Program-made: the position numbers and the translations under genes
In this document: piece after piece, positions 1 to 53,391 of the stretch
Position numbering within the stretch: the stretch's first letter is position 1
Layout of the letters: each line of letters starts with the position of its first letter
Notes under the pieces: model-generated
What the model saw: only the letters and a program-made list of their open reading frames with translations
Database searches by the model: none
What the model was told of the DNA's origin: nothing
NCBI GenBank assembly: GCA_030595125.1
Contig: JAUVDV010000032.1
Span: forward strand, 1 to 53,391
Reading direction: 5' to 3'
Source of the DNA: Deltaproteobacteria bacterium
GTDB lineage: Bacteria > Myxococcota_A > Polyangia > JAAYKL01
DNA: 53,391 bases

Positions 1-1
1 T

Positions 2-160
2 ACCGGCCTGCCGGGCTCAGCTTTGACCGGACGGGATTTGCACCCGCTGGACGACTCTTCTGAATTTCAAGGCGGCATCGTCACCTTCCTTTCCCATCAG
101 ACCAGCATTGCCTGGTCGCATCCGACGGCGGACAAGCGTCACATCATACAGACCTATTGA
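2..160 (+). CDS. C-terminal fragment of an unidentified protein
   Basis: An open frame runs in from the left edge and stops with TGA at 158-160, giving 52 visible residues that end in HIIQTY. No start is visible because the window begins inside the frame. The fragment is of mixed composition, with no membrane segment and no motif I recognise. It converges on the small minus-strand gene ending at 239. The intervening 78 bases contain two GCATGC palindromes (170-175 and 187-192) but no T-tract terminator. The frame could be a chance opening; nothing else in this stretch competes with it. Confidence 0.45.
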   Translation, partial: TGLPGSALTGRDLHPLDDSSEFQGGIVTFLSHQTSIAWSHPTADKRHIIQTY

Positions 161-238
161 GAGTACCGAGCATGCTTTACTCCACTGCATGCAGGCCTTA
201 CTCCAGTACCGTTCGGGGGTGAAAATACCGCCTAACTG

Positions 239-463
239 TTAGGTTGTTACGGCGGTCTTCGAAAGATGATTTTCGAGCAAAGACCGGTGCTCTTCGATGT
301 ACGCATTGACCTCGGCATCGGTAATACCGAGATCACGTATTGTGCCGAAGTAGACCACCCGAAAGCCAGGCTGATCGGCGATACCTTTCATGAGAAACGA
401 GAGCTTGAGCACTGCGGCGCCGAAGACAGGATCGATGGACGGATCATCGACGGACATTTTCAA
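239..463 (-). CDS. small hypothetical protein coupled to khpB
   Basis: This 74-residue protein has no family I recognise. It is soluble, mixed alpha/beta in appearance, with an acidic helical C-terminal half and no signal peptide. The frame opens with TTG at 463, overlapping the khpB stop in a TTGA arrangement. An ATG two codons later (457) is an equally good start and would give 72 residues. The tight overlap is the main evidence that it is a real gene translated with khpB at the end of the rpmH-rnpA-yidD-yidC-khpB block. In many bacteria mnmE follows khpB here, so this is a lineage-specific replacement or insertion. Confidence 0.6.
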   Translation of the reverse strand: MKMSVDDPSIDPVFGAAVLKLSFLMKGIADQPGFRVVYFGTIRDLGITDAEVNAYIEEHRSLLENHLSKTAVTT

Positions 464-936
464 GAAGAAGAAAGCAGGCGCACGAAGCGGTCTTCTCCGA
501 AGCCGACGCTCTCTGTAGTCACGCCGTCGATCTTGGAGATAACCATGTGAACCAGGCGCCGCTCCCTCGGAGACATGGGCTCAAGGTCGCACGTGCCGCC
601 GGACTCCAGGATCTCATGCGCCAGGCGGTCCGCGTCCTCGCAAACGCGTTCGTCACGTCGTTGTCGGTATCCGTCAACGTCGACGACGAGGCGATCCCGT
701 ACGAGGCCGGAGTTCGCGGCAGCCGATACGGCAAGGTGTTGTAAGGCTTCCAACACCTGTCCATCGCGGCCGATGGCGCGCGCCTTGTCGGGCCCGTTCA
801 GCAGGGCGGTGTATGTGCGCGTTTCCTCTTCCAGCTTGAGTTCCTCAATTTGCAGGTCCATCCCGGACAGCTCCATGAGGTCGGTCAGGAAATCCTCCAA
901 CCAGACGTCAGTTTCGATTTTAATATCGGTCTTCAC
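460..936 (-). CDS. khpB: KhpB/Jag RNA-binding protein (KH-R3H)
   Basis: KhpB (Jag, SpoIIIJ-associated protein) is a cytoplasmic RNA-binding protein usually encoded just after yidC. A KH domain with the GxxG loop (IGRDGQ) is followed by an R3H domain with the R-x3-H signature (RRLVH). At about 158 residues it is short: the Jag N-terminal domain of many homologues is replaced by a short acidic leader. I chose GTG at 936 because GGAGG lies five bases upstream of it; an in-frame GTG at 948 would place that ribosome site inside the gene. It lies 21 bases after yidC. Identity is secure; the start is an inference. Confidence 0.93.
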   Translation of the reverse strand: MKTDIKIETDVWLEDFLTDLMELSGMDLQIEELKLEEETRTYTALLNGPDKARAIGRDGQVLEALQHLAVSAAANSGLVRDRLVVDVDGYRQRRDERVCEDADRLAHEILESGGTCDLEPMSPRERRLVHMVISKIDGVTTESVGFGEDRFVRLLSSS

Positions 937-957
937 CGTATCCTCCACAATTCTTAA

Positions 958-2667
958 CTACTTTGCGGCTTTCGCCCTCATCCGTTGGATGACCAATTGG
1001 TGCAAGATCGACAGCACCGTGTTGACAAGAATGTACAACGTGAGCCCCGATGGCAAGAAGAGCATCATGGCCGTAAACATGATGGGCATGAAGTACTTGA
1101 GCATCTTCGCCTGAGCGTTGTCCCCGGCCATGGGCATGAACAACTGCTGCACAAACATCATACCCCCCATCACGATGGGGGTGATATAATACGGATCCGG
1201 CGACGAGAGGTCGTGAATCCACCCAAAGAACTCCGCACGGTAGAGTTCCGGGCTTGCTCGCAATGTTCTAAAGAGTGCGAACCAGATGGGCATCTGCAAC
1301 AGCATGGGAAGACAACCGCCGAGCGGATTGACCTTGTGCTGCTTGTACAGGGCCATGGTCTGCTTTTGTTTTTCCTGTGCGTCGTCCTTGTACTTTTCGT
1401 TGATCTTGTCCACTTCGGGCTTGAGGGCCTTCATCCTGTCCGAGGACTTGAAGCTCTTGTGGGTAAGAGGCATGAGGACCAGCTTGACGACAAGTGTCAG
1501 CAGGATGATCGCCACACCCCAGTTGACCACCATGTGCTGGAACGCGAACAGGAGCCACAGCAGCACGCGGCTGATGGGCGCGAACCATCCGTAGTCCACG
1601 GATTCCTCCAGGTCGCACCCGATGGTCTGGAGCAGCTGGTAGCGCTTGGGTCCCAGGTAGTTCTTGACCTTGAAGACCTGGCTGCGACCCGGCTGGAGCT
1701 CAGTTTCGCCCCAGCGAAGTTGAACCCGGGTAATACCGTAGAGCGGGGTTCCTTCCCCGTCGCGTTTCACGTCGGCGTATGCACGGCAGGTGGTGGGAGA
1801 ATCGTCCCCCGGGATCATCGCCGACAGGAAGTAGTTGGTCTCCACCCCGGCGAACATGGCGTTGAGGCCGGAGAACTTCTTCAACGCGTCATCCGAATTC
1901 CAGGGCTCGCGATACAAATCTTGTCCGTGCTTGCACAGGCCCGAAAGGAGATTGGGCTGACGGCTGAACATTCCGCCGCCGGCCTCGCTCTGGTGTTGGT
2001 ACCCGGTCTGGGTGACCCCGGCCATGAAGCTCAATGTCTCGTCACCCACGTTCGTCACCTGCGTGGTGAGCCATATCTGGAACGGGCCGGATTCTTCTTT
2101 TGCCAGCTCGAACTTCTTGAGGATCACCACCGGTTGGTCGGGCTGGGTGTACCTGAACGTTATGCTGTTCGCGGTCTTCGCGACGATCTCGTAGTCCGTC
2201 TCTGGCAACATTCCGTCCAGACCTTCGTAGATCTCGAAACGAAGGGGACTGTTGAGTTCGTAGTCCGGGTTGGTGGATACCATGTTGACGGGAACGACCT
2301 TCGCGGTGTCCTCGCTTCTGACGCCCGATTTCCAGTTCATCGGGATCTCCATGTATTGCCTGTCAAGGAGTTCGAAAGAGCGCAGGGCCCCACCCCTGCT
2401 GGAAAAGACCGCCTTGAAATCATCGGTTTTCAGCGACGCGGTCTGCTCGGAGGGCCTCTCTCCCTGGATTTCGCGCGCTTTCTCGAGGGCGGCATCCTTC
2501 TCCTTGCGTTTCTCCTCAACCTCCTTGGTGTCTTGCTGCTTTTGTTTCTCGTCTATCTGCTCGATGCGGGCCTTGTCCCAGTCGACCTTCTCGTTCCCGC
2601 TACAAAGTTGGAACAGGCCGAATATCAGCAGGCCTACTACTATTACGATCAGGATTTTCCAATCCAT
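958..2667 (-). CDS. yidC: YidC membrane protein insertase
   Basis: YidC inserts and folds inner-membrane proteins, alone or with SecYEG. The protein is about 569 residues in the Gram-negative form: an N-terminal membrane anchor (MDWKILIVIVVGLLIFGLF), a charged Lys/Glu-rich stretch, a large periplasmic beta domain (about residues 80-340), then the conserved C-terminal core of five membrane segments (about 350-560) with the cytoplasmic coiled region rich in KPEVDKINEKYKDD. The longer open frame to 2808 runs into yidD and lacks a signal; ATG 2667 gives the normal YidC N-terminus and starts one base after the yidD stop. AAGGG upstream is the likely ribosome site. Confidence 0.97.
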   Translation of the reverse strand: MDWKILIVIVVGLLIFGLFQLCSGNEKVDWDKARIEQIDEKQKQQDTKEVEEKRKEKDAALEKAREIQGERPSEQTASLKTDDFKAVFSSRGGALRSFELLDRQYMEIPMNWKSGVRSEDTAKVVPVNMVSTNPDYELNSPLRFEIYEGLDGMLPETDYEIVAKTANSITFRYTQPDQPVVILKKFELAKEESGPFQIWLTTQVTNVGDETLSFMAGVTQTGYQHQSEAGGGMFSRQPNLLSGLCKHGQDLYREPWNSDDALKKFSGLNAMFAGVETNYFLSAMIPGDDSPTTCRAYADVKRDGEGTPLYGITRVQLRWGETELQPGRSQVFKVKNYLGPKRYQLLQTIGCDLEESVDYGWFAPISRVLLWLLFAFQHMVVNWGVAIILLTLVVKLVLMPLTHKSFKSSDRMKALKPEVDKINEKYKDDAQEKQKQTMALYKQHKVNPLGGCLPMLLQMPIWFALFRTLRASPELYRAEFFGWIHDLSSPDPYYITPIVMGGMMFVQQLFMPMAGDNAQAKMLKYFMPIMFTAMMLFLPSGLTLYILVNTVLSILHQLVIQRMRAKAAK

Positions 2668-2668
2668 T

Positions 2669-2908
2669 TCAGGTGCCCTTTGTCTTGTCGGCGAGCCTCG
2701 GCGGCGGATCGTAGCCGAACCCGCCAAACGGATGACAGCGTCCGATTCTACGCACCGCCAGCAAGCTGCCCTTGAGCGCGCCGTGGTGTGATACGCAGGT
2801 GGCGGCATACGACGAGCACGACGGCTCGAACCTGCAACTCGCCCCGAGCCATGGAGATATGGCCAGCTGGTAGAAACGAATGAGGATCAATATGAACTTG
2901 GCAATCAT
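2669..2908 (-). CDS. yidD: YidD membrane insertion efficiency factor
   Basis: This 79-residue protein has the YidD hallmarks: an N-terminal amphipathic/hydrophobic helix (KFILILIRFYQLAISPWLG), the Cys-containing CRFEPSCSSYA motif and the C-terminal GRCHPFGGFGYDP block. The family assists YidC-dependent insertion at the cytoplasmic face of the membrane. Its ATG overlaps the rnpA stop by four bases (ATGA) and its stop is one base from the yidC start, so it is translated as part of the block. Confidence 0.96.
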   Translation of the reverse strand: MIAKFILILIRFYQLAISPWLGASCRFEPSCSSYAATCVSHHGALKGSLLAVRRIGRCHPFGGFGYDPPPRLADKTKGT

Positions 2909-3288
2909 TTACTGTTCTCCAGCAACTTGATGGCTCTCTTACCAAGTATGTTTAGATCGTTGAAGATAGTTGCGCTGTCGAAGTCAGCGGTCGCCCGCCT
3001 GGCCACCACCACCATGTCCGCGTTGGAAGGCAGCGTCATGCGACCGCGACGAAACGCCTCTCGAACCAGCCGCCGTATGCGGTTGCGCGCCACCGCCGGA
3101 CCGACGCGCTTTGTCGTTGTGATCCCGAGGCGTGAGACATGATCTGGGCCACGGTCCAGAACGATGCCGACGAAGGCCGCGCTGTGTACCGTGAGGCCCT
3201 TATTCTGGACCCGCAGGTAGTCGGAGCGCTTGCGAATTCGCAAATACGTGGGGAACCTCTCGTCGGTCGCGGAGACCATGGCGGGCAA
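2905..3288 (-). CDS. rnpA: ribonuclease P protein component
   Basis: RnpA binds the RNase P RNA and helps it process tRNA 5' ends. The 127 residues carry the family signature RNR motif (VARNRIRRLVREAFRR) and the usual start of the fold around LRIRKRSDYLRV. The frame opens at TTG 3288, with AGGG about five bases upstream; ATG at 3279 is a possible alternative that lacks a ribosome site. It sits five bases after rpmH and overlaps yidD by four bases, the classic arrangement. Confidence 0.96.
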   Translation of the reverse strand: MPAMVSATDERFPTYLRIRKRSDYLRVQNKGLTVHSAAFVGIVLDRGPDHVSRLGITTTKRVGPAVARNRIRRLVREAFRRGRMTLPSNADMVVVARRATADFDSATIFNDLNILGKRAIKLLENSK

Positions 3289-3293
3289 GTGCC

Positions 3294-3443
3294 CTACTTC
3301 CGGTATGTCGAGACGGAAAGGCTACGGCGACCACGACGACGTCTTGCAGCGAGTACGCGCCTGCCGCCCGGTGTGGCCATGCGCGCCCTGAATCCGTGCT
3401 TGTTGCGCCGTTTTCGCCTGTGTGGCTGATATGTCCTCTTCAC
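3294..3443 (-). CDS. rpmH: 50S ribosomal protein L34
   Basis: L34 is a short, extremely basic large-subunit ribosomal protein. These 49 residues show the canonical start [20 protein letters not shown] followed by [18 protein letters not shown]. The start is GTG at 3443 with GGAGG six bases upstream; the frame open to 3512 has no initiation signal. It is the first gene of the minus-strand block. In many bacteria dnaA and the replication origin lie just upstream of rpmH; here a FliJ-like gene is divergent instead. Confidence 0.97.
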
Positions 3444-3568
3444 GGCGAACCTCCAGCAGTTATGGGGACAGCATCTTGCAGCCCCTGAGAAAAGAGCGAT
3501 GAACAAAAACATAGGCCCAAAGGGGTGTCAAGGAAGATGAATCTTTTTTTACATGTTAAAGACATCCT

Positions 3569-3937
3569 GTGACGCTATCAAAAGGCAGAAAAGAGACCCT
3601 CTCAAAGCTCAAACGGCTGGAGCAGACTGCGGCTGTCGAGAGGCTGGGCGAGGCAGTGAATGCCCTTGAAACAGAGAAAAACACCCTGGCCGGGATCGAG
3701 CGGGATCTGGCAAAAGAGCGCACAGTTGACGCGATCCCCCGCCCCGGGTCTGTATTTCACGCGGACGCCCTCGAAGCCGGATCCCTCGATCACCGCAGAC
3801 ACAAGGAGCGCCTCCACCAGCTGGAAGCGTCGGTGGCGGCAGCAACCGAGCGCGTACGGGAGGCCCAAGATCGCCTCGAGGCGGCGCAGGATGCGACTGC
3901 TCGCGCGACGAGGACACTGGATTTACTGGGGAAGTAA
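3569..3937 (+). CDS. FliJ/YscO-like coiled-coil protein
   Basis: This 122-residue protein is almost entirely helical and charged, with two coiled-coil stretches (about residues 5-50 and 75-115) separated by a Pro/Gly-containing hinge. The pattern of KETLSKLKRLEQTAAVERL followed by long Glu/Ala/Leu heptads resembles the FliJ/YscO stalk proteins of flagellar and type III export ATPases, but no export genes are nearby, so function is not assigned. The start is GTG at 3569 with only a weak ribosome site. It is divergent from rpmH with about 125 bases between them, and lies 56 bases before the symporter gene. Confidence 0.6.
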   Translation: MTLSKGRKETLSKLKRLEQTAAVERLGEAVNALETEKNTLAGIERDLAKERTVDAIPRPGSVFHADALEAGSLDHRRHKERLHQLEASVAAATERVREAQDRLEAAQDATARATRTLDLLGK

Positions 3938-3993
3938 TGCGAAAAGAGATCGTTGAACGAAACCCGCATTAAGTAGAACGCCCTGGAGGAAAA

Positions 3994-5688
3994 TTGGACG
4001 CCACAAATAATATACTCGTCTGGATTGATGGGTTCCTTGGGGGCAGCGCTTGGTTTCCCTATCTGTTGTTGGGAACGGGTGTCTTCTTCACCATATATCT
4101 CAAATTCCCGCAGATACGCTTCTTCTCACACGCCCTGCGAATAGTCCGGGGGCGTTACGAAAAAGACAACATGGAGGGTGACACCTCACACTTTCAGGCG
4201 CTCACCACGGCCCTGTCCGGAACCATCGGAACGGGCAACATCGGCGGCGTCGGGCTTGCAATCTACATCGGCGGACCGGCGGCGTTGTTCTGGATGTGGG
4301 CCACCGCCTTTTTGGGCATGACCACAAAGTTCGTGGAGTGCACCCTGTCCCACAAGTACCGTGTTGTGGATGACGACGGCTCCATCGCCGGCGGGCCCAT
4401 GTACTACATGGAGCGAAAGCTGAACATGAAGTGGCTGGCAGTCGCCTTCGCGGTGGCCACACTCATCTGTTCGTTCGGAACGGGCAACATGCCCCAGATC
4501 AACAACATCGCCACTTCGGTGGATTCAACCTTCCACATCCCGCCGTGGATCACCGGCGGCGTGCTTGCGGTGTTGCTCGCGCTCATCATCATCGGCGGAA
4601 TCAAGCGCATCGCCAAGGTGACGGAGAAGATAGTTCCGTTCATGTCGGTGGTGTATCTCATCGGCGCCTTCGCGGTGATCGCCTTCAATTACGAAAATAT
4701 CATTCCTTCGTTCAGGCAGATCTTCGGAGGCGTCTTCAGTGGCCATGCGGCGGTGGGTGGATTCCTCGGGTCGTCGTTCGCGTACGCTTTCACCAAGGGT
4801 GTGGGTCGAGGTCTCTACTCCAACGAGGCGGGCCAGGGCTCCGCCGCCATCGCCCATTCCGCCGCCAGAGCCGACGAGCCTGTCTCCGAGGGTATGGTCG
4901 CCATCCTCGAGCCATTTATCGACACCCTGGTGATATGCACCATCACCGGGCTGACAATTCTCTCCTCGGGCGTATGGCTGGAGAAGATCTCCAACGAGTT
5001 CCAGCGGGCGGACATGGAGATCATTGAAGGAGTGTACTCGGAAGACGACAGCGAGCATGTGCAAGAGCTTGCCACGCACATCAACCACGGAAAAGAGGAT
5101 CGGGTTGTGGGTTTCACCGGAGAACTCACGTTGTTGGATGGGAAGATCGCCGGCGGACAGAATCTTACCGTTATCCACGCCAGATCGATCGCCGAGGACA
5201 TGATCTTCAGCGTGGATGGAAAAACGGTGGGAGGGGTAGTCAACGTCGTCGACGGCCAGCTCAAGGATAAAAAAATAGAGGTAAGGGGACGATCCCTCGT
5301 CCATTCAGCGGTGCTCACGGCAGAGGCGTTCAAGAGAGGTTACTTCGGGGATTGGGGGAAGTATATCGTCGCTCTGGGGCTCCTTCTTTTCGCTTTTTCC
5401 ACGGTGATCTCCTGGTCGTATTACGGAGACCGCGCGGTCACATATCTTTTCGGCACGAAATTCGTATTGCCGTACCGTGTTGTCTACATAATTGCGTTCT
5501 TCCTTGCAGCCCTGGCGGACACGACAATTGTGTGGTCCCTCGCGGCGGTGGCAATTGTGGTCATGGCCGTTCCCAACCTTTTCGGTATTCTCTTCTTGCA
5601 CCGGGACATGAAGAAATCCCTGAGCGACTACTGGGTCAAATTCAAGCAGGAAAATCCGGAAGAAGCGAAGCGGCTCAAGTTGAAGTAA
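3994..5688 (+). CDS. AgcS-family sodium:alanine/glycine symporter with extra domain
   Basis: This inner-membrane protein of 564 residues couples sodium (or proton) entry to amino-acid uptake. The family signatures are present: [15 protein letters not shown] near residues 73-86 and [16 protein letters not shown] near 276-290, with about ten membrane segments. The start is TTG 3994 with GGAGGA four bases upstream. It is about 100 residues longer than usual: a soluble, charged insertion (about residues 335-437) interrupts the core between SSGVWLEK and the conserved [17 protein letters not shown] segment. The insertion contains beta-like repeats ([35 protein letters not shown]) and may be a regulatory or periplasmic domain. 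Substrate cannot be assigned. Confidence 0.93.
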
Positions 5689-5875
5689 TGTAAGTCAACA
5701 ACTGCAACAACCACTGTCGCGCAAAGGTTGCAGTGATGATGCAATCCATCGATTGATTCTTGTCCCGCTTCTTTTTTTTGTTTTCAATCATCAGTATTTG
5801 TGAATAGATACGCGGGAAATTGAGCCCTCTGTGCAGGCAAGGTTATTTCCTTGTCTCCGTTGGGCAGGAGAAAAC
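5689..5875. other. intergenic region with a long-loop inverted repeat
   Basis: These 187 bases separate the symporter and FabH-like genes. CTGCAAC (5702-5708) and GTTGCAG (5727-5733) could pair across an 18-base loop, but no T-run follows. A T-rich run lies near 5770-5782. No convincing promoter was seen. Confidence 0.4.
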
Positions 5876-6928
5876 TTGATTTTTTCTTGCAAAGATCCGG
5901 CCTCCATGATCATCGGACTCGGCACTTACCTCCCCAAGGAAGTGCTGACCAACGACGACATCGCCGAGATGATGGATACGTCCGACGAATGGATAAGCAG
6001 TCGCACGGGAGTTAGATCCAGGCATCGCGCGAGCGCCGAGGAGACAACCGCGTCCATGGGAGCGGAGGCCGGAAAGAAGGCCATCGAGGACGCCGGACTC
6101 GAGCCGGACGACATCGACATGATCATCATGGGGACCATGTTCCAGGATTTCACCTATCCCGGGCCGGGAATGGTGATCCAGCGGGCAATTGGGATCACCC
6201 GGACCATCCCTGTCATCGATATACGCGTCCAGTGCCCCGCGGTTATCTACGGTCTCTCGATGGCCGATGTCTACATCAGATCGGGGCAGGCGAAGCACGT
6301 CCTGATCGTCATGGCCGAGAAGGAGTTCGATCACTTCAAGGTGGACAGGCAGATCGGCGTGATCTTCGGTGACGGCGGCTCGGCGGCGGTGATCGGTCCC
6401 GCCGTGGGAGACAGGGGAGTGTACGTGACCGACATCCAGGGAGACGGGGCGGGCGTGTCCGACCTGGTGATGACGTCGGACAACATGCCGGGGCTCGCAA
6501 GGGGAGAGGCCGTCTGGCCCGAAGTGCTGCGAAAATGCAAGGCCTACTGGGAAGAGAAGGGCTTCATTCCCGGGCACACGAAGTACCCGTTCTGGATCGG
6601 CCAGGAGGTCTTCAAAAACGCGGTCAAGCGGCTCATCAAGAGCGCCAGGGCGGTCATCAGTGAGATCGGCTGGAAGTTCACCGACGTGCAGCACTTCTTC
6701 TTCCACCAGGCCAACGGACGGATAAACGCAAAGCTCACGGAGTTGCTCAAGATCCCGACATCGAAGGTGCCGTCCAATATCGATCGCATCGGCAACACCG
6801 GCGCGGGGTCCGTGCTCATACTCATGGACGAGGCCAAGAAAGCCGGCAACTTGAAACCCGGAGACATTTGCATGCTCTCCGCGTTTGGCGCGGGCTACCT
6901 CTGGGGCACAGCCCTGATCAAATTCTAG
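5876..6928 (+). CDS. FabH-like 3-oxoacyl-ACP synthase III (KAS III)
   Basis: KAS III enzymes condense an acyl-CoA with malonyl-ACP. The thiolase-fold protein has the family start IIGLGTYLPKEVLTNDDI, the DTSDEWISSRTGVRSRH block, and a full Cys-His-Asn triad: Cys about 120 (QCPAVIYG), His about 277 (FFHQANGRI) and Asn about 307 (RIGNTGAGS). The residue after the active Cys is Pro rather than the usual Ala/Ser, so acyl specificity may differ from housekeeping FabH. I chose TTG 5876 because AGGAG precedes it by five bases; ATG 5906 would be shorter without a ribosome site. It stands alone, convergent with the activase gene. It could serve a secondary or branched-chain lipid pathway. Confidence 0.88.
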   Translation: MIFSCKDPASMIIGLGTYLPKEVLTNDDIAEMMDTSDEWISSRTGVRSRHRASAEETTASMGAEAGKKAIEDAGLEPDDIDMIIMGTMFQDFTYPGPGMVIQRAIGITRTIPVIDIRVQCPAVIYGLSMADVYIRSGQAKHVLIVMAEKEFDHFKVDRQIGVIFGDGGSAAVIGPAVGDRGVYVTDIQGDGAGVSDLVMTSDNMPGLARGEAVWPEVLRKCKAYWEEKGFIPGHTKYPFWIGQEVFKNAVKRLIKSARAVISEIGWKFTDVQHFFFHQANGRINAKLTELLKIPTSKVPSNIDRIGNTGAGSVLILMDEAKKAGNLKPGDICMLSAFGAGYLWGTALIKF

Positions 6929-6949
6929 CCTGAATAATTCGCCAACCTG

Positions 6950-9900
6950 TCAGCGCTGAAAACGATTGACGTTGTGGGCGAAGATCTCCATGCGCGCCAC
7001 GACGTTGGGCGGATAGGGCTGACCGTCGTTCTCGAGTGAGATCACGGGATAGCCGCGCTGTCTGGCCCAGGGAGCGTACACACCCTCGATGAGCCGCCCG
7101 GGCAAGCAGGCGAAGGGGGCGATGATCGCAATCCCGCTGTAACCGTCCGCCATTCCAGTAGCTGCAACTCCGGATGAGCAGGTGGCCTCACTCTCCAGAT
7201 CGGGATCGATGAACCAGGTCTCGGCGTTACCAATTATTTCGTCCATGTCGTGAGGAACATGGGGAATGAGCCCGGTGGGGTTGAGGTGCCTGGAGATCTT
7301 GTGTTCGACCATTTCCTTGTAAAAAGTCTCCACCTGATACCACGCGCGCTCTTTCCAGTTTCCCGAACGCATCGCCCCCATCATCCCCTGGACGTCGCGG
7401 TCTCTCTTCATCTTGCGTTTGCGGCAATGATCCGTGTAACCGATCCATTCGGTGACCCCGGTTACCTTTGGAAAGATACCCTTTTCCACGAGAAAGTCGG
7501 TGATCTCGGTAACCGAAAATGTATCGCGACGAACGTAGATCTCGCCGACCACCAGCACGCGTGGAACGTCGTCAAGGCTGAGCTTTCTGGGAATTTCCGC
7601 AAACGCGGCGCCGGCCCTGGCGACGGCCTGCTCCACATCTCCGAACGCCCTGATGGTATCGACCACATCCTTCCAGCGCTCGTTGAAGATCTTCATGGCC
7701 GAATTCACGTCAGAAGCCATGAGCTGGAGACCCGTTCGCGCGTCGGTGAAATAGTCGCCAAGTACCAGCGCCCACCAGATGTCGCGGTTGAAGGTCGGGC
7801 CCATCTCCCTGTAGGAGTTGGATGAGTCGCCCACCAGGATGAGTACGTTCTCCCATCCGAGATCCGCGAACAACCGCTCGTAGAAAACGAAATACTGTCC
7901 GGTCCTGCACGGCCCCAGAGTGCTGGGAACGAAAAAGAGCAGGATCTCGTCGGGCTGGTTGGGCGGATGTTCATCGATAAATTGTAGGATCGATCCGAGC
8001 ACCAGCAGGGAGGGAATGCACTCCTTGCCCGACGCAACATTTCGGGCCAGCTGGGTCGTCTCAACATTGGGAACCGGCAGGTGAAAAGATGTAATGCCGG
8101 TTTTGGCCGCCGCCGCCGCCGTGGCCTCGGTGGAGAGGTCGCCCATTGAAGGCCACATGAGCGTAACTCGATCGTCCCGGATGTCGATCTTCTCGCCGGT
8201 GACGTTGTCGACAATGTCCACGAACTCGGCTTTTCGCTTTATCTCGTACCGGGGATTGAATTCGTTCGTTTTGGAGGGGAGATCGGCCTTCCTGTAGCTA
8301 TCCACGATGTCGAGGAACGCCTCGATACGCGTGTCGATACCCGCGTCCGCCGAGTGCGAGTCGATCTCCAGGGCCAGGTACGGCTTCTGGCCCATCATCC
8401 AGCGAAGATAGTGAAGCATGAACGAGTCGGGCGCGCACGAGAAGTTGGTGATCCACGTTGGATACAGGTTTGGTATCCGGGCGATCTTGCGAACCGCCTT
8501 CATGTCCTGCTGGCCGTAGTACCAGTACATGTTTGGATAGATCTCGGCATCCGGCTCGTAGATCATGTCAAAGGGAACGATTGTCACTCCCTGGGAGATG
8601 AACTTGCGCGGGATCCCCATGTTGGCGTCACTGGTGAAGGCATTGTAAGGCCTGCCGAGCAGGGCCACGTAGATCGTGTCCGGGTCGGCCTTGATTTTCT
8701 CCACAACCTCGAGCCCCACCTCCCGGTACGCGTCCAGGAAACGACGATACTCCTTGAGCCCCTTGTCGTAGGCTGCGGAACCAGCCTCACGGGTAAGTCC
8801 CAGCTTGAGGGCGACCTCGACGAACGGCTCCCGACTCGCCTCCCATCCCTTCTTGAAGGAAACGAGAGGACGCAGGACACGGGAATCATCCATGTTGAAA
8901 GCCTGGCGAGCAAAGAAGGGCAACCCCTGGGTGAGCGGGCAGACCGTGGCGTGCACCGGGTCCTTCTCGTCGGAGGGCATGTCGCGAAAGAACGGCAGAA
9001 AGATGTAGTCGGTCTTCTTGTCCAGAATATCCTGGATCGCGCCGTGAGCGATCTCCGCCGGGAAGCAGTAGTTGCTCTCCATACGGGCAATTCCCTCGGG
9101 AGAGATCTCGGTGGACGACACGAGTTTGACGCCCAGGCTGTGGAAGAACCACGAGTAGAAGGGCCACAGGGAATGAACCGAGAACGCTACCGGAACACCC
9201 ACCGTCTTGTCGGTGGAAGGAATGAGATCGTCCGCGTTCGGCGCAAAGTCCTCGAACATCATTTTTGTGCGCAGCTGCGTGTAGTCGACGATCTTGTCGA
9301 CATCGATTTTCTTCTTTTTTCTGGCGTTGGTGAACTTGGAGCAGCGACCGCCGAACGGGTACTTGCGCCCGGAAACGATCAGGTTGCGGATCGAGCACAA
9401 GTTCTCGCAGGCCTTGCAGGTGAAGGTGCCCCTGGTGGTGATGGCCCGATCCATGATCTCGCCGAGATCGAAGGATCCCTTGTCCAGTCGTTCCTCGCGC
9501 CACTTGTTTCTGGCCATGAGGGCCACGCCGAAACAGCCCAGGAGCTCCGGATCCGGCGGGACGATGATGTTCTTGCCGGTCAGCCTTGCGAAGGCGAGCG
9601 GGACAGCGGGATTCTTGGCCACGCCGCCCTGCAGGACGATGTGATCTCCGATCCGGCGATTGCCCACCACGCGGTGGAGGTAGTTGGCGACCACGGAGAA
9701 CACGAGTCCGGCGACAATGTCTTCCCGGCCGGCGCCCTGCGAGATAGCCTTTCGGATGTCGGAGTTGATGAACGCGGAGCAGTGCTCGCCGAACTTGAGC
9801 GGGTTTCTCGCCTTCATTGCCAACGGCCCGATCGCCGCAGCCTCGTCGATGCTCAGGTCGCCCCGGGCCGACTCCTCCAGAAAAGATCCCGTGCCTGCCG

Positions 9901-11194
9901 AGCACGCCTCGTTCATCGCGTAATCGATCGGTACCGAGTTGTTGATGAGCACGTATTTGGCGTCCTGACCGCCGATCTCGAAGATGGTGTCCACACTTTT
10001 TTCGAAATATGTCGTTCCGACGGTGTGAGCGATGATCTCGTTATAGACCGCCGGTGTCTCCAGAAATACCCCGAGGAGTTCGCGAGAGGAGCCGGTGGTG
10101 GCGACCAGAGAGATCCTGGGTCGCGCCCCGTCGAGCTGCTTGTCGACCCGGCGTATGCACTCCTTGAGTGCGCTAACCGGATCACCATGGGTTCGGCCGT
10201 AATGTTCGGCCACGATTTCCAGAGTCTCGATGTTGACCAGCGTCACCTTGGTTGTGGTGGATCCGCCGTCCACGCCCAGGATGTACTCGGCGTCCGGATC
10301 GAATTTTCCCCTCATCGAAGGGAAGTACCGAACCCGCCCCTCGAGGTTGTCGAGGGAGGGGAAAGTGGCGAAGGAGAGTGAGGCACCATCCGTAAACAGA
10401 TCGCCCCGATCGGGCAGATCGATTCCCTGGTCGGCCGCTAACAGAGCGGCGCCGTATGCTTCGAAATAGGGGCCCTCGGAAGGCACCACGAATTCAATAT
10501 CGGGCCAGGCGGAGGCGAGGAATTCGACCATGAACCGGTTGCGCGTTACGCCGCCTACGAGCACGACCTTTCCATCCGAGATCCGCGCCTTGGTCAGAAA
10601 CTCCGACACCTTGTCCGCCATCACCTTGCTCAGGGAGAGAGCAATGTCCCCCACCGTTGATTCACCCTTGTTCAGGCGGTGCGTGCAGTCGGACTTCATG
10701 AAAACCGAGCATCTGGCCGAGAGCTTGCAAACCTCGGCGCCCTGCGCCGCTTCATCCAGGTTGTCGAGATCGAGATCCATGCGGCCGAGCTGTTGCTTGA
10801 AGAATTCACCGGTGCCGGATGCGCACTTGTTGCCGGCGTGGGTGCTTGTTATCTGGCCTGCTTCATCGAGGGAGTAGACCACCAGATCCTCTCCCCCCAT
10901 GGAAACAACCGCGCGAGGATTGACCTTCAACTCGGCCAGGGCACGCTCCACGGTGACGGGCGCGATGACCCCGGGCAGCTTTATCTGGCGCCTTCCCTCG
11001 GTCCCGGTGACCAGCGAAACCGGTGTGCCCCGACCCGGGATTCCCATCTCATCGAGGAGGGCGTTCACCGCGGTGGATACATTTCCCTCATGGGCGAGAA
11101 TGGCGTGCTTTTCTTCCACGCCGTTAACGAGAAGGCAAAGCTTTACGTTGGTTGATCCGACATCGATTCCAAGTTGTTCAGCGGTCATTTTCAT
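6950..11194 (-). CDS. acyl-CoA dehydratase activase fused to DUF2229/HgdB-like domains
   Basis: A 1414-residue cytoplasmic iron-sulfur protein related to the ATP-driven activator of 2-hydroxyacyl-CoA dehydratases (HgdC/BadF/BcrA type). Two ASKHA ATPase domains stand in tandem: GIDVGSTNVK at residue 9 and GVDGGSTTTK at 308. Each keeps cluster-ligand cysteines (Cys124 in NKCASGTGEF and Cys162; Cys431 in NEACSAGTGSF and Cys472). A cysteine cluster follows (593, 596, 600, 618), then a DUF2229-type region (about 665-880) and a C-terminal HgdB-like dehydratase region to the end. The large fusion form is known in many anaerobes, but its substrate is usually not established. It is a single gene here, convergent with the FabH-like gene. 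Confidence 0.92.
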   Translation of the reverse strand: MKMTAEQLGIDVGSTNVKLCLLVNGVEEKHAILAHEGNVSTAVNALLDEMGIPGRGTPVSLVTGTEGRRQIKLPGVIAPVTVERALAELKVNPRAVVSMGGEDLVVYSLDEAGQITSTHAGNKCASGTGEFFKQQLGRMDLDLDNLDEAAQGAEVCKLSARCSVFMKSDCTHRLNKGESTVGDIALSLSKVMADKVSEFLTKARISDGKVVLVGGVTRNRFMVEFLASAWPDIEFVVPSEGPYFEAYGAALLAADQGIDLPDRGDLFTDGASLSFATFPSLDNLEGRVRYFPSMRGKFDPDAEYILGVDGGSTTTKVTLVNIETLEIVAEHYGRTHGDPVSALKECIRRVDKQLDGARPRISLVATTGSSRELLGVFLETPAVYNEIIAHTVGTTYFEKSVDTIFEIGGQDAKYVLINNSVPIDYAMNEACSAGTGSFLEESARGDLSIDEAAAIGPLAMKARNPLKFGEHCSAFINSDIRKAISQGAGREDIVAGLVFSVVANYLHRVVGNRRIGDHIVLQGGVAKNPAVPLAFARLTGKNIIVPPDPELLGCFGVALMARNKWREERLDKGSFDLGEIMDRAITTRGTFTCKACENLCSIRNLIVSGRKYPFGGRCSKFTNARKKKKIDVDKIVDYTQLRTKMMFEDFAPNADDLIPSTDKTVGVPVAFSVHSLWPFYSWFFHSLGVKLVSSTEISPEGIARMESNYCFPAEIAHGAIQDILDKKTDYIFLPFFRDMPSDEKDPVHATVCPLTQGLPFFARQAFNMDDSRVLRPLVSFKKGWEASREPFVEVALKLGLTREAGSAAYDKGLKEYRRFLDAYREVGLEVVEKIKADPDTIYVALLGRPYNAFTSDANMGIPRKFISQGVTIVPFDMIYEPDAEIYPNMYWYYGQQDMKAVRKIARIPNLYPTWITNFSCAPDSFMLHYLRWMMGQKPYLALEIDSHSADAGIDTRIEAFLDIVDSYRKADLPSKTNEFNPRYEIKRKAEFVDIVDNVTGEKIDIRDDRVTLMWPSMGDLSTEATAAAAAKTGITSFHLPVPNVETTQLARNVASGKECIPSLLVLGSILQFIDEHPPNQPDEILLFFVPSTLGPCRTGQYFVFYERLFADLGWENVLILVGDSSNSYREMGPTFNRDIWWALVLGDYFTDARTGLQLMASDVNSAMKIFNERWKDVVDTIRAFGDVEQAVARAGAAFAEIPRKLSLDDVPRVLVVGEIYVRRDTFSVTEITDFLVEKGIFPKVTGVTEWIGYTDHCRKRKMKRDRDVQGMMGAMRSGNWKERAWYQVETFYKEMVEHKISRHLNPTGLIPHVPHDMDEIIGNAETWFIDPDLESEATCSSGVAATGMADGYSGIAIIAPFACLPGRLIEGVYAPWARQRGYPVISLENDGQPYPPNVVARMEIFAHNVNRFQR

Positions 11195-11348
11195 CCGTGG
11201 TTTTGCTGTTATGACTTTGTTTTTACATCCACATTAAATCGGCCACAACCAGGGGCTGATTTTGAGAATGTGTATACTCGCTGGGGCGCCTTGAGCAATC
11301 TTTTTCCATTTTTTCAATTTGGGCAAAAGTGGAACAGGTCGGCTGCGG
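11195..11348. other. upstream region of the activase gene
   Basis: This A/T-rich gap of 154 bases lies between the activase start and the anti-sigma stop. It contains several T-runs. No clear -35/-10 pair was found on the minus strand, and the activase ATG lacks a strong ribosome site. Confidence 0.35.
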
Positions 11349-12617
11349 CTATTTGTCGAGGGCGCCCAGATCGCGGAGTTCAGCTTTGGCTCGCGCGCTC
11401 CAGGCCGGGTTCTTGGCGAGTTCTTCCAGGATCTCCGTTGCTCTGCCCACGTGGCCCAGGCGTCGATGACAGGCGACCGCTTCCCACATGGCTTCGAAGC
11501 GTCCGGCATATCCCGGATATCGATCGAGCAGGTTCTCGTAGTTGAGCAGGGCCTTGCCGCATTGTCCTGTCCGCTTGGCGCAGCGACCCAGGTGATGAAG
11601 GGCGGCGGGTATTCGGCCCGGCGCGTCCAGGGGCGGATCTACGACCTTCTGAAGCGCCGAAGTCGCCGAGGAGCAATCGCCACGATTGAAGGCATCCATT
11701 CCGTCCCGGAAAAGGGCCTCCCCGCCGGCTGAAGGCGCCTGCGCTGCCATACCGGACATACCCGGCGCCTCATTATTGCCGTAACCGGTCCCGACAGCCG
11801 ACTTGCCGGCGGCCGCACCGGCCGGGGTGTCGAGATCCTCGGCGAGAGCTGCCGGCATGGTCGGTGCCGGAGCGAAAGGCGCCGACTTGCTCTTCTTCGC
11901 GAGGATGGAATCGTCCAGCGCAAATTTGTCCGCCGGATTCTTGGGAGTCGGTCCCGCTGTGCCGATCCTGCTGCCAGACGATTGACGCCCTCCCCCGCCT
12001 GTCGCCATCCGGGCGGCAGATTCCAGCGCCGCCAGCTTCGCAGTTTCCTCCCTGTCCGGTGTCTCCGGGATGCGTCGCGGACGATTCGGGACCGTCATGT
12101 CCGGAGACGAGGTGCTCTGCGCCACCTCATCAAGATAGGCCGGACCGGTGAACGGCGCCCCGGAAATTTCGCCTTCGATGGAAGTTGGTTGGTGCCCGGC
12201 GTTCTGGAAAAGGAAGAAGGAGACGACGAAGACGACGGAAGCAGCAGCAGCCGTTACGATGGCCGGCCTGAGCAAGACCGTCCGCAGACTCTCAAAGAAA
12301 CCCGGTTTTCTGTCCAGGATGCCCACAACCGAGTCGAAGGATGCGTCGCTCACCCTGTCCCTGTCCTCGGAATTGCTTGCGAAACGCGCGGCTGCGTCAT
12401 CGGCCAACTCCAGGATGGAAAGACCCCAATCCTCGTCGAGTTGAGGCTCCGGCAGCGTGGAAGCCAGTTTCCGGGTGAGAAGGATGGACTCGAGCTCACC
12501 GCGACATTCGATACAACTCGCAGCGTGTTCGCGCAGCCTGGAGGCCACGGAATCCTCCACCTCATCGTAGACCAGGTCGACCAGCAGATCCTTGAATTCT
12601 CCGCAGTCATGGATCAT
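11349..12617 (-). CDS. zinc-finger anti-sigma factor with C-terminal TPR-like domain
   Basis: This 422-residue membrane protein begins with an anti-sigma zinc finger (H31-x3-C35-x2-C38, in HAASCIECRGEL) that would bind the ECF sigma factor encoded just upstream. A single membrane helix follows (about 118-142, TAAAASVVFVVSFFLF). The rest is probably periplasmic: a long low-complexity Pro/Ala/Gly linker (about 145-290) and a C-terminal helical repeat region (about 290-415, GRCAKRTGQCGKALLNYENL) resembling TPRs. Its ATG overlaps the sigma stop (ATGA), so the pair is translationally coupled. The periplasmic repeat domain could sense an envelope partner, for instance the divergent TPR-rich machine. 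Confidence 0.87.
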   Translation of the reverse strand: MIHDCGEFKDLLVDLVYDEVEDSVASRLREHAASCIECRGELESILLTRKLASTLPEPQLDEDWGLSILELADDAAARFASNSEDRDRVSDASFDSVVGILDRKPGFFESLRTVLLRPAIVTAAAASVVFVVSFFLFQNAGHQPTSIEGEISGAPFTGPAYLDEVAQSTSSPDMTVPNRPRRIPETPDREETAKLAALESAARMATGGGGRQSSGSRIGTAGPTPKNPADKFALDDSILAKKSKSAPFAPAPTMPAALAEDLDTPAGAAAGKSAVGTGYGNNEAPGMSGMAAQAPSAGGEALFRDGMDAFNRGDCSSATSALQKVVDPPLDAPGRIPAALHHLGRCAKRTGQCGKALLNYENLLDRYPGYAGRFEAMWEAVACHRRLGHVGRATEILEELAKNPAWSARAKAELRDLGALDK

Positions 12618-13213
12618 GGCAACGTCCTCGCATAATTCTCGTAGGAATCGAGATCACGCCGAAGCGTTTCCAGGGCGTAGCGCATACGACTCTTGACCGT
12701 TCCGATCTTTGCTCCGACGACCTCGGAGATCTCCTGGAAAGGCATGCCGTGGTACTCCCGCAGTAGAAAGACCTCCCGCTGATCCTCGGGAAGGGTGCTT
12801 ATCGCCTCTACAAGGTCCTCTTGCAGCTGCTGCGATATGACCGATCGATCCGGTTCGGGGGAATCTCCGGCCAGGCGGTCACCCAGACGTGGTCCATCCT
12901 TGTCCCGACTGTCCTCGAGGGAAGCGTGGTTTCGGTGCCGGGCCTTCCTCGCATTATCCACAACGGCGTTGCGGGCAATGGTATAGATCCATGTGGAGAA
13001 TTTGGATTGATGCCGAAACGAATCCGCGCTCTTGACCAGCCGCGCAAAGACATCCTGCGCCAGATCCGAGGCCGTGTCTCGGTTTCCACAGCGGCGAAAA
13101 AGAAACGCGAAGATCGGAGTCTTGTACTTCTCGAAAAGCACCCTGAAAGCATCCGCGTCGCCAGTCTGGAATGACTGCATGAGCTCCTCGTCGGTTCTCG
13201 AAGCCGCGTTCAT
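12614..13213 (-). CDS. ECF-family RNA polymerase sigma factor
   Basis: This 199-residue sigma factor has region 2 (DLAQDVFARLVKSADSF through FSTWIYTIARNAVVDNARK) and region 4 (LPEDQREVFLLREYHGMPF, then an HTH at EISEVVGAKIGTVKSRMRYA), joined by a charged linker of about 45 residues. Such factors are held at the membrane by a cognate anti-sigma, here the overlapping downstream gene. The ATG at 13213 has TGAGGAC upstream. The gene is divergent from the large envelope-machine cluster starting at 13591, which makes that cluster a plausible target; this is inference from position. Confidence 0.95.
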   Translation of the reverse strand: MNAASRTDEELMQSFQTGDADAFRVLFEKYKTPIFAFLFRRCGNRDTASDLAQDVFARLVKSADSFRHQSKFSTWIYTIARNAVVDNARKARHRNHASLEDSRDKDGPRLGDRLAGDSPEPDRSVISQQLQEDLVEAISTLPEDQREVFLLREYHGMPFQEISEVVGAKIGTVKSRMRYALETLRRDLDSYENYARTLP

Positions 13214-13590
13214 CGGATGTCCTCACCAACCTGCCACGCGCACATGGTCGGCGGGAATCCACGACTCCAGCCTGAGAATGGACGTGCGGCCTATAGAAAA
13301 GATCTACATGACCGCGCCAGCGTATCCATTTGGCCGTTTCAAGTAAAGTTGATGAAAAATCGGAGTTAAAAGAATCGGTTGATGGAGTATTTCGCCTTCT
13401 GGTCCATTGTTGCATTTTATGGCACTTGGTCCTGTAGGGTGAAATGAGGCATGGGAGTCGGACACTGTAATGACAGCGTTGACAAAAACAATTGTTATAC
13501 TAAGTTGTCTTGCACTTACTTTAACACTTACTTGATGTGGGCTTGCTTGATGGTGGAATTATTCCAACGTAAACGAAGTGAGGATTGGTG
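13214..13590. promoter_or_regulatory. divergent regulatory region between sigma factor and envelope cluster
   Basis: These 377 bases hold no gene. On the plus strand TGTTATACT (13493-13501) is a good extended -10 element about 90 bases before the first cluster gene. A perfect TTGACA (13479-13484) overlaps the region, but only 11 bases from TATACT, too close to act as its normal -35. On the minus strand CTTGAAAC (complement of about 13339-13346) resembles an ECF -35 element upstream of the sigma gene, without a confident -10. A sigma-54-like TGGCAC at about 13420 lacks the matching GC element. Confidence 0.4.
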
Positions 13591-14370
13591 ATGCATCGAC
13601 CAATAGGACGAATAATATCGTTGTGCATTGTGCTGTTGTTGCCGGTGGGGGCGATGGCTCAGGCCGAAACAGAGGGCGACGCAGAATCCGGCAAGAGCAC
13701 GGCCAAAACACCGGAAGACGACCCTGGTGGAACGGCAGAAGAGGGCACAGGTGAAGCCCCGCCGGCAGGCGAGGCCGCTCCCAAATCCACTACAATGGAC
13801 AAGGGGACCTACACGGTTCGTTTGCGGGACCTCGAGGACAGGGTCAATCGGTTGAAAGAACAAATCTTTCGATCCAAGGCCCGCCTCAGCCTGCTTGCCG
13901 AGACGGTTCTCGACAGAAAGATCGCCGGCGCCAAGGCGGTGATCGTATTCCGCAACGAGATGGGTGGTTCATACAGACTCAACAAGGCGGTCTTTCTGCT
14001 GGACGGCGGGCCCATCTTCAGCAAGAGCGATCAGGGTGGGAGTCTGGCGGAACGCGAGGTCATCGATCTTTTCGACGGCCCGGTGATGCCCGGCGATCAC
14101 ACCCTCAGCGTCGTGCTGCATTTCCGGGGTCACGGCTACGGAATCTTTTCATATCTCAAGGGCTATTCTTTCAAGGTCCGCTCGAGCCGCACGTTCACGG
14201 TCGGGGAAGGCAAGGCTGTCAAGCTCGAGGTCGTGGGCTTCGAGAAAGGCGGCGTAACGACACCGCTCGAGGACAGACCGGCCGTTCGCTACATCGAAGG
14301 GCTTTCCGACTACGAAGGCGGCGCCACAGCTGGCGACTCATTCGAATCGGAAGGTAAGGACGCGGAGTGA
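13591..14370 (+). CDS. secreted protein of the envelope cluster
   Basis: This protein of about 259 residues has an N-terminal signal (ISLCIVLLLPVGAMAQA), a Glu/Gly/Pro-rich linker to about residue 65, a short coiled coil (about 75-105, LRDLEDRVNRLKEQIF) and a beta-rich domain (about 110-225) containing the motif PGDHTLSVVLHFRGHGYG. It is probably periplasmic or outer-membrane associated. ATG 13591 is chosen because GTGAGG lies seven bases upstream. It is the first gene of the Glt/Agl-like cluster, and its stop abuts the ribosome site of the next gene. I recognise no enzyme motif. Confidence 0.85.
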   Translation: MHRPIGRIISLCIVLLLPVGAMAQAETEGDAESGKSTAKTPEDDPGGTAEEGTGEAPPAGEAAPKSTTMDKGTYTVRLRDLEDRVNRLKEQIFRSKARLSLLAETVLDRKIAGAKAVIVFRNEMGGSYRLNKAVFLLDGGPIFSKSDQGGSLAEREVIDLFDGPVMPGDHTLSVVLHFRGHGYGIFSYLKGYSFKVRSSRTFTVGEGKAVKLEVVGFEKGGVTTPLEDRPAVRYIEGLSDYEGGATAGDSFESEGKDAE

Positions 14371-14381
14371 GGAGGACTTTC

Positions 14382-16682
14382 GTGAGCCCCATTTACCGTT
14401 GTCGCATCGGCGTGCTGCCGGTGTTTTTCGCATTAATTGCGACGCTCGCCACGGTTCCAGCCGGAGCGGGCGAGATCGATGCGGTGGAGCAAGAGGCTCG
14501 CGAGATCAGCGAACTGGCAAGGGGCCTCGGAACACGATTCCTTGGAACCAATGGATTTAAAAGCAAACATTACGCCGAGGAACGTCTCATTGACGGCGAG
14601 AACTTCTATCGCCTCAAGGACTATCAGCGAGCGGCCATCATTTTCATGGATATTATCGAGTCCTATTCGGGGCACGCGGCCTACCCGGATGCGCTTTTCT
14701 ATTTTGCGGACTCACTGTTCCTGTCACGGGATTTCTACGGCGCGAGGCAATGGTTCAACCGGCTCCTCAACGAATCCGGGCGCCCCGGCATGGCGCGTTT
14801 TCGCAAGAAGGCCATCGAGCGATTGATCGAAATCGGAATTCACGTCAACGACTTCGAGGGCGTCGAAAAATATTTCGATCAACTCGGGCAGGCGCCGGAC
14901 GCGGAAGCACACTACATCAAGGGCAAGTACCTGTATTTTCGCAAAGACTACGAGGGCGCCAAGCAGGAATTCGCCCGGATTGGGGGAAATGCGGAGCTCG
15001 AGTTGAAGGCTGCGTATTTCACCGGCGTGATTCTCACCCGCCAGACCCGGTACGACGATGCCATAAAGATTTTCAAGATAGGAACCAAACGGAAAGCCGC
15101 CAACGCCGCCGAGCAGGAGATCATCGACCTGATGAACCTGGGTCAGGGCAGGCTGTATTATGAAAAGGACTTTGTTGAAAATGCGTCCGTTGCTTATCAA
15201 CTGGTAGGAAGATACTCGCCGTATTACGACACGGCACTTTACGAAGCCGCGTCCGTCCAGATCCGTGCGGGGAACATGATTCAGGCAGAACGGATCCTCG
15301 AGGTGCTGACGCTGGCCATGCCGGACAGCAAGTACATCCCCAAGGCCAAGCTGCTTCGCGGTAACCTCCTGCTGAGATCCGGTCGTTACGACGATGCCGA
15401 ACAGATTTTCGAGGAGACCATCGGACAGTTCACGCCGGTGCGCGAAAAGCTCGACGTCCTCATCACCGAGCAGGCCGACACCAGCGCGTTCTTCTCGGAT
15501 CTGATGGAGCAAAGTCTCACCACACTCGACGTTACGGGCGCGCTCCCGCCGCTCGTCGTCAAGTGGGTCGGTGAGGAACCCGAGGTACAGCGCGCGCTGG
15601 CCCTGGCTTCGGATCTGGGAGTGACTCGAGAGTACACCAGGGAGACCGAGCGATTGGTGCGGTTGCTCGAGGCTGTAATAGACGGGCCGAGTCGCATCAA
15701 CGCCATTCCTACTCTTCGCAGCGCCAAGCGTCGCGGTCAGCAGCTCAACAACCGGCTTGGACAGCTGCGGGTAAAACTCTCCAGAATCAGCCAGAAGAAG
15801 ATGGGCGGATCCAGCCCGAAGTTCCTTGAAATCTCGCAAGAGCGAAGAGCTCTTCTGGAAGAGTTGAGCAAGCTGCCGACCAGCGACGATCAGTACAAAC
15901 GGCGCGAAGAAAAGGCCCGATCGGTGTACCAGCGAATGAGGAAGGAGCTGACGCGAAACGTGATCAGGCTCGACAAGCTGGTCGCCATGATCGTCGCCCT
16001 CGAGAGACTCGGACAGGATCCCATGTACGTCGAGGGCGCCACCGAGGAGAGCCTCAAGGCGCTTCAGGACGAGCTGAAACGGCACAAGACCGGCGTCGAG
16101 GAGATGCGACAAGAGGCGACTGGCCTGCGCGAGGACGTGGAGACAGCGCGGTACCAGGTGGGCGTGGGCGATGTTCTCGACAAAAAGGACCAGAAGATTC
16201 GCGACAAAATGAAAGACCTGAACGCCCGGGAACGCAAGCTTCTCCGAAGCATGGGCGGTCAGACGGGCGCCAAGATCGACAGGGCGTATGCCGCTGTCGA
16301 GGCCACGGAGAAGGTTCTCGAAAAACTGCATCACTCCATCGATCGAGAAGCCGAGAGGCAGATAGATGAGTTGAGCAGCCTTGTCAGAACCGAGAGAGAG
16401 CGGGTCACGCGTTACCGTGCGGAGCTTCTAGTGCTCAACCGGGAAGCCGAAGAAGTAGTGGGGGGGGTGACCTTCCAGAACTTCAGCAACGTGAGGAAGC
16501 GGTTCCACGACCTGATCCTCAAAGCCGACGTGGGGATCATCGATGTGGCCTGGATGCGCAAAGAGGAGCACAAGGCCAGGGGCGCAACACTCACCAGGGA
16601 TAGGCTGAAGGAGGTCAGGCACCTCGACGAGGAATTCAACGAGGTAATCGGCGAGGAAAAGGAATCAACGGGTGGGGAGTGA
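14382..16682 (+). CDS. periplasmic TPR protein, GltC-like candidate
   Basis: This protein of 766 residues has a signal peptide (GVLPVFFALIATLATVPAGAG), then TPR-type helical repeats to about residue 360 (for example YRLKDYQRAAIIFMDII, LLRSGRYDDAEQIFEETI) and a C-terminal half of long charged coiled coils (about 430-700). In Myxococcus the Glt machine uses several periplasmic TPR proteins; by order and size this could match GltC, but repeats align poorly and I give no symbol. GTG 14382 is preferred because GGAGG lies seven bases upstream; GTG 14367 overlaps the preceding stop. It is 27 bases from the next cluster gene. Confidence 0.85.
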   Translation: MSPIYRCRIGVLPVFFALIATLATVPAGAGEIDAVEQEAREISELARGLGTRFLGTNGFKSKHYAEERLIDGENFYRLKDYQRAAIIFMDIIESYSGHAAYPDALFYFADSLFLSRDFYGARQWFNRLLNESGRPGMARFRKKAIERLIEIGIHVNDFEGVEKYFDQLGQAPDAEAHYIKGKYLYFRKDYEGAKQEFARIGGNAELELKAAYFTGVILTRQTRYDDAIKIFKIGTKRKAANAAEQEIIDLMNLGQGRLYYEKDFVENASVAYQLVGRYSPYYDTALYEAASVQIRAGNMIQAERILEVLTLAMPDSKYIPKAKLLRGNLLLRSGRYDDAEQIFEETIGQFTPVREKLDVLITEQADTSAFFSDLMEQSLTTLDVTGALPPLVVKWVGEEPEVQRALALASDLGVTREYTRETERLVRLLEAVIDGPSRINAIPTLRSAKRRGQQLNNRLGQLRVKLSRISQKKMGGSSPKFLEISQERRALLEELSKLPTSDDQYKRREEKARSVYQRMRKELTRNVIRLDKLVAMIVALERLGQDPMYVEGATEESLKALQDELKRHKTGVEEMRQEATGLREDVETARYQVGVGDVLDKKDQKIRDKMKDLNARERKLLRSMGGQTGAKIDRAYAAVEATEKVLEKLHHSIDREAERQIDELSSLVRTERERVTRYRAELLVLNREAEEVVGGVTFQNFSNVRKRFHDLILKADVGIIDVAWMRKEEHKARGATLTRDRLKEVRHLDEEFNEVIGEEKESTGGE

Positions 16683-16709
16683 TTTTCGTCTTTTGGATAC
16701 AGGCGGTCA

Positions 16710-19700
16710 ATGGAACCTGGAAAGGCAACGACCTTGAGTCGTAGGACATATATGGCGATTGGACGATTCTCGCTGGCAGCGATGCTTCTGGCAATGGTTG
16801 CCGTCGTCGCCTGTCCGGCGCGGGCGGACAACAAGCCCGTCGAGGAAACTGCTGCCGGTGGACGGGATCTCGTCGCGCCGTCAGTGGCGTCCAATATCGT
16901 TGTTGATCCAACAACGCAGGAGCAACAAACCCTCGAAGAAGAGCGGGCCAAGGATCTCGAAATAATGATCCGACGGGCTCGTGATTTCGGAGAAATCGTC
17001 GATGGAATGGTCAGGCGCGTCTACGAGATGAGACGCGAGCATATCGATGATGGCTATCAGTCGAAAATCGAGGCCGAGGAAGCCCTCGAGATCCAGTCGC
17101 TCAAGGACGCGATCGCCTATTTCGAGGCTTTCTTAAAAAAATACCCCAAGGATCCTCCTTACACTCCGGACGCCATGTTCCGACTCGCCGAACTTCATTA
17201 CGACATGTCATACCTCATGTACCTTGAGAAGCTCGACAAGTACGGGGAGGCCCAGGAAAAGGGCACTCTCGGTGACATGGACGTGCCCCTCAAGGAGTTC
17301 AACCGAACTATCAGTCTTTTCCAGGCCCTGGTTCGCGACTACCCGGAATACCGAAACATGGACGGCGCCTACTACTTGCTCGGATACTGTCTGAACGACA
17401 CGGGCAAGGAAAAAGAGGCGCGCCTGGCCTGGCTGAATCTGGTTTGTGCCAACAAGTACACCTACGACCCCTCATCATTCGGGGTAGCCACCCTCGCCGA
17501 TGATCCCTACAAAAAAGAGCGACCATCGGCGACCCTGGATACGGGCGTCGAGGAGGAGGCTCCCGATCTGGGTTTCGTTGATCCTTTCGCGAGTTGTAAA
17601 CCCATTACGGACAACAGCCGCTTCTTCTTCGAGAGCTGGTGGCTGATTGGGAATTATCATTTCGATTTCGATTCCTCGCGCTACGGCGTGGAGACCGCCA
17701 TGTCGGCATACAAGAAGCTGATCGAGGATCCCTCTCATCGCTTCTACGACAAGGGCCTTTACAAGCTCGCCTGGAGCTATTTCAAAGCCGATATGTATCC
17801 CGAGTCATTGAGGGCTTTCTCCGATGTTGTGGACTTCGCCGACAAGTCCGGCTCCAAGGGTTCCGGGATGCGGCCCGAGGCGATCCAGTACCTGGCGGTG
17901 TGCTTCTTCACGGATGACTGGGACGTCGACCAGATGCCCGATCCCGTATCCGGCATAGAGCGCTTGCAAGATCCAAACCTGATGCCGCAGGACCGAGCCT
18001 GGACCCAGGAGGTATATGCGCGCCTCGGGGACATCTATTTTGAGAATGAGAAGCACGAAGACGCCATCGCTATATGGGAACTCTTCTTGCAAAAATGGCC
18101 TCTCAATGTGCAGGCGCCGTTCGTGCAGGACAAGATAGCAAACGCCTACCGGGAGATGCGCAGATTCGACGAGGAACTGGCCGCGCGAAGCAAACTGGAT
18201 GATTTCGGAAAAGACAGCGCGTGGTGGAAGTCCAACGAGGATCATCCGGATGCGCAGAATGAAGTAGCGACGATGGCGCAGGACGCGCTCATCAACTCTG
18301 CGGTGACCCATCACCAGAATGCGCAGGCCTTGCGGTCAAAAGGTCAGGCCACCGGAGACGAGGAGATACTCGGTTTCGCACTCGAGGAGTACAACCTGGC
18401 TGCGGCCGCGTACAAGAAATACATCGAGCAAAACCCGGACACGCCCGATGCCTACGATCTCGCCTACCAGATGGCGGAGGCGCTGTACTGGTCGGGCCAG
18501 TACCAGCCGGCCAAGGACGAGTACATCAGTGTGCGCGATTCAAATCTGGATGATCGTCATCGGGAGGAGTCGGCGCACATGGTGGTGCTCTGTGTCGAGC
18601 GAATCATGGACAACGCCATCGCCGAGGGTACGATAACGATCCGCGAGGAAATTCCCGATCTCGAGGGAGACCCCCCTGCGCCCAAGCCCATCGAAATGCC
18701 GGCGCTGCTGGCCGAGTTGATGACAGAGCGGGAGAACTACCTCAAGTACAATCCGGGAGCGCCACAGACGTCCACCTTCGAATATCAGAGCGCTCAAAAC
18801 TACTACCGATACGGTCATTGGGACGAGGCCAGGACGCGCTATACCGTCGTCTACGACAAATACTGCAAGAAGGACGAGCTTTCCCTGCAAAGCTGGAAGG
18901 TCCTTCTCAACATGGCCGTGGACCAGAACAACCTCGACGAGAAAGAGCGCCTCGCACTGTTGGAGCAGGAGCGGCAGTGCAAGGTGGAGGGCGCAGAGAT
19001 ACCCGACGACGAGGCCATCGACCTCGGCAGCCTTCTGGGCGACGTCGCCATGCAGCGGGCCATGGACAAGTTTAGGGAGTGCAACGAGACCAAGGAAACC
19101 ACGGTTTGCACCGAAGCGGGAGATCAGCTGGTAGCGGCGGTCGCGAAGGCGCCCAAGCACGAGAGCGCGGACGCGGCGCTCCACAACGCGGCGCTTTCTT
19201 ACGAAAACGCCCAGCGATTCGATACCGCGATGCAGCTGTTCGGCCGCATCGTCGACGAGTACCCGGAGAGTAAATGGGTGGACAAGTGCCTGTTCAAGCA
19301 GGCCAGCGCCGCAGCCAAATTCTTCGAGTACGAGAAATCGCTCAAGCTGTTCAAAATATTGGCCGATGAGAAACGCTTCAAGGATTCGCAATATCGAACG
19401 GATGCCGTTTATAACGCCGCCTTCTGGCTGACAAACCTCCAGAGTTACACAGAGGCCATCCCGTACTGGCAGAGATACTCCAAGGAGGTCGACGACGGCA
19501 AGAAGAGCGTCGAGGCGGCGTACATGGCTGCGGACATGCACTATCGCGCAAAATCATGGTCTGCCGCAATCAAGGCCTTCGAGTCATTCATCAAACGGTA
19601 CGAGCGGACAACCGATGCCGGCAAGTACGTGGTCAAGGCCTCCTACAGGGTCAGTCTTGCAGAGGAAAAGCGAAAGAAGCACCGCAACCAGGTCAAGGCG

Positions 19701-20357
19701 TGGAGCAGGACCATCTCGCTGTACAAGCGGCTGGTGAACGAACAGGGGTCAATATCGGCCGAGTACGCAGCCGAGAGCCATTTCCTTCTCATCGAGGAGG
19801 ACATGCGAAAATTCGAGAACTTCAAGATCAGTGGAACCCAGAAACAGATAGACAAAAAGAGGAAAGAAGGCGCGGAGAAGGTCAAGTCCTTCGAGTCGCG
19901 CTACCGCAAGATACAGGATTACCGTCGTCCCGAGTGGTCGTTGGCGGCCGAGTTCCGGATCGGATACGCCTACGAGGTTTACGCCAAGGCTATCCTCAAT
20001 ACGCCCATGCCGTCGCTCAAGGAGATGCTGGGCCTGGCCGGAATGAGTAAAAAAGAGATCAAGTACATCATGAAGATGCCGAAGGAAGAGCGAGATGATC
20101 TCCAGTTCCAGATCGAGGACAAGGTGAGAGCAAAACTCGACGAAACCGTCTCCGCCATGGAGGAGAAGGCGCAGGCCGAGTACAAGATCACCATCGACAT
20201 GGCCCGCAAGGGCAATATCAGCAACGAGTGGACGCTGCTCGCCCTGGAGCGAATGAATGCGTACGATCCGGATGGATATCCGCGACAGCACAACGGCCTC
20301 GTGGAGTTCGAAGATGATACCACAACCGTTCCGCCGTGGGCCGGCGAGGTGCATTGA
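16710..20357 (+). CDS. large periplasmic TPR protein, GltD/AgmU-like
   Basis: This 1215-residue secreted protein is built almost wholly of TPR-type helix pairs, often with the KYP/EYPE spacing of YbgF/BamD-like repeats (FEAFLKKYPKDPPYTPDAMF, GRIVDEYPESKWVDKCLF). The signal peptide is clearest if translation begins at ATG 16752 (MAIGRFSLAAMLLAMVAVVA); ATG 16710 has the better ribosome site. Size and architecture match the AgmU/GltD periplasmic scaffold of Myxococcus, which is about the same length. It overlaps the next lipoprotein gene by one base (TGATG), so the two are coupled. Confidence 0.88.
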   Translation: MEPGKATTLSRRTYMAIGRFSLAAMLLAMVAVVACPARADNKPVEETAAGGRDLVAPSVASNIVVDPTTQEQQTLEEERAKDLEIMIRRARDFGEIVDGMVRRVYEMRREHIDDGYQSKIEAEEALEIQSLKDAIAYFEAFLKKYPKDPPYTPDAMFRLAELHYDMSYLMYLEKLDKYGEAQEKGTLGDMDVPLKEFNRTISLFQALVRDYPEYRNMDGAYYLLGYCLNDTGKEKEARLAWLNLVCANKYTYDPSSFGVATLADDPYKKERPSATLDTGVEEEAPDLGFVDPFASCKPITDNSRFFFESWWLIGNYHFDFDSSRYGVETAMSAYKKLIEDPSHRFYDKGLYKLAWSYFKADMYPESLRAFSDVVDFADKSGSKGSGMRPEAIQYLAVCFFTDDWDVDQMPDPVSGIERLQDPNLMPQDRAWTQEVYARLGDIYFENEKHEDAIAIWELFLQKWPLNVQAPFVQDKIANAYREMRRFDEELAARSKLDDFGKDSAWWKSNEDHPDAQNEVATMAQDALINSAVTHHQNAQALRSKGQATGDEEILGFALEEYNLAAAAYKKYIEQNPDTPDAYDLAYQMAEALYWSGQYQPAKDEYISVRDSNLDDRHREESAHMVVLCVERIMDNAIAEGTITIREEIPDLEGDPPAPKPIEMPALLAELMTERENYLKYNPGAPQTSTFEYQSAQNYYRYGHWDEARTRYTVVYDKYCKKDELSLQSWKVLLNMAVDQNNLDEKERLALLEQERQCKVEGAEIPDDEAIDLGSLLGDVAMQRAMDKFRECNETKETTVCTEAGDQLVAAVAKAPKHESADAALHNAALSYENAQRFDTAMQLFGRIVDEYPESKWVDKCLFKQASAAAKFFEYEKSLKLFKILADEKRFKDSQYRTDAVYNAAFWLTNLQSYTEAIPYWQRYSKEVDDGKKSVEAAYMAADMHYRAKSWSAAIKAFESFIKRYERTTDAGKYVVKASYRVSLAEEKRKKHRNQVKAWSRTISLYKRLVNEQGSISAEYAAESHFLLIEEDMRKFENFKISGTQKQIDKKRKEGAEKVKSFESRYRKIQDYRRPEWSLAAEFRIGYAYEVYAKAILNTPMPSLKEMLGLAGMSKKEIKYIMKMPKEERDDLQFQIEDKVRAKLDETVSAMEEKAQAEYKITIDMARKGNISNEWTLLALERMNAYDPDGYPRQHNGLVEFEDDTTTVPPWAGEVH

Positions 20358-21763
20358 TGAAACGCTTCTTTGTATTTCTTGTTGTCCTGTTGGCGTCCAG
20401 CGCGCTGGTTTTCGGGTGCGGCGGCTCGAAGAAAAAAGACAAGACAGCCAAGCCCGGCGGTCCTGTCATGGACGATCCCTACGGCGTAGGAACCGGCGGT
20501 CCTGTCGGAGCCGGTGATCAAAGCACCGGAGATGCCGTGCCCACCGGACCCGGTGAGGCCGCTCCCGAACAGCACATCATGGCCGAGAACGCCAAGGGCT
20601 ACTACAACGAGGGCGTCAAGGCCGGCGCCAACGGAAATCTGGATCAGGCAGAGCAGGCATTCAAGCAGGCGTTCCAGATCGACGGAAAATCGCACCAGGT
20701 GGCTTACAACCTTGGTGTACTTTCGGAGCGCAGGGGCAACGATGACGGCGCGCGCGGATACTACCGACAGGCAATCAGTTTGCAGCCCGATTACCTGCCG
20801 GCCCTGGCGGCCCTGGCCAAACTGGAGATGAGACTCAAAAACGTTACTGCGGCCATCGGGTTGATGAAAGGAAAGGCAACCGCATACCCCAAGAACATCG
20901 GCATCATGAATCGTTACGCCGATACCCTGATCGCGGGGAAAAGGTACACGGACGCCATAGCTGTGGCCAAGCAGGTCTTGCGCATAGACGAACGAAACGC
21001 AGAAGCGATGTTCAGGGTGGCAAAGGCCAACATGCGAATGGGCCGGTACGAATTGGCCGAATCCATTTTCGACCAGGTCCTCGCAATAGATCCCGATGTC
21101 GCGGAAGTCTATTTTCTAAAGGCCCAGATTAAACTCGAAAAAGATGGCAACAAGGTCGAGGCCATTGCGGACCTGGAGACGGCACTCCAGAAAAACCCGT
21201 ACTACATCGAGGCCATGAACAATCTGGCGATCCAGTATATTCTCTCCGGCAACTACGACATCGCCATCGAGAAGCTCGAGAAGGCCCTGGTCCTGTCGCC
21301 CTCATGGCCGGTACTCTACCTGAACTACGGCAACGCCCTGAGAGGTGCCGGCCGCTGGAAGGAAGCCAGAGTCAATCTGGAAAAGGCCCGCAGCCTGGAC
21401 AGCTCCCTTCTGAGTGCGCTGTTCAACCTGGGCGTTCTGTACTTCGTGGCTACCGACCTGGACAACCTGGATCGGATCGGGAGTCTCGGCGTGTCGAGAA
21501 GACACTTCAGCGATTACAAAAATGAAAAAGGATCTTCCTTAAAGAAAAAGGATCCTGTTCATAAGTATGTAAAGGAAATCGATATCAGTATCGAGCGCGA
21601 GGAAACCAGGATTCAACAAAAGAAGGAAATGGCGCAGCGCGAAGCTGAACTGGCAAAGGAACGCGAGGCTGCCGAGGCTGCCAAGGCAGCGGGTGGTGGT
21701 GCTGTGGATGCCGGATCCGGCGGGGACAAGGGCTGGGAAGACGAGGACGAGGGTTGGGAATAG
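20357..21763 (+). CDS. TPR lipoprotein, GltE/AglT-like
   Basis: This 468-residue lipoprotein has the signal MKRFFVFLVVLLASSALVFGC, with the lipid Cys in LVFGC. A Gly/Pro/Asp linker follows to about residue 70, then about nine canonical TPRs (about 75-385; for example AYNLGVLSERRGNDDGARGYY and AMNNLAIQYILSGNYDIAIEKL) and a charged Lys/Glu/Ala tail. It starts in a TGATG overlap with the large TPR gene. Position and length fit GltE/AglT, a TPR partner of GltD. It closes the first transcription unit; a promoter and a terminator-like hairpin follow before the motor genes. Confidence 0.9.
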   Translation: MKRFFVFLVVLLASSALVFGCGGSKKKDKTAKPGGPVMDDPYGVGTGGPVGAGDQSTGDAVPTGPGEAAPEQHIMAENAKGYYNEGVKAGANGNLDQAEQAFKQAFQIDGKSHQVAYNLGVLSERRGNDDGARGYYRQAISLQPDYLPALAALAKLEMRLKNVTAAIGLMKGKATAYPKNIGIMNRYADTLIAGKRYTDAIAVAKQVLRIDERNAEAMFRVAKANMRMGRYELAESIFDQVLAIDPDVAEVYFLKAQIKLEKDGNKVEAIADLETALQKNPYYIEAMNNLAIQYILSGNYDIAIEKLEKALVLSPSWPVLYLNYGNALRGAGRWKEARVNLEKARSLDSSLLSALFNLGVLYFVATDLDNLDRIGSLGVSRRHFSDYKNEKGSSLKKKDPVHKYVKEIDISIEREETRIQQKKEMAQREAELAKEREAAEAAKAAGGGAVDAGSGGDKGWEDEDEGWE

Positions 21764-21898
21764 TGTGGGAAACAGGATGCCTATTCTCGCACGACAGCTA
21801 ATTCATGGTTGTCAAAGTTCCTTTTTACGTATTTACTGCCCACTTGCTAATGTGGATTTGTTAATGAAAAGTGAATGCAAAAAGAACTTAATTTTCTC

Positions 21899-21928
21899 TT
21901 GGTCAACAGAAAAATCATGTGGTAGTAT
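21899..21928 (+). promoter_or_regulatory. putative sigma-70 promoter for the motor genes
   Basis: TTGGTC (21899-21904) and TAGTAT (21923-21928) are separated by 18 bases in an A/T-rich stretch of the 274-base gap before the TolQ/ExbB-type gene. It would give a leader of about 100 bases containing the hairpin at 21996-22016. Confidence 0.4.
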
Positions 21929-21995
21929 GCTGGTCGCTCGGCTGTTTATCGGTGGCCGAACAAGGTTGTTTTAACAAAGAAATTCAGAGTTTCAA

Positions 21996-22016
21996 GCGCC
22001 CATGACGGGCGTTTTT
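21996..22016 (+). terminator. terminator-like hairpin just upstream of the motor gene
   Basis: CGCCC (21997-22001) pairs with GGGCG (22007-22011) around a five-base loop, extended by one G-U pair, and is followed directly by TTTTT. It ends only about ten bases before the ribosome site (AAGGAGG) of the next gene. It may end the upstream TPR transcript or act as an attenuator in the leader. Confidence 0.6.
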
Positions 22017-22037
22017 CCTACGAAGGAGGAAACGAAG

Positions 22038-22679
22038 ATGCAGGCAATCGCAGAGGCATTTTCCCAGGGTGGAGGTTGGATGTATGTGATCGCATTCACG
22101 TCAGTGATCGGTCTCGGCATCATGGTTGAACGCTTTATTTTCCTCTTCTTTAAGTACAACATCAACGCAAACGCGTTTATGGGGCAGATTCAGAAGCTGG
22201 TCATGGCGAATAACATCGACCGTGCCATCAAGCTTTGCAACGCCGCCCCCAACGCGGCGCTTCCCAAGGTGATCAAGGCCGGCCTTACCCGCGCCAACAA
22301 GGGTGAGCTGGAGGTCTCGAACGCCATTGAAGAAGCAACCCTGGAGGTTGTGCCGATCGTTCAGAAGCGCACATCGATCCTCGGTGGTGTGGCCAACATC
22401 GCCACCCTGCTCGGACTGCTCGGTACCATCGTGGGTCTGATTCAGGCGTTCTCCGCCCTCGAATCTGCCGCGCCCGACGCCCGCGCAGCCGCTCTGGCCA
22501 AAGGTATTTCGGTGGCCATGAATACCACCGCCTTCGGTCTGATCGTGGCCATTCCGTGTATGTCGGCGCATATGTTCCTGGCTTCAGTGACCACCAAGAT
22601 TCTCAACGAGATCGATCAGTACTCCGTCAAGCTGGAGAATCTGCTCGTTTCTCGTTACCGTGCCGGTGGTTCGCAATAG
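22038..22679 (+). CDS. TolQ/ExbB/MotA-type proton channel subunit, AglR-like
   Basis: This 213-residue inner-membrane protein has the TolQ/ExbB architecture: an N-terminal membrane helix (WMYVIAFTSVIGLGIMVERFI), a cytoplasmic domain with the conserved KAGLTRANKG...IEEATLEVVP region, and two further helices (NIATLLGLLGTIVGLIQAF and NTTAFGLIVAIPCMSAHMFL) with the family TLLGLLGTIVGLI signature. It would form the proton channel with the two ExbD-like proteins encoded next. ATG 22038 has AAGGAGG upstream; the frame open from 22002 begins inside the hairpin. The set of one ExbB plus two ExbD beside a GltG-like gene is the arrangement of AglR-AglQ-AglS. Confidence 0.94.
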   Translation: MQAIAEAFSQGGGWMYVIAFTSVIGLGIMVERFIFLFFKYNINANAFMGQIQKLVMANNIDRAIKLCNAAPNAALPKVIKAGLTRANKGELEVSNAIEEATLEVVPIVQKRTSILGGVANIATLLGLLGTIVGLIQAFSALESAAPDARAAALAKGISVAMNTTAFGLIVAIPCMSAHMFLASVTTKILNEIDQYSVKLENLLVSRYRAGGSQ

Positions 22680-22734
22680 CGTTGGAACTTCTGCGGTTCT
22701 TGAGTTGTCGATCAAACTGAAGAGTTTGCCCGAT

Positions 22735-22756
22735 AGCCTTGAGAAGGCTCTGTTTT
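22735..22756 (+). terminator. second terminator-like hairpin between motor genes
   Basis: AGCCTT (22735-22740) pairs with AAGGCT (22744-22749) around GAG, followed by CTGTTTT, and the AGGAGG of the next gene starts at once. A second stem, CAAACT/AGTTTG (22713-22718 with 22723-22728), lies just upstream. In a coupled motor operon this looks like partial termination or mRNA-end protection. Confidence 0.5.
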
Positions 22757-22770
22757 AGGAGGACGGTCAC

Positions 22771-23280
22771 ATGGCAAAGAAAAGACGAGTAGAAGAACCA
22801 TATGAGGGTGATCCGCTGATCCCGATCATGAATCTGGTGTGCATGCTGATTCCTCTCCTCCTGTACGGCGCGGTATTCGTTCGGTTCATGACCTTGACGG
22901 TGAACGCCCCCAAGATCTCGCGTGCTCCAGCACAGCAGCCGCCCGATCAAAACGAGGCGCTCAATCTGACGGTCATGATCACCGACCAGGGGTTCCATTT
23001 CAAGGTCAACCCCAAGCATCGGATGTCCTGGATGTCCCAGGCAACCGAGACCGCATCGGCAGGTCCGGATATTCCAAAGAAGGACGACGATTGGGATTTC
23101 GACGAATTTGAGCGAAAACTCAAAGAGTTGAAGGCCGATCACAGGGAAGAAAGAAACATCATCTTGGGTGCGGAGGACGATATTCAGTTCGAAGTGCTCA
23201 TCAAGGCGATGGACTACTCGCGTGGTACTCTGGAAGATCCGCTTTTCGATGTGGTGACGCTGACGCGCGGTGTGGTGTAA
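22771..23280 (+). CDS. ExbD-like motor subunit with Asn at the proton-site position
   Basis: This 169-residue protein has one N-terminal membrane helix (LIPIMNLVCMLIPLLLYGAVF) and a periplasmic ExbD/TolR domain. In ExbD, TolR and MotB the helix carries an essential Asp that conducts protons; here the aligned position is Asn21 (PIMN), so this subunit probably does not bind a proton there. The second ExbD-like protein keeps its Asp. Myxococcus AglQ/AglS form a similar pair with one ExbB-like protein. ATG 22771 has AGGAGG upstream. The periplasmic half includes a charged insert (about 100-130) before ILGAEDDIQFEVLIKAMD. Confidence 0.9.
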   Translation: MAKKRRVEEPYEGDPLIPIMNLVCMLIPLLLYGAVFVRFMTLTVNAPKISRAPAQQPPDQNEALNLTVMITDQGFHFKVNPKHRMSWMSQATETASAGPDIPKKDDDWDFDEFERKLKELKADHREERNIILGAEDDIQFEVLIKAMDYSRGTLEDPLFDVVTLTRGVV

Positions 23281-23282
23281 TA

Positions 23283-23313
23283 GTTTTTTAGAGATGGTGG
23301 CTGAGTAAAAAAC
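23283..23313 (+). other. A/T inverted repeat between the two exbD-like genes
   Basis: GTTTTTTA (23283-23290) and TAAAAAAC (23306-23313) form a perfect eight-base inverted repeat around 15 bases, just before the ribosome site of the second exbD-like gene. It is the third inverted repeat sitting at a gene boundary of the motor trio. Confidence 0.5.
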
Positions 23314-23337
23314 GATCATTTCTACGGAGGACATCGA

Positions 23338-23913
23338 ATGGATCCTAACACGCCGGGAAATGCCAGTCAGGTAGACGCAATTTGGGCGGCAAAACGCCAG
23401 GCCAAGAAAGACAAGCGACGACTGCGATCTACTCCGCGGCCGAAGTTGCTCATCAACTCGCTGATGGACGCTTTCACGATCATCCTGTGCTTCCTTCTCA
23501 AGAGCTTCGGCTCCGATCCTGTGCAGATTCGTGAATCAGATGACCTGAAGCTGCCGAGAACATCGGCCGAGCAACCGCTCGAGGACGCAATAGTTATCGC
23601 AATATCCACAAAGGCCATCATGGTCCAGGATCTGAAGGTTGCCGATCTCAGGAACGGCGCCGTGGACGAGAGCATGAAGCGGGACGGGCAGGAGGGGCTC
23701 CTCATCAACCCGCTGTTCGATTCACTGAAGGAAAAAGTGCAGCACCTTAAAATGATAGCGGCCAGGACAAATCAGCCGTTTGAGGGTCGAGCACTCGTTG
23801 TGGCACATAAGGGGACTAGTTATCGGCTGGTGACAGAGGTTTTGTATACGGCCGGCCAGGCAGAGTTTGAGAAATTTAAGTTTGTCGCCGCAGAAGGTGG
23901 CGGTAAGAAGTAG
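23338..23913 (+). CDS. ExbD-like motor subunit with conserved Asp
   Basis: This 191-residue inner-membrane protein has a basic cytoplasmic N-terminus, one membrane helix (INSLMDAFTIILCFLLKSF) bearing the proton-site Asp44, and a periplasmic ExbD/TolR domain ending in a conserved strand-helix (GTSYRLVTEVLYTAGQAEFEKFKFV). It should be the proton-binding member of the stator, partnered with the Asn-bearing paralogue and the TolQ/ExbB-type channel. ATG 23338 follows GGAGG by six bases. Next comes the GltG-like protein, the presumed link from motor to periplasm. Confidence 0.93.
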   Translation: MDPNTPGNASQVDAIWAAKRQAKKDKRRLRSTPRPKLLINSLMDAFTIILCFLLKSFGSDPVQIRESDDLKLPRTSAEQPLEDAIVIAISTKAIMVQDLKVADLRNGAVDESMKRDGQEGLLINPLFDSLKEKVQHLKMIAARTNQPFEGRALVVAHKGTSYRLVTEVLYTAGQAEFEKFKFVAAEGGGKK

Positions 23914-24012
23914 AATAACTGGTCAATTTTCCCGTTCTGCGGTCTATCAGGGGATTTGGGGGTCCGTTGCAATTGCCACGACGCTCGACCGGAGTACAAG
24001 GGGAGTTCGTCG

Positions 24013-25488
24013 ATGGCTTCTTCGACACCAAAATCCACTTTAAAAAAAACGGGAACTAAACCTCAAGCACGAGGGTCCGTTAAGCGGAGAAGTGCGTCAA
24101 CGACACATCTTCCGAAGGTTCTTCGCATCGGCGTGATTCAGGGCGGAAAGATCATAGAAGAAAGGATCATCCGTCGACGAGACACCATCACAATCGGACC
24201 TTCCGAAAAGAACACTTTTGTTATTCCAGCGCAGGATCTTCCATCGTCCCGGTTTGATATTTTCGAATCAAAGGGCGACCACTACACACTAAATTTCAGC
24301 GCTACAATGAACGGTCGGATCTCCACCGATGGACAAGTGGTCGAACTCGCCGATCTGAGGTCCAGCGGTCGTGCCCGGAAAAAGGGAAAGCTCTTTCAGG
24401 TCACCCTGAACGACAAAGCTCGTGGAAAGGTGCTGATCGGCGATTCCACCATTCTGTTCCAGTTTGTAGCGCCGCCGCCCATCCAGCCAAGACCGCAGCT
24501 TCCGTCGTCTGTTCGGGGATCTATGCTCGCCGGCATGGGTTCCTTCGTGGTGGTTGCCTGGCTGTTCTTCCTTGTTATCGAGGCCGGTGTGGTCATCTGG
24601 TGGGAAACTACAGATTGGCCCGTGGTTACTGCATGGGATAAGTTCATGCAACTCGAAGAACTTATCGCGGCGGAAACCGCTACCTTCGAAAAAGAGAAGA
24701 AACCCGTTGCCGAAGGAGAGGGTGACGAGGTAGCTGAGGACGAAGATGGCGAGGAACAGGAAGAGGAGCAAAAGTCCTCGAGTTCCAAGAAGGCCAAGGA
24801 CGACGGGCCAAAGAGGTCAGCAGCTGAGATCGCTCGAGAGAGAGCGGAAAAACGGGCGGCGCTTGCCTCGCAGATTGCGGAGCGAGGCATCAACAAGATC
24901 CTCGGTACGCTGGGCGGTGATGCCGACGGAGCCATCGCCGATGTTCTGAGAGGCGGCGACGTTGGAGCCGACCAGGACGATCTTCTTTCTCAGGTGGACG
25001 GAATCGGTGTTGCTACCGGGGAAACCGGCGGATCTCTGAAAGGTCCCGCCGGCGGAAAGGGAAGCGGCGAAGCCGCAGACATTTCCCAGCTGAAGGTCAA
25101 GGGCGGCGATAAATCGGTCAAAACGGCTGGCCCCGGAGCAGAAAAGAAGATCAAGGGCAAGGTGAGGAAAAAGAAGCCGATGGCGTCGGGCGGTACGGGA
25201 ATGATGAGCGCCTCGGAGGTTGCCAGTGTGGTAAATCGCAGACTTGGCGCAATCAAGGGCTGTTATGAGCAAGCGTTGAAACGTGACCCCACTTTGTCGG
25301 GCAAGGTAACCATTCGGTTTACAATCTCTGGAAGTGGAAAAGTTACTACGGCCAGGACCACGCTGAACGAACTGACCCCGGCAGTGGGAAACTGCATGGT
25401 GAGCGCGTTCAAGAGGTTCCGTTTCCCACCGCCTGAAGGCGGAACCGTTACCTTCGAATACCCGTTCATGTTCACCCCGGCTGGATAA
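24013..25488 (+). CDS. GltG-like FHA/transmembrane/AgmX-domain protein
   Basis: This 491-residue protein spans the inner membrane once. Its N-terminal half (about residues 35-150) has an FHA-like beta sandwich with the phosphopeptide-side pattern TITIGPSEKNTFVIP and LPSSRFDIFES. The membrane helix is at about 172-195. An acidic Lys/Glu stretch and a Gly-rich linker (about 215-400) cross the periplasm to a C-terminal TonB-like AgmX/PglI domain (about 405-490) with the paired cysteines of KGCYEQAL and GNCMVSAF and the ending RFRFPPPEGGTVTFEYPF. This architecture is characteristic of GltG/PglI, which connects the AglRQS motor to the TPR proteins. ATG 24013 has AGGGGAG upstream. Confidence 0.92.
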   Translation: MASSTPKSTLKKTGTKPQARGSVKRRSASTTHLPKVLRIGVIQGGKIIEERIIRRRDTITIGPSEKNTFVIPAQDLPSSRFDIFESKGDHYTLNFSATMNGRISTDGQVVELADLRSSGRARKKGKLFQVTLNDKARGKVLIGDSTILFQFVAPPPIQPRPQLPSSVRGSMLAGMGSFVVVAWLFFLVIEAGVVIWWETTDWPVVTAWDKFMQLEELIAAETATFEKEKKPVAEGEGDEVAEDEDGEEQEEEQKSSSSKKAKDDGPKRSAAEIARERAEKRAALASQIAERGINKILGTLGGDADGAIADVLRGGDVGADQDDLLSQVDGIGVATGETGGSLKGPAGGKGSGEAADISQLKVKGGDKSVKTAGPGAEKKIKGKVRKKKPMASGGTGMMSASEVASVVNRRLGAIKGCYEQALKRDPTLSGKVTIRFTISGSGKVTTARTTLNELTPAVGNCMVSAFKRFRFPPPEGGTVTFEYPFMFTPAG

Positions 25489-25673
25489 GCTAATCGGCAT
25501 GGGGGAATAGAATTTGAACAGTTTTTGGTACTCAGGGAACCTATTCAAGGCCTAGACGAAAAAAGTATTTCGTCGATAGCCAGAAAGGGCTCCTTGTGCT
25601 AGTAAAACAAAGCTGTCTTGTAGATAGGTTGAGTCCCAAGGGGGAAGAGAGCGTTTCAAGAGAGGCTACCGTG

Positions 25674-26261
25674 ATGGGCAAAGCATTGAGGGGACGTATA
25701 CTTCTGGGCGCTGCAGCCCTGGTTGTCGGCATCGCAGTGCTCGGCAACGTCAGTGCCCAGGGAACGGCCCCGGATACGCAACCGGATGTGGACGTGACGG
25801 TTGCCTCCGATGACACAACTCTCTCGGGAACACAGATGGTCGCGTGGATAGATCAGCAGATGGGCGTAGTACGTGGGATTTACCACCGCGTACAAAATAT
25901 GCTCGATCGCGCTCGCAAGGAAAAGGACACGCTCAAGATTACCTGCCTCGATGACAAGCTCACTCAGATTCACGTCAACATGAGGGGAGTCGAGGAACGA
26001 AAGTCAGCGTTGGAGGTTTCCGTGGGGGCAGGTGATACCGCATCGGCCAAACAGCAATTTGTTATTTTAAAAATCTACGTTGCACGAATACAGGGATTGA
26101 TGGCCGAGGCCGAAAACTGTATCGGCGACACTGATGTTGTTATAGGTGAATCGGAAACCATTGTGACTGTGGATGAAGATATTACTTTGGAGGATCCAAC
26201 GGAGCCGTTTGATGTGGAAGTAGGGGTGGATCAACCTCCCCACGCGAGTGCGTTTTTTTAA
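25674..26261 (+). CDS. small secreted protein of the envelope cluster
   Basis: This 195-residue protein has a signal peptide (ILLGAAALVVGIAVLGNVSAQ) followed by a mostly helical domain with two cysteines about 60 residues apart (KITCLDD and EAENCIGD) that could form a disulfide in the periplasm, and an acidic Val/Thr-rich C-terminus. ATG 25674 with AGAGAGG upstream is preferred over the open frame from 25596. The 185 bases before it hold no strong promoter. I recognise no family; its place after the GltG-like gene and before the barrel suggests a periplasmic accessory. Confidence 0.82.
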   Translation: MGKALRGRILLGAAALVVGIAVLGNVSAQGTAPDTQPDVDVTVASDDTTLSGTQMVAWIDQQMGVVRGIYHRVQNMLDRARKEKDTLKITCLDDKLTQIHVNMRGVEERKSALEVSVGAGDTASAKQQFVILKIYVARIQGLMAEAENCIGDTDVVIGESETIVTVDEDITLEDPTEPFDVEVGVDQPPHASAFF

Positions 26262-26320
26262 ATAGGATGTGGGCGCTGTAGTGCCGGCTCTCGGGTCGGC
26301 ATACACCATTGTCAGAGAAT

Positions 26321-26326
26321 TATAAT
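26321..26326 (+). promoter_or_regulatory. TATAAT box close to the barrel gene start
   Basis: A perfect TATAAT lies 11 bases before the ATG at 26338, so a transcript from it would be almost leaderless. No good -35 is present at 16-18 bases, and the gene also lacks a ribosome site. Weak support only. Confidence 0.3.
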
Positions 26327-26337
26327 TCAAGAACGTT

Positions 26338-27669
26338 ATGCGTAGTTTTTTTGCCGGCTTGATCGCGCTTTCCATTTTTGTCGCCTGTGGCGCGGCCGAT
26401 GCACAGATGTGGCTTGACGATCGTCAGGACAAAGAGGGCGCCGGCATCAAGGTGAGTGATTCCCTGGTTCTGCACCTGGGCCTCGGCGCTGAGGCCGGCT
26501 ACGATACAAACACTTTCTACGAGGCCGGGAGCAAGGATCCCGCCGTGCGGTTGAGGTTCACTCCGTATGTAGATCTGGCCACCAGAGACGGCAAGCGGCG
26601 CGTGCAGGACGACGGCGTTCTCGATGCCACCCCACCAAAGATAAGGTTCCGGCTCGGCGTGGCCAGTTCTTACGACCATCATTTCGCTCTGAGTGATGAT
26701 TCCAACGTCGATCAGGTCAACGGCAAGAACGCTTTCGGTGTGTCCACCAACCTCAAATTCGAGCTGTTTCCCGAGGGCAACTTCGGTCTGATCCTCGACG
26801 CGGCTTACATGAGGACGCTCACACCTTATGAAACTGCGTACGACGCCAACAACCGACACGATATCCGACCTGGTATCGGCTTTCGTGTGAGGCCCGGCGG
26901 GGGCACCCTGACCTTCGAGGCCGGGTACCGCCTCAACTTCGTCATCTGGGAAGACCCGAGCATGGGAAATCAGAACGACAAGCACACTCACGATGTGCGC
27001 TTCCACACCTCGTGGAAGGTGTTCCCCAAGACCGCTCTGGTCTCCAGGTTCAATTTCACGCCGACGGTCTATTACGGCAGCACCACAATCAACAACGGCT
27101 CCTTGCCCATCAGGAGCCTTTTCGGAATCCAGGGGCTTGTCACCGATCGTTTCGGCCTGCTCCTGCTCGCCGGATACGGGGCCAGCTTCTACTCCGCCGG
27201 ACCCAACTTCGACAGCGTCCTCGCCCAGGCTGAGCTGATGTTCTTCATTACTCCTTTTTCCAACATCAGGCTCGGCGGACAAAGAGATTTCGTAGACTCC
27301 ATGTACGCCAATTATTTCGTCAAGAACGGCGGATACCTGTCGTACGAGCACATGTTCGGCGGCGTCTTCCTCGCCACTTTAAAAGGCGAAATGTACTATC
27401 GTGACTACGCCACCAACTCCGGACCGTACCACCCGGGAGTCACCGTAGTGTCCGACCCCGAGCGATCCGACATCTGGGCGAGCGCGGCGCTCCTTCTGGA
27501 GTTCCGCATCATCGATTGGCTGTCCGTGCACGCATCAGGCAGTTACCTGGCTGACATCACCGATTTCACTTACACGGTTGGCGATGGCGATCCAGCAACA
27601 GCGGATACTACTTACAACGCCGGATTCAACAAATTCGAGGTATTCGCCGGCGTCCGGGCGCATTACTAG
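26338..27669 (+). CDS. outer-membrane beta-barrel protein
   Basis: This 443-residue secreted protein (signal FFAGLIALSIFVACGAADAQ) has the alternating strands of an outer-membrane barrel: an initial VLHLGLGAEAGYDTNTFYE motif like that of EpsL-type barrels, many strands with aromatic girdles, and a C-terminal strand ending in Tyr (FEVFAGVRAHY). The ATG has no evident ribosome site. The SLBB-domain lipoprotein gene starts at the base after its stop. The Glt and Nfs machines include outer-membrane barrels, and exopolysaccharide operons also encode barrels of this kind; both readings fit the context. Confidence 0.85.
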   Translation: MRSFFAGLIALSIFVACGAADAQMWLDDRQDKEGAGIKVSDSLVLHLGLGAEAGYDTNTFYEAGSKDPAVRLRFTPYVDLATRDGKRRVQDDGVLDATPPKIRFRLGVASSYDHHFALSDDSNVDQVNGKNAFGVSTNLKFELFPEGNFGLILDAAYMRTLTPYETAYDANNRHDIRPGIGFRVRPGGGTLTFEAGYRLNFVIWEDPSMGNQNDKHTHDVRFHTSWKVFPKTALVSRFNFTPTVYYGSTTINNGSLPIRSLFGIQGLVTDRFGLLLLAGYGASFYSAGPNFDSVLAQAELMFFITPFSNIRLGGQRDFVDSMYANYFVKNGGYLSYEHMFGGVFLATLKGEMYYRDYATNSGPYHPGVTVVSDPERSDIWASAALLLEFRIIDWLSVHASGSYLADITDFTYTVGDGDPATADTTYNAGFNKFEVFAGVRAHY

Positions 27670-28314
27670 ATGCTCGACGGCACGGGTTCGGGACTTCCCG
27701 CCATTCATCTCTTAAGAAATTTTAGTCTTGTTGCAATAGCCGTCGTCGCCGGGATCCTCATGGCGGCTTGCGGTTTCACGCGGCCTGTTACACCCAAGCC
27801 CGTTGAAACTGGCGATTCCATGGACACCACCCTCGGACCGGGGGACGTGTTCGATATCCGTGTTTACGACGAGAAGGAGTTGACCGACACATTCAAGGTG
27901 GCTTCGGACGGCACCATCGAATATCCACTCCTTGGGACCGTTTCAGTGGACCGCTTGACCCCCACCGAGGTCACGAAGCTTCTTGAGCAGCTGCTCATCG
28001 ATGGAGATTTTCTAAAAAAACCTCATGTGTCGGTACTGGTGAAGGAATACAACAGCAAAAAAGTGTCGATCTTCGGGCAAGTCAAAAAACCCGGTACTTT
28101 CCCGTACCAGGAAGGTATGAGCGTGGTGGAGGCTATCTCCCTGTCTGGCGGGTTCACCTCAATGGCCCGTGCCAACGAAACAACCGTCACCAGGGTAGTG
28201 AACGGCGAAGAGAAGCAGTTCACGGTGCCGGTAGAGGCCATTGGACAGGGAAAGGCATCCAACTTCATCCTTCGTCCGGGTGACATCCTCTTTATCCCCG
28301 AGCGAGTCTTCTGA
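27670..28314 (+). CDS. Wza-like polysaccharide export lipoprotein (SLBB)
   Basis: This 214-residue outer-membrane lipoprotein (lipobox in ILMAAC) has the polysaccharide-export domain (LGPGDVFDIRVYDEKELTDTF, about residues 53-130) followed by one SLBB domain (KVSIFGQVKKPGTFPYQEGM, about 135-210) ending in RPGDILFIPERVF. Such proteins form the export pore or channel adaptor for capsular and exopolysaccharides. It abuts the barrel gene without a gap, so the two should be coexpressed. No polymerase, flippase, tyrosine kinase or glycosyltransferase gene is nearby, so the export partners must be elsewhere. Confidence 0.93.
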   Translation: MLDGTGSGLPAIHLLRNFSLVAIAVVAGILMAACGFTRPVTPKPVETGDSMDTTLGPGDVFDIRVYDEKELTDTFKVASDGTIEYPLLGTVSVDRLTPTEVTKLLEQLLIDGDFLKKPHVSVLVKEYNSKKVSIFGQVKKPGTFPYQEGMSVVEAISLSGGFTSMARANETTVTRVVNGEEKQFTVPVEAIGQGKASNFILRPGDILFIPERVF

Positions 28315-28337
28315 GCAGGCAATTTCATGGGTATGTG

Positions 28338-28366
28338 TTGACCTTGCGGATAGTGTAGCATACAGT
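28338..28366 (+). promoter_or_regulatory. putative sigma-70 promoter
   Basis: TTGACC (28338-28343) and TACAGT (28361-28366) are exactly 17 bases apart, about 55 bases upstream of the ATG at 28421. It is the best promoter match in the window and would drive the small regulator gene and possibly the hydrolase. Confidence 0.6.
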
Positions 28367-28420
28367 ATCCATTGTAGGGTAAAGTAGTACAATTCATCCC
28401 ATCATGGAGGGAGTTTTCAG

Positions 28421-28612
28421 ATGTCAAAAAGCGACAAACGAAAGCAAAGCCTGTATTTCCCCGAGGCAATGCTCAATGAGATAACCGCCGAGGCAAACCG
28501 TCAGGATCGTTCCCTGTCCTGGATCGTGCAGAAAGCATGGAAGATCGCCCGCAAGGATATCATGAAGTACCCATCCGTAAACGAACCGGATGAGATAGAC
28601 TCAAAACCCTGA
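28421..28612 (+). CDS. small ribbon-helix-helix-like protein
   Basis: This 63-residue basic protein starts KSDKRKQSLYFPEAMLNEI, a strand followed by a helix typical of ribbon-helix-helix DNA-binding proteins, with a second helix at RSLSWIVQKAWKIARKDI. Small proteins of this pattern recur in Myxococcota genomes. GGAGGG lies upstream of the ATG, and the promoter at 28338-28366 precedes it. No toxin partner is adjacent; the next gene is a hydrolase 13 bases away. Confidence 0.8.
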   Translation: MSKSDKRKQSLYFPEAMLNEITAEANRQDRSLSWIVQKAWKIARKDIMKYPSVNEPDEIDSKP

Positions 28613-28625
28613 CGCGCCAAGAACC

Positions 28626-29501
28626 TTGCAGAGGTTCAGATACCAGTCGTTGCAGGAAAGGTCGGTTCGCGGTACGGACGGAACCAGGATCTTCTACGAG
28701 CGCGGTGGCGTCGGGACACCGTTGTTGTTCTGTGATGGGTTGCTCTGTGAAGGTCATATCTGGAAATATCTGATCCCAGCCCTTCAATCCGGTCACGATT
28801 GCCTGCACTGGAACTACCCGGGCCACGGATCGTCCCAGGATCCATCGTACTGGGCCGATCTGTCCATTGAAAGACTCGCGGACGACGCCGCCATCGTTAT
28901 CGATCACGCCGGGGTAAAAGACGTCACCGTTGTGGGACACAGCCTTGGCGTTCAGGTCGCGCTGGAGTTGTGGCACAGACACAGGGAATTGATCTCCGGC
29001 CTGGTGCTCCTGTGCGGCTCTCCGGGGCGAATAATCGAAAGCTTCCACGAAAGCGCAATCCTCGGGTATATGGTGCCGCTTTTCGACGTGATCACTCGGT
29101 TTCTCCCGAATCTGGCTTCCAGGGCGTGGCGCTCGCTCCCAACGGACTGGATACTGCGAACAACTCTGCGATCCCGCGAAGTTAACGATCGCCTCATCCG
29201 GGCGCCGGATCTGGCCGAGTATGTTGCCAGGATGAACAGGGTAGACATCAGGATCGGGCTGCACATCCTGGAAGGAGCGGGACACCACGACGCGACCCCC
29301 TATCTTTCGGAAATAGACGTTCCCACGCTGGTCATAGCAGGTGAAGAGGATAGTTTTACACCTTCGAGGCGATCCAGCCTGATGGCCTCAACCATACCGG
29401 ACGCGCAACTGATGATGGTACCGGGAGGGACTCATTCCCTTCCCCTCGAACAGCCGGATCTTGTCATCCTGAGGGTCAGACGCTTTCTCAACGAGCGATA
29501 A
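28626..29501 (+). CDS. alpha/beta-hydrolase fold protein
   Basis: This cytoplasmic hydrolase of up to 291 residues has a complete serine-hydrolase triad: Ser106 in GHSLG, Asp242 in AGEEDSFTP and His270 in GGTHSLPLE, with the oxyanion-strand region LLFCDGLLCEG and a helical lid at about 135-215. The substrate could be an ester, lactone or other acyl compound; the sequence does not say. The open frame starts at TTG 28626 with a poor ribosome site; TTG 28650 is also possible. Its stop touches the convergent helicase stop with no gap. Confidence 0.88.
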   Translation: MQRFRYQSLQERSVRGTDGTRIFYERGGVGTPLLFCDGLLCEGHIWKYLIPALQSGHDCLHWNYPGHGSSQDPSYWADLSIERLADDAAIVIDHAGVKDVTVVGHSLGVQVALELWHRHRELISGLVLLCGSPGRIIESFHESAILGYMVPLFDVITRFLPNLASRAWRSLPTDWILRTTLRSREVNDRLIRAPDLAEYVARMNRVDIRIGLHILEGAGHHDATPYLSEIDVPTLVIAGEEDSFTPSRRSSLMASTIPDAQLMMVPGGTHSLPLEQPDLVILRVRRFLNER

Positions 29502-31433
29502 TCAAACTGCCCGAACCGCCGCCCACCACTTCTCGACATCGCCTATCAGATCGGCGCGATGGCATTTGGGAAGTGATTTGAGGAGGGTTGCTCCATAGCC
29601 CATGGTGAGTAATCGTTGATCCATTATCGCGACCACCCCGTGATCATCTCGAGTTCTGATCAGCCTTCCAAACCCCTGTTTCAGAGCCAGCGCAGCTTGT
29701 GGAACCTGATAATCGGTAAAAGGAGTCTTGCCGGCTTCCTTCAGACGATCGATACGGGCGGCGACCACCGGATCGCCCGGCGATGCGAAGGGCAGTTTGT
29801 CTATTATGACAAGCCGCAGCGCATCTCCTGGAAGATCCACCCCTTGCCAGAAGCTAGTTGTGGCGACGAGGACCGAGGATCTCTCCTGCATGAATCGGGA
29901 TGTGAGAACCGACTTTGGCGCGTCTCCCTGAATAAGGAGCGGCCCCGGCACCCTGCCGATGAGATTTGCGTGGATGGCGCGCATGTTTTTGACGGATGTG
30001 CACAGCAAAAGCGCTCCGCCACCGGTTATTGCCACCAACCGTGTCACCTCGTTCGACACGTGAGAGGCGAAGTCGGGATCTCGCGGATCGGGAAACCCGG
30101 ACGGAACGTAGAGCACAACTTGTTTTTCATAGTCGAACGGCGCTGCAAGGGACAGTTCGTCCGCATCGAAATCTATTCCCAATCTGGAGCGCAAGAATTC
30201 GAAGTTCCCTCCCGTGGAAAGCGTCGCGCTGGTCAGCACGACGGAAGGGATGGAAAAGAGCACACCACGCCGAAAGAAGTCGGAAATGTCGATGGGTGAG
30301 GCGCCGAGCACCACGGAACGCTGTCGCGTCTCTATCCAGTGAACGTAGCTTCGCGAGTCCCCTTCGATGACATCCGCAAGATCGCTGCGAACCTCGGTGA
30401 TTCGAACGGCGCAGTGATCGACCGCCTGATCACGGCCTTTCAGCGAGTGAAGGGACATCTCCACTGCTTCGAGGGCCGAATCGAGCTTGTGGTAAATCTG
30501 AATGACCTCCATCGGGATCTCGCGTATTGCGAGGTGGTGTCGCCCCTGCTGCTCGTCCCTGAACGCCAGGAACATCGCGGAAGTTTCGGCGCGCGCGTAT
30601 TTCACGAGGTTGGGGCGTCTCGTCTCATTGGGGTCCTCGTTGAATCGTGCGTTTTTCACCGAGTTCATCGTATCGGTCATGAGGCGATCAATCCGACCGG
30701 ATGATATCTTGATGCTAAAGAATTCGGTGGCGATATCCTCGATCAGATGTGCCTCATCGAAGATTACCGCATCGTGGTCGGGCAGAACGGAGCCGCCCTG
30801 GAGCCGGGTGGCCAGATCCGCAAAATAGAGGTGATGGTTGACGACGATGATACGTGCCCGCCTGGCTGCTTCTCTCGCCATCGTCAGATGACAATCAGAA
30901 TGGAAAGGGCACTTCTGGCCGATCCTCGTCTCGCGGGTAGAGCACACTTCTCGCCAGAGAGGTGAATCGTCACTGAGCCCCTCGACCTCCATGCGATCGC
31001 CGGTCAGCGTTGTGCGAGACCATTGTTCGAGCCGGTTCACGTCATTGGAATCGTGAGCCAGGACACGAGGGGATCGAAGGAAGTTTTGGAATCTTCGAAC
31101 ACAAAGGTAGTTCTCCTGACCCTTCAGATAGGTTGCCTGTGCGGATATGCCCAGCGCCTCCTCGAGAAAGGCCAGATCCTTGGAAAAAATCTGTTCCTGC
31201 AGATTTCTGGTACCGGTGGAGATCACAACGCGTTTCGAAGAGAGGATCGCCGGAATCAGGTAAGCGAGTGTCTTTCCCGTGCCGGTGCCGGCTTCGGCGA
31301 GGAGCACCCCGTCGCCCATCACTGTTTTTTCGACTGCCGCCGCCATCTCAATCTGCGAACCGCGACTTTCGAACTTCGACAGCTTCCTGGAGATGGGTCC
31401 CAACGGCCCGAAAATGTCCGTCACTTCGGTCAA
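29502..31433 (-). CDS. DinG/XPD-family ATP-dependent DNA helicase
   Basis: This 643-residue superfamily 2 helicase has Walker A (AEAGTGTGKTLAY, about residues 46-58), the DEAH box (VIFDEAHLIED) and C-terminal motifs (ATTSFWQGVDLPGDALR and QGFGRLIRTRDDHG). Four cysteines between motifs I and II (YLCVRRF, VCSTRE, KCPFHSDC) match the iron-sulfur domain of DinG/YoaA/XPD enzymes. Such helicases resolve R-loops, forks or quadruplexes. It starts at TTG 31433, overlapping the preceding small gene (TTGA), with no strong ribosome site, which suggests translational coupling. Confidence 0.94.
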   Translation of the reverse strand: MTEVTDIFGPLGPISRKLSKFESRGSQIEMAAAVEKTVMGDGVLLAEAGTGTGKTLAYLIPAILSSKRVVISTGTRNLQEQIFSKDLAFLEEALGISAQATYLKGQENYLCVRRFQNFLRSPRVLAHDSNDVNRLEQWSRTTLTGDRMEVEGLSDDSPLWREVCSTRETRIGQKCPFHSDCHLTMAREAARRARIIVVNHHLYFADLATRLQGGSVLPDHDAVIFDEAHLIEDIATEFFSIKISSGRIDRLMTDTMNSVKNARFNEDPNETRRPNLVKYARAETSAMFLAFRDEQQGRHHLAIREIPMEVIQIYHKLDSALEAVEMSLHSLKGRDQAVDHCAVRITEVRSDLADVIEGDSRSYVHWIETRQRSVVLGASPIDISDFFRRGVLFSIPSVVLTSATLSTGGNFEFLRSRLGIDFDADELSLAAPFDYEKQVVLYVPSGFPDPRDPDFASHVSNEVTRLVAITGGGALLLCTSVKNMRAIHANLIGRVPGPLLIQGDAPKSVLTSRFMQERSSVLVATTSFWQGVDLPGDALRLVIIDKLPFASPGDPVVAARIDRLKEAGKTPFTDYQVPQAALALKQGFGRLIRTRDDHGVVAIMDQRLLTMGYGATLLKSLPKCHRADLIGDVEKWWAAVRAV

Positions 31434-31663
31434 AAGACGTACTGGATGATGAGATAGGCAAGCAGGCAGAACGTGATAACAAAGACCCCGGTGGAGATCG
31501 GATCGATACCTGTGGCCCTCAGGATTTTTCGTGCTTCTCGCTTCGCCTCTTGTGTCAGCGTGTCGTTCGAGATCAACTGCCTGGCGTGTGCGCGAGCGGA
31601 CTTGAAATCGCCCTTTTCGTAGTAACGCTTCGCGGCCTCGAGTTTTTCTTGCGCATTGTCCAC
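31430..31663 (-). CDS. small membrane protein coupled to the helicase
   Basis: This 77-residue protein has a TPR-like helical N-terminus (EKLEAAKRYYEKGDFKSARAHA), a short basic linker and one C-terminal membrane helix (STGVFVITFCLLAYLIIQYV), so it is probably tail-anchored in the inner membrane. The start is GTG 31663. Its stop overlaps the helicase start by four bases. Function unknown; the first gene of the pair. Confidence 0.72.
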   Translation of the reverse strand: MDNAQEKLEAAKRYYEKGDFKSARAHARQLISNDTLTQEAKREARKILRATGIDPISTGVFVITFCLLAYLIIQYVF

Positions 31664-31762
31664 GACCTGGATTCTAGAGCCCTTCGCGCGAGCAGGTCAA
31701 TTATCGTTGTGAACACTTTGTTCATTGTGGTACGTGACGATTACGTTCTTTTTCATTTTTTT

Positions 31763-31928
31763 CGCTGCATGGACAAGGGCGAAATACCTTCGCCCTGGGA
31801 AGCCGGTTGGAAACCGGCGCGGCCCCCGCCACTGTATCCGGGGACGAAAGCGGCACTGCCACTAGATCGAAAGATCCGGGAAGGCGTCGCAAGTAGGTCG
31901 ATCCGGGAGCCAGGAGACCTGTTCAGCG
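31763..31928 (+). ncRNA. cobalamin (B12) riboswitch
   Basis: The RNA shows the conserved features of the cobalamin riboswitch class. A closing stem pairs CGCTG (31763-31767) with CAGCG (31924-31928). Inside are GGGAAGCCGG with its partner CCGGC (31797-31819), the GCCACTGT box (31828-31835) and the CACTGCCACT box (31854-31863), GGGAAGG (31878-31884), and GAGCCAGGAGACCTG (31907-31921). The aptamer is followed by about 150 bases of leader before the ATG at 32082. The 418-base gap holds no other gene. This class normally represses B12 uptake or synthesis genes when cobalamin is plentiful; here the only downstream gene is a lipoprotein. Confidence 0.93.
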
Positions 31929-32081
31929 GCACCTCTAGTCTACGGGGTGTAAGACTTCACGGTTCCCTGACACGCGGTCTATTCGAAGCGTGTTCGAAGC
32001 TTGCCTCCGGACGTGGGGAGAATCGCTCATCGCCCGGGTCGGGGCGAGAGCTTATTCAAGGGGAGCCAAGAGGTAAGAGTC

Positions 32082-32690
32082 ATGAAAAAGTCAATTATTG
32101 GGATGCTGGTCATCATGGGGGTTCTCGTGCTGCCGTGCGCGTGCTCGGACGATGACGACACGGACGCAGGGATCGACGGCGGGGCAACCGACACGGACAC
32201 TGACACCGACACTGATACCGACACAGACACTGATACCGACACCGATACCGACACTGATACCGACACCGACACTGACACTGACACCGATACCGACACGGAT
32301 GCCGATGCCGGAGCTCTTGCAATCATCGGGAGCTATACGGAGAGCTGGGGCGCCACTCACGAGATCACCGCCGCCAGCTGGACGACGGTTTTTCCGCCGT
32401 ACGAAGACGCGGGGCCCACGACCAGCAAGTGCCATATCGAGGTATACGACAACGCAATAGGGTACCTGACGGCCCAGAACGACAGCGTGGACAGCTACCA
32501 CCCGGACCTGTGGTCCCGGTACGACTGGGTCCATGACAGCCAGGCGGACGGCGGGGTGGGCCTCTATTACTGCCAGGTGGAGTACGCAGCCGCTGACGAG
32601 GCCACGGCCGCCGCCAATACGTCGGCGGACCACGGTGATATTTCGGGAGGTTGCAACGGTTTTTCCTGGGCGCAGCTGATCTCAGACTAG
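32082..32690 (+). CDS. TD-linker lipoprotein under B12 riboswitch control
   Basis: This 202-residue lipoprotein has the signal MKKSIIGMLVIMGVLVLPCAC with a plausible lipobox ending in C, an Asp-rich patch, then 19 consecutive Thr-Asp pairs (residues 36-73) acting as a negatively charged spacer. The C-terminal domain (about 78-202) is compact, with GSYTESWGATHEITAASW near its start, three cysteines (SKCHIEV, YYCQVEY, GGCNGFSW) and many aromatics. I recognise no family. AGAGG lies upstream of the ATG. Control by a cobalamin riboswitch and display on a long spacer suggest a surface corrinoid-capture protein or an uptake accessory; this is inference. Its end overlaps the convergent gene by nine bases. 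Confidence 0.88.
   Translation: MKKSIIGMLVIMGVLVLPCACSDDDDTDAGIDGGATDTDTDTDTDTDTDTDTDTDTDTDTDTDTDTDTDTDTDADAGALAIIGSYTESWGATHEITAASWTTVFPPYEDAGPTTSKCHIEVYDNAIGYLTAQNDSVDSYHPDLWSRYDWVHDSQADGGVGLYYCQVEYAAADEATAAANTSADHGDISGGCNGFSWAQLISD
32187..32300 (+). repeat. Thr-Asp dipeptide repeat tract
   Basis: A 114-base hexanucleotide repeat (ACNGAY units) encodes 19 Thr-Asp pairs inside the riboswitch-controlled lipoprotein. Codons alternate irregularly between synonyms (ACC/ACT/ACA, GAC/GAT), which lowers slippage compared with a perfect repeat. Confidence 0.95.
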
Positions 32691-32945
32691 CTTCTCGAGG
32701 ATTTCCCGATGGCTTTTGTCCAGGTTGTGCAGCCTGACAGATATTGCAAAGGCGCCGTCGCTAAGACGCTTCAGCTTGACGATCTTGCCGTGGAACGTCC
32801 TGACGCCTGCATTGTCATCAGAAAACTCGAATCGCACCCGGGAGCCCGGGGGTAAACCCGCCGGGCAGGAAAGCACGGCCATGCCGTCGTGGTAGTCGAT
32901 GAGCATCTTTGTTTCGAGATGGCGCTCGGTGATGTTACTACTCAT
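32682..32945 (-). CDS. PilZ-like small protein
   Basis: This 87-residue protein begins ERHLETKMLIDYHDG and has a beta-rich core with PPGSRVRFEFSD and FHGKIVKLKRLSDGAFAISVRL, a pattern like the beta barrel of PilZ domains. The RxxxR and DxSxxG motifs that bind cyclic di-GMP are not evident, so it would be a degenerate or non-binding PilZ at best. Its ATG overlaps the smpB stop (ATGA), and its 3' end overlaps the convergent lipoprotein by nine bases. Confidence 0.65.
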   Translation of the reverse strand: MSSNITERHLETKMLIDYHDGMAVLSCPAGLPPGSRVRFEFSDDNAGVRTFHGKIVKLKRLSDGAFAISVRLHNLDKSHREILEKLV

Positions 32946-33415
32946 CGACCCCTCTTATCCGATGCGGCTTCTCGCATTTCCCTGCGCTCGTCCTTCAAAC
33001 GAATCTGGGCGCGGTGATCGTATTGCTTCTTCCCCCTGGCCAGCCCAACGAGCACCTTGGCCCAGCCGTTCTTGAAGTAGATCTCCAGCGGAACCAGCGT
33101 GTATCCGCGTTCTTTTATCTTGACCCCGAGCTTCTCGATGATCCGCTTTTGCATCAGGAGCTTTCGCTCTCTCTTGGGCTCGTGGTTGAAGTGAGTCGCG
33201 TTGTCGTATGACGTGATGTGCGTGCCCACGAGAAAGAACTCTCCCAGTCGGTACGTGACATATGAGTCTGTGAGATCGGCCTTGCCCTGGCGCAGGGATT
33301 TAACCTCGGTTCCGACAAGGACGAGACCGGCCTCGAAGGTGTCCTCGATGTTATAGTCGCGCCTGGCTCTGCGGTTGCGACAGACTATCTTTTCGCCGCT
33401 TCTATCCACACCCAT
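32942..33415 (-). CDS. smpB: SsrA-binding protein SmpB
   Basis: SmpB binds tmRNA and delivers it to stalled ribosomes. The 157 residues show the family landmarks: KIVCRNRRARRDYNIEDTFEAGLVL, GTEVKSLRQGKADLTDSYV, YTLVPLEIYFKNGWAKVLVGLARGKKQYD and the basic tail. ATG 33415 (MGVDRSGEK) is chosen because it gives the usual SmpB N-terminus; the frame opens earlier at TTG 33439. It overlaps the PilZ-like gene by four bases. No tmRNA gene was seen nearby. Confidence 0.96.
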   Translation of the reverse strand: MGVDRSGEKIVCRNRRARRDYNIEDTFEAGLVLVGTEVKSLRQGKADLTDSYVTYRLGEFFLVGTHITSYDNATHFNHEPKRERKLLMQKRIIEKLGVKIKERGYTLVPLEIYFKNGWAKVLVGLARGKKQYDHRAQIRLKDERREMREAASDKRGR

Positions 33416-33454
33416 GATGCGTTCTTTTAGCTCGAACAATATTGTAAAGGCAAC

Positions 33455-34186
33455 CTAAGACGCCCTTGCCAGGGAAAGCACATCCACCCTGCGGGCGCCC
33501 GCCGAGACCAGAGCTCTCGCGGCTGCTCGTACGGTGGCGGTGGTTGTGACAACATCGTCGACAAGAAGCACTCGCGTGCCTGTCAGGCGCGAAGTTGAGT
33601 TGGCCGTAAAAGCGCCCCGAAGGCGCTTGAGGCGTTGCGCCCGATTCAGGCCCGCTTGCGGCATGGCCTCACCTGTTCTCCGCAACGTGGTGGTGTCCAG
33701 GGGCACACGGTAGACCGCAGCGGCGTGCCGGGCAAGCAGGGCTGACTGATTGAATCCCCGCTGTCGCAACCGGGAGGGGTGGCTGGGAACAGGGATCACC
33801 ACATCCGGAGTGGCGAGGGGAACCCCGTCCCGGCCAAAAAACAGTCTTCCCAGCTGAGTGCTGAGCCAGGGCGCCGGCCGGTACTTGAATCGTAGAATAG
33901 CTTGCTTGAGGGCCCCGCCGTACAGAAAAGGCGCATAGGAACTCGAAAACGCGGGTCTGTCGGCCAGGCAATGCCCGCAGAGGTGGTCCTTGCCGGCTCC
34001 GTCGAAAGTCAGGCCACATTTGGGACAGCGCGGCGATTCGGCAGGAACCAGCGATTCGATGCAGACGGGGCAGAAGGCGGCGTAAACGGAATCACCGCCG
34101 GCAAGCGTAACAAAGCTATCGCAGGCCACGCACCGCGGAACCCACAACAGGTCAGCCAGCGCGCTCAAAATTCGTGTCGGAGCCAT
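33455..34186 (-). CDS. ComF-family phosphoribosyltransferase-like protein
   Basis: This 243-residue protein has the ComF layout: an N-terminal double zinc-ribbon with cysteine pairs (CVAC, CPVC, CPKC, CGHC, about residues 18-73) and a C-terminal PRTase domain with the PRPP-binding motif VLLVDDVVTTTATVRAAA (about 205-222). ComF proteins take part in DNA uptake in competent bacteria, although many genomes keep the gene without clear competence. It lies about 40 bases upstream of smpB and is divergent from the small membrane protein gene at 34265. Confidence 0.92.
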   Translation of the reverse strand: MAPTRILSALADLLWVPRCVACDSFVTLAGGDSVYAAFCPVCIESLVPAESPRCPKCGLTFDGAGKDHLCGHCLADRPAFSSSYAPFLYGGALKQAILRFKYRPAPWLSTQLGRLFFGRDGVPLATPDVVIPVPSHPSRLRQRGFNQSALLARHAAAVYRVPLDTTTLRRTGEAMPQAGLNRAQRLKRLRGAFTANSTSRLTGTRVLLVDDVVTTTATVRAAARALVSAGARRVDVLSLARAS

Positions 34187-34264
34187 TGTCCCAATGTAAT
34201 CGGTCGTTCGAGGGAAAAGTTGCGGACTATTTTCTCTTTTCTTAAGAAATCTACACGTGCGATA

Positions 34265-34681
34265 ATGTCTTTCATGAGATCCTCGGTTTGCATCATCGTG
34301 TTTCTCGGAGTGGTCGTCGCGGCTCTCCCTGTATCCGCATCAGAAAATGCGAGCGAATCGGCGGATGGTGTTGTCGTAGAAAACGAGGGCCCGACAGGAA
34401 GACATTTCCGCCTCAAGGACCCGGAGCCGGCACTTTCCACCGACGAGATAATCAAAAACGTGCGGCTCCAGAACTGGGGTCACGGCCTTTTGGGCGCGGG
34501 GCTCGGACTCATCCTGGGCGGAATAGCGCTCATCGAGGTGGATCCCTGGGGCGGTATTGGGCTTGGCGGGTTCATCACCGTCGGCGCAGGGATAGCCGTA
34601 TGGACCGTGAGCATGTTTCTGCTGGGGTTCTCCCGACCGGTGCACGATAAGGTGGTTCCCGTTTCAACCCAACTCCAATAA
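34265..34681 (+). CDS. small secreted/membrane protein of unknown function
   Basis: This protein of about 138 residues has an N-terminal signal (SVCIIVFLGVVVAALPVSASE), a short polar region, and two Gly-rich hydrophobic helices (HGLLGAGLGLILGGIALIEV and GLGGFITVGAGIAVWTVSMFLLGF) forming a hairpin. ATG 34265 or 34274 could be the start; neither has a strong ribosome site. It overlaps the convergent downstream gene by 18 bases at the 3' end. Family unknown. Confidence 0.7.
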   Translation: MSFMRSSVCIIVFLGVVVAALPVSASENASESADGVVVENEGPTGRHFRLKDPEPALSTDEIIKNVRLQNWGHGLLGAGLGLILGGIALIEVDPWGGIGLGGFITVGAGIAVWTVSMFLLGFSRPVHDKVVPVSTQLQ

Positions 34682-35416
34682 CGCAGCGGCACACTCCCTG
34701 ATCTCCGCTGGAAGGCGATTGTCAGCGACCACCTGCGCAACATCCGAGGCGGTGAGCCCCGGAATCAGGGATACGCCGATGGACGAGGTGAGGCCCGGGT
34801 TGTTTACCAGGGCGAAAGCCACCCTCCTCCTCATCCTCCACTTGGTGTTGAATGCGATTTGAGCGAGCACCGTCGCCGGAATCATTCGTCTCGCGGCGAT
34901 CCGAACTACATCGTCCTCGGTTAACTTGGGATTCCCAAGGAGCTTGATCGCGACCGCAGGGTGGGGATCGAGCATCGCCATCTCTACCACCCGTCGACTG
35001 GGCGTCGAGGCCAGGGCCTTTCGCTCACCCAAGCTCAGAGGGCGCTCCGATCCGTAGTCCGGGACCTCTGCGTCGTCGTCCTCGAAGTCGGTCATGGTCG
35101 GTTGGACGAGAAACAAAAGAGTGAGCCTGTCTCCTTGCGCAACGGCCGCCTCCCGGGTGTGGGTCCTGTGCTCCTCTGGCCAGTGGTCCTTCGCGATCGA
35201 AAGAAAGGCGGCATTGGAGGTAATAACGAAGCGATTCAGACGAATGCGAAAAGCGTTTGCCACAATGTTCGAAAAACAGGTTGTCGCCTCCTCCGGCGCG
35301 ATGTCCAAGATAGATCTGCCGAAGAATATCGTTCGCTGGACCCAATCGTCGAGAGACTCGATCCGCCTGGTTACCTTGTCGAGCCAGATGGACGGTTTGT
35401 CGATAGCGGGCATCAT
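34664..35416 (-). CDS. HEAT-like helical repeat protein
   Basis: This 250-residue soluble protein has a C-terminal half of short helix pairs with the recurring pattern LLGNPKLTEDDVVRIAARR and ALVNNPGLTSSIGVSLIPGL, like HEAT or leucine-rich-variant repeats. The N-terminal half contains WVQRTIFFGRSILDIAPEEA and a helical, charged region. No catalytic motif is visible. It follows the zinc-ribbon protein by 14 bases on the same strand, so the two probably form an operon. Confidence 0.78.
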   Translation of the reverse strand: MMPAIDKPSIWLDKVTRRIESLDDWVQRTIFFGRSILDIAPEEATTCFSNIVANAFRIRLNRFVITSNAAFLSIAKDHWPEEHRTHTREAAVAQGDRLTLLFLVQPTMTDFEDDDAEVPDYGSERPLSLGERKALASTPSRRVVEMAMLDPHPAVAIKLLGNPKLTEDDVVRIAARRMIPATVLAQIAFNTKWRMRRRVAFALVNNPGLTSSIGVSLIPGLTASDVAQVVADNRLPAEIRECAAALLELG

Positions 35417-35430
35417 TAGAAAGTGAGGCG

Positions 35431-36450
35431 TCAGTCGAGGGGTTTTGCCGACACAGCCTGTACCCGGACTTCGAACGAATCGTCATAGTCGGCGGGCACC
35501 TCGTCGAAGATGAGCTGGAACACGGTATTGCCGCCGCCTTCAACGGAGCAGTTATAAAGTGCTCCGCCACTACGATAGTGCCCGTTCATCGCACCCTTCG
35601 GAGTTGCCTCGATGACCGAGTCGTCTATGAGTTTTCCGCACGGGGCTCTCACCTGAGCGCGTATGTCGCCGATCGTATCAATCAGCTGTGCGCGCATGAT
35701 TATTTTGGAACGCCTGGCCATGGCGATGTTGGTCACCTCCCCCTGGACCACCAGAAAGGGAGTTTTCTCCCTGTTCGTGATTATCTTGCGTCGATTGATT
35801 GTGGCCTCGATATCCCGCGCCTCCTTTGGAAGATCCTCGAGCTTCTCTCCGGAGAATGCGAAGGCTATCTGGTCGCCGAGATCCGGAATCGAGATGGCCC
35901 AACTGTTTCGGTAAGCCACGAACAACAGGAATCCGATCAGGAGTACGACAACAACGAAAATCACCTTGCCGGTTGCCTGACCCCTGGGGGGGATCTCGTT
36001 CGTGATGGTGAATCCGCCGAGATCAAGAGGAGCTTCCATCTCCCATGCGGAGGCTGTTCCACCGTAGATCTCCGGAGCGGATGGCGACGTCGGAGGCGCG
36101 GATGGCGACGTCGGAGGCGCGGGTTGTGCCGGCATGGGTGTCGGGGGAGTGGGTTGTACGAGTTGTGGCGAAGGTTCCTCGGGTTGTGCCGGGGGTTCCT
36201 CGGGTTGTGCCGGAGGCTCCTCGGGTTGTGCCGGGGGGTCTTTTGCCGGTGACTCCTTCAGAAATGCAAACTCGCCGGGAAGATGATGCTGGCCGGTGAA
36301 CTCCTCATATCCAGAAGGCGCTGCCTCGGCGCGCCTGGCGATGGTAAACAAATTCTTACATCGCGAGCATCGCATCTTCCGGGGCTTCTCGCCGATCATG
36401 TTCTCGGGAATACTGTATCCGGTGGAGCATTGAGGGCATTTGATGATCAT
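35431..36450 (-). CDS. zinc-ribbon membrane protein (MJ0042/DUF3426 type)
   Basis: This 339-residue protein begins with a zinc ribbon (C5-x2-C8 and C29-x2-C32, in KCPQCSTGYSIP and RCSRCKNLFTI). A Pro/Gln/Glu linker follows with three tandem AQPEEPP repeats (about 80-100), then a membrane helix (about 175-193, VIFVVVVLLIGFLLFVAY) and a C-terminal beta domain of DUF3426 type (about 235-335) with LVVQGEVTNIAMARRSKIIM. Proteins of this layout are common in deltaproteobacteria; their role is not known. It lies divergent from the EF-hand-like repeat gene. Confidence 0.85.
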   Translation of the reverse strand: MIIKCPQCSTGYSIPENMIGEKPRKMRCSRCKNLFTIARRAEAAPSGYEEFTGQHHLPGEFAFLKESPAKDPPAQPEEPPAQPEEPPAQPEEPSPQLVQPTPPTPMPAQPAPPTSPSAPPTSPSAPEIYGGTASAWEMEAPLDLGGFTITNEIPPRGQATGKVIFVVVVLLIGFLLFVAYRNSWAISIPDLGDQIAFAFSGEKLEDLPKEARDIEATINRRKIITNREKTPFLVVQGEVTNIAMARRSKIIMRAQLIDTIGDIRAQVRAPCGKLIDDSVIEATPKGAMNGHYRSGGALYNCSVEGGGNTVFQLIFDEVPADYDDSFEVRVQAVSAKPLD

Positions 36451-36473
36451 GTTCGAATATTCTCTTTCGTGTT

Positions 36474-36512
36474 AACCCCATCCCGGCCTTCCCCTACAAG
36501 GGGAAGGGGAAG
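36474..36512 (+). repeat. GC-rich palindromic dispersed repeat, copy 1
   Basis: AACCCCATCCCGGCCTTCCCC is followed by a short loop and AGGGGAAGGGGAAG, so CTTCCCCT/AGGGGAAG forms a strong hairpin. Copy 2 lies at 41087-41124 in the opposite orientation and differs only in the loop. It sits in the divergent gap between 36450 and 36637. Confidence 0.85.
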
Positions 36513-36636
36513 TTGTTGGAAACCGACTTTAACCCGTTCCAAAGAACAGGTCCGCTCAATTGTGATTCATTTCCATTTTGCCCTCGATAAACAAAGAGGA
36601 CAAGGCCGATCGGGTTTGTGTGATAGATTAAAAAAC

Positions 36637-37488
36637 ATGCGTAGTCCTATCTTACCGGTCGCCCTTGTCACGACGATACTGGGAGCACTCGCGGGTATTT
36701 CGATTACACTTGTCGTCGTGTCTGACGAGGAGAAATCGCCCGACGGTTGGCAAGAGAGTGATTCAAACGCCGATGGCGTTGTAGACGAATGGATCAACTT
36801 CAAGGACGGGGTTTTTCTCAAGTGGGAGAGAGATCATAATTTCGATGGCCTTCGGGATGACTGGAGCGAGTTCGAGGGCGGCGTTCCGGTGCTTTCGAAG
36901 AAAGATACTAACTTCGATGGCAAGACGGACGAATGGGTCCGGTTCGACGAGATGGGCCTGGCGAACGAGATCAAGAACGACCTGAATTTCGACGGCAAGG
37001 TCGACGAGTGGACCATCTTCGTCATGGGAGTGCAGGTAGGCTCCAGGAGCGACAAGAACTTTGATCAAAATGTGGATGAATGGGTCAAGTACGGCAAATA
37101 CGGATACAGAAACAGGATCGATAACGATAGCAATTTCGACACAAAGATTGACGAGTGGATATATTGTGGAGAGTTCGGCCAGACGGAGAGAATAGAGAGC
37201 GATCTGAATTTCGACGGTTCGGTGGACGCATGGGAATTCTTCGAACTCGGTCACTTCACTAACGGCAAATACGATCTCGATTATGACGGCCGGCCGGATT
37301 CGTGGTCGTTTGGCAAGTTCGGTCAGGTGGTGGAGCAACACTGGTCGCTGGACGGGAGCGCAAAGCCGAACAAGAAGACATTCTATAATCACGGGGTGAA
37401 AATCAGGGAGGAATTCGATATTGACCAGGACGGTGTGTTCGAAGTGATAAAGAAATTCGACAAGCTCGAGAGGGAAATCGATTCATGA
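36637..37488 (+). CDS. EF-hand/dockerin-like repeat protein
   Basis: This 283-residue protein has an N-terminal signal or anchor (ILPVALVTTILGALAGISITLVVV), then about eight tandem repeats of 24-25 residues with consensus DxNFDGKxDEWxxFxxG (for example DTNFDGKTDEWVRF, DLNFDGKVDEWTIF, DSNFDTKIDEWIY). The D-x-N-x-D-G-x-x-D-E spacing is that of EF-hand or dockerin calcium loops, each followed by a Trp-containing strand, so a calcium-stabilised periplasmic or surface rod is likely. Two repeats have lost the Gly. ATG 36637 follows an A-rich stretch without a clear ribosome site. Its stop overlaps the HMG-CoA reductase start (ATGA). Confidence 0.85.
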   Translation: MRSPILPVALVTTILGALAGISITLVVVSDEEKSPDGWQESDSNADGVVDEWINFKDGVFLKWERDHNFDGLRDDWSEFEGGVPVLSKKDTNFDGKTDEWVRFDEMGLANEIKNDLNFDGKVDEWTIFVMGVQVGSRSDKNFDQNVDEWVKYGKYGYRNRIDNDSNFDTKIDEWIYCGEFGQTERIESDLNFDGSVDAWEFFELGHFTNGKYDLDYDGRPDSWSFGKFGQVVEQHWSLDGSAKPNKKTFYNHGVKIREEFDIDQDGVFEVIKKFDKLEREIDS

Positions 37489-38660
37489 ACCCGAAAGGAA
37501 AATCCAGGCTGCCGGGGTTTCATAAAAGAAGCCCCGCCAAGAGACTGGAAGAAATATCGCAACGGGTTAGTAAGCCCGGTTTTGGAGTTGGCCTCACTGT
37601 TGAGAAGGCCGACGCGATGATCGAGAACGCGGTAGGCGTTTTCCGCCTGCCGCTGGGGATAGCAACCAATTTCATGGTCAACGGGGTGGAACTGCTGGTG
37701 CCCATGGCGGTGGAGGAACCTTCCGTAATAGCTGCCGCCTCGAACGCCGCAAGGATGGCGCGTGTCGGCACGGGGTTCCTGGCGCAGGCCGACCCGCCCA
37801 TCATGACCGGCCAGGTGGAGATCCTCGATCCGGCGGCCGGGGCAAGAGAGCGTCTGGAAAACTCCGTCGATGAAATTGCGGCATTGGCCGACTCCGCGCA
37901 GCCGGAACTCGTTTCACTGGGGGGCGGGATGCGCACAATGGACGTCCGTTGCGATGTTGGCGGGCCCGGGCGTCTGGTCGTTCACTTGCACGTCGATTGC
38001 CTCGATGCCATGGGCGCCAACATGGTCAACACCATGGCAGAAGCCGTGTCCCACCGACTGGCAGAGATCGCAGGCGGACGACCCGGGTTGCGGATACTCA
38101 CAAACCTGGCCGATCGGCGTCTCGCTCGCGCGAGTTGCGCCATCCCGTTTACGGCCCTTGAACGAGAGGGGTTCCCTGGAAAGGACGTGGCTGTGGGCGT
38201 ATCCGCCGCCTCGGATTTCGCGAGTTCGGATCCGTACAGGGCGGCCACGCATAACAAGGGGATCTTCAACGGAATAGACGCATTTCTGCTCGCTTGCGGA
38301 AACGACTGGCGAGCTGTGGAGGCGGGGGCGCACGCTTTTGCGGCGAGAAACGGAAGCTACTCCCCCCTCGCAACCTGGAGAATAGAGGGATCCGATCTGG
38401 TCGGAAAAGTGGAGATGCCAATGGCTGTCGGCATGGTAGGCGGCGCATCCACGGCACATCCCAGGGCGGTCGCTTGCCTCGATCTCGTGGGGGTCGAGTG
38501 CGCGTCCGAACTGGCGCAAGTGGCTGTATCCGTTGGCCTGGCGTCAAATCTCGCGGCGCTGGCGGCACTGTCAAGCGAGGGCATACAGTCGGGTCATATG
38601 CGGTTGCACGGAAAGAAACAACGCTTACCAGCAGACACCGAGGGGATCGATTCCGAGTGA
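37485..38660 (+). CDS. mvaA: HMG-CoA reductase, class II
   Basis: This enzyme interconverts HMG-CoA and mevalonate. The 391-residue protein carries the class II landmarks and catalytic residues: Glu78 in VPMAVEEPSVIAAA, Lys258 in ATHNKGIFNGID, Asp274 in CGNDWRA and His371 in SSEGIQSGHMRLH, with DAMGANMVNT (174-183) for cofactor and substrate binding. Class II enzymes are bacterial or archaeal and may act in synthesis or degradation; no mevalonate kinase, HMG-CoA synthase or lyase is in the window, so direction is undecided. It overlaps the upstream repeat-protein gene by four bases and the convergent lipoprotein by 36 bases at the 3' end. Confidence 0.95.
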   Translation: MNPKGKSRLPGFHKRSPAKRLEEISQRVSKPGFGVGLTVEKADAMIENAVGVFRLPLGIATNFMVNGVELLVPMAVEEPSVIAAASNAARMARVGTGFLAQADPPIMTGQVEILDPAAGARERLENSVDEIAALADSAQPELVSLGGGMRTMDVRCDVGGPGRLVVHLHVDCLDAMGANMVNTMAEAVSHRLAEIAGGRPGLRILTNLADRRLARASCAIPFTALEREGFPGKDVAVGVSAASDFASSDPYRAATHNKGIFNGIDAFLLACGNDWRAVEAGAHAFAARNGSYSPLATWRIEGSDLVGKVEMPMAVGMVGGASTAHPRAVACLDLVGVECASELAQVAVSVGLASNLAALAALSSEGIQSGHMRLHGKKQRLPADTEGIDSE

Positions 38661-40061
38661 TGAGCAGGTTCCCGAAACGCAACCCGGTACACTGTCTGCC
38701 AGATCACAGGCCATGAGGCAGATATCGGCTGGTGTGCATATGGCGCCCGCGATGCAATCGTGGGGCGCGGCGCACGGGTCTCCAACCGAGGCGTCGCCGG
38801 TCGAATAGCAAAAGCCTATTGGGGGATACGGATCGAGGAGATAGCAAGCGGAAGCGCCGCCGTCGAAGGAAGCACACCCGGCGTCTGCAGTGAGCAGGTC
38901 GCAAGTGGTGACACACGACAGATCGATCTCGCAGTCGTTGTCGGCGCAGTCCGTGAGGCCGTCGTCGTCGTTGTCGAGACTGTCATCGCAGTCGGTTTCA
39001 CGGCAGGTAAGCTGAAATTCGAAGGACCCGGCGGAGCCGGATGGTCCATCGACCACGAAGAAGTATGGGATCACCGGATCCGGCGCAAACTCCACCGTCG
39101 GCAAGCCCGCGTAGGCCACGGCGTCGGACGCGCAAAAATCGGAGAGAACCAGGAGCTCCTGCCCGGGAGTTTCGTTGAAGAGGTTCGCCTCGACGGTGGT
39201 ACCGATTGAACTCGCGGTAAATGCGAAGACCTTCTCCGGACCGTTGAGGGATGTGGAATAGAAAGAATAGATCTCGATGGAGTTGGTAAATCCCGAGGTG
39301 GTGTGAGAGCCCATGTGATCGCAGGTGATCGTCTCGTCGGGAGCGCACGACTGAATGCAATCGGTCTCGAACACGCAGTCATCATCGTCACAATCCGTCA
39401 GGCCATCTCCGTCGTCATCTATATTCCCCGTGCAGTTGACTTCTACCGTTTCTTCGGTGAGCAAAAGATCAAACGAGCAAGCGGCGCCCATGTACCCGTC
39501 AACAACCACAAAGAGGGTCGAGGACGGTTGAACAATCTCCGCAGCTGATTCGTCTCCCGTGTCTGCCGAGTAAGCGACACATGAGTTCTTCGAACAATCT
39601 TCACTCAGGAGAAACAGGTCGAGATCGCAGGTTGCATTTGTCAGTGTCGCCGTCAGTCTGATGGCAACGGCGCCCGAGTGATCGAACTGGAAGGCCAGAT
39701 CCGATCCGCTCTCATCCAGGGCCGTGCAGTTGTAGTCAAAGAGGTCATTGGGTTCGCCGACAGTAGTGTCGGATATGACGGTATTCACAAACGCCGGCTC
39801 AATCATCTGGCAGGATCCGTCTCCGTCGAGGACCGTGGTATCCGTGTCCGTGTCCGTGTCCGTGTCGGTGTCCGTCTCTCCGGAGTCATCGGGGCCCGCG
39901 TCGGGTTGCGTCCCCGTATCCGTATCTCCCCCGTCCACCGAGCTGTCCGATCCTCCGTCCATACCTGCATCTCCGGCGGATCCGCTCGGGTCGCAGGCGA
40001 AGAAAACTACCCCGGTCGCCAGGAGGAGAAGGGAAGTAAAGAGATGTCCGTTTTTTCTCAT
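38625..40061 (-). CDS. large cysteine-rich TD-linker lipoprotein
   Basis: This 478-residue lipoprotein (signal FTSLLLLATGVVFFAC) has an Asp/Gly/Ser spacer with six Thr-Asp pairs (about 63-74). Two beta domains resembling pre-peptidase C-terminal (PPC) domains follow (about 85-205 and 245-350, with ATCDLDLFLLSEDC and VEANLFNETPGQELLVLSDFC). Each is followed by a calcium-loop-like Asp/Cys motif (DDDGDGLTDCDDDDC; NDDDGLTDCADNDC). The C-terminus is a Cys-rich module (about 380-478). It is probably surface exposed. Its 3' end overlaps mvaA by 36 bases. Confidence 0.88.
   Translation of the reverse strand: MRKNGHLFTSLLLLATGVVFFACDPSGSAGDAGMDGGSDSSVDGGDTDTGTQPDAGPDDSGETDTDTDTDTDTDTTVLDGDGSCQMIEPAFVNTVISDTTVGEPNDLFDYNCTALDESGSDLAFQFDHSGAVAIRLTATLTNATCDLDLFLLSEDCSKNSCVAYSADTGDESAAEIVQPSSTLFVVVDGYMGAACSFDLLLTEETVEVNCTGNIDDDGDGLTDCDDDDCVFETDCIQSCAPDETITCDHMGSHTTSGFTNSIEIYSFYSTSLNGPEKVFAFTASSIGTTVEANLFNETPGQELLVLSDFCASDAVAYAGLPTVEFAPDPVIPYFFVVDGPSGSAGSFEFQLTCRETDCDDSLDNDDDGLTDCADNDCEIDLSCVTTCDLLTADAGCASFDGGASACYLLDPYPPIGFCYSTGDASVGDPCAAPHDCIAGAICTPADICLMACDLADSVPGCVSGTCSSLGIDPLGVCW
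39840..39875 (-). repeat. Thr-Asp dipeptide repeat tract
   Basis: Six consecutive Thr-Asp pairs encoded on the minus strand by a GACACG-type hexanucleotide repeat, the linker of the Cys-rich lipoprotein. Confidence 0.9.
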
Positions 40062-40078
40062 GCGTCTTTACCGGGCTC

Positions 40079-41047
40079 TTATTGCGAGGCTTTCGATCTA
40101 CAGATCTCCAGCCCCTTGCGAGCGGCGTCCGCCTCCTGCGACTCGGGAGCCAGCTCTATGAATTTTTCGAAATGACCAGCCGCGTCGGCAAAGCGACCGA
40201 TCCGGGCCAGGGCATTTGCCAGGAGTATATGTGCCCTGGGAAACGAGTCGTCCTTTGAAAGAGCAGCCTCGTAGAGCGCGATTGCCTCCGCATCCTTGTC
40301 GAATCTGGCCAGTAACATTCCGGCAGTGGTCAGGGTAAAGGCGTCGCTAGGCGAGAGATTGGAAATGGAGGTCAGCACAGCCGTCGCCTCGTCTATTTTT
40401 TTCATATCGAGCAAGACCCTGCCCTCGCTCAGGACGCATATGGGATCGTCCGGGGCGATCTCTTTTGCCTTGCGATAATTGACCAGGGCTTCTTCTTGCC
40501 TGTTTCCCGCGCGATCCAGATCTCCCAAACCGAGCCACGGATCCGGATCGTCGGGGGCCAGCTCGGCCGCCTTCTCTAACGAACTGCGAGCCGCGCTGGT
40601 CTGATCCATGGCCGCCAGGAGGAGGCCGTAATTGTAATGTGCGTCCGCTTCCGCCTGGTTTTTTTCAAGGTACAGTGTGAGCGCCTTTTTCGCGCCGGCC
40701 AGATCGCCCTTGTCCATGAGCAGCAATCCGAGGTTGTTGTGGGCTTCCATGAGGTCCGGATCTCGCTCGATGGCAACTACGTATTCCTGTTCGGCCCTGA
40801 TGAGATCATTCAGGTTCTGCAAACAAACACCCAGGTAGTAGTGGGCTTCTGCACTCGCAGGTTGTTCCTCGACAATCTTCTCGAACAGGGCCGCGCCCCT
40901 CGTGAAATCGCCCTGCTCGATGAGCGCCTTTCCATCAGCGATGCCGCCGGCGGGTTTGCCTGTGGTCGTCTCACTTCCCGACCCGGCGCCCCCGCACGCA
41001 GTGAACAGAATAGCGATCGCGACGGTTGCAAATCGACGGAATATCAT
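40079..41047 (-). CDS. TPR lipoprotein
   Basis: This 322-residue lipoprotein (signal RRFATVAIAILFTAC) has a short Gly/Ser/Thr linker and about seven tetratricopeptide repeats over the rest of the protein (for example AEAHYYLGVCLQNLNDLIRA, EAHNNLGLLLMDKGDLAGA). ATG 41047 has GCAGGAGG upstream; the frame opens earlier. TPR lipoproteins of this kind act as scaffolds in envelope complexes, but no partner is evident. It ends 17 bases before the Cys-rich lipoprotein start, so the two probably share a transcript. Confidence 0.88.
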   Translation of the reverse strand: MIFRRFATVAIAILFTACGGAGSGSETTTGKPAGGIADGKALIEQGDFTRGAALFEKIVEEQPASAEAHYYLGVCLQNLNDLIRAEQEYVVAIERDPDLMEAHNNLGLLLMDKGDLAGAKKALTLYLEKNQAEADAHYNYGLLLAAMDQTSAARSSLEKAAELAPDDPDPWLGLGDLDRAGNRQEEALVNYRKAKEIAPDDPICVLSEGRVLLDMKKIDEATAVLTSISNLSPSDAFTLTTAGMLLARFDKDAEAIALYEAALSKDDSFPRAHILLANALARIGRFADAAGHFEKFIELAPESQEADAARKGLEICRSKASQ

Positions 41048-41086
41048 CTGGTCCTCCTGCACAAAGTAAAGCCGGCCTCCATCATT

Positions 41087-41124
41087 TTCCCCTTCCCCTC
41101 GCAGGGGAAGGCCGGGATGGGGTT
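41087..41124 (-). repeat. GC-rich palindromic dispersed repeat, copy 2
   Basis: The same hairpin element as at 36474-36512 but in reverse orientation, identical outside the four- to five-base loop. It lies upstream of the TPR lipoprotein, again in a gap between divergent features. Confidence 0.85.
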
Positions 41125-41179
41125 ACATGACGTTGATCGGAATCTACCACGGAGCGGCCGGTAGAAGAAAACGGTTTAG

Positions 41180-41389
41180 TCCGTCTTCTCAGTGGAACAT
41201 GCCGTCTTCTCAGTGGAAGATACTATCTTAGCAGTGGAAGTTGCCGCCTTTGCAGTGGAATATGTCACCTCGGCAGTGGAATATGTCATCTTCGCAATAG
41301 CAGATGCCGCCTATGCAGTAGCAGATGCCGTATTCGCAGTGGAATACGCCACTGCAGCCGTGGAAGACCTCGCCTCCGGGGCGGAAGAC
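41180..41389 (+). repeat. ten tandem 21-bp repeats (heptad-coding)
   Basis: Ten degenerate 21-base units share the core GCAGTGGAA and show no frameshift. Read on the plus strand they encode a heptad close to AVFAVEY. That frame is open through all ten units to TGA at 41401, but is closed upstream by TAG (41177-41179) and has only GTG at 41192 without a ribosome site. Read on the minus strand, seven units stay open and give a Cys/His pattern (FHC spaced by seven) before TAA. I therefore annotate a repeat rather than a gene. The whole 41048-41476 gap holds this, the palindromic repeat and nothing else seen. Confidence 0.85.
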
Positions 41390-41476
41390 CAAATGTGTTG
41401 ACACGCGAACCTCAATGTCCCAATAAGAATGCTACTTTAAAAGAAACGAACCGATTCGAACGAGAGGAGGCAACTA

Positions 41477-42097
41477 ATGGCGCTCAACGACAGGGATTTA
41501 CACGCGCAGGGAAAAGCCTGCATCGAAGTCGCTCAGGAGGAGAAGGGGAATTCGTTCTTCGCACGGTACGGACCTATGGTCGAGGACGCCGTGACCGGCT
41601 ATGCCGACGATCTCACGGCAATCGGCTCGGCGGATGCCGCGATGAAGCTGGAGTCGGACCAGAGCCGCGCGGCCTTCAAGAAGCTCAATGAGAGGGTGAC
41701 CTACCATCTCGGGATGGTCACGATAGAGATGCCCCATCTGGACAGAACCTCCCTCGGGGATATCCCCGGAAGCAGAGGGGAGCTTCTTCTATTTGCCGAC
41801 TCGTTCATCGAGCTGGTCGAGGAGCAGGGCGCCGAGCTATACAACAGGGAAGAAGTGCTCGAGGAGATGAACGTTCTCGAGAATGACGCGCGGACCGAGC
41901 TGGACGAGTCCTCTGATGCGGAAGAGCTATTCCACAAAGCCGTCGCGCAGAAGAACGCCTCCAGGGAAAAGCTGAGAACCGTAATCAGCGTATTCAAGGC
42001 CGGCGCCAGGCGCATCCACGGCGTCAAATCCCGCCAGTACCGCACCCTTCGCGACTCCGCCTTCAAGGGCAAGGGCGGCAAGCCCCCAAAGATCTAG
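41477..42097 (+). CDS. helical protein of unknown function
   Basis: This 206-residue soluble protein has no signal peptide or membrane helix. It is predicted largely helical, acidic through the middle (LVEEQGAELYNREEVLEEMN, about 115-135) and strongly basic at the end (FKGKGGKPPKI). A four-helix-bundle-like layout is possible. AGAGGAGG lies just upstream of the ATG, so translation should be strong. I recognise no family; no coupled neighbour is present. Confidence 0.82.
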   Translation: MALNDRDLHAQGKACIEVAQEEKGNSFFARYGPMVEDAVTGYADDLTAIGSADAAMKLESDQSRAAFKKLNERVTYHLGMVTIEMPHLDRTSLGDIPGSRGELLLFADSFIELVEEQGAELYNREEVLEEMNVLENDARTELDESSDAEELFHKAVAQKNASREKLRTVISVFKAGARRIHGVKSRQYRTLRDSAFKGKGGKPPKI

Positions 42098-42621
42098 CTC
42101 ATAACATTACGATTCCCGGCGATTCGTGAATCGCTCCGGGTCCTCTCTGTATCGGCCTCAACCGGGCGGGATGGATCGGTGGTGCAAAATGGGAAGTTAT
42201 TTTTCCGCGAGCCCATAAGCGAACGATCTCATCCAAGATATTGTGAAGAAGAAGTGGCAAGCCCAGGGCCTTTAAGGCAGATGTCATTTTCGATGCTTGA
42301 ACAATTCTCCGTATGGTCGGATAATTTCCGCAGGCGTTTTTACACGGGGAGGCAGCAATGATTCAAAAAAACGTAGTAAACAAATGCATGGGTGAGAAAA
42401 AAGCCCTCCTCGCAGTCATGCGTGACGAAGGTTTTGCCGACGACAAGCTGCGCATTGTCAGGCATTCTCCACGTCCTCCATTCTCCAGCCGGAGTCTGAA
42501 AGCCGCGTCATTCAAAGGTCTTGTGGAACACTTTGTGGAACACTCAGAATTGGTTTGCGCTAATTGCCGACAAACGGCACGGGAACTGCAAATACCAACC
42601 CGCAACCGAAAGGAGCAGAAC
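42098..42621. other. gap with possible upstream open frame
   Basis: This stretch of 524 bases is mostly without a recognised gene. An in-frame extension of the next lipoprotein gene opens at ATG 42358 with GGGGAGG upstream and would add 88 residues before the lipoprotein signal. It has no recognisable domain and would bury the signal peptide, so I regard it as a remnant or short upstream frame. Base composition is lower in G+C from about 42150 onward. Confidence 0.4.
42115..42140 (+). terminator. hairpin after the 206-residue protein gene
   Basis: CCCGG-CGATT pairs with AATCG and CCGGG around a four-base loop, with a two-base bulge. It starts 17 bases after the stop at 42097. There is no T-tract, so it may be a pause or mRNA-stabilising hairpin rather than a classical terminator. 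Confidence 0.45.
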
Positions 42622-42879
42622 ATGTTAAAAAAAATCACTCGGGCACTGGTGTTAGTGTTGGGAATTGGAATAGTCGCGTGTTCCGAAGATGAATGTGAAA
42701 CGGTGGGGGAAGAGTGGTGCGAGGACAATATATTTTACTGGTGCGAAGCAAGTGGAGGAGATTACGGTCTGAGCAGTCCTTTCGCGGGAAACGTTCTCAA
42801 CGGTTGTAAGTGCATCGACCAGGTTTGCGTTGAGTTCTCAGACGGCGGCGCAGATTGCGTATGGCCGAGCGAGTTGTAG
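42622..42879 (+). CDS. small cysteine-rich lipoprotein
   Basis: This 85-residue lipoprotein has the signal MLKKITRALVLVLGIGIVAC followed by a Cys-rich domain of nine or so cysteines (SEDECETVGEEWCEDN, YWCEA, NGCKCIDQVCVEF). The Cys-x-Cys clusters resemble small modules at the ends of deltaproteobacterial surface lipoproteins. AAAGGAG precedes the ATG by seven bases. The region is less G+C-rich than most of the window. Confidence 0.8.
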   Translation: MLKKITRALVLVLGIGIVACSEDECETVGEEWCEDNIFYWCEASGGDYGLSSPFAGNVLNGCKCIDQVCVEFSDGGADCVWPSEL

Positions 42880-43181
42880 ATGGGGACTTAATGGGGGTAC
42901 GGCCACCATGTCTGGAGATTCCATCCAAAGGCTCATGATTGTGAAAAGTCACACTTGAGGGGATGCGTCAAATCCTGGTGGCCAAGATGAATAGTTGGCC
43001 TCAACCGGTTTTTTTTACGGTTGCCTTTGCATCGGGTTTGGCTGTATTATTCTCCAAATCACATTGGATGTTTTTTGGGCGATACAACTGGCGGCGTCTT
43101 AGATCTGCTTTTTTAACTGTTGTTTTTTTTAGGTTTTTCACCCTTTCAGATCGGGTTTCAAAGGAAACGGAGGCATCGGCA
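42880..43181. other. A/T-rich leader of the giant secreted protein gene
   Basis: These 302 bases are T-rich, with several runs of seven to eight T. Besides the promoter candidate at 43021-43050, no gene is supported. The open frame of the giant protein extends through it without a ribosome site. Confidence 0.5.
43021..43050 (+). promoter_or_regulatory. putative sigma-70 promoter for the giant protein
   Basis: TTGCCT (43021-43026) and TATTAT (43045-43050) are 18 bases apart, about 130 bases before the ATG at 43182. Confidence 0.4.
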
Positions 43182-46100
43182 ATGAGAAAACGAACCACCA
43201 AACAAGGGTTGTTTGCTATTGGATTGCTTGGAGTGAGCCTGTTCATTTCCAGCTCATCCATCTTGGTTTCCCAAGAAGCGACTGCCGAGATATGGAAGGA
43301 TAGCAGCGTTGTACTGTGGGGGCCCGGCGGGGCAGCGGACCCTTGGAATTGGGCGCCCGAAGAAGTTGCCTGTCCTGTAGATCCTCAAATCGACCAGAAA
43401 TGCGCTGACGAATCTTTGTACAATCCGGTGGATAAACCGCTCTTCTTTTTTGTGTTGGGAATTTGTGATGGTGAAGGGAGGACGAAACAAAGCCAATGGC
43501 AATGCAGAGATATGTGGACACAGTACCCCGATGAAGGCATTGGAACCGCGCCGTACACCTGGCATACAACAAATTATTTGGGGTACGATTGGATGAGTGA
43601 TCCAGATCGCCATGGGGAAATGGGGCGCATTTTATTGAATCACTCTATCGTTCAAGGAGAAGCTCCATTCTTTCGAATCCCCTACAATTGCCATATCGGT
43701 TGGAACGCGGGTGCCTACGAAGTCGCCAAGCAAATCTACCTCATCTCGAAAAAGCACTTCGGTGACGATATGGATGACCCGAATGTGAACCGGCAAATCT
43801 ATATTATTAGCCATAGCGGTGGTGGCATCGTTACAAAGGCAATTATAAGCGAGCAGGGGATAGAGGCGTTTAATAAGGCTTTCAATAACTCGGGAGTGTC
43901 TGCCGCCAACGCGGAACTGCTCATGGACGGTGACAAGATTAACGAGTTCTTGGACTGGAAACACTACATAAGACAACACTTGGCCGGCGCGGCAATAATG
44001 GGTTCCCCCATATTGGGAACACCTCTGTCGGACACAACATTCGCAAAGGTCGGGAAGAGGAAAAAAGAAGGGCATATCATGCTCGAAATGACCACCGAGG
44101 AGATTGTGAAAGACCATACATCCAAAGGCGGCGCCTTTGACGGCGCCTTGTACACCGATGCTCGGTATCCCGATCCCTCCTGGCCTGGTGATTCTCCTTA
44201 TCCGTGGGCAGACGACCCGAGTTGGCCGAGCCCGATTGGCGAAGGCATTCCCGTCCTAATGTTGGGTGGAAACACCTCCGAACCCTATTCCGCCTTTTCT
44301 GGTCCCCTTGAGGAACACACTTGGTTGCCGTTGATGGATAGGGCGGTTGCAGAACGGTATTGGAGGGAGGACATCGCGCGTTATTATTGCGTGGAAGACG
44401 CTCCTTTGGAATTTGCGCACGCCGCTTGCCAAGCAGGCGCTTTGGTGGCCGGAGCAGCCGCAGTGACGCTTGCGGCTTTTCCGACGATAAGTGCGACGCT
44501 TTTGACCATATCCGGCGCAATGGCGACGGAGGTGTGCGATGGCGCTGTTGCGTTACACTGGCAGGATAAAATAACGGAGGCCTGCCAGCTCGGGGCATAC
44601 ATCGTACCTTACGGTGTGTCGTTGAAACTGCAATTTCTCGGTGGGTCGATGCCGATCATGTCAATGGATGTGATGGCATCGTTATCGGGCCCGGATGCCT
44701 GGCCGTCCGCCGCGGGGGTGTCTTATGTGACCGGGAGCGACGTAATGGAGCAGTTCATGGGAGACGGCTATACCTATAGCGATAATGGTTGGAAATCGGA
44801 CCATTGGGATCAAGCCGGCAGCTTGACCAATTTGTATAACGACTCGGTATGTGGTGGGGTCACCTTCTACGACACGGTTAAAGTAGATTATGACAGCGTC
44901 TTACTCGAAGCTGCCGACACTTTCTTTGGCGGATTTCTTTCTGCTACTTTTTCCGATCTGAGCGCCTATGACAGCATTTACCACGATTTCTACGATGGGA
45001 ATTTTGATAACGATGGCGTTGTTCCTCTGTGGAGTCAGCACCATTGCGTGCCCGATGATGGCACTGACGAGTACCTTGATTTTGCAAACGTCACGCGCGT
45101 AGTGCTTTACAACAATCACGAAATTACGCAGCACAGCGACGCGGCCGCCGAGGTATTGGCCGAATGGCTTTATCATCTGTATGACGGAGACGGCGACGGC
45201 ATTGTCGACAAGGACGACAATTGTCCCGACACGCCCAATCACTACCAGGAAGACATCGACAGCGATGATATCGGTGACGCGTGCGACAACGACGCTGACG
45301 GAGACGGCTACTACAACTACGCCGTCACAACCCTTTCCCCCGACGGACACGGGTGGATCACACTCCCCGCCGACTGCAACGACTACATGTGGACCCTCAG
45401 AGTCGATCTGGACGGCGACGGCGTGTGCGACGAGTACACTTTCACTGAAGACAATTACGATCCGGGCACCCCAAACGGATTATATATAAAGCCTTGTACA
45501 TTGGTAGTCACAATTGGCAATGCAACTGTCGACTGCGGTATCTCGGAAACGGTGCTCCTTACCGTTCTGGCGGGCGGAAATACCGTCACGACAAGCGACG
45601 GTACCGAGGTAAGCGGCATCGGCTCTCCCGATGTCACGTCCGTGCATTTTTTCAATGAAGGTTATTCACTGGATGAAACTCTTTCCGTTCCGGATATGGT
45701 CTCTTCGCCCGATACACCACATCCGTCCTTATGCCTCCCTTCTTCAGGCAATTGCCTATCCATGTTGCTTGATGGAAATATGTCCTTGGTTCTTGAAGAC
45801 GACAACGAACCCGAGAACTACGCTCTTCGCGACGCGGCGGACGCGACGGACGGCACGGGCTATTACGAAGAGCTTCACGATCCCACTAGAACCGGCCTCG
45901 GGGAGCGCGCGTACCATAGGTTCAACTGGTGCGAGGCCAATCGGAAAGCCGTGCTCCTGACGACCGGCTACTCGACTGACGACGAACTGGAAATGAACGA
46001 CAGCCCAGTAGCGCAGGAGGTAATCGACAAGCTGGAATTCCCCGAAGTGTGCAAGGTAGACAATTGCGTACGAATGGTGCCGGATCCGGAGTACGGCGAC

Positions 46101-49100
46101 GCGCTCTCCAGAGAGCTGTGCAACTGGACCCGCGCATCGATTGTATGGCACACGACCTGCAACGACGGCACGGATCTTACATGGGACGAAGATGCGGTAG
46201 CTGGCCAATGGGTTGATTATGACTTACCAGCGCCATCGTGCACCGAAGATAAGTGCTACCCCTTCAACAACCTCTGGCATCGGTTCTTCATCAACCCTTC
46301 CCAGTCCGACATGAACAGAAACGGAATCGGCGATCAGTGCGACTTCAGGCCCGATCTGGTGAAATTCGAACAGCATCACGCTCCCAATGACATCGTGGAG
46401 TTCGAGAGTATGGACATGGCTCTGTTTCCGTTGGGCTCGTCCGCCCCATGGCAGGTGTTCCCGTGCGATCCCCCGTTCGATCCCAGCCTCTACTGTGACG
46501 CGCAGAACGGCCTTCCGGTCAGGGAAAGCGAGTTCGGGGATTTCTACGATGTGTTTCCGAACCTCTGCCCGTTTGGCGACTGTTACATAACCAAGCATAC
46601 GGTACGGCCGGAGATGGAACTGAGCTTCAAGATCCAGGGCAAGAGGATGGAGTGCCCGAAAGACAATGCCAATAACCCGTTACTCCCTATCGACTGGTGG
46701 TGCAGGTACGAACTCCCGCCGATCACCTCCGCCGACGAGCTAAAGCAGAAGACAACCATCGGCGCGTGCGAATGTTATCCCGGCATTGTTGAGTGCTCGG
46801 GTGTCTGGGAGAAATGCGAACGTTCGATTCCGACACAGTACGTCGATCCTTTGCACATGCGCTACCCGTACCACGAGGAGGAGCACAGCTTCGGTTCGGG
46901 CGCAGACGCGGATCACGTGGGGCTCACTCTCCCGGTGAGCGAACAGTGCGCCACCAAAGCGCACACAGAGTATTATCCGCCCAGCGGCGACGGCACCCTC
47001 GGATATGTAGTTTCTTTCGGGGACCAAGAGGGATGGGACAGCTACCATACAAAGGAGGGAGACGGCTGCGAGCGCATCCTGTTCGACTTCGCGACCGACA
47101 GCGCCGTTCCCGAAAAGCGCACAATGCGCTGGAACTACTTCAACGAACCCGACAAGGACGACGACGCGGTCTTCCCGTTCGTGGGAACAGCGAGCCAGCC
47201 AAGGTATGTCTCCCAGTGGATGGGCTGGGACTACGAGGTTGTGCCTAGTGCCAGTCCCAAATGGCATCAATACCGCTACACCGGCCCCACCAAGTACATC
47301 GAGGGCGAAGACAATCACAACGGTTTCCTGCTCTACAAGACGGCGCAGGAAGCTGGATACGTATGGTACGAGGTTGTCATCGACCTGGGCATCGGTACTA
47401 TCTTCGATGATTCCATGAGGGCGCCGTGGGAAATATGGGGCTTGTTCCTGGACGACATGCTCGGTCTCGACCACAAGTGGTCCGATGTGTTGTCGGGCTT
47501 GCAACAGGTGGATACCGGCTGGTTGTTGCAATCCAGAACACTGGATATGGACACGGGAAAAATCGGTCGGGATGTCGGCATGCCGGCTTCTTTCGACGGT
47601 TCGCCTTCTTCCATGCCGTTGGCCGGAATCTCCATGTGCTCCGGCATCGCCGACCGGCCGCTTATGGGCGGCATGGCCGGGCTGACGGGCCTGGTCTACG
47701 ATCAAACCGCGGCGGCGGGCGCAGATCTGCCCCCCGTGGAACTCTTCAGAGTAATGTACGGCGGCGAGCTATCAAACGGCTCCGCAAGCGACGAGCTGTG
47801 GGTCGAGATGGACTGGGTACAGCCGGACACCTGGTTCAACCTGGGCGGAACCTCTGACAAAACGCCGCCTTCCTTGAGCGAGGCGAACATCGTCTTCTCG
47901 CCGGCAGCTTCCAAACTGTTCCTGTTCGGAGGATGGCACGCGAGCGGAATGTGGAGCGGATCCGTATGGTCCTTCGATCTGAATGACGGGCAGTGGAGCC
48001 ATATGGCACGGATGGAACGTGACCTTCCGCCTTCGTTCACCGAGTATTCCATAGCCCACGATGCCAAGGGTAACACGGTGTATCTCCTGGCGGGCAAGAA
48101 CGACGGCTCTCCCGTTTCCGACGCATATGAAATAAACCTCGCCACCGGCGCTGTCCGGAAAATCCGTGTGGACGGAAATATGCCCGAACCCAGGGAAGGC
48201 GCGTCCGTTGCGTATTCATCCTACCGGGAAACAGTGTTCATGTTCGGCGGGGACAACGGCCGCGAATTGATAGAAGATCTCTGGGAGCTGAACCCACGAA
48301 CCGGGGATTGGGCGCTCCTCTCCGGTGGATCGCAAAGATCGCCGGGCGCCCGCGAAAACGCTTTCCTTGCGGCTTCGCCCACATCGCCGTCCCTGTTCTT
48401 GACGGGAGGCGAGGACGAGAGCGGCGATCTCAACGCGCTCCTCGTCGAGCGTTATACGGTCGGTTCGGGATGGTCCGGGCAGGACAGCCGGTCCGTCGTT
48501 CGAATGAACACAGCGGGCGGCGTCTCCTCTGGGACGCACAGAACGGGCGACGATCGGCTGATGAAGATAGACACGTCCACCCTCGCCATTCCCGAAGGCG
48601 GTCTGATAACGGTGGGTCTGGAGGTCGAGAGCAACGCTGCGGTCGATATCACTGTGCTCGACAAGGGCGGCCGCGTGCTCGCCTCTCGGGCAAACGCCGC
48701 CGGATCGGTAGATCTTGCCGTGCTCGTGCGCAGGGGACAGGACATCGGCGTGGTGCTCAACACGCCGGTCGGCTTACCTGAGCAGGCCGTTGAATATTCC
48801 CTCAAGGTGAGCGCGCCCACCGCAGTCGAGGTGGGGAGCATGAGCTTCGGCGGATTCGGTGGATTGGACGTGAAAAACAACGTCGCCGCCGTGGCCAAGG
48901 GCTGGAATATCAAGATAGCCGACATGAATACGGACGGCACGGTCGCAAACATGGAGACAGTTTCCACTGCCTGGGCTACCGATGTTGTCCTGGATGGAGA
49001 CTATGCATATGTATCCGACGCGATAGAGGGTCTGGTTGTGTTCGATGTTTCCGACCCGCAAAATCCGCAAAAGGTTGCGGACGAGTGGTGCCTGGGCCCG

Positions 49101-49571
49101 GGCATGAGCATAGCCAAGCGCGGCGACCGCGTTTACATGGCCGCAGGCATCTTTGGAATAGAGGTATTCGACGTCTCGGATCCGCTGGACCCCCAATGGA
49201 TCGACAACATCTTCCTTTGCGACGTGGTGGAGGACGTGAGCGCGGGCGGCGCCCTCCTGGCCGCCGCCACCTGGATCGATGGGATGATTCTGGTTTCGCC
49301 GTACGGGACGGGCCCCGCCGAGGTCGGCACATTCGATCCCGATGGATGGGCGCGGGACTCCTACCTGGCCGGTTCGGTCCTGCACATCCTCATGTCGGAT
49401 GGAGACGTTGTGCAGGTGGACATATCCAATCCCGGAGATCCGCATGAGCTGGACGAGTACGACGACGCGTATCGCGCGGTGTCCGGCAGGATGGGCGACG
49501 GATTCATGCTGGCGCCGGAGAGGCACTGGTGGGGCGCCGAGGTCGCGTCGTACAACCTGGAGGTGCAGTGA
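43182..49571 (+). CDS. giant secreted mosaic protein (lipase-like, TSP3, kelch, LVIVD)
   Basis: This 2129-residue secreted protein has the signal FAIGLLGVSLFISSSSILVS. Modules in order: an alpha/beta-hydrolase-like region (about 100-330) with IYIISHSGGGIV near residue 210, where the usual GxSxG has Ser at its first position; a second part to about 650; thrombospondin-type-3 calcium repeats (about 666-715, DGDGDGIVDKDDNCPDTPN); a Cys-containing middle of unknown fold (about 720-1560); kelch propeller repeats (about 1566-1750, KLFLFGGWHASGMWSGSVW); and LVIVD-type propeller repeats (about 1890-2100, GLVVFDVSDPQNPQKV). GGAGG precedes ATG 43182. G+C is clearly lower in the first third, suggesting a chimeric origin. 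It overlaps the next gene by one base (TGATG). Confidence 0.88.
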   Translation: MRKRTTKQGLFAIGLLGVSLFISSSSILVSQEATAEIWKDSSVVLWGPGGAADPWNWAPEEVACPVDPQIDQKCADESLYNPVDKPLFFFVLGICDGEGRTKQSQWQCRDMWTQYPDEGIGTAPYTWHTTNYLGYDWMSDPDRHGEMGRILLNHSIVQGEAPFFRIPYNCHIGWNAGAYEVAKQIYLISKKHFGDDMDDPNVNRQIYIISHSGGGIVTKAIISEQGIEAFNKAFNNSGVSAANAELLMDGDKINEFLDWKHYIRQHLAGAAIMGSPILGTPLSDTTFAKVGKRKKEGHIMLEMTTEEIVKDHTSKGGAFDGALYTDARYPDPSWPGDSPYPWADDPSWPSPIGEGIPVLMLGGNTSEPYSAFSGPLEEHTWLPLMDRAVAERYWREDIARYYCVEDAPLEFAHAACQAGALVAGAAAVTLAAFPTISATLLTISGAMATEVCDGAVALHWQDKITEACQLGAYIVPYGVSLKLQFLGGSMPIMSMDVMASLSGPDAWPSAAGVSYVTGSDVMEQFMGDGYTYSDNGWKSDHWDQAGSLTNLYNDSVCGGVTFYDTVKVDYDSVLLEAADTFFGGFLSATFSDLSAYDSIYHDFYDGNFDNDGVVPLWSQHHCVPDDGTDEYLDFANVTRVVLYNNHEITQHSDAAAEVLAEWLYHLYDGDGDGIVDKDDNCPDTPNHYQEDIDSDDIGDACDNDADGDGYYNYAVTTLSPDGHGWITLPADCNDYMWTLRVDLDGDGVCDEYTFTEDNYDPGTPNGLYIKPCTLVVTIGNATVDCGISETVLLTVLAGGNTVTTSDGTEVSGIGSPDVTSVHFFNEGYSLDETLSVPDMVSSPDTPHPSLCLPSSGNCLSMLLDGNMSLVLEDDNEPENYALRDAADATDGTGYYEELHDPTRTGLGERAYHRFNWCEANRKAVLLTTGYSTDDELEMNDSPVAQEVIDKLEFPEVCKVDNCVRMVPDPEYGDALSRELCNWTRASIVWHTTCNDGTDLTWDEDAVAGQWVDYDLPAPSCTEDKCYPFNNLWHRFFINPSQSDMNRNGIGDQCDFRPDLVKFEQHHAPNDIVEFESMDMALFPLGSSAPWQVFPCDPPFDPSLYCDAQNGLPVRESEFGDFYDVFPNLCPFGDCYITKHTVRPEMELSFKIQGKRMECPKDNANNPLLPIDWWCRYELPPITSADELKQKTTIGACECYPGIVECSGVWEKCERSIPTQYVDPLHMRYPYHEEEHSFGSGADADHVGLTLPVSEQCATKAHTEYYPPSGDGTLGYVVSFGDQEGWDSYHTKEGDGCERILFDFATDSAVPEKRTMRWNYFNEPDKDDDAVFPFVGTASQPRYVSQWMGWDYEVVPSASPKWHQYRYTGPTKYIEGEDNHNGFLLYKTAQEAGYVWYEVVIDLGIGTIFDDSMRAPWEIWGLFLDDMLGLDHKWSDVLSGLQQVDTGWLLQSRTLDMDTGKIGRDVGMPASFDGSPSSMPLAGISMCSGIADRPLMGGMAGLTGLVYDQTAAAGADLPPVELFRVMYGGELSNGSASDELWVEMDWVQPDTWFNLGGTSDKTPPSLSEANIVFSPAASKLFLFGGWHASGMWSGSVWSFDLNDGQWSHMARMERDLPPSFTEYSIAHDAKGNTVYLLAGKNDGSPVSDAYEINLATGAVRKIRVDGNMPEPREGASVAYSSYRETVFMFGGDNGRELIEDLWELNPRTGDWALLSGGSQRSPGARENAFLAASPTSPSLFLTGGEDESGDLNALLVERYTVGSGWSGQDSRSVVRMNTAGGVSSGTHRTGDDRLMKIDTSTLAIPEGGLITVGLEVESNAAVDITVLDKGGRVLASRANAAGSVDLAVLVRRGQDIGVVLNTPVGLPEQAVEYSLKVSAPTAVEVGSMSFGGFGGLDVKNNVAAVAKGWNIKIADMNTDGTVANMETVSTAWATDVVLDGDYAYVSDAIEGLVVFDVSDPQNPQKVADEWCLGPGMSIAKRGDRVYMAAGIFGIEVFDVSDPLDPQWIDNIFLCDVVEDVSAGGALLAAATWIDGMILVSPYGTGPAEVGTFDPDGWARDSYLAGSVLHILMSDGDVVQVDISNPGDPHELDEYDDAYRAVSGRMGDGFMLAPERHWWGAEVASYNLEVQ

Positions 49572-50914
49572 TGCGACCGTGCAAGACGATATGCGTTCTG
49601 TTCGCTGTTCTGACGATGGTCGCATTCGCCGCATGCTCTTCATGCTCCAACGGTGGCGCGGATCTGGACGCCGGCACGGACACGGGAACAGGTGACACAG
49701 ACGCGGATACGGACACGGATTCCGATATGGATACAGATACGGATACAGATACAGATACGGATACAGATACGGATACAGATACGGATACAGATGCCGATAC
49801 CGACACGGATACCGACGCAGACACGGATTGTATTCCCGACACCGGGAGCGATCCCCTGGTCCCGCCCTGCTGCCAGGTGGTAACCTCCAGCACTGCCATG
49901 AGCTGGGAAGGGGACAGGGGCATCGATGGAGACAGGATGGTCTGGTACGAATATGACGGAGGGCAAAAAATAATGATGAGACAGCTCTCCACGGGCGTGA
50001 ACACCACGCTTCTCGTGCAGACGGATGTACCCGAGCACCCGATCATAAAGGGAGACTGGGTGTTTTGGGATCAGCGTCCGTTGTTGGGCGACTGGACGCA
50101 AAGAGAGGTATACAGAATGCACGTTTCATTGCTCACTCCCGAGCAGCTCACCAACGACTCTTGCGGGGATAGTAAAGAAAGGGGGGGCGACACCTACTTC
50201 GTCCATGGTAAAGCGTGCGACACCAGCGGGGTGAATCCTCTCTACTTTACCGACATCTCATCTCTTGTCAGTACCGAGATCTCGCCCGACTTTACTTCCC
50301 CGCCCGGTACTGCCGGGCTGATGTACGACGGGAGTCGTTACGTGGCCTGGGGCTGGCACGACGACGCGGCGCCTCACTACGACCAGATTTATCTCTTCGA
50401 CATTCAAAGCCCGTCTGTGCCCACCGCGCCGCTCTACCCGGCGGCGTACAACCAGGTGGGTGGAGTGATGGTGGATGGGAAGATCTACGTAAGTACCTAT
50501 GTCGACGGAGGCGGAGTGACTGAGAGCTGGGATGTCTGGATATATGACATTGATGCCGGTACCTTCGAATGGATGGATCATGCTCCCTACGACCAGATAT
50601 TGTTGGATGTGGATGGTCACATCGCGGTCTATGCCGATACCGAAGATTTGTGTGAATACATCTACATGAACGGAATGAAAAGCCACATGGAGATAAAGGA
50701 CTTGCAGACCGGCGCCACTTGCAGAATCTCGGGGCAATCCGGCAACGTCCTTGGAAACGCGGCTCTCTCGGGTAAGTACTTAGTTTTCGTGGCGGGCTCT
50801 CCTACAAGCGGAACAATCTACCAGTGCGACATGGAAGCCTGCGGCTTCATCGACTCCGCCGGGCACGTCATTCCCGACGATCCTCCGGACGCCGGCATGG
50901 ACGGTGGAAGTTGA
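49571..50914 (+). CDS. TD-linker lipoprotein with beta-propeller-like domain
   Basis: This 447-residue lipoprotein (signal ICVLFAVLTMVAFAAC, SSCSN after it) has a long Thr-Asp/Ala-Asp spacer (residues 43-86). The C-terminal 350 residues have repeated WYEYDGG and WDQRP strands, like the blades of a TolB-type propeller (VWYEYDGGQKIMMRQLSTG, GDWVFWDQRP, RYVAWGWHDDAAPHYDQIYLFD). It is probably displayed on the outer membrane. Translation is coupled to the giant protein by TGATG overlap, so the two are likely partners. Confidence 0.88.
   Translation: MRPCKTICVLFAVLTMVAFAACSSCSNGGADLDAGTDTGTGDTDADTDTDSDMDTDTDTDTDTDTDTDTDTDTDADTDTDTDADTDCIPDTGSDPLVPPCCQVVTSSTAMSWEGDRGIDGDRMVWYEYDGGQKIMMRQLSTGVNTTLLVQTDVPEHPIIKGDWVFWDQRPLLGDWTQREVYRMHVSLLTPEQLTNDSCGDSKERGGDTYFVHGKACDTSGVNPLYFTDISSLVSTEISPDFTSPPGTAGLMYDGSRYVAWGWHDDAAPHYDQIYLFDIQSPSVPTAPLYPAAYNQVGGVMVDGKIYVSTYVDGGGVTESWDVWIYDIDAGTFEWMDHAPYDQILLDVDGHIAVYADTEDLCEYIYMNGMKSHMEIKDLQTGATCRISGQSGNVLGNAALSGKYLVFVAGSPTSGTIYQCDMEACGFIDSAGHVIPDDPPDAGMDGGS
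49697..49828 (+). repeat. Thr-Asp dipeptide repeat tract
   Basis: A 132-base hexanucleotide-based repeat encodes mainly Thr-Asp pairs with a few Ala/Ser/Met substitutions. GATACA/GATACG codons dominate, unlike the ACC/ACT mix of the riboswitch-controlled lipoprotein, so the tracts expanded independently. Confidence 0.95.
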
Positions 50915-50921
50915 TCTCACC

Positions 50922-51359
50922 ATGAAGAGAAAATGGATCTACTTCTCGATTGCGATTTTCGCGGCGGGCGCCGTGTGGGCGACAATGTACTTTCTTCAGG
51001 AATCACCCGCCGAGGAGCCCGGGCGAACAGTCGAAAAGAGCGTGGAGCCGCTGCGTCACTCCGCAAGGGAAGTATCCAAAGTCATGGAGCGCGCAATTGG
51101 GGAACGACAGGAACTCATCGAGGAAGGCAAAAAGTCGGGCATAGCGGACGAACGTGCTGTAAAGCACGCGCAGCGCAATCTCGACCGCTTGAGCACGTCC
51201 CCGCAGGATGCGCTTGCTCACGCGAGGGAAAAGCACCGCTTGATAGAAGAGCAATTGAAAGACGCGAGCGATAAAGGCGACAGGGAACGACTCGAGCATC
51301 GCCGCGCCCTCATCGAGAAAGCAATCTCCAGGCTCGAGTCGATAGTGGAGGCGCCATGA
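50922..51359 (+). CDS. small membrane-anchored coiled-coil protein
   Basis: This 145-residue protein has an N-terminal membrane helix (WIYFSIAIFAAGAVWATMYFL) followed by a long charged helical region (about 35-140, LRHSAREVSKVMERAIGERQ and EKHRLIEEQLKDASDKGDRE), so it is a membrane-anchored periplasmic coiled coil. ATG 50922 is chosen; an in-frame GTG 50904 overlaps the previous gene. It lies eight bases after the TD-linker lipoprotein and so is probably cotranscribed with it and the giant protein. Confidence 0.78.
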   Translation: MKRKWIYFSIAIFAAGAVWATMYFLQESPAEEPGRTVEKSVEPLRHSAREVSKVMERAIGERQELIEEGKKSGIADERAVKHAQRNLDRLSTSPQDALAHAREKHRLIEEQLKDASDKGDRERLEHRRALIEKAISRLESIVEAP

Positions 51360-51375
51360 AAATGACATTCGGATA

Positions 51376-51468
51376 TGTGAAAGAGGTGCCTGGAGTTACA
51401 AGAAAACCTGCGCCCCCGGTGGGACTAAATGCGTGCAGATCTCCGACGAGGAGATCGCTTGCCAGTGA
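51376..51468 (+). pseudogene. remnant of a Cys-rich lipoprotein C-terminus
   Basis: An open frame without any start codon reads CERGAWSYKKTC, then PGGTKCVQISDEEIACQ and stop TGA (51466-51468). The C-x-G-x-W and Cys spacing look like the end of a Cys-rich surface module. It is closed upstream by a TAG near 51345 and overlaps no gene, so it is probably a decayed fragment. Confidence 0.3.
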
Positions 51469-51557
51469 TTTTCATCCAGTCGACGACCTCTGCCTCATCC
51501 ATTGAATCACCACCGACAAATAGAGAAGTGATATGATGATCTCATGGAGGTGAGATC

Positions 51558-52260
51558 ATGAATACCCGCATAGTTACTATCTCGATTCTTTTTATCGTCG
51601 CCGCATTCGGCTGCAATAACGTCAGCTCCCCGAACTGGGAGAACAACGGATCGGACACCGACACGGATACCGATACGGACGCCGATTCCGATTCAGACAC
51701 CGACTCGGACACCGACTCGGATTCAGATACGGACACCGACACGAGCCCGGACCCGATCAACCTGGTTTTTATCATTCAAAACGAGAGCGGACAGGACCGG
51801 TACCTGGGCTGGAATTCGGGTGGCCTGAACGTGGTTGGTTGCGGCGTGAACGACGGGGACGGCTGGCAGGACTGCCGATTCAACTCCCCCTTCTGCACTC
51901 TCGACTGCGAAAACATCGACGAGGGAGACGACTGCTGCATCGACTGCGACTTCATGTCCCTGGTGATGCTCATCCCCGCCGGGGAGGAGGTGGAGATCGA
52001 GTGGGACGGAACGCTGGCGTACGAAGACAGCGACTATTGCTCCAACTGCTCGTGCTACTGGCACTTCGGCGCGCCCCACAACCCGTACCGGGCCTCTGTG
52101 CAGGCATACTCGGAGGTCAATTGCACGGACGACACTTGCGATGTGGACTCCGACGGGGTGATCTGGAACGGCAACGTGGTCGGCGAGCCGCAGGAGTGGA
52201 TCGAAGACTTCGACGTGCCTCACCCGGGAGGAGAGGACAGCGACGTGATGATAGGAATCG

Positions 52261-52268
<8 letters not shown>
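51558..52268 (+). CDS. TD/SD-linker cysteine-rich lipoprotein
   Basis: This 236-residue lipoprotein (signal [14 protein letters not shown]) has a Ser/Thr-Asp spacer (about 32-62). The C-terminal domain (about 68-236) has eleven or more cysteines ([29 protein letters not shown]), a [18 protein letters not shown] strand typical of beta-sandwich carriers, and [17 protein letters not shown], a calcium-loop-like segment. GGAGG lies six bases upstream of the ATG. Its 3' end overlaps the convergent regulator by eight bases. Family unknown. Confidence 0.85.
51651..51743 (+). repeat. Thr-Asp/Ser-Asp repeat tract
   Basis: About 15 Thr-Asp or Ser-Asp pairs (93 bases) form the linker of the Cys-rich lipoprotein at 51558. 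The Ser substitutions come from GATTCC/GACTCG codons, so the tract is less uniform than the others. Confidence 0.9.

Positions 52269-53391
<1,123 letters not shown>

Follow-up and report, generated by a model that had tools for sequence, protein, structure and literature searches.

A cobalamin riboswitch-linked lipoprotein of Myxococcota, a probable accessory of corrinoid uptake with a predicted calycin-like barrel

Why would a cobalamin riboswitch stand before a single gene for a small lipoprotein? The question is raised by a contig assigned to a Deltaproteobacteria bacterium (GTDB Myxococcota_A, Polyangia; assembly GCA_030595125.1, contig JAUVDV010000032.1), of which the whole analysed stretch of 53,391 nt is referred to here as the window. 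The answer favoured here, with a probability of roughly 85%, is that the product is an accessory outer-membrane lipoprotein of a corrinoid uptake system, made when B12 is scarce. The features of the locus are as follows.

31750-31940, plus strand: cobalamin riboswitch aptamer (RF00174; 90.5 bits, E 3.6e-21, model positions 1-189 of 189)
31941-32081, plus strand: leader from the aptamer to the start codon, the probable expression platform
32082-32690, plus strand: lipoprotein gene, 202 aa, ATG start, the single open reading frame (ORF) after the switch
32082-32144, plus strand: lipoprotein signal, aa 1-21, LPCAC, by direct reading of the sequence
32187-32300, plus strand: low-complexity linker of 19 Thr-Asp pairs, aa 36-73
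32313-32687, plus strand: C-terminal domain, aa 78-202, modelled as an eight-stranded calycin-like barrel

The original prediction of a B12 aptamer at this position was borne out by a covariance-model scan, in which RF00174 matched over its full length at a score far above the gathering score of 31.5 bits. This is the sole Rfam match in the window and one of two RF00174 matches in the whole genome, the other lying at C198:63064-63246 on the minus strand. Repression by cobalamin is the established behaviour of this riboswitch class. The leader offers a possible route for such repression, with an anti-SD CTTGCCTC (32000-32007) that pairs with GAGGTAAG (32070-32077) across the ribosome-binding site in both the MFE and the centroid structure. 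Sequestration of the ribosome-binding site by this pairing is just suggestive, since the leader fold barely beats shuffled sequences (z -1.15) and is not exceptional. In a sister species (G246), the leader is almost the same as that of the window.

Translation was taken to start at the ATG at 32082, which has a Shine-Dalgarno-like AAGAGG immediately 5' of it; a longer ORF from the TTG at 32001 is a mechanical extension and was set aside. Because the next gene (32682-32945) runs in the opposite direction, the riboswitch would control one gene, and that gene is predicted to encode a lipoprotein, both as had been proposed. The signal region is hydrophobic and contains Cys19 and Cys21, and its lipobox, read by eye, is non-canonical at -3; the sister species homologue has LPCGC in place of LPCAC. 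The protein is presumably located at the cell surface. Its 20 TD pairs include 19 that form the run at aa 36-73, and the C-terminal domain carries three cysteines (Cys117, Cys164 and Cys191), in agreement with the first description of the protein. Weak or low-complexity matches of the lipoprotein to Pfam and NCBIfam models (MSCRAMM, TrAA12) were rejected as compositional, falling mostly on the Asp-rich linker. Elsewhere in the window, an ORF at 36283-37488 on the plus strand encodes an Asp-rich repeat protein with many NFDGKVDEW-type repeats.

Evidence that the pairing of switch and lipoprotein is not peculiar to this contig came from a survey of the phylum. The original prediction had raised the question of how often homologues lie beside cobalamin riboswitches; a same-strand RF00174 match was found upstream of 75 of the 107 scored domain genes, phylum-wide, at a median distance of 333 bp and within 1 kb in 74 cases. 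The chance expectation within 1 kb is about 0.02 cases, by arithmetic that takes a 6 Mb genome to hold about two switches. The 75 linked genes are spread over 75 genomes, and their switches make up 75 of the 172 cobalamin riboswitches of those carrier genomes. No riboswitch was detected for the other 32 domain genes, several of which are located at contig ends. In a separate genome collection, RF00174 was also found at five loci (L132, L158, L177, L124 and L126), while the AdoCbl-type switch RF01482 was found upstream of the domain gene at L138 (53 bits, above threshold) and, just under threshold (47.9), at the SAR324-labelled L148; a TonB receptor gene and a BtuH-like gene come after the domain gene there. 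No riboswitch was found for the cyanobacterial members of the family. An AdoCbl-II-like match in Halobacteriovorax (L174:4427-4781) was left uncounted, being below threshold and separated from the lipoprotein gene by a small HTH-like ORF. In one genome (G248), two cobalamin riboswitches lie back to back, one on each strand (L109:6147-6649).

The domain that these switches precede is a unit of about 110 residues. Of 284 genomes sampled from the phylum, 98 carry it, in one to several tandem copies, often two to three per protein. Cys164 and Cys191 are invariant in all 60 aligned domains, Gly190 and Trp196 are invariant positions of the family too, and Cys117 occurs in two of the 60; the first strand carries a G-x-W/Y motif, with Gly in 59 of 60 and Trp or Tyr in 58 of 60. 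When the genome collection was scanned with a 19-sequence subset of this 60-sequence alignment, the named carriers included Plesiocystis pacifica, Enhygromyxa salina and Paraliomyxa miuraensis, and carriers outside Myxococcota included cyanobacteria such as Moorena bouillonii and one SAR324-labelled genome. The viral contigs and plasmids searched yielded no relative of the domain. A Myxococcota-type contig with a domain gene (L130, CALQBK020000289.1) is filed under a Bifidobacterium breve MAG label, probably a binning error. Neither Pfam nor the PDB sequences yielded a match to the C-terminal domain, and the freely accessible papers that were searched hold no description of it.

Although the lipoprotein was originally described as being of unknown fold, its domain can now be modelled with confidence (pLDDT 93.9), as eight strands and a short helix. 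The best structural matches to the model were avidins and lipocalin-like proteins, with Z at most 8.7 and sequence identities of 3-14% to calycins in the structural alignments; Foldseek returned no match below E 0.001. The predicted domain resembles calycin-type barrels in general, a likeness that is not a claim of superfamily membership. Calycin-type barrels are among the matches listed for the domain and BtuH is absent from them, an absence that by itself excludes nothing.

Additional evidence for a connection to B12 came from the gene that most commonly neighbours the domain or is fused to it, which encodes a lipoprotein of the LIC_13355 type. Among 107 distinct loci, cyanobacteria included, eight encode the domain and this partner as one fused protein, 39 have the partner gene adjacent and nine have it nearby; the remaining 51, the locus of the sister species among them, have no BtuH-like gene within the fetched flank. 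Scores against the LIC_13355 family model (NF033170, cut-off 120 bits) reach 185 bits at L037, 150 bits at L065 and 126.6 bits for the fused protein at L064. Copies of the LIC_13355 type lie at L037:3277-4383 and L065:4952-5800, both on the minus strand. In the window genome the partner is encoded at L112:2996-4003 on the minus strand, on a contig other than that of the window lipoprotein. The predicted structure of this copy (pLDDT 95.3) has as its best PDB match 8blw_B, region 392-660 of BtuG1 (Z 12.8, 163 residues aligned, rmsd 3.3), followed by 7biz_B, BtuH2 (Z 12.7, 158 residues aligned, rmsd 3.4), with the next row at Z 11.6. The C-terminal extension of BtuG1 is itself a BtuH domain, homologous to BtuH2 (PMC10404256), and 7BIZ is the structure of BtuH2 with B12 (PMC8941943). 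As modelled, the partner folds like the B12-binding domain of BtuH. In sequence searches, 7biz was the only PDB match to the partner profile (E 0.036). An ENxF motif of the partner, with Asn in 39 of 39 sequences and Phe in 38 of 39, aligns to N-A-F of BtuH2. This tripeptide fits Asn399 and Phe401, which are B12 contacts in BtuH2, with the numbering deduced from the length of the construct, a chain of 501 residues made up of 103-593 and a tag.

The second RF00174 match in the window genome, on C198, leads an operon for a TonB receptor, a propeller-like lipoprotein and a BtuH-like lipoprotein. Divergent from it is a PF01497 (BtuF-type) gene, and after that gene come ORFs whose sequences suggest a permease and an ABC ATPase, the apparent btuC and btuD. 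Against the B12 receptor model, the TonB receptor of this operon reaches 1e-28, far under the cut-off, and a siderophore-receptor model fits it better; its assignment rests on context. TonB receptors at domain loci likewise score well under the curated BtuB cut-off, several fitting siderophore-receptor models better. The label "propeller-like" is a reading of the sequence together with operon position, and the genes so labelled have no match to a BtuG family in Pfam, NCBIfam or PDB sequences. The window genome (G000) has 11 B12-binding domains above cut-off and no GATase_3 (CobQ/CbiA) above cut-off, an absence that at 95% completeness is not proof. These counts fit dependence on import and suggest that the organism is a B12 user that relies on uptake.

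Taken together, these data favour a B12 uptake component that has gone undescribed as the most likely identity of the lipoprotein, because the pair of switch and lipoprotein recurs phylum-wide and is often found beside BtuH-like proteins. Following established riboswitch behaviour, high intracellular cobalamin would fold the aptamer and turn the gene off, possibly via sequestration of the ribosome-binding site, and the lipoprotein would be synthesised when B12 is scarce. The lipid anchor would sit in the outer membrane, the acidic Thr-Asp linker would let the barrel extend outward, and the barrel may capture a corrinoid or help to hand it over to the BtuH-like lipoprotein and a TonB receptor. 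Capture and hand-over of corrinoids had been among the roles first proposed, and the original interpretation is in part supported. The genomic context speaks well for such a role, through the riboswitch linkage, the BtuH-like partner and the TonB receptors in some operons, and a function of some kind in B12 acquisition is highly probable; binding is a prediction, and the chances that the window domain contacts a corrinoid directly are evenly balanced.

Doubt about binding arises from Bacteroides thetaiotaomicron, in which cobalamin binding was detected for neither BtuK2 nor BtuL, both of them lipoproteins of riboswitch operons; BtuL promotes the release of vesicles. Riboswitch control is thus not proof of binding, and because two such lipoproteins bind no cobalamin, a non-binding helper stays a serious rival to a binding protein within the uptake role. 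The lipoprotein, co-regulated with uptake, would then serve B12 acquisition by acting as a structural adaptor, by opening a lid or by releasing vesicles, and the binding site could come from the BtuH-like partner. However, small-ligand binding is common among the barrels that the domain resembles, its frequent two- to three-fold repetition would suit a capture domain, and it is fused to a BtuH-like domain in eight loci; such a helper is judged to have appreciably less than an even chance, while remaining a substantial one.

Two further alternatives would place the lipoprotein outside B12 uptake. Cobalamin riboswitches in other bacteria control B12-independent isozymes, and under B12 shortage the lipoprotein might likewise replace a B12-dependent function, as had been suggested, or bypass it. 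This is now disfavoured as highly improbable, since Pfam and NCBIfam searches found no enzyme or catalytic family match and the product appears to be a small exported beta-barrel with transport and BtuH-like genes as neighbours. The other alternative is a surface protein with a general part in adhesion or host interaction, and with an incidental link to the riboswitch. Recombinant LIC_13355 of Leptospira binds laminin and other host components and was proposed to be a matrix adhesin (PMC11891782), and induction in a host-adaptation model is reported for both LIC13354 and LIC13355 (PMC3953431). Interpretation of the binding data is tempered by the use of a refolded recombinant protein in a study whose text does not mention cobalamin (PMC11891782), and an incidental link is hard to square with 75 riboswitch-linked genes in 75 genomes or with the predicted BtuH fold of the LIC_13355 type. 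An adhesin is therefore considered improbable.

If the lipoprotein is an accessory of corrinoid uptake, it would carry lipoprotein-assisted B12 capture from gut Bacteroides to a mostly environmental phylum, by way of a different fold, and it would give two unassigned NCBIfam families a testable function. A more ambitious proposal is that the domain founds a new corrinoid-binding calycin-like family paired with a BtuH-like lipoprotein in Myxococcota, SAR324-type bacteria, cyanobacteria and Leptospira, where LIC_13355 and LIC13354 would be a B12 scavenging pair. This falls a little short of an even chance. For LIC_13355 of Leptospira, published as a matrix adhesin, the structure predicted for its type suggests a BtuH fold.

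How far, then, does the lipoprotein depart from systems already described? The original prediction knew of no described protein of its type, which needs qualifying in that LIC13354 is named in NCBIfam, with no function attached, and that B12 lipoproteins exist in Bacteroides; it is half right. The LIC13354 model (NF047669) matches the same places as the domain in 52 genomes (best E 3.5e-12, 48.8 bits), reaches its curated cut-off of 130 bits in none of 284 genomes and has no match in the window genome, the window protein included. Because all its matches lie below the cut-off, the domain family is regarded as a distant relative of LIC13354 and not as a member. Like the window domain's family, LIC13354 goes with an LIC_13355-type gene, as the consecutive gene numbers in Leptospira indicate. 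In contrast to the riboswitch-preceded window lipoprotein, cobalamin riboswitches in Leptospira have been reported only before btuB and cob/cbt genes (PMC3493377).

The eight predicted strands of the window domain and the G-x-W/Y of strand 1 would suit the calycins (avidins, lipocalins and nitrophorins), at modest similarity scores, and to our knowledge no calycin has been described as a B12 binder. The nearest functional parallels are the riboswitch-controlled B12 lipoproteins of Bacteroides, namely BtuG, BtuH, BtuJ and BtuK. BtuH of B. thetaiotaomicron (7BIZ) is a lipoprotein under a cobalamin riboswitch, as is predicted for the window gene product, but it has Ig-like PKD domains where the window protein has a Thr-Asp linker, and the fold predicted for the window domain is different. 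BtuJ (DUF4465) and BtuK are accessory lipoproteins of cobalamin-uptake operons, the kind proposed here; the DUF4465 fold is an augmented jelly-roll, unlike the predicted barrel, and the Pfam search gave no DUF4465 match. The window lipoprotein would thus be similar in kind to BtuG, BtuH, BtuJ and BtuK, and differs from them in its predicted fold, in the tandem repeats of its family and in its spread outside Bacteroidota.
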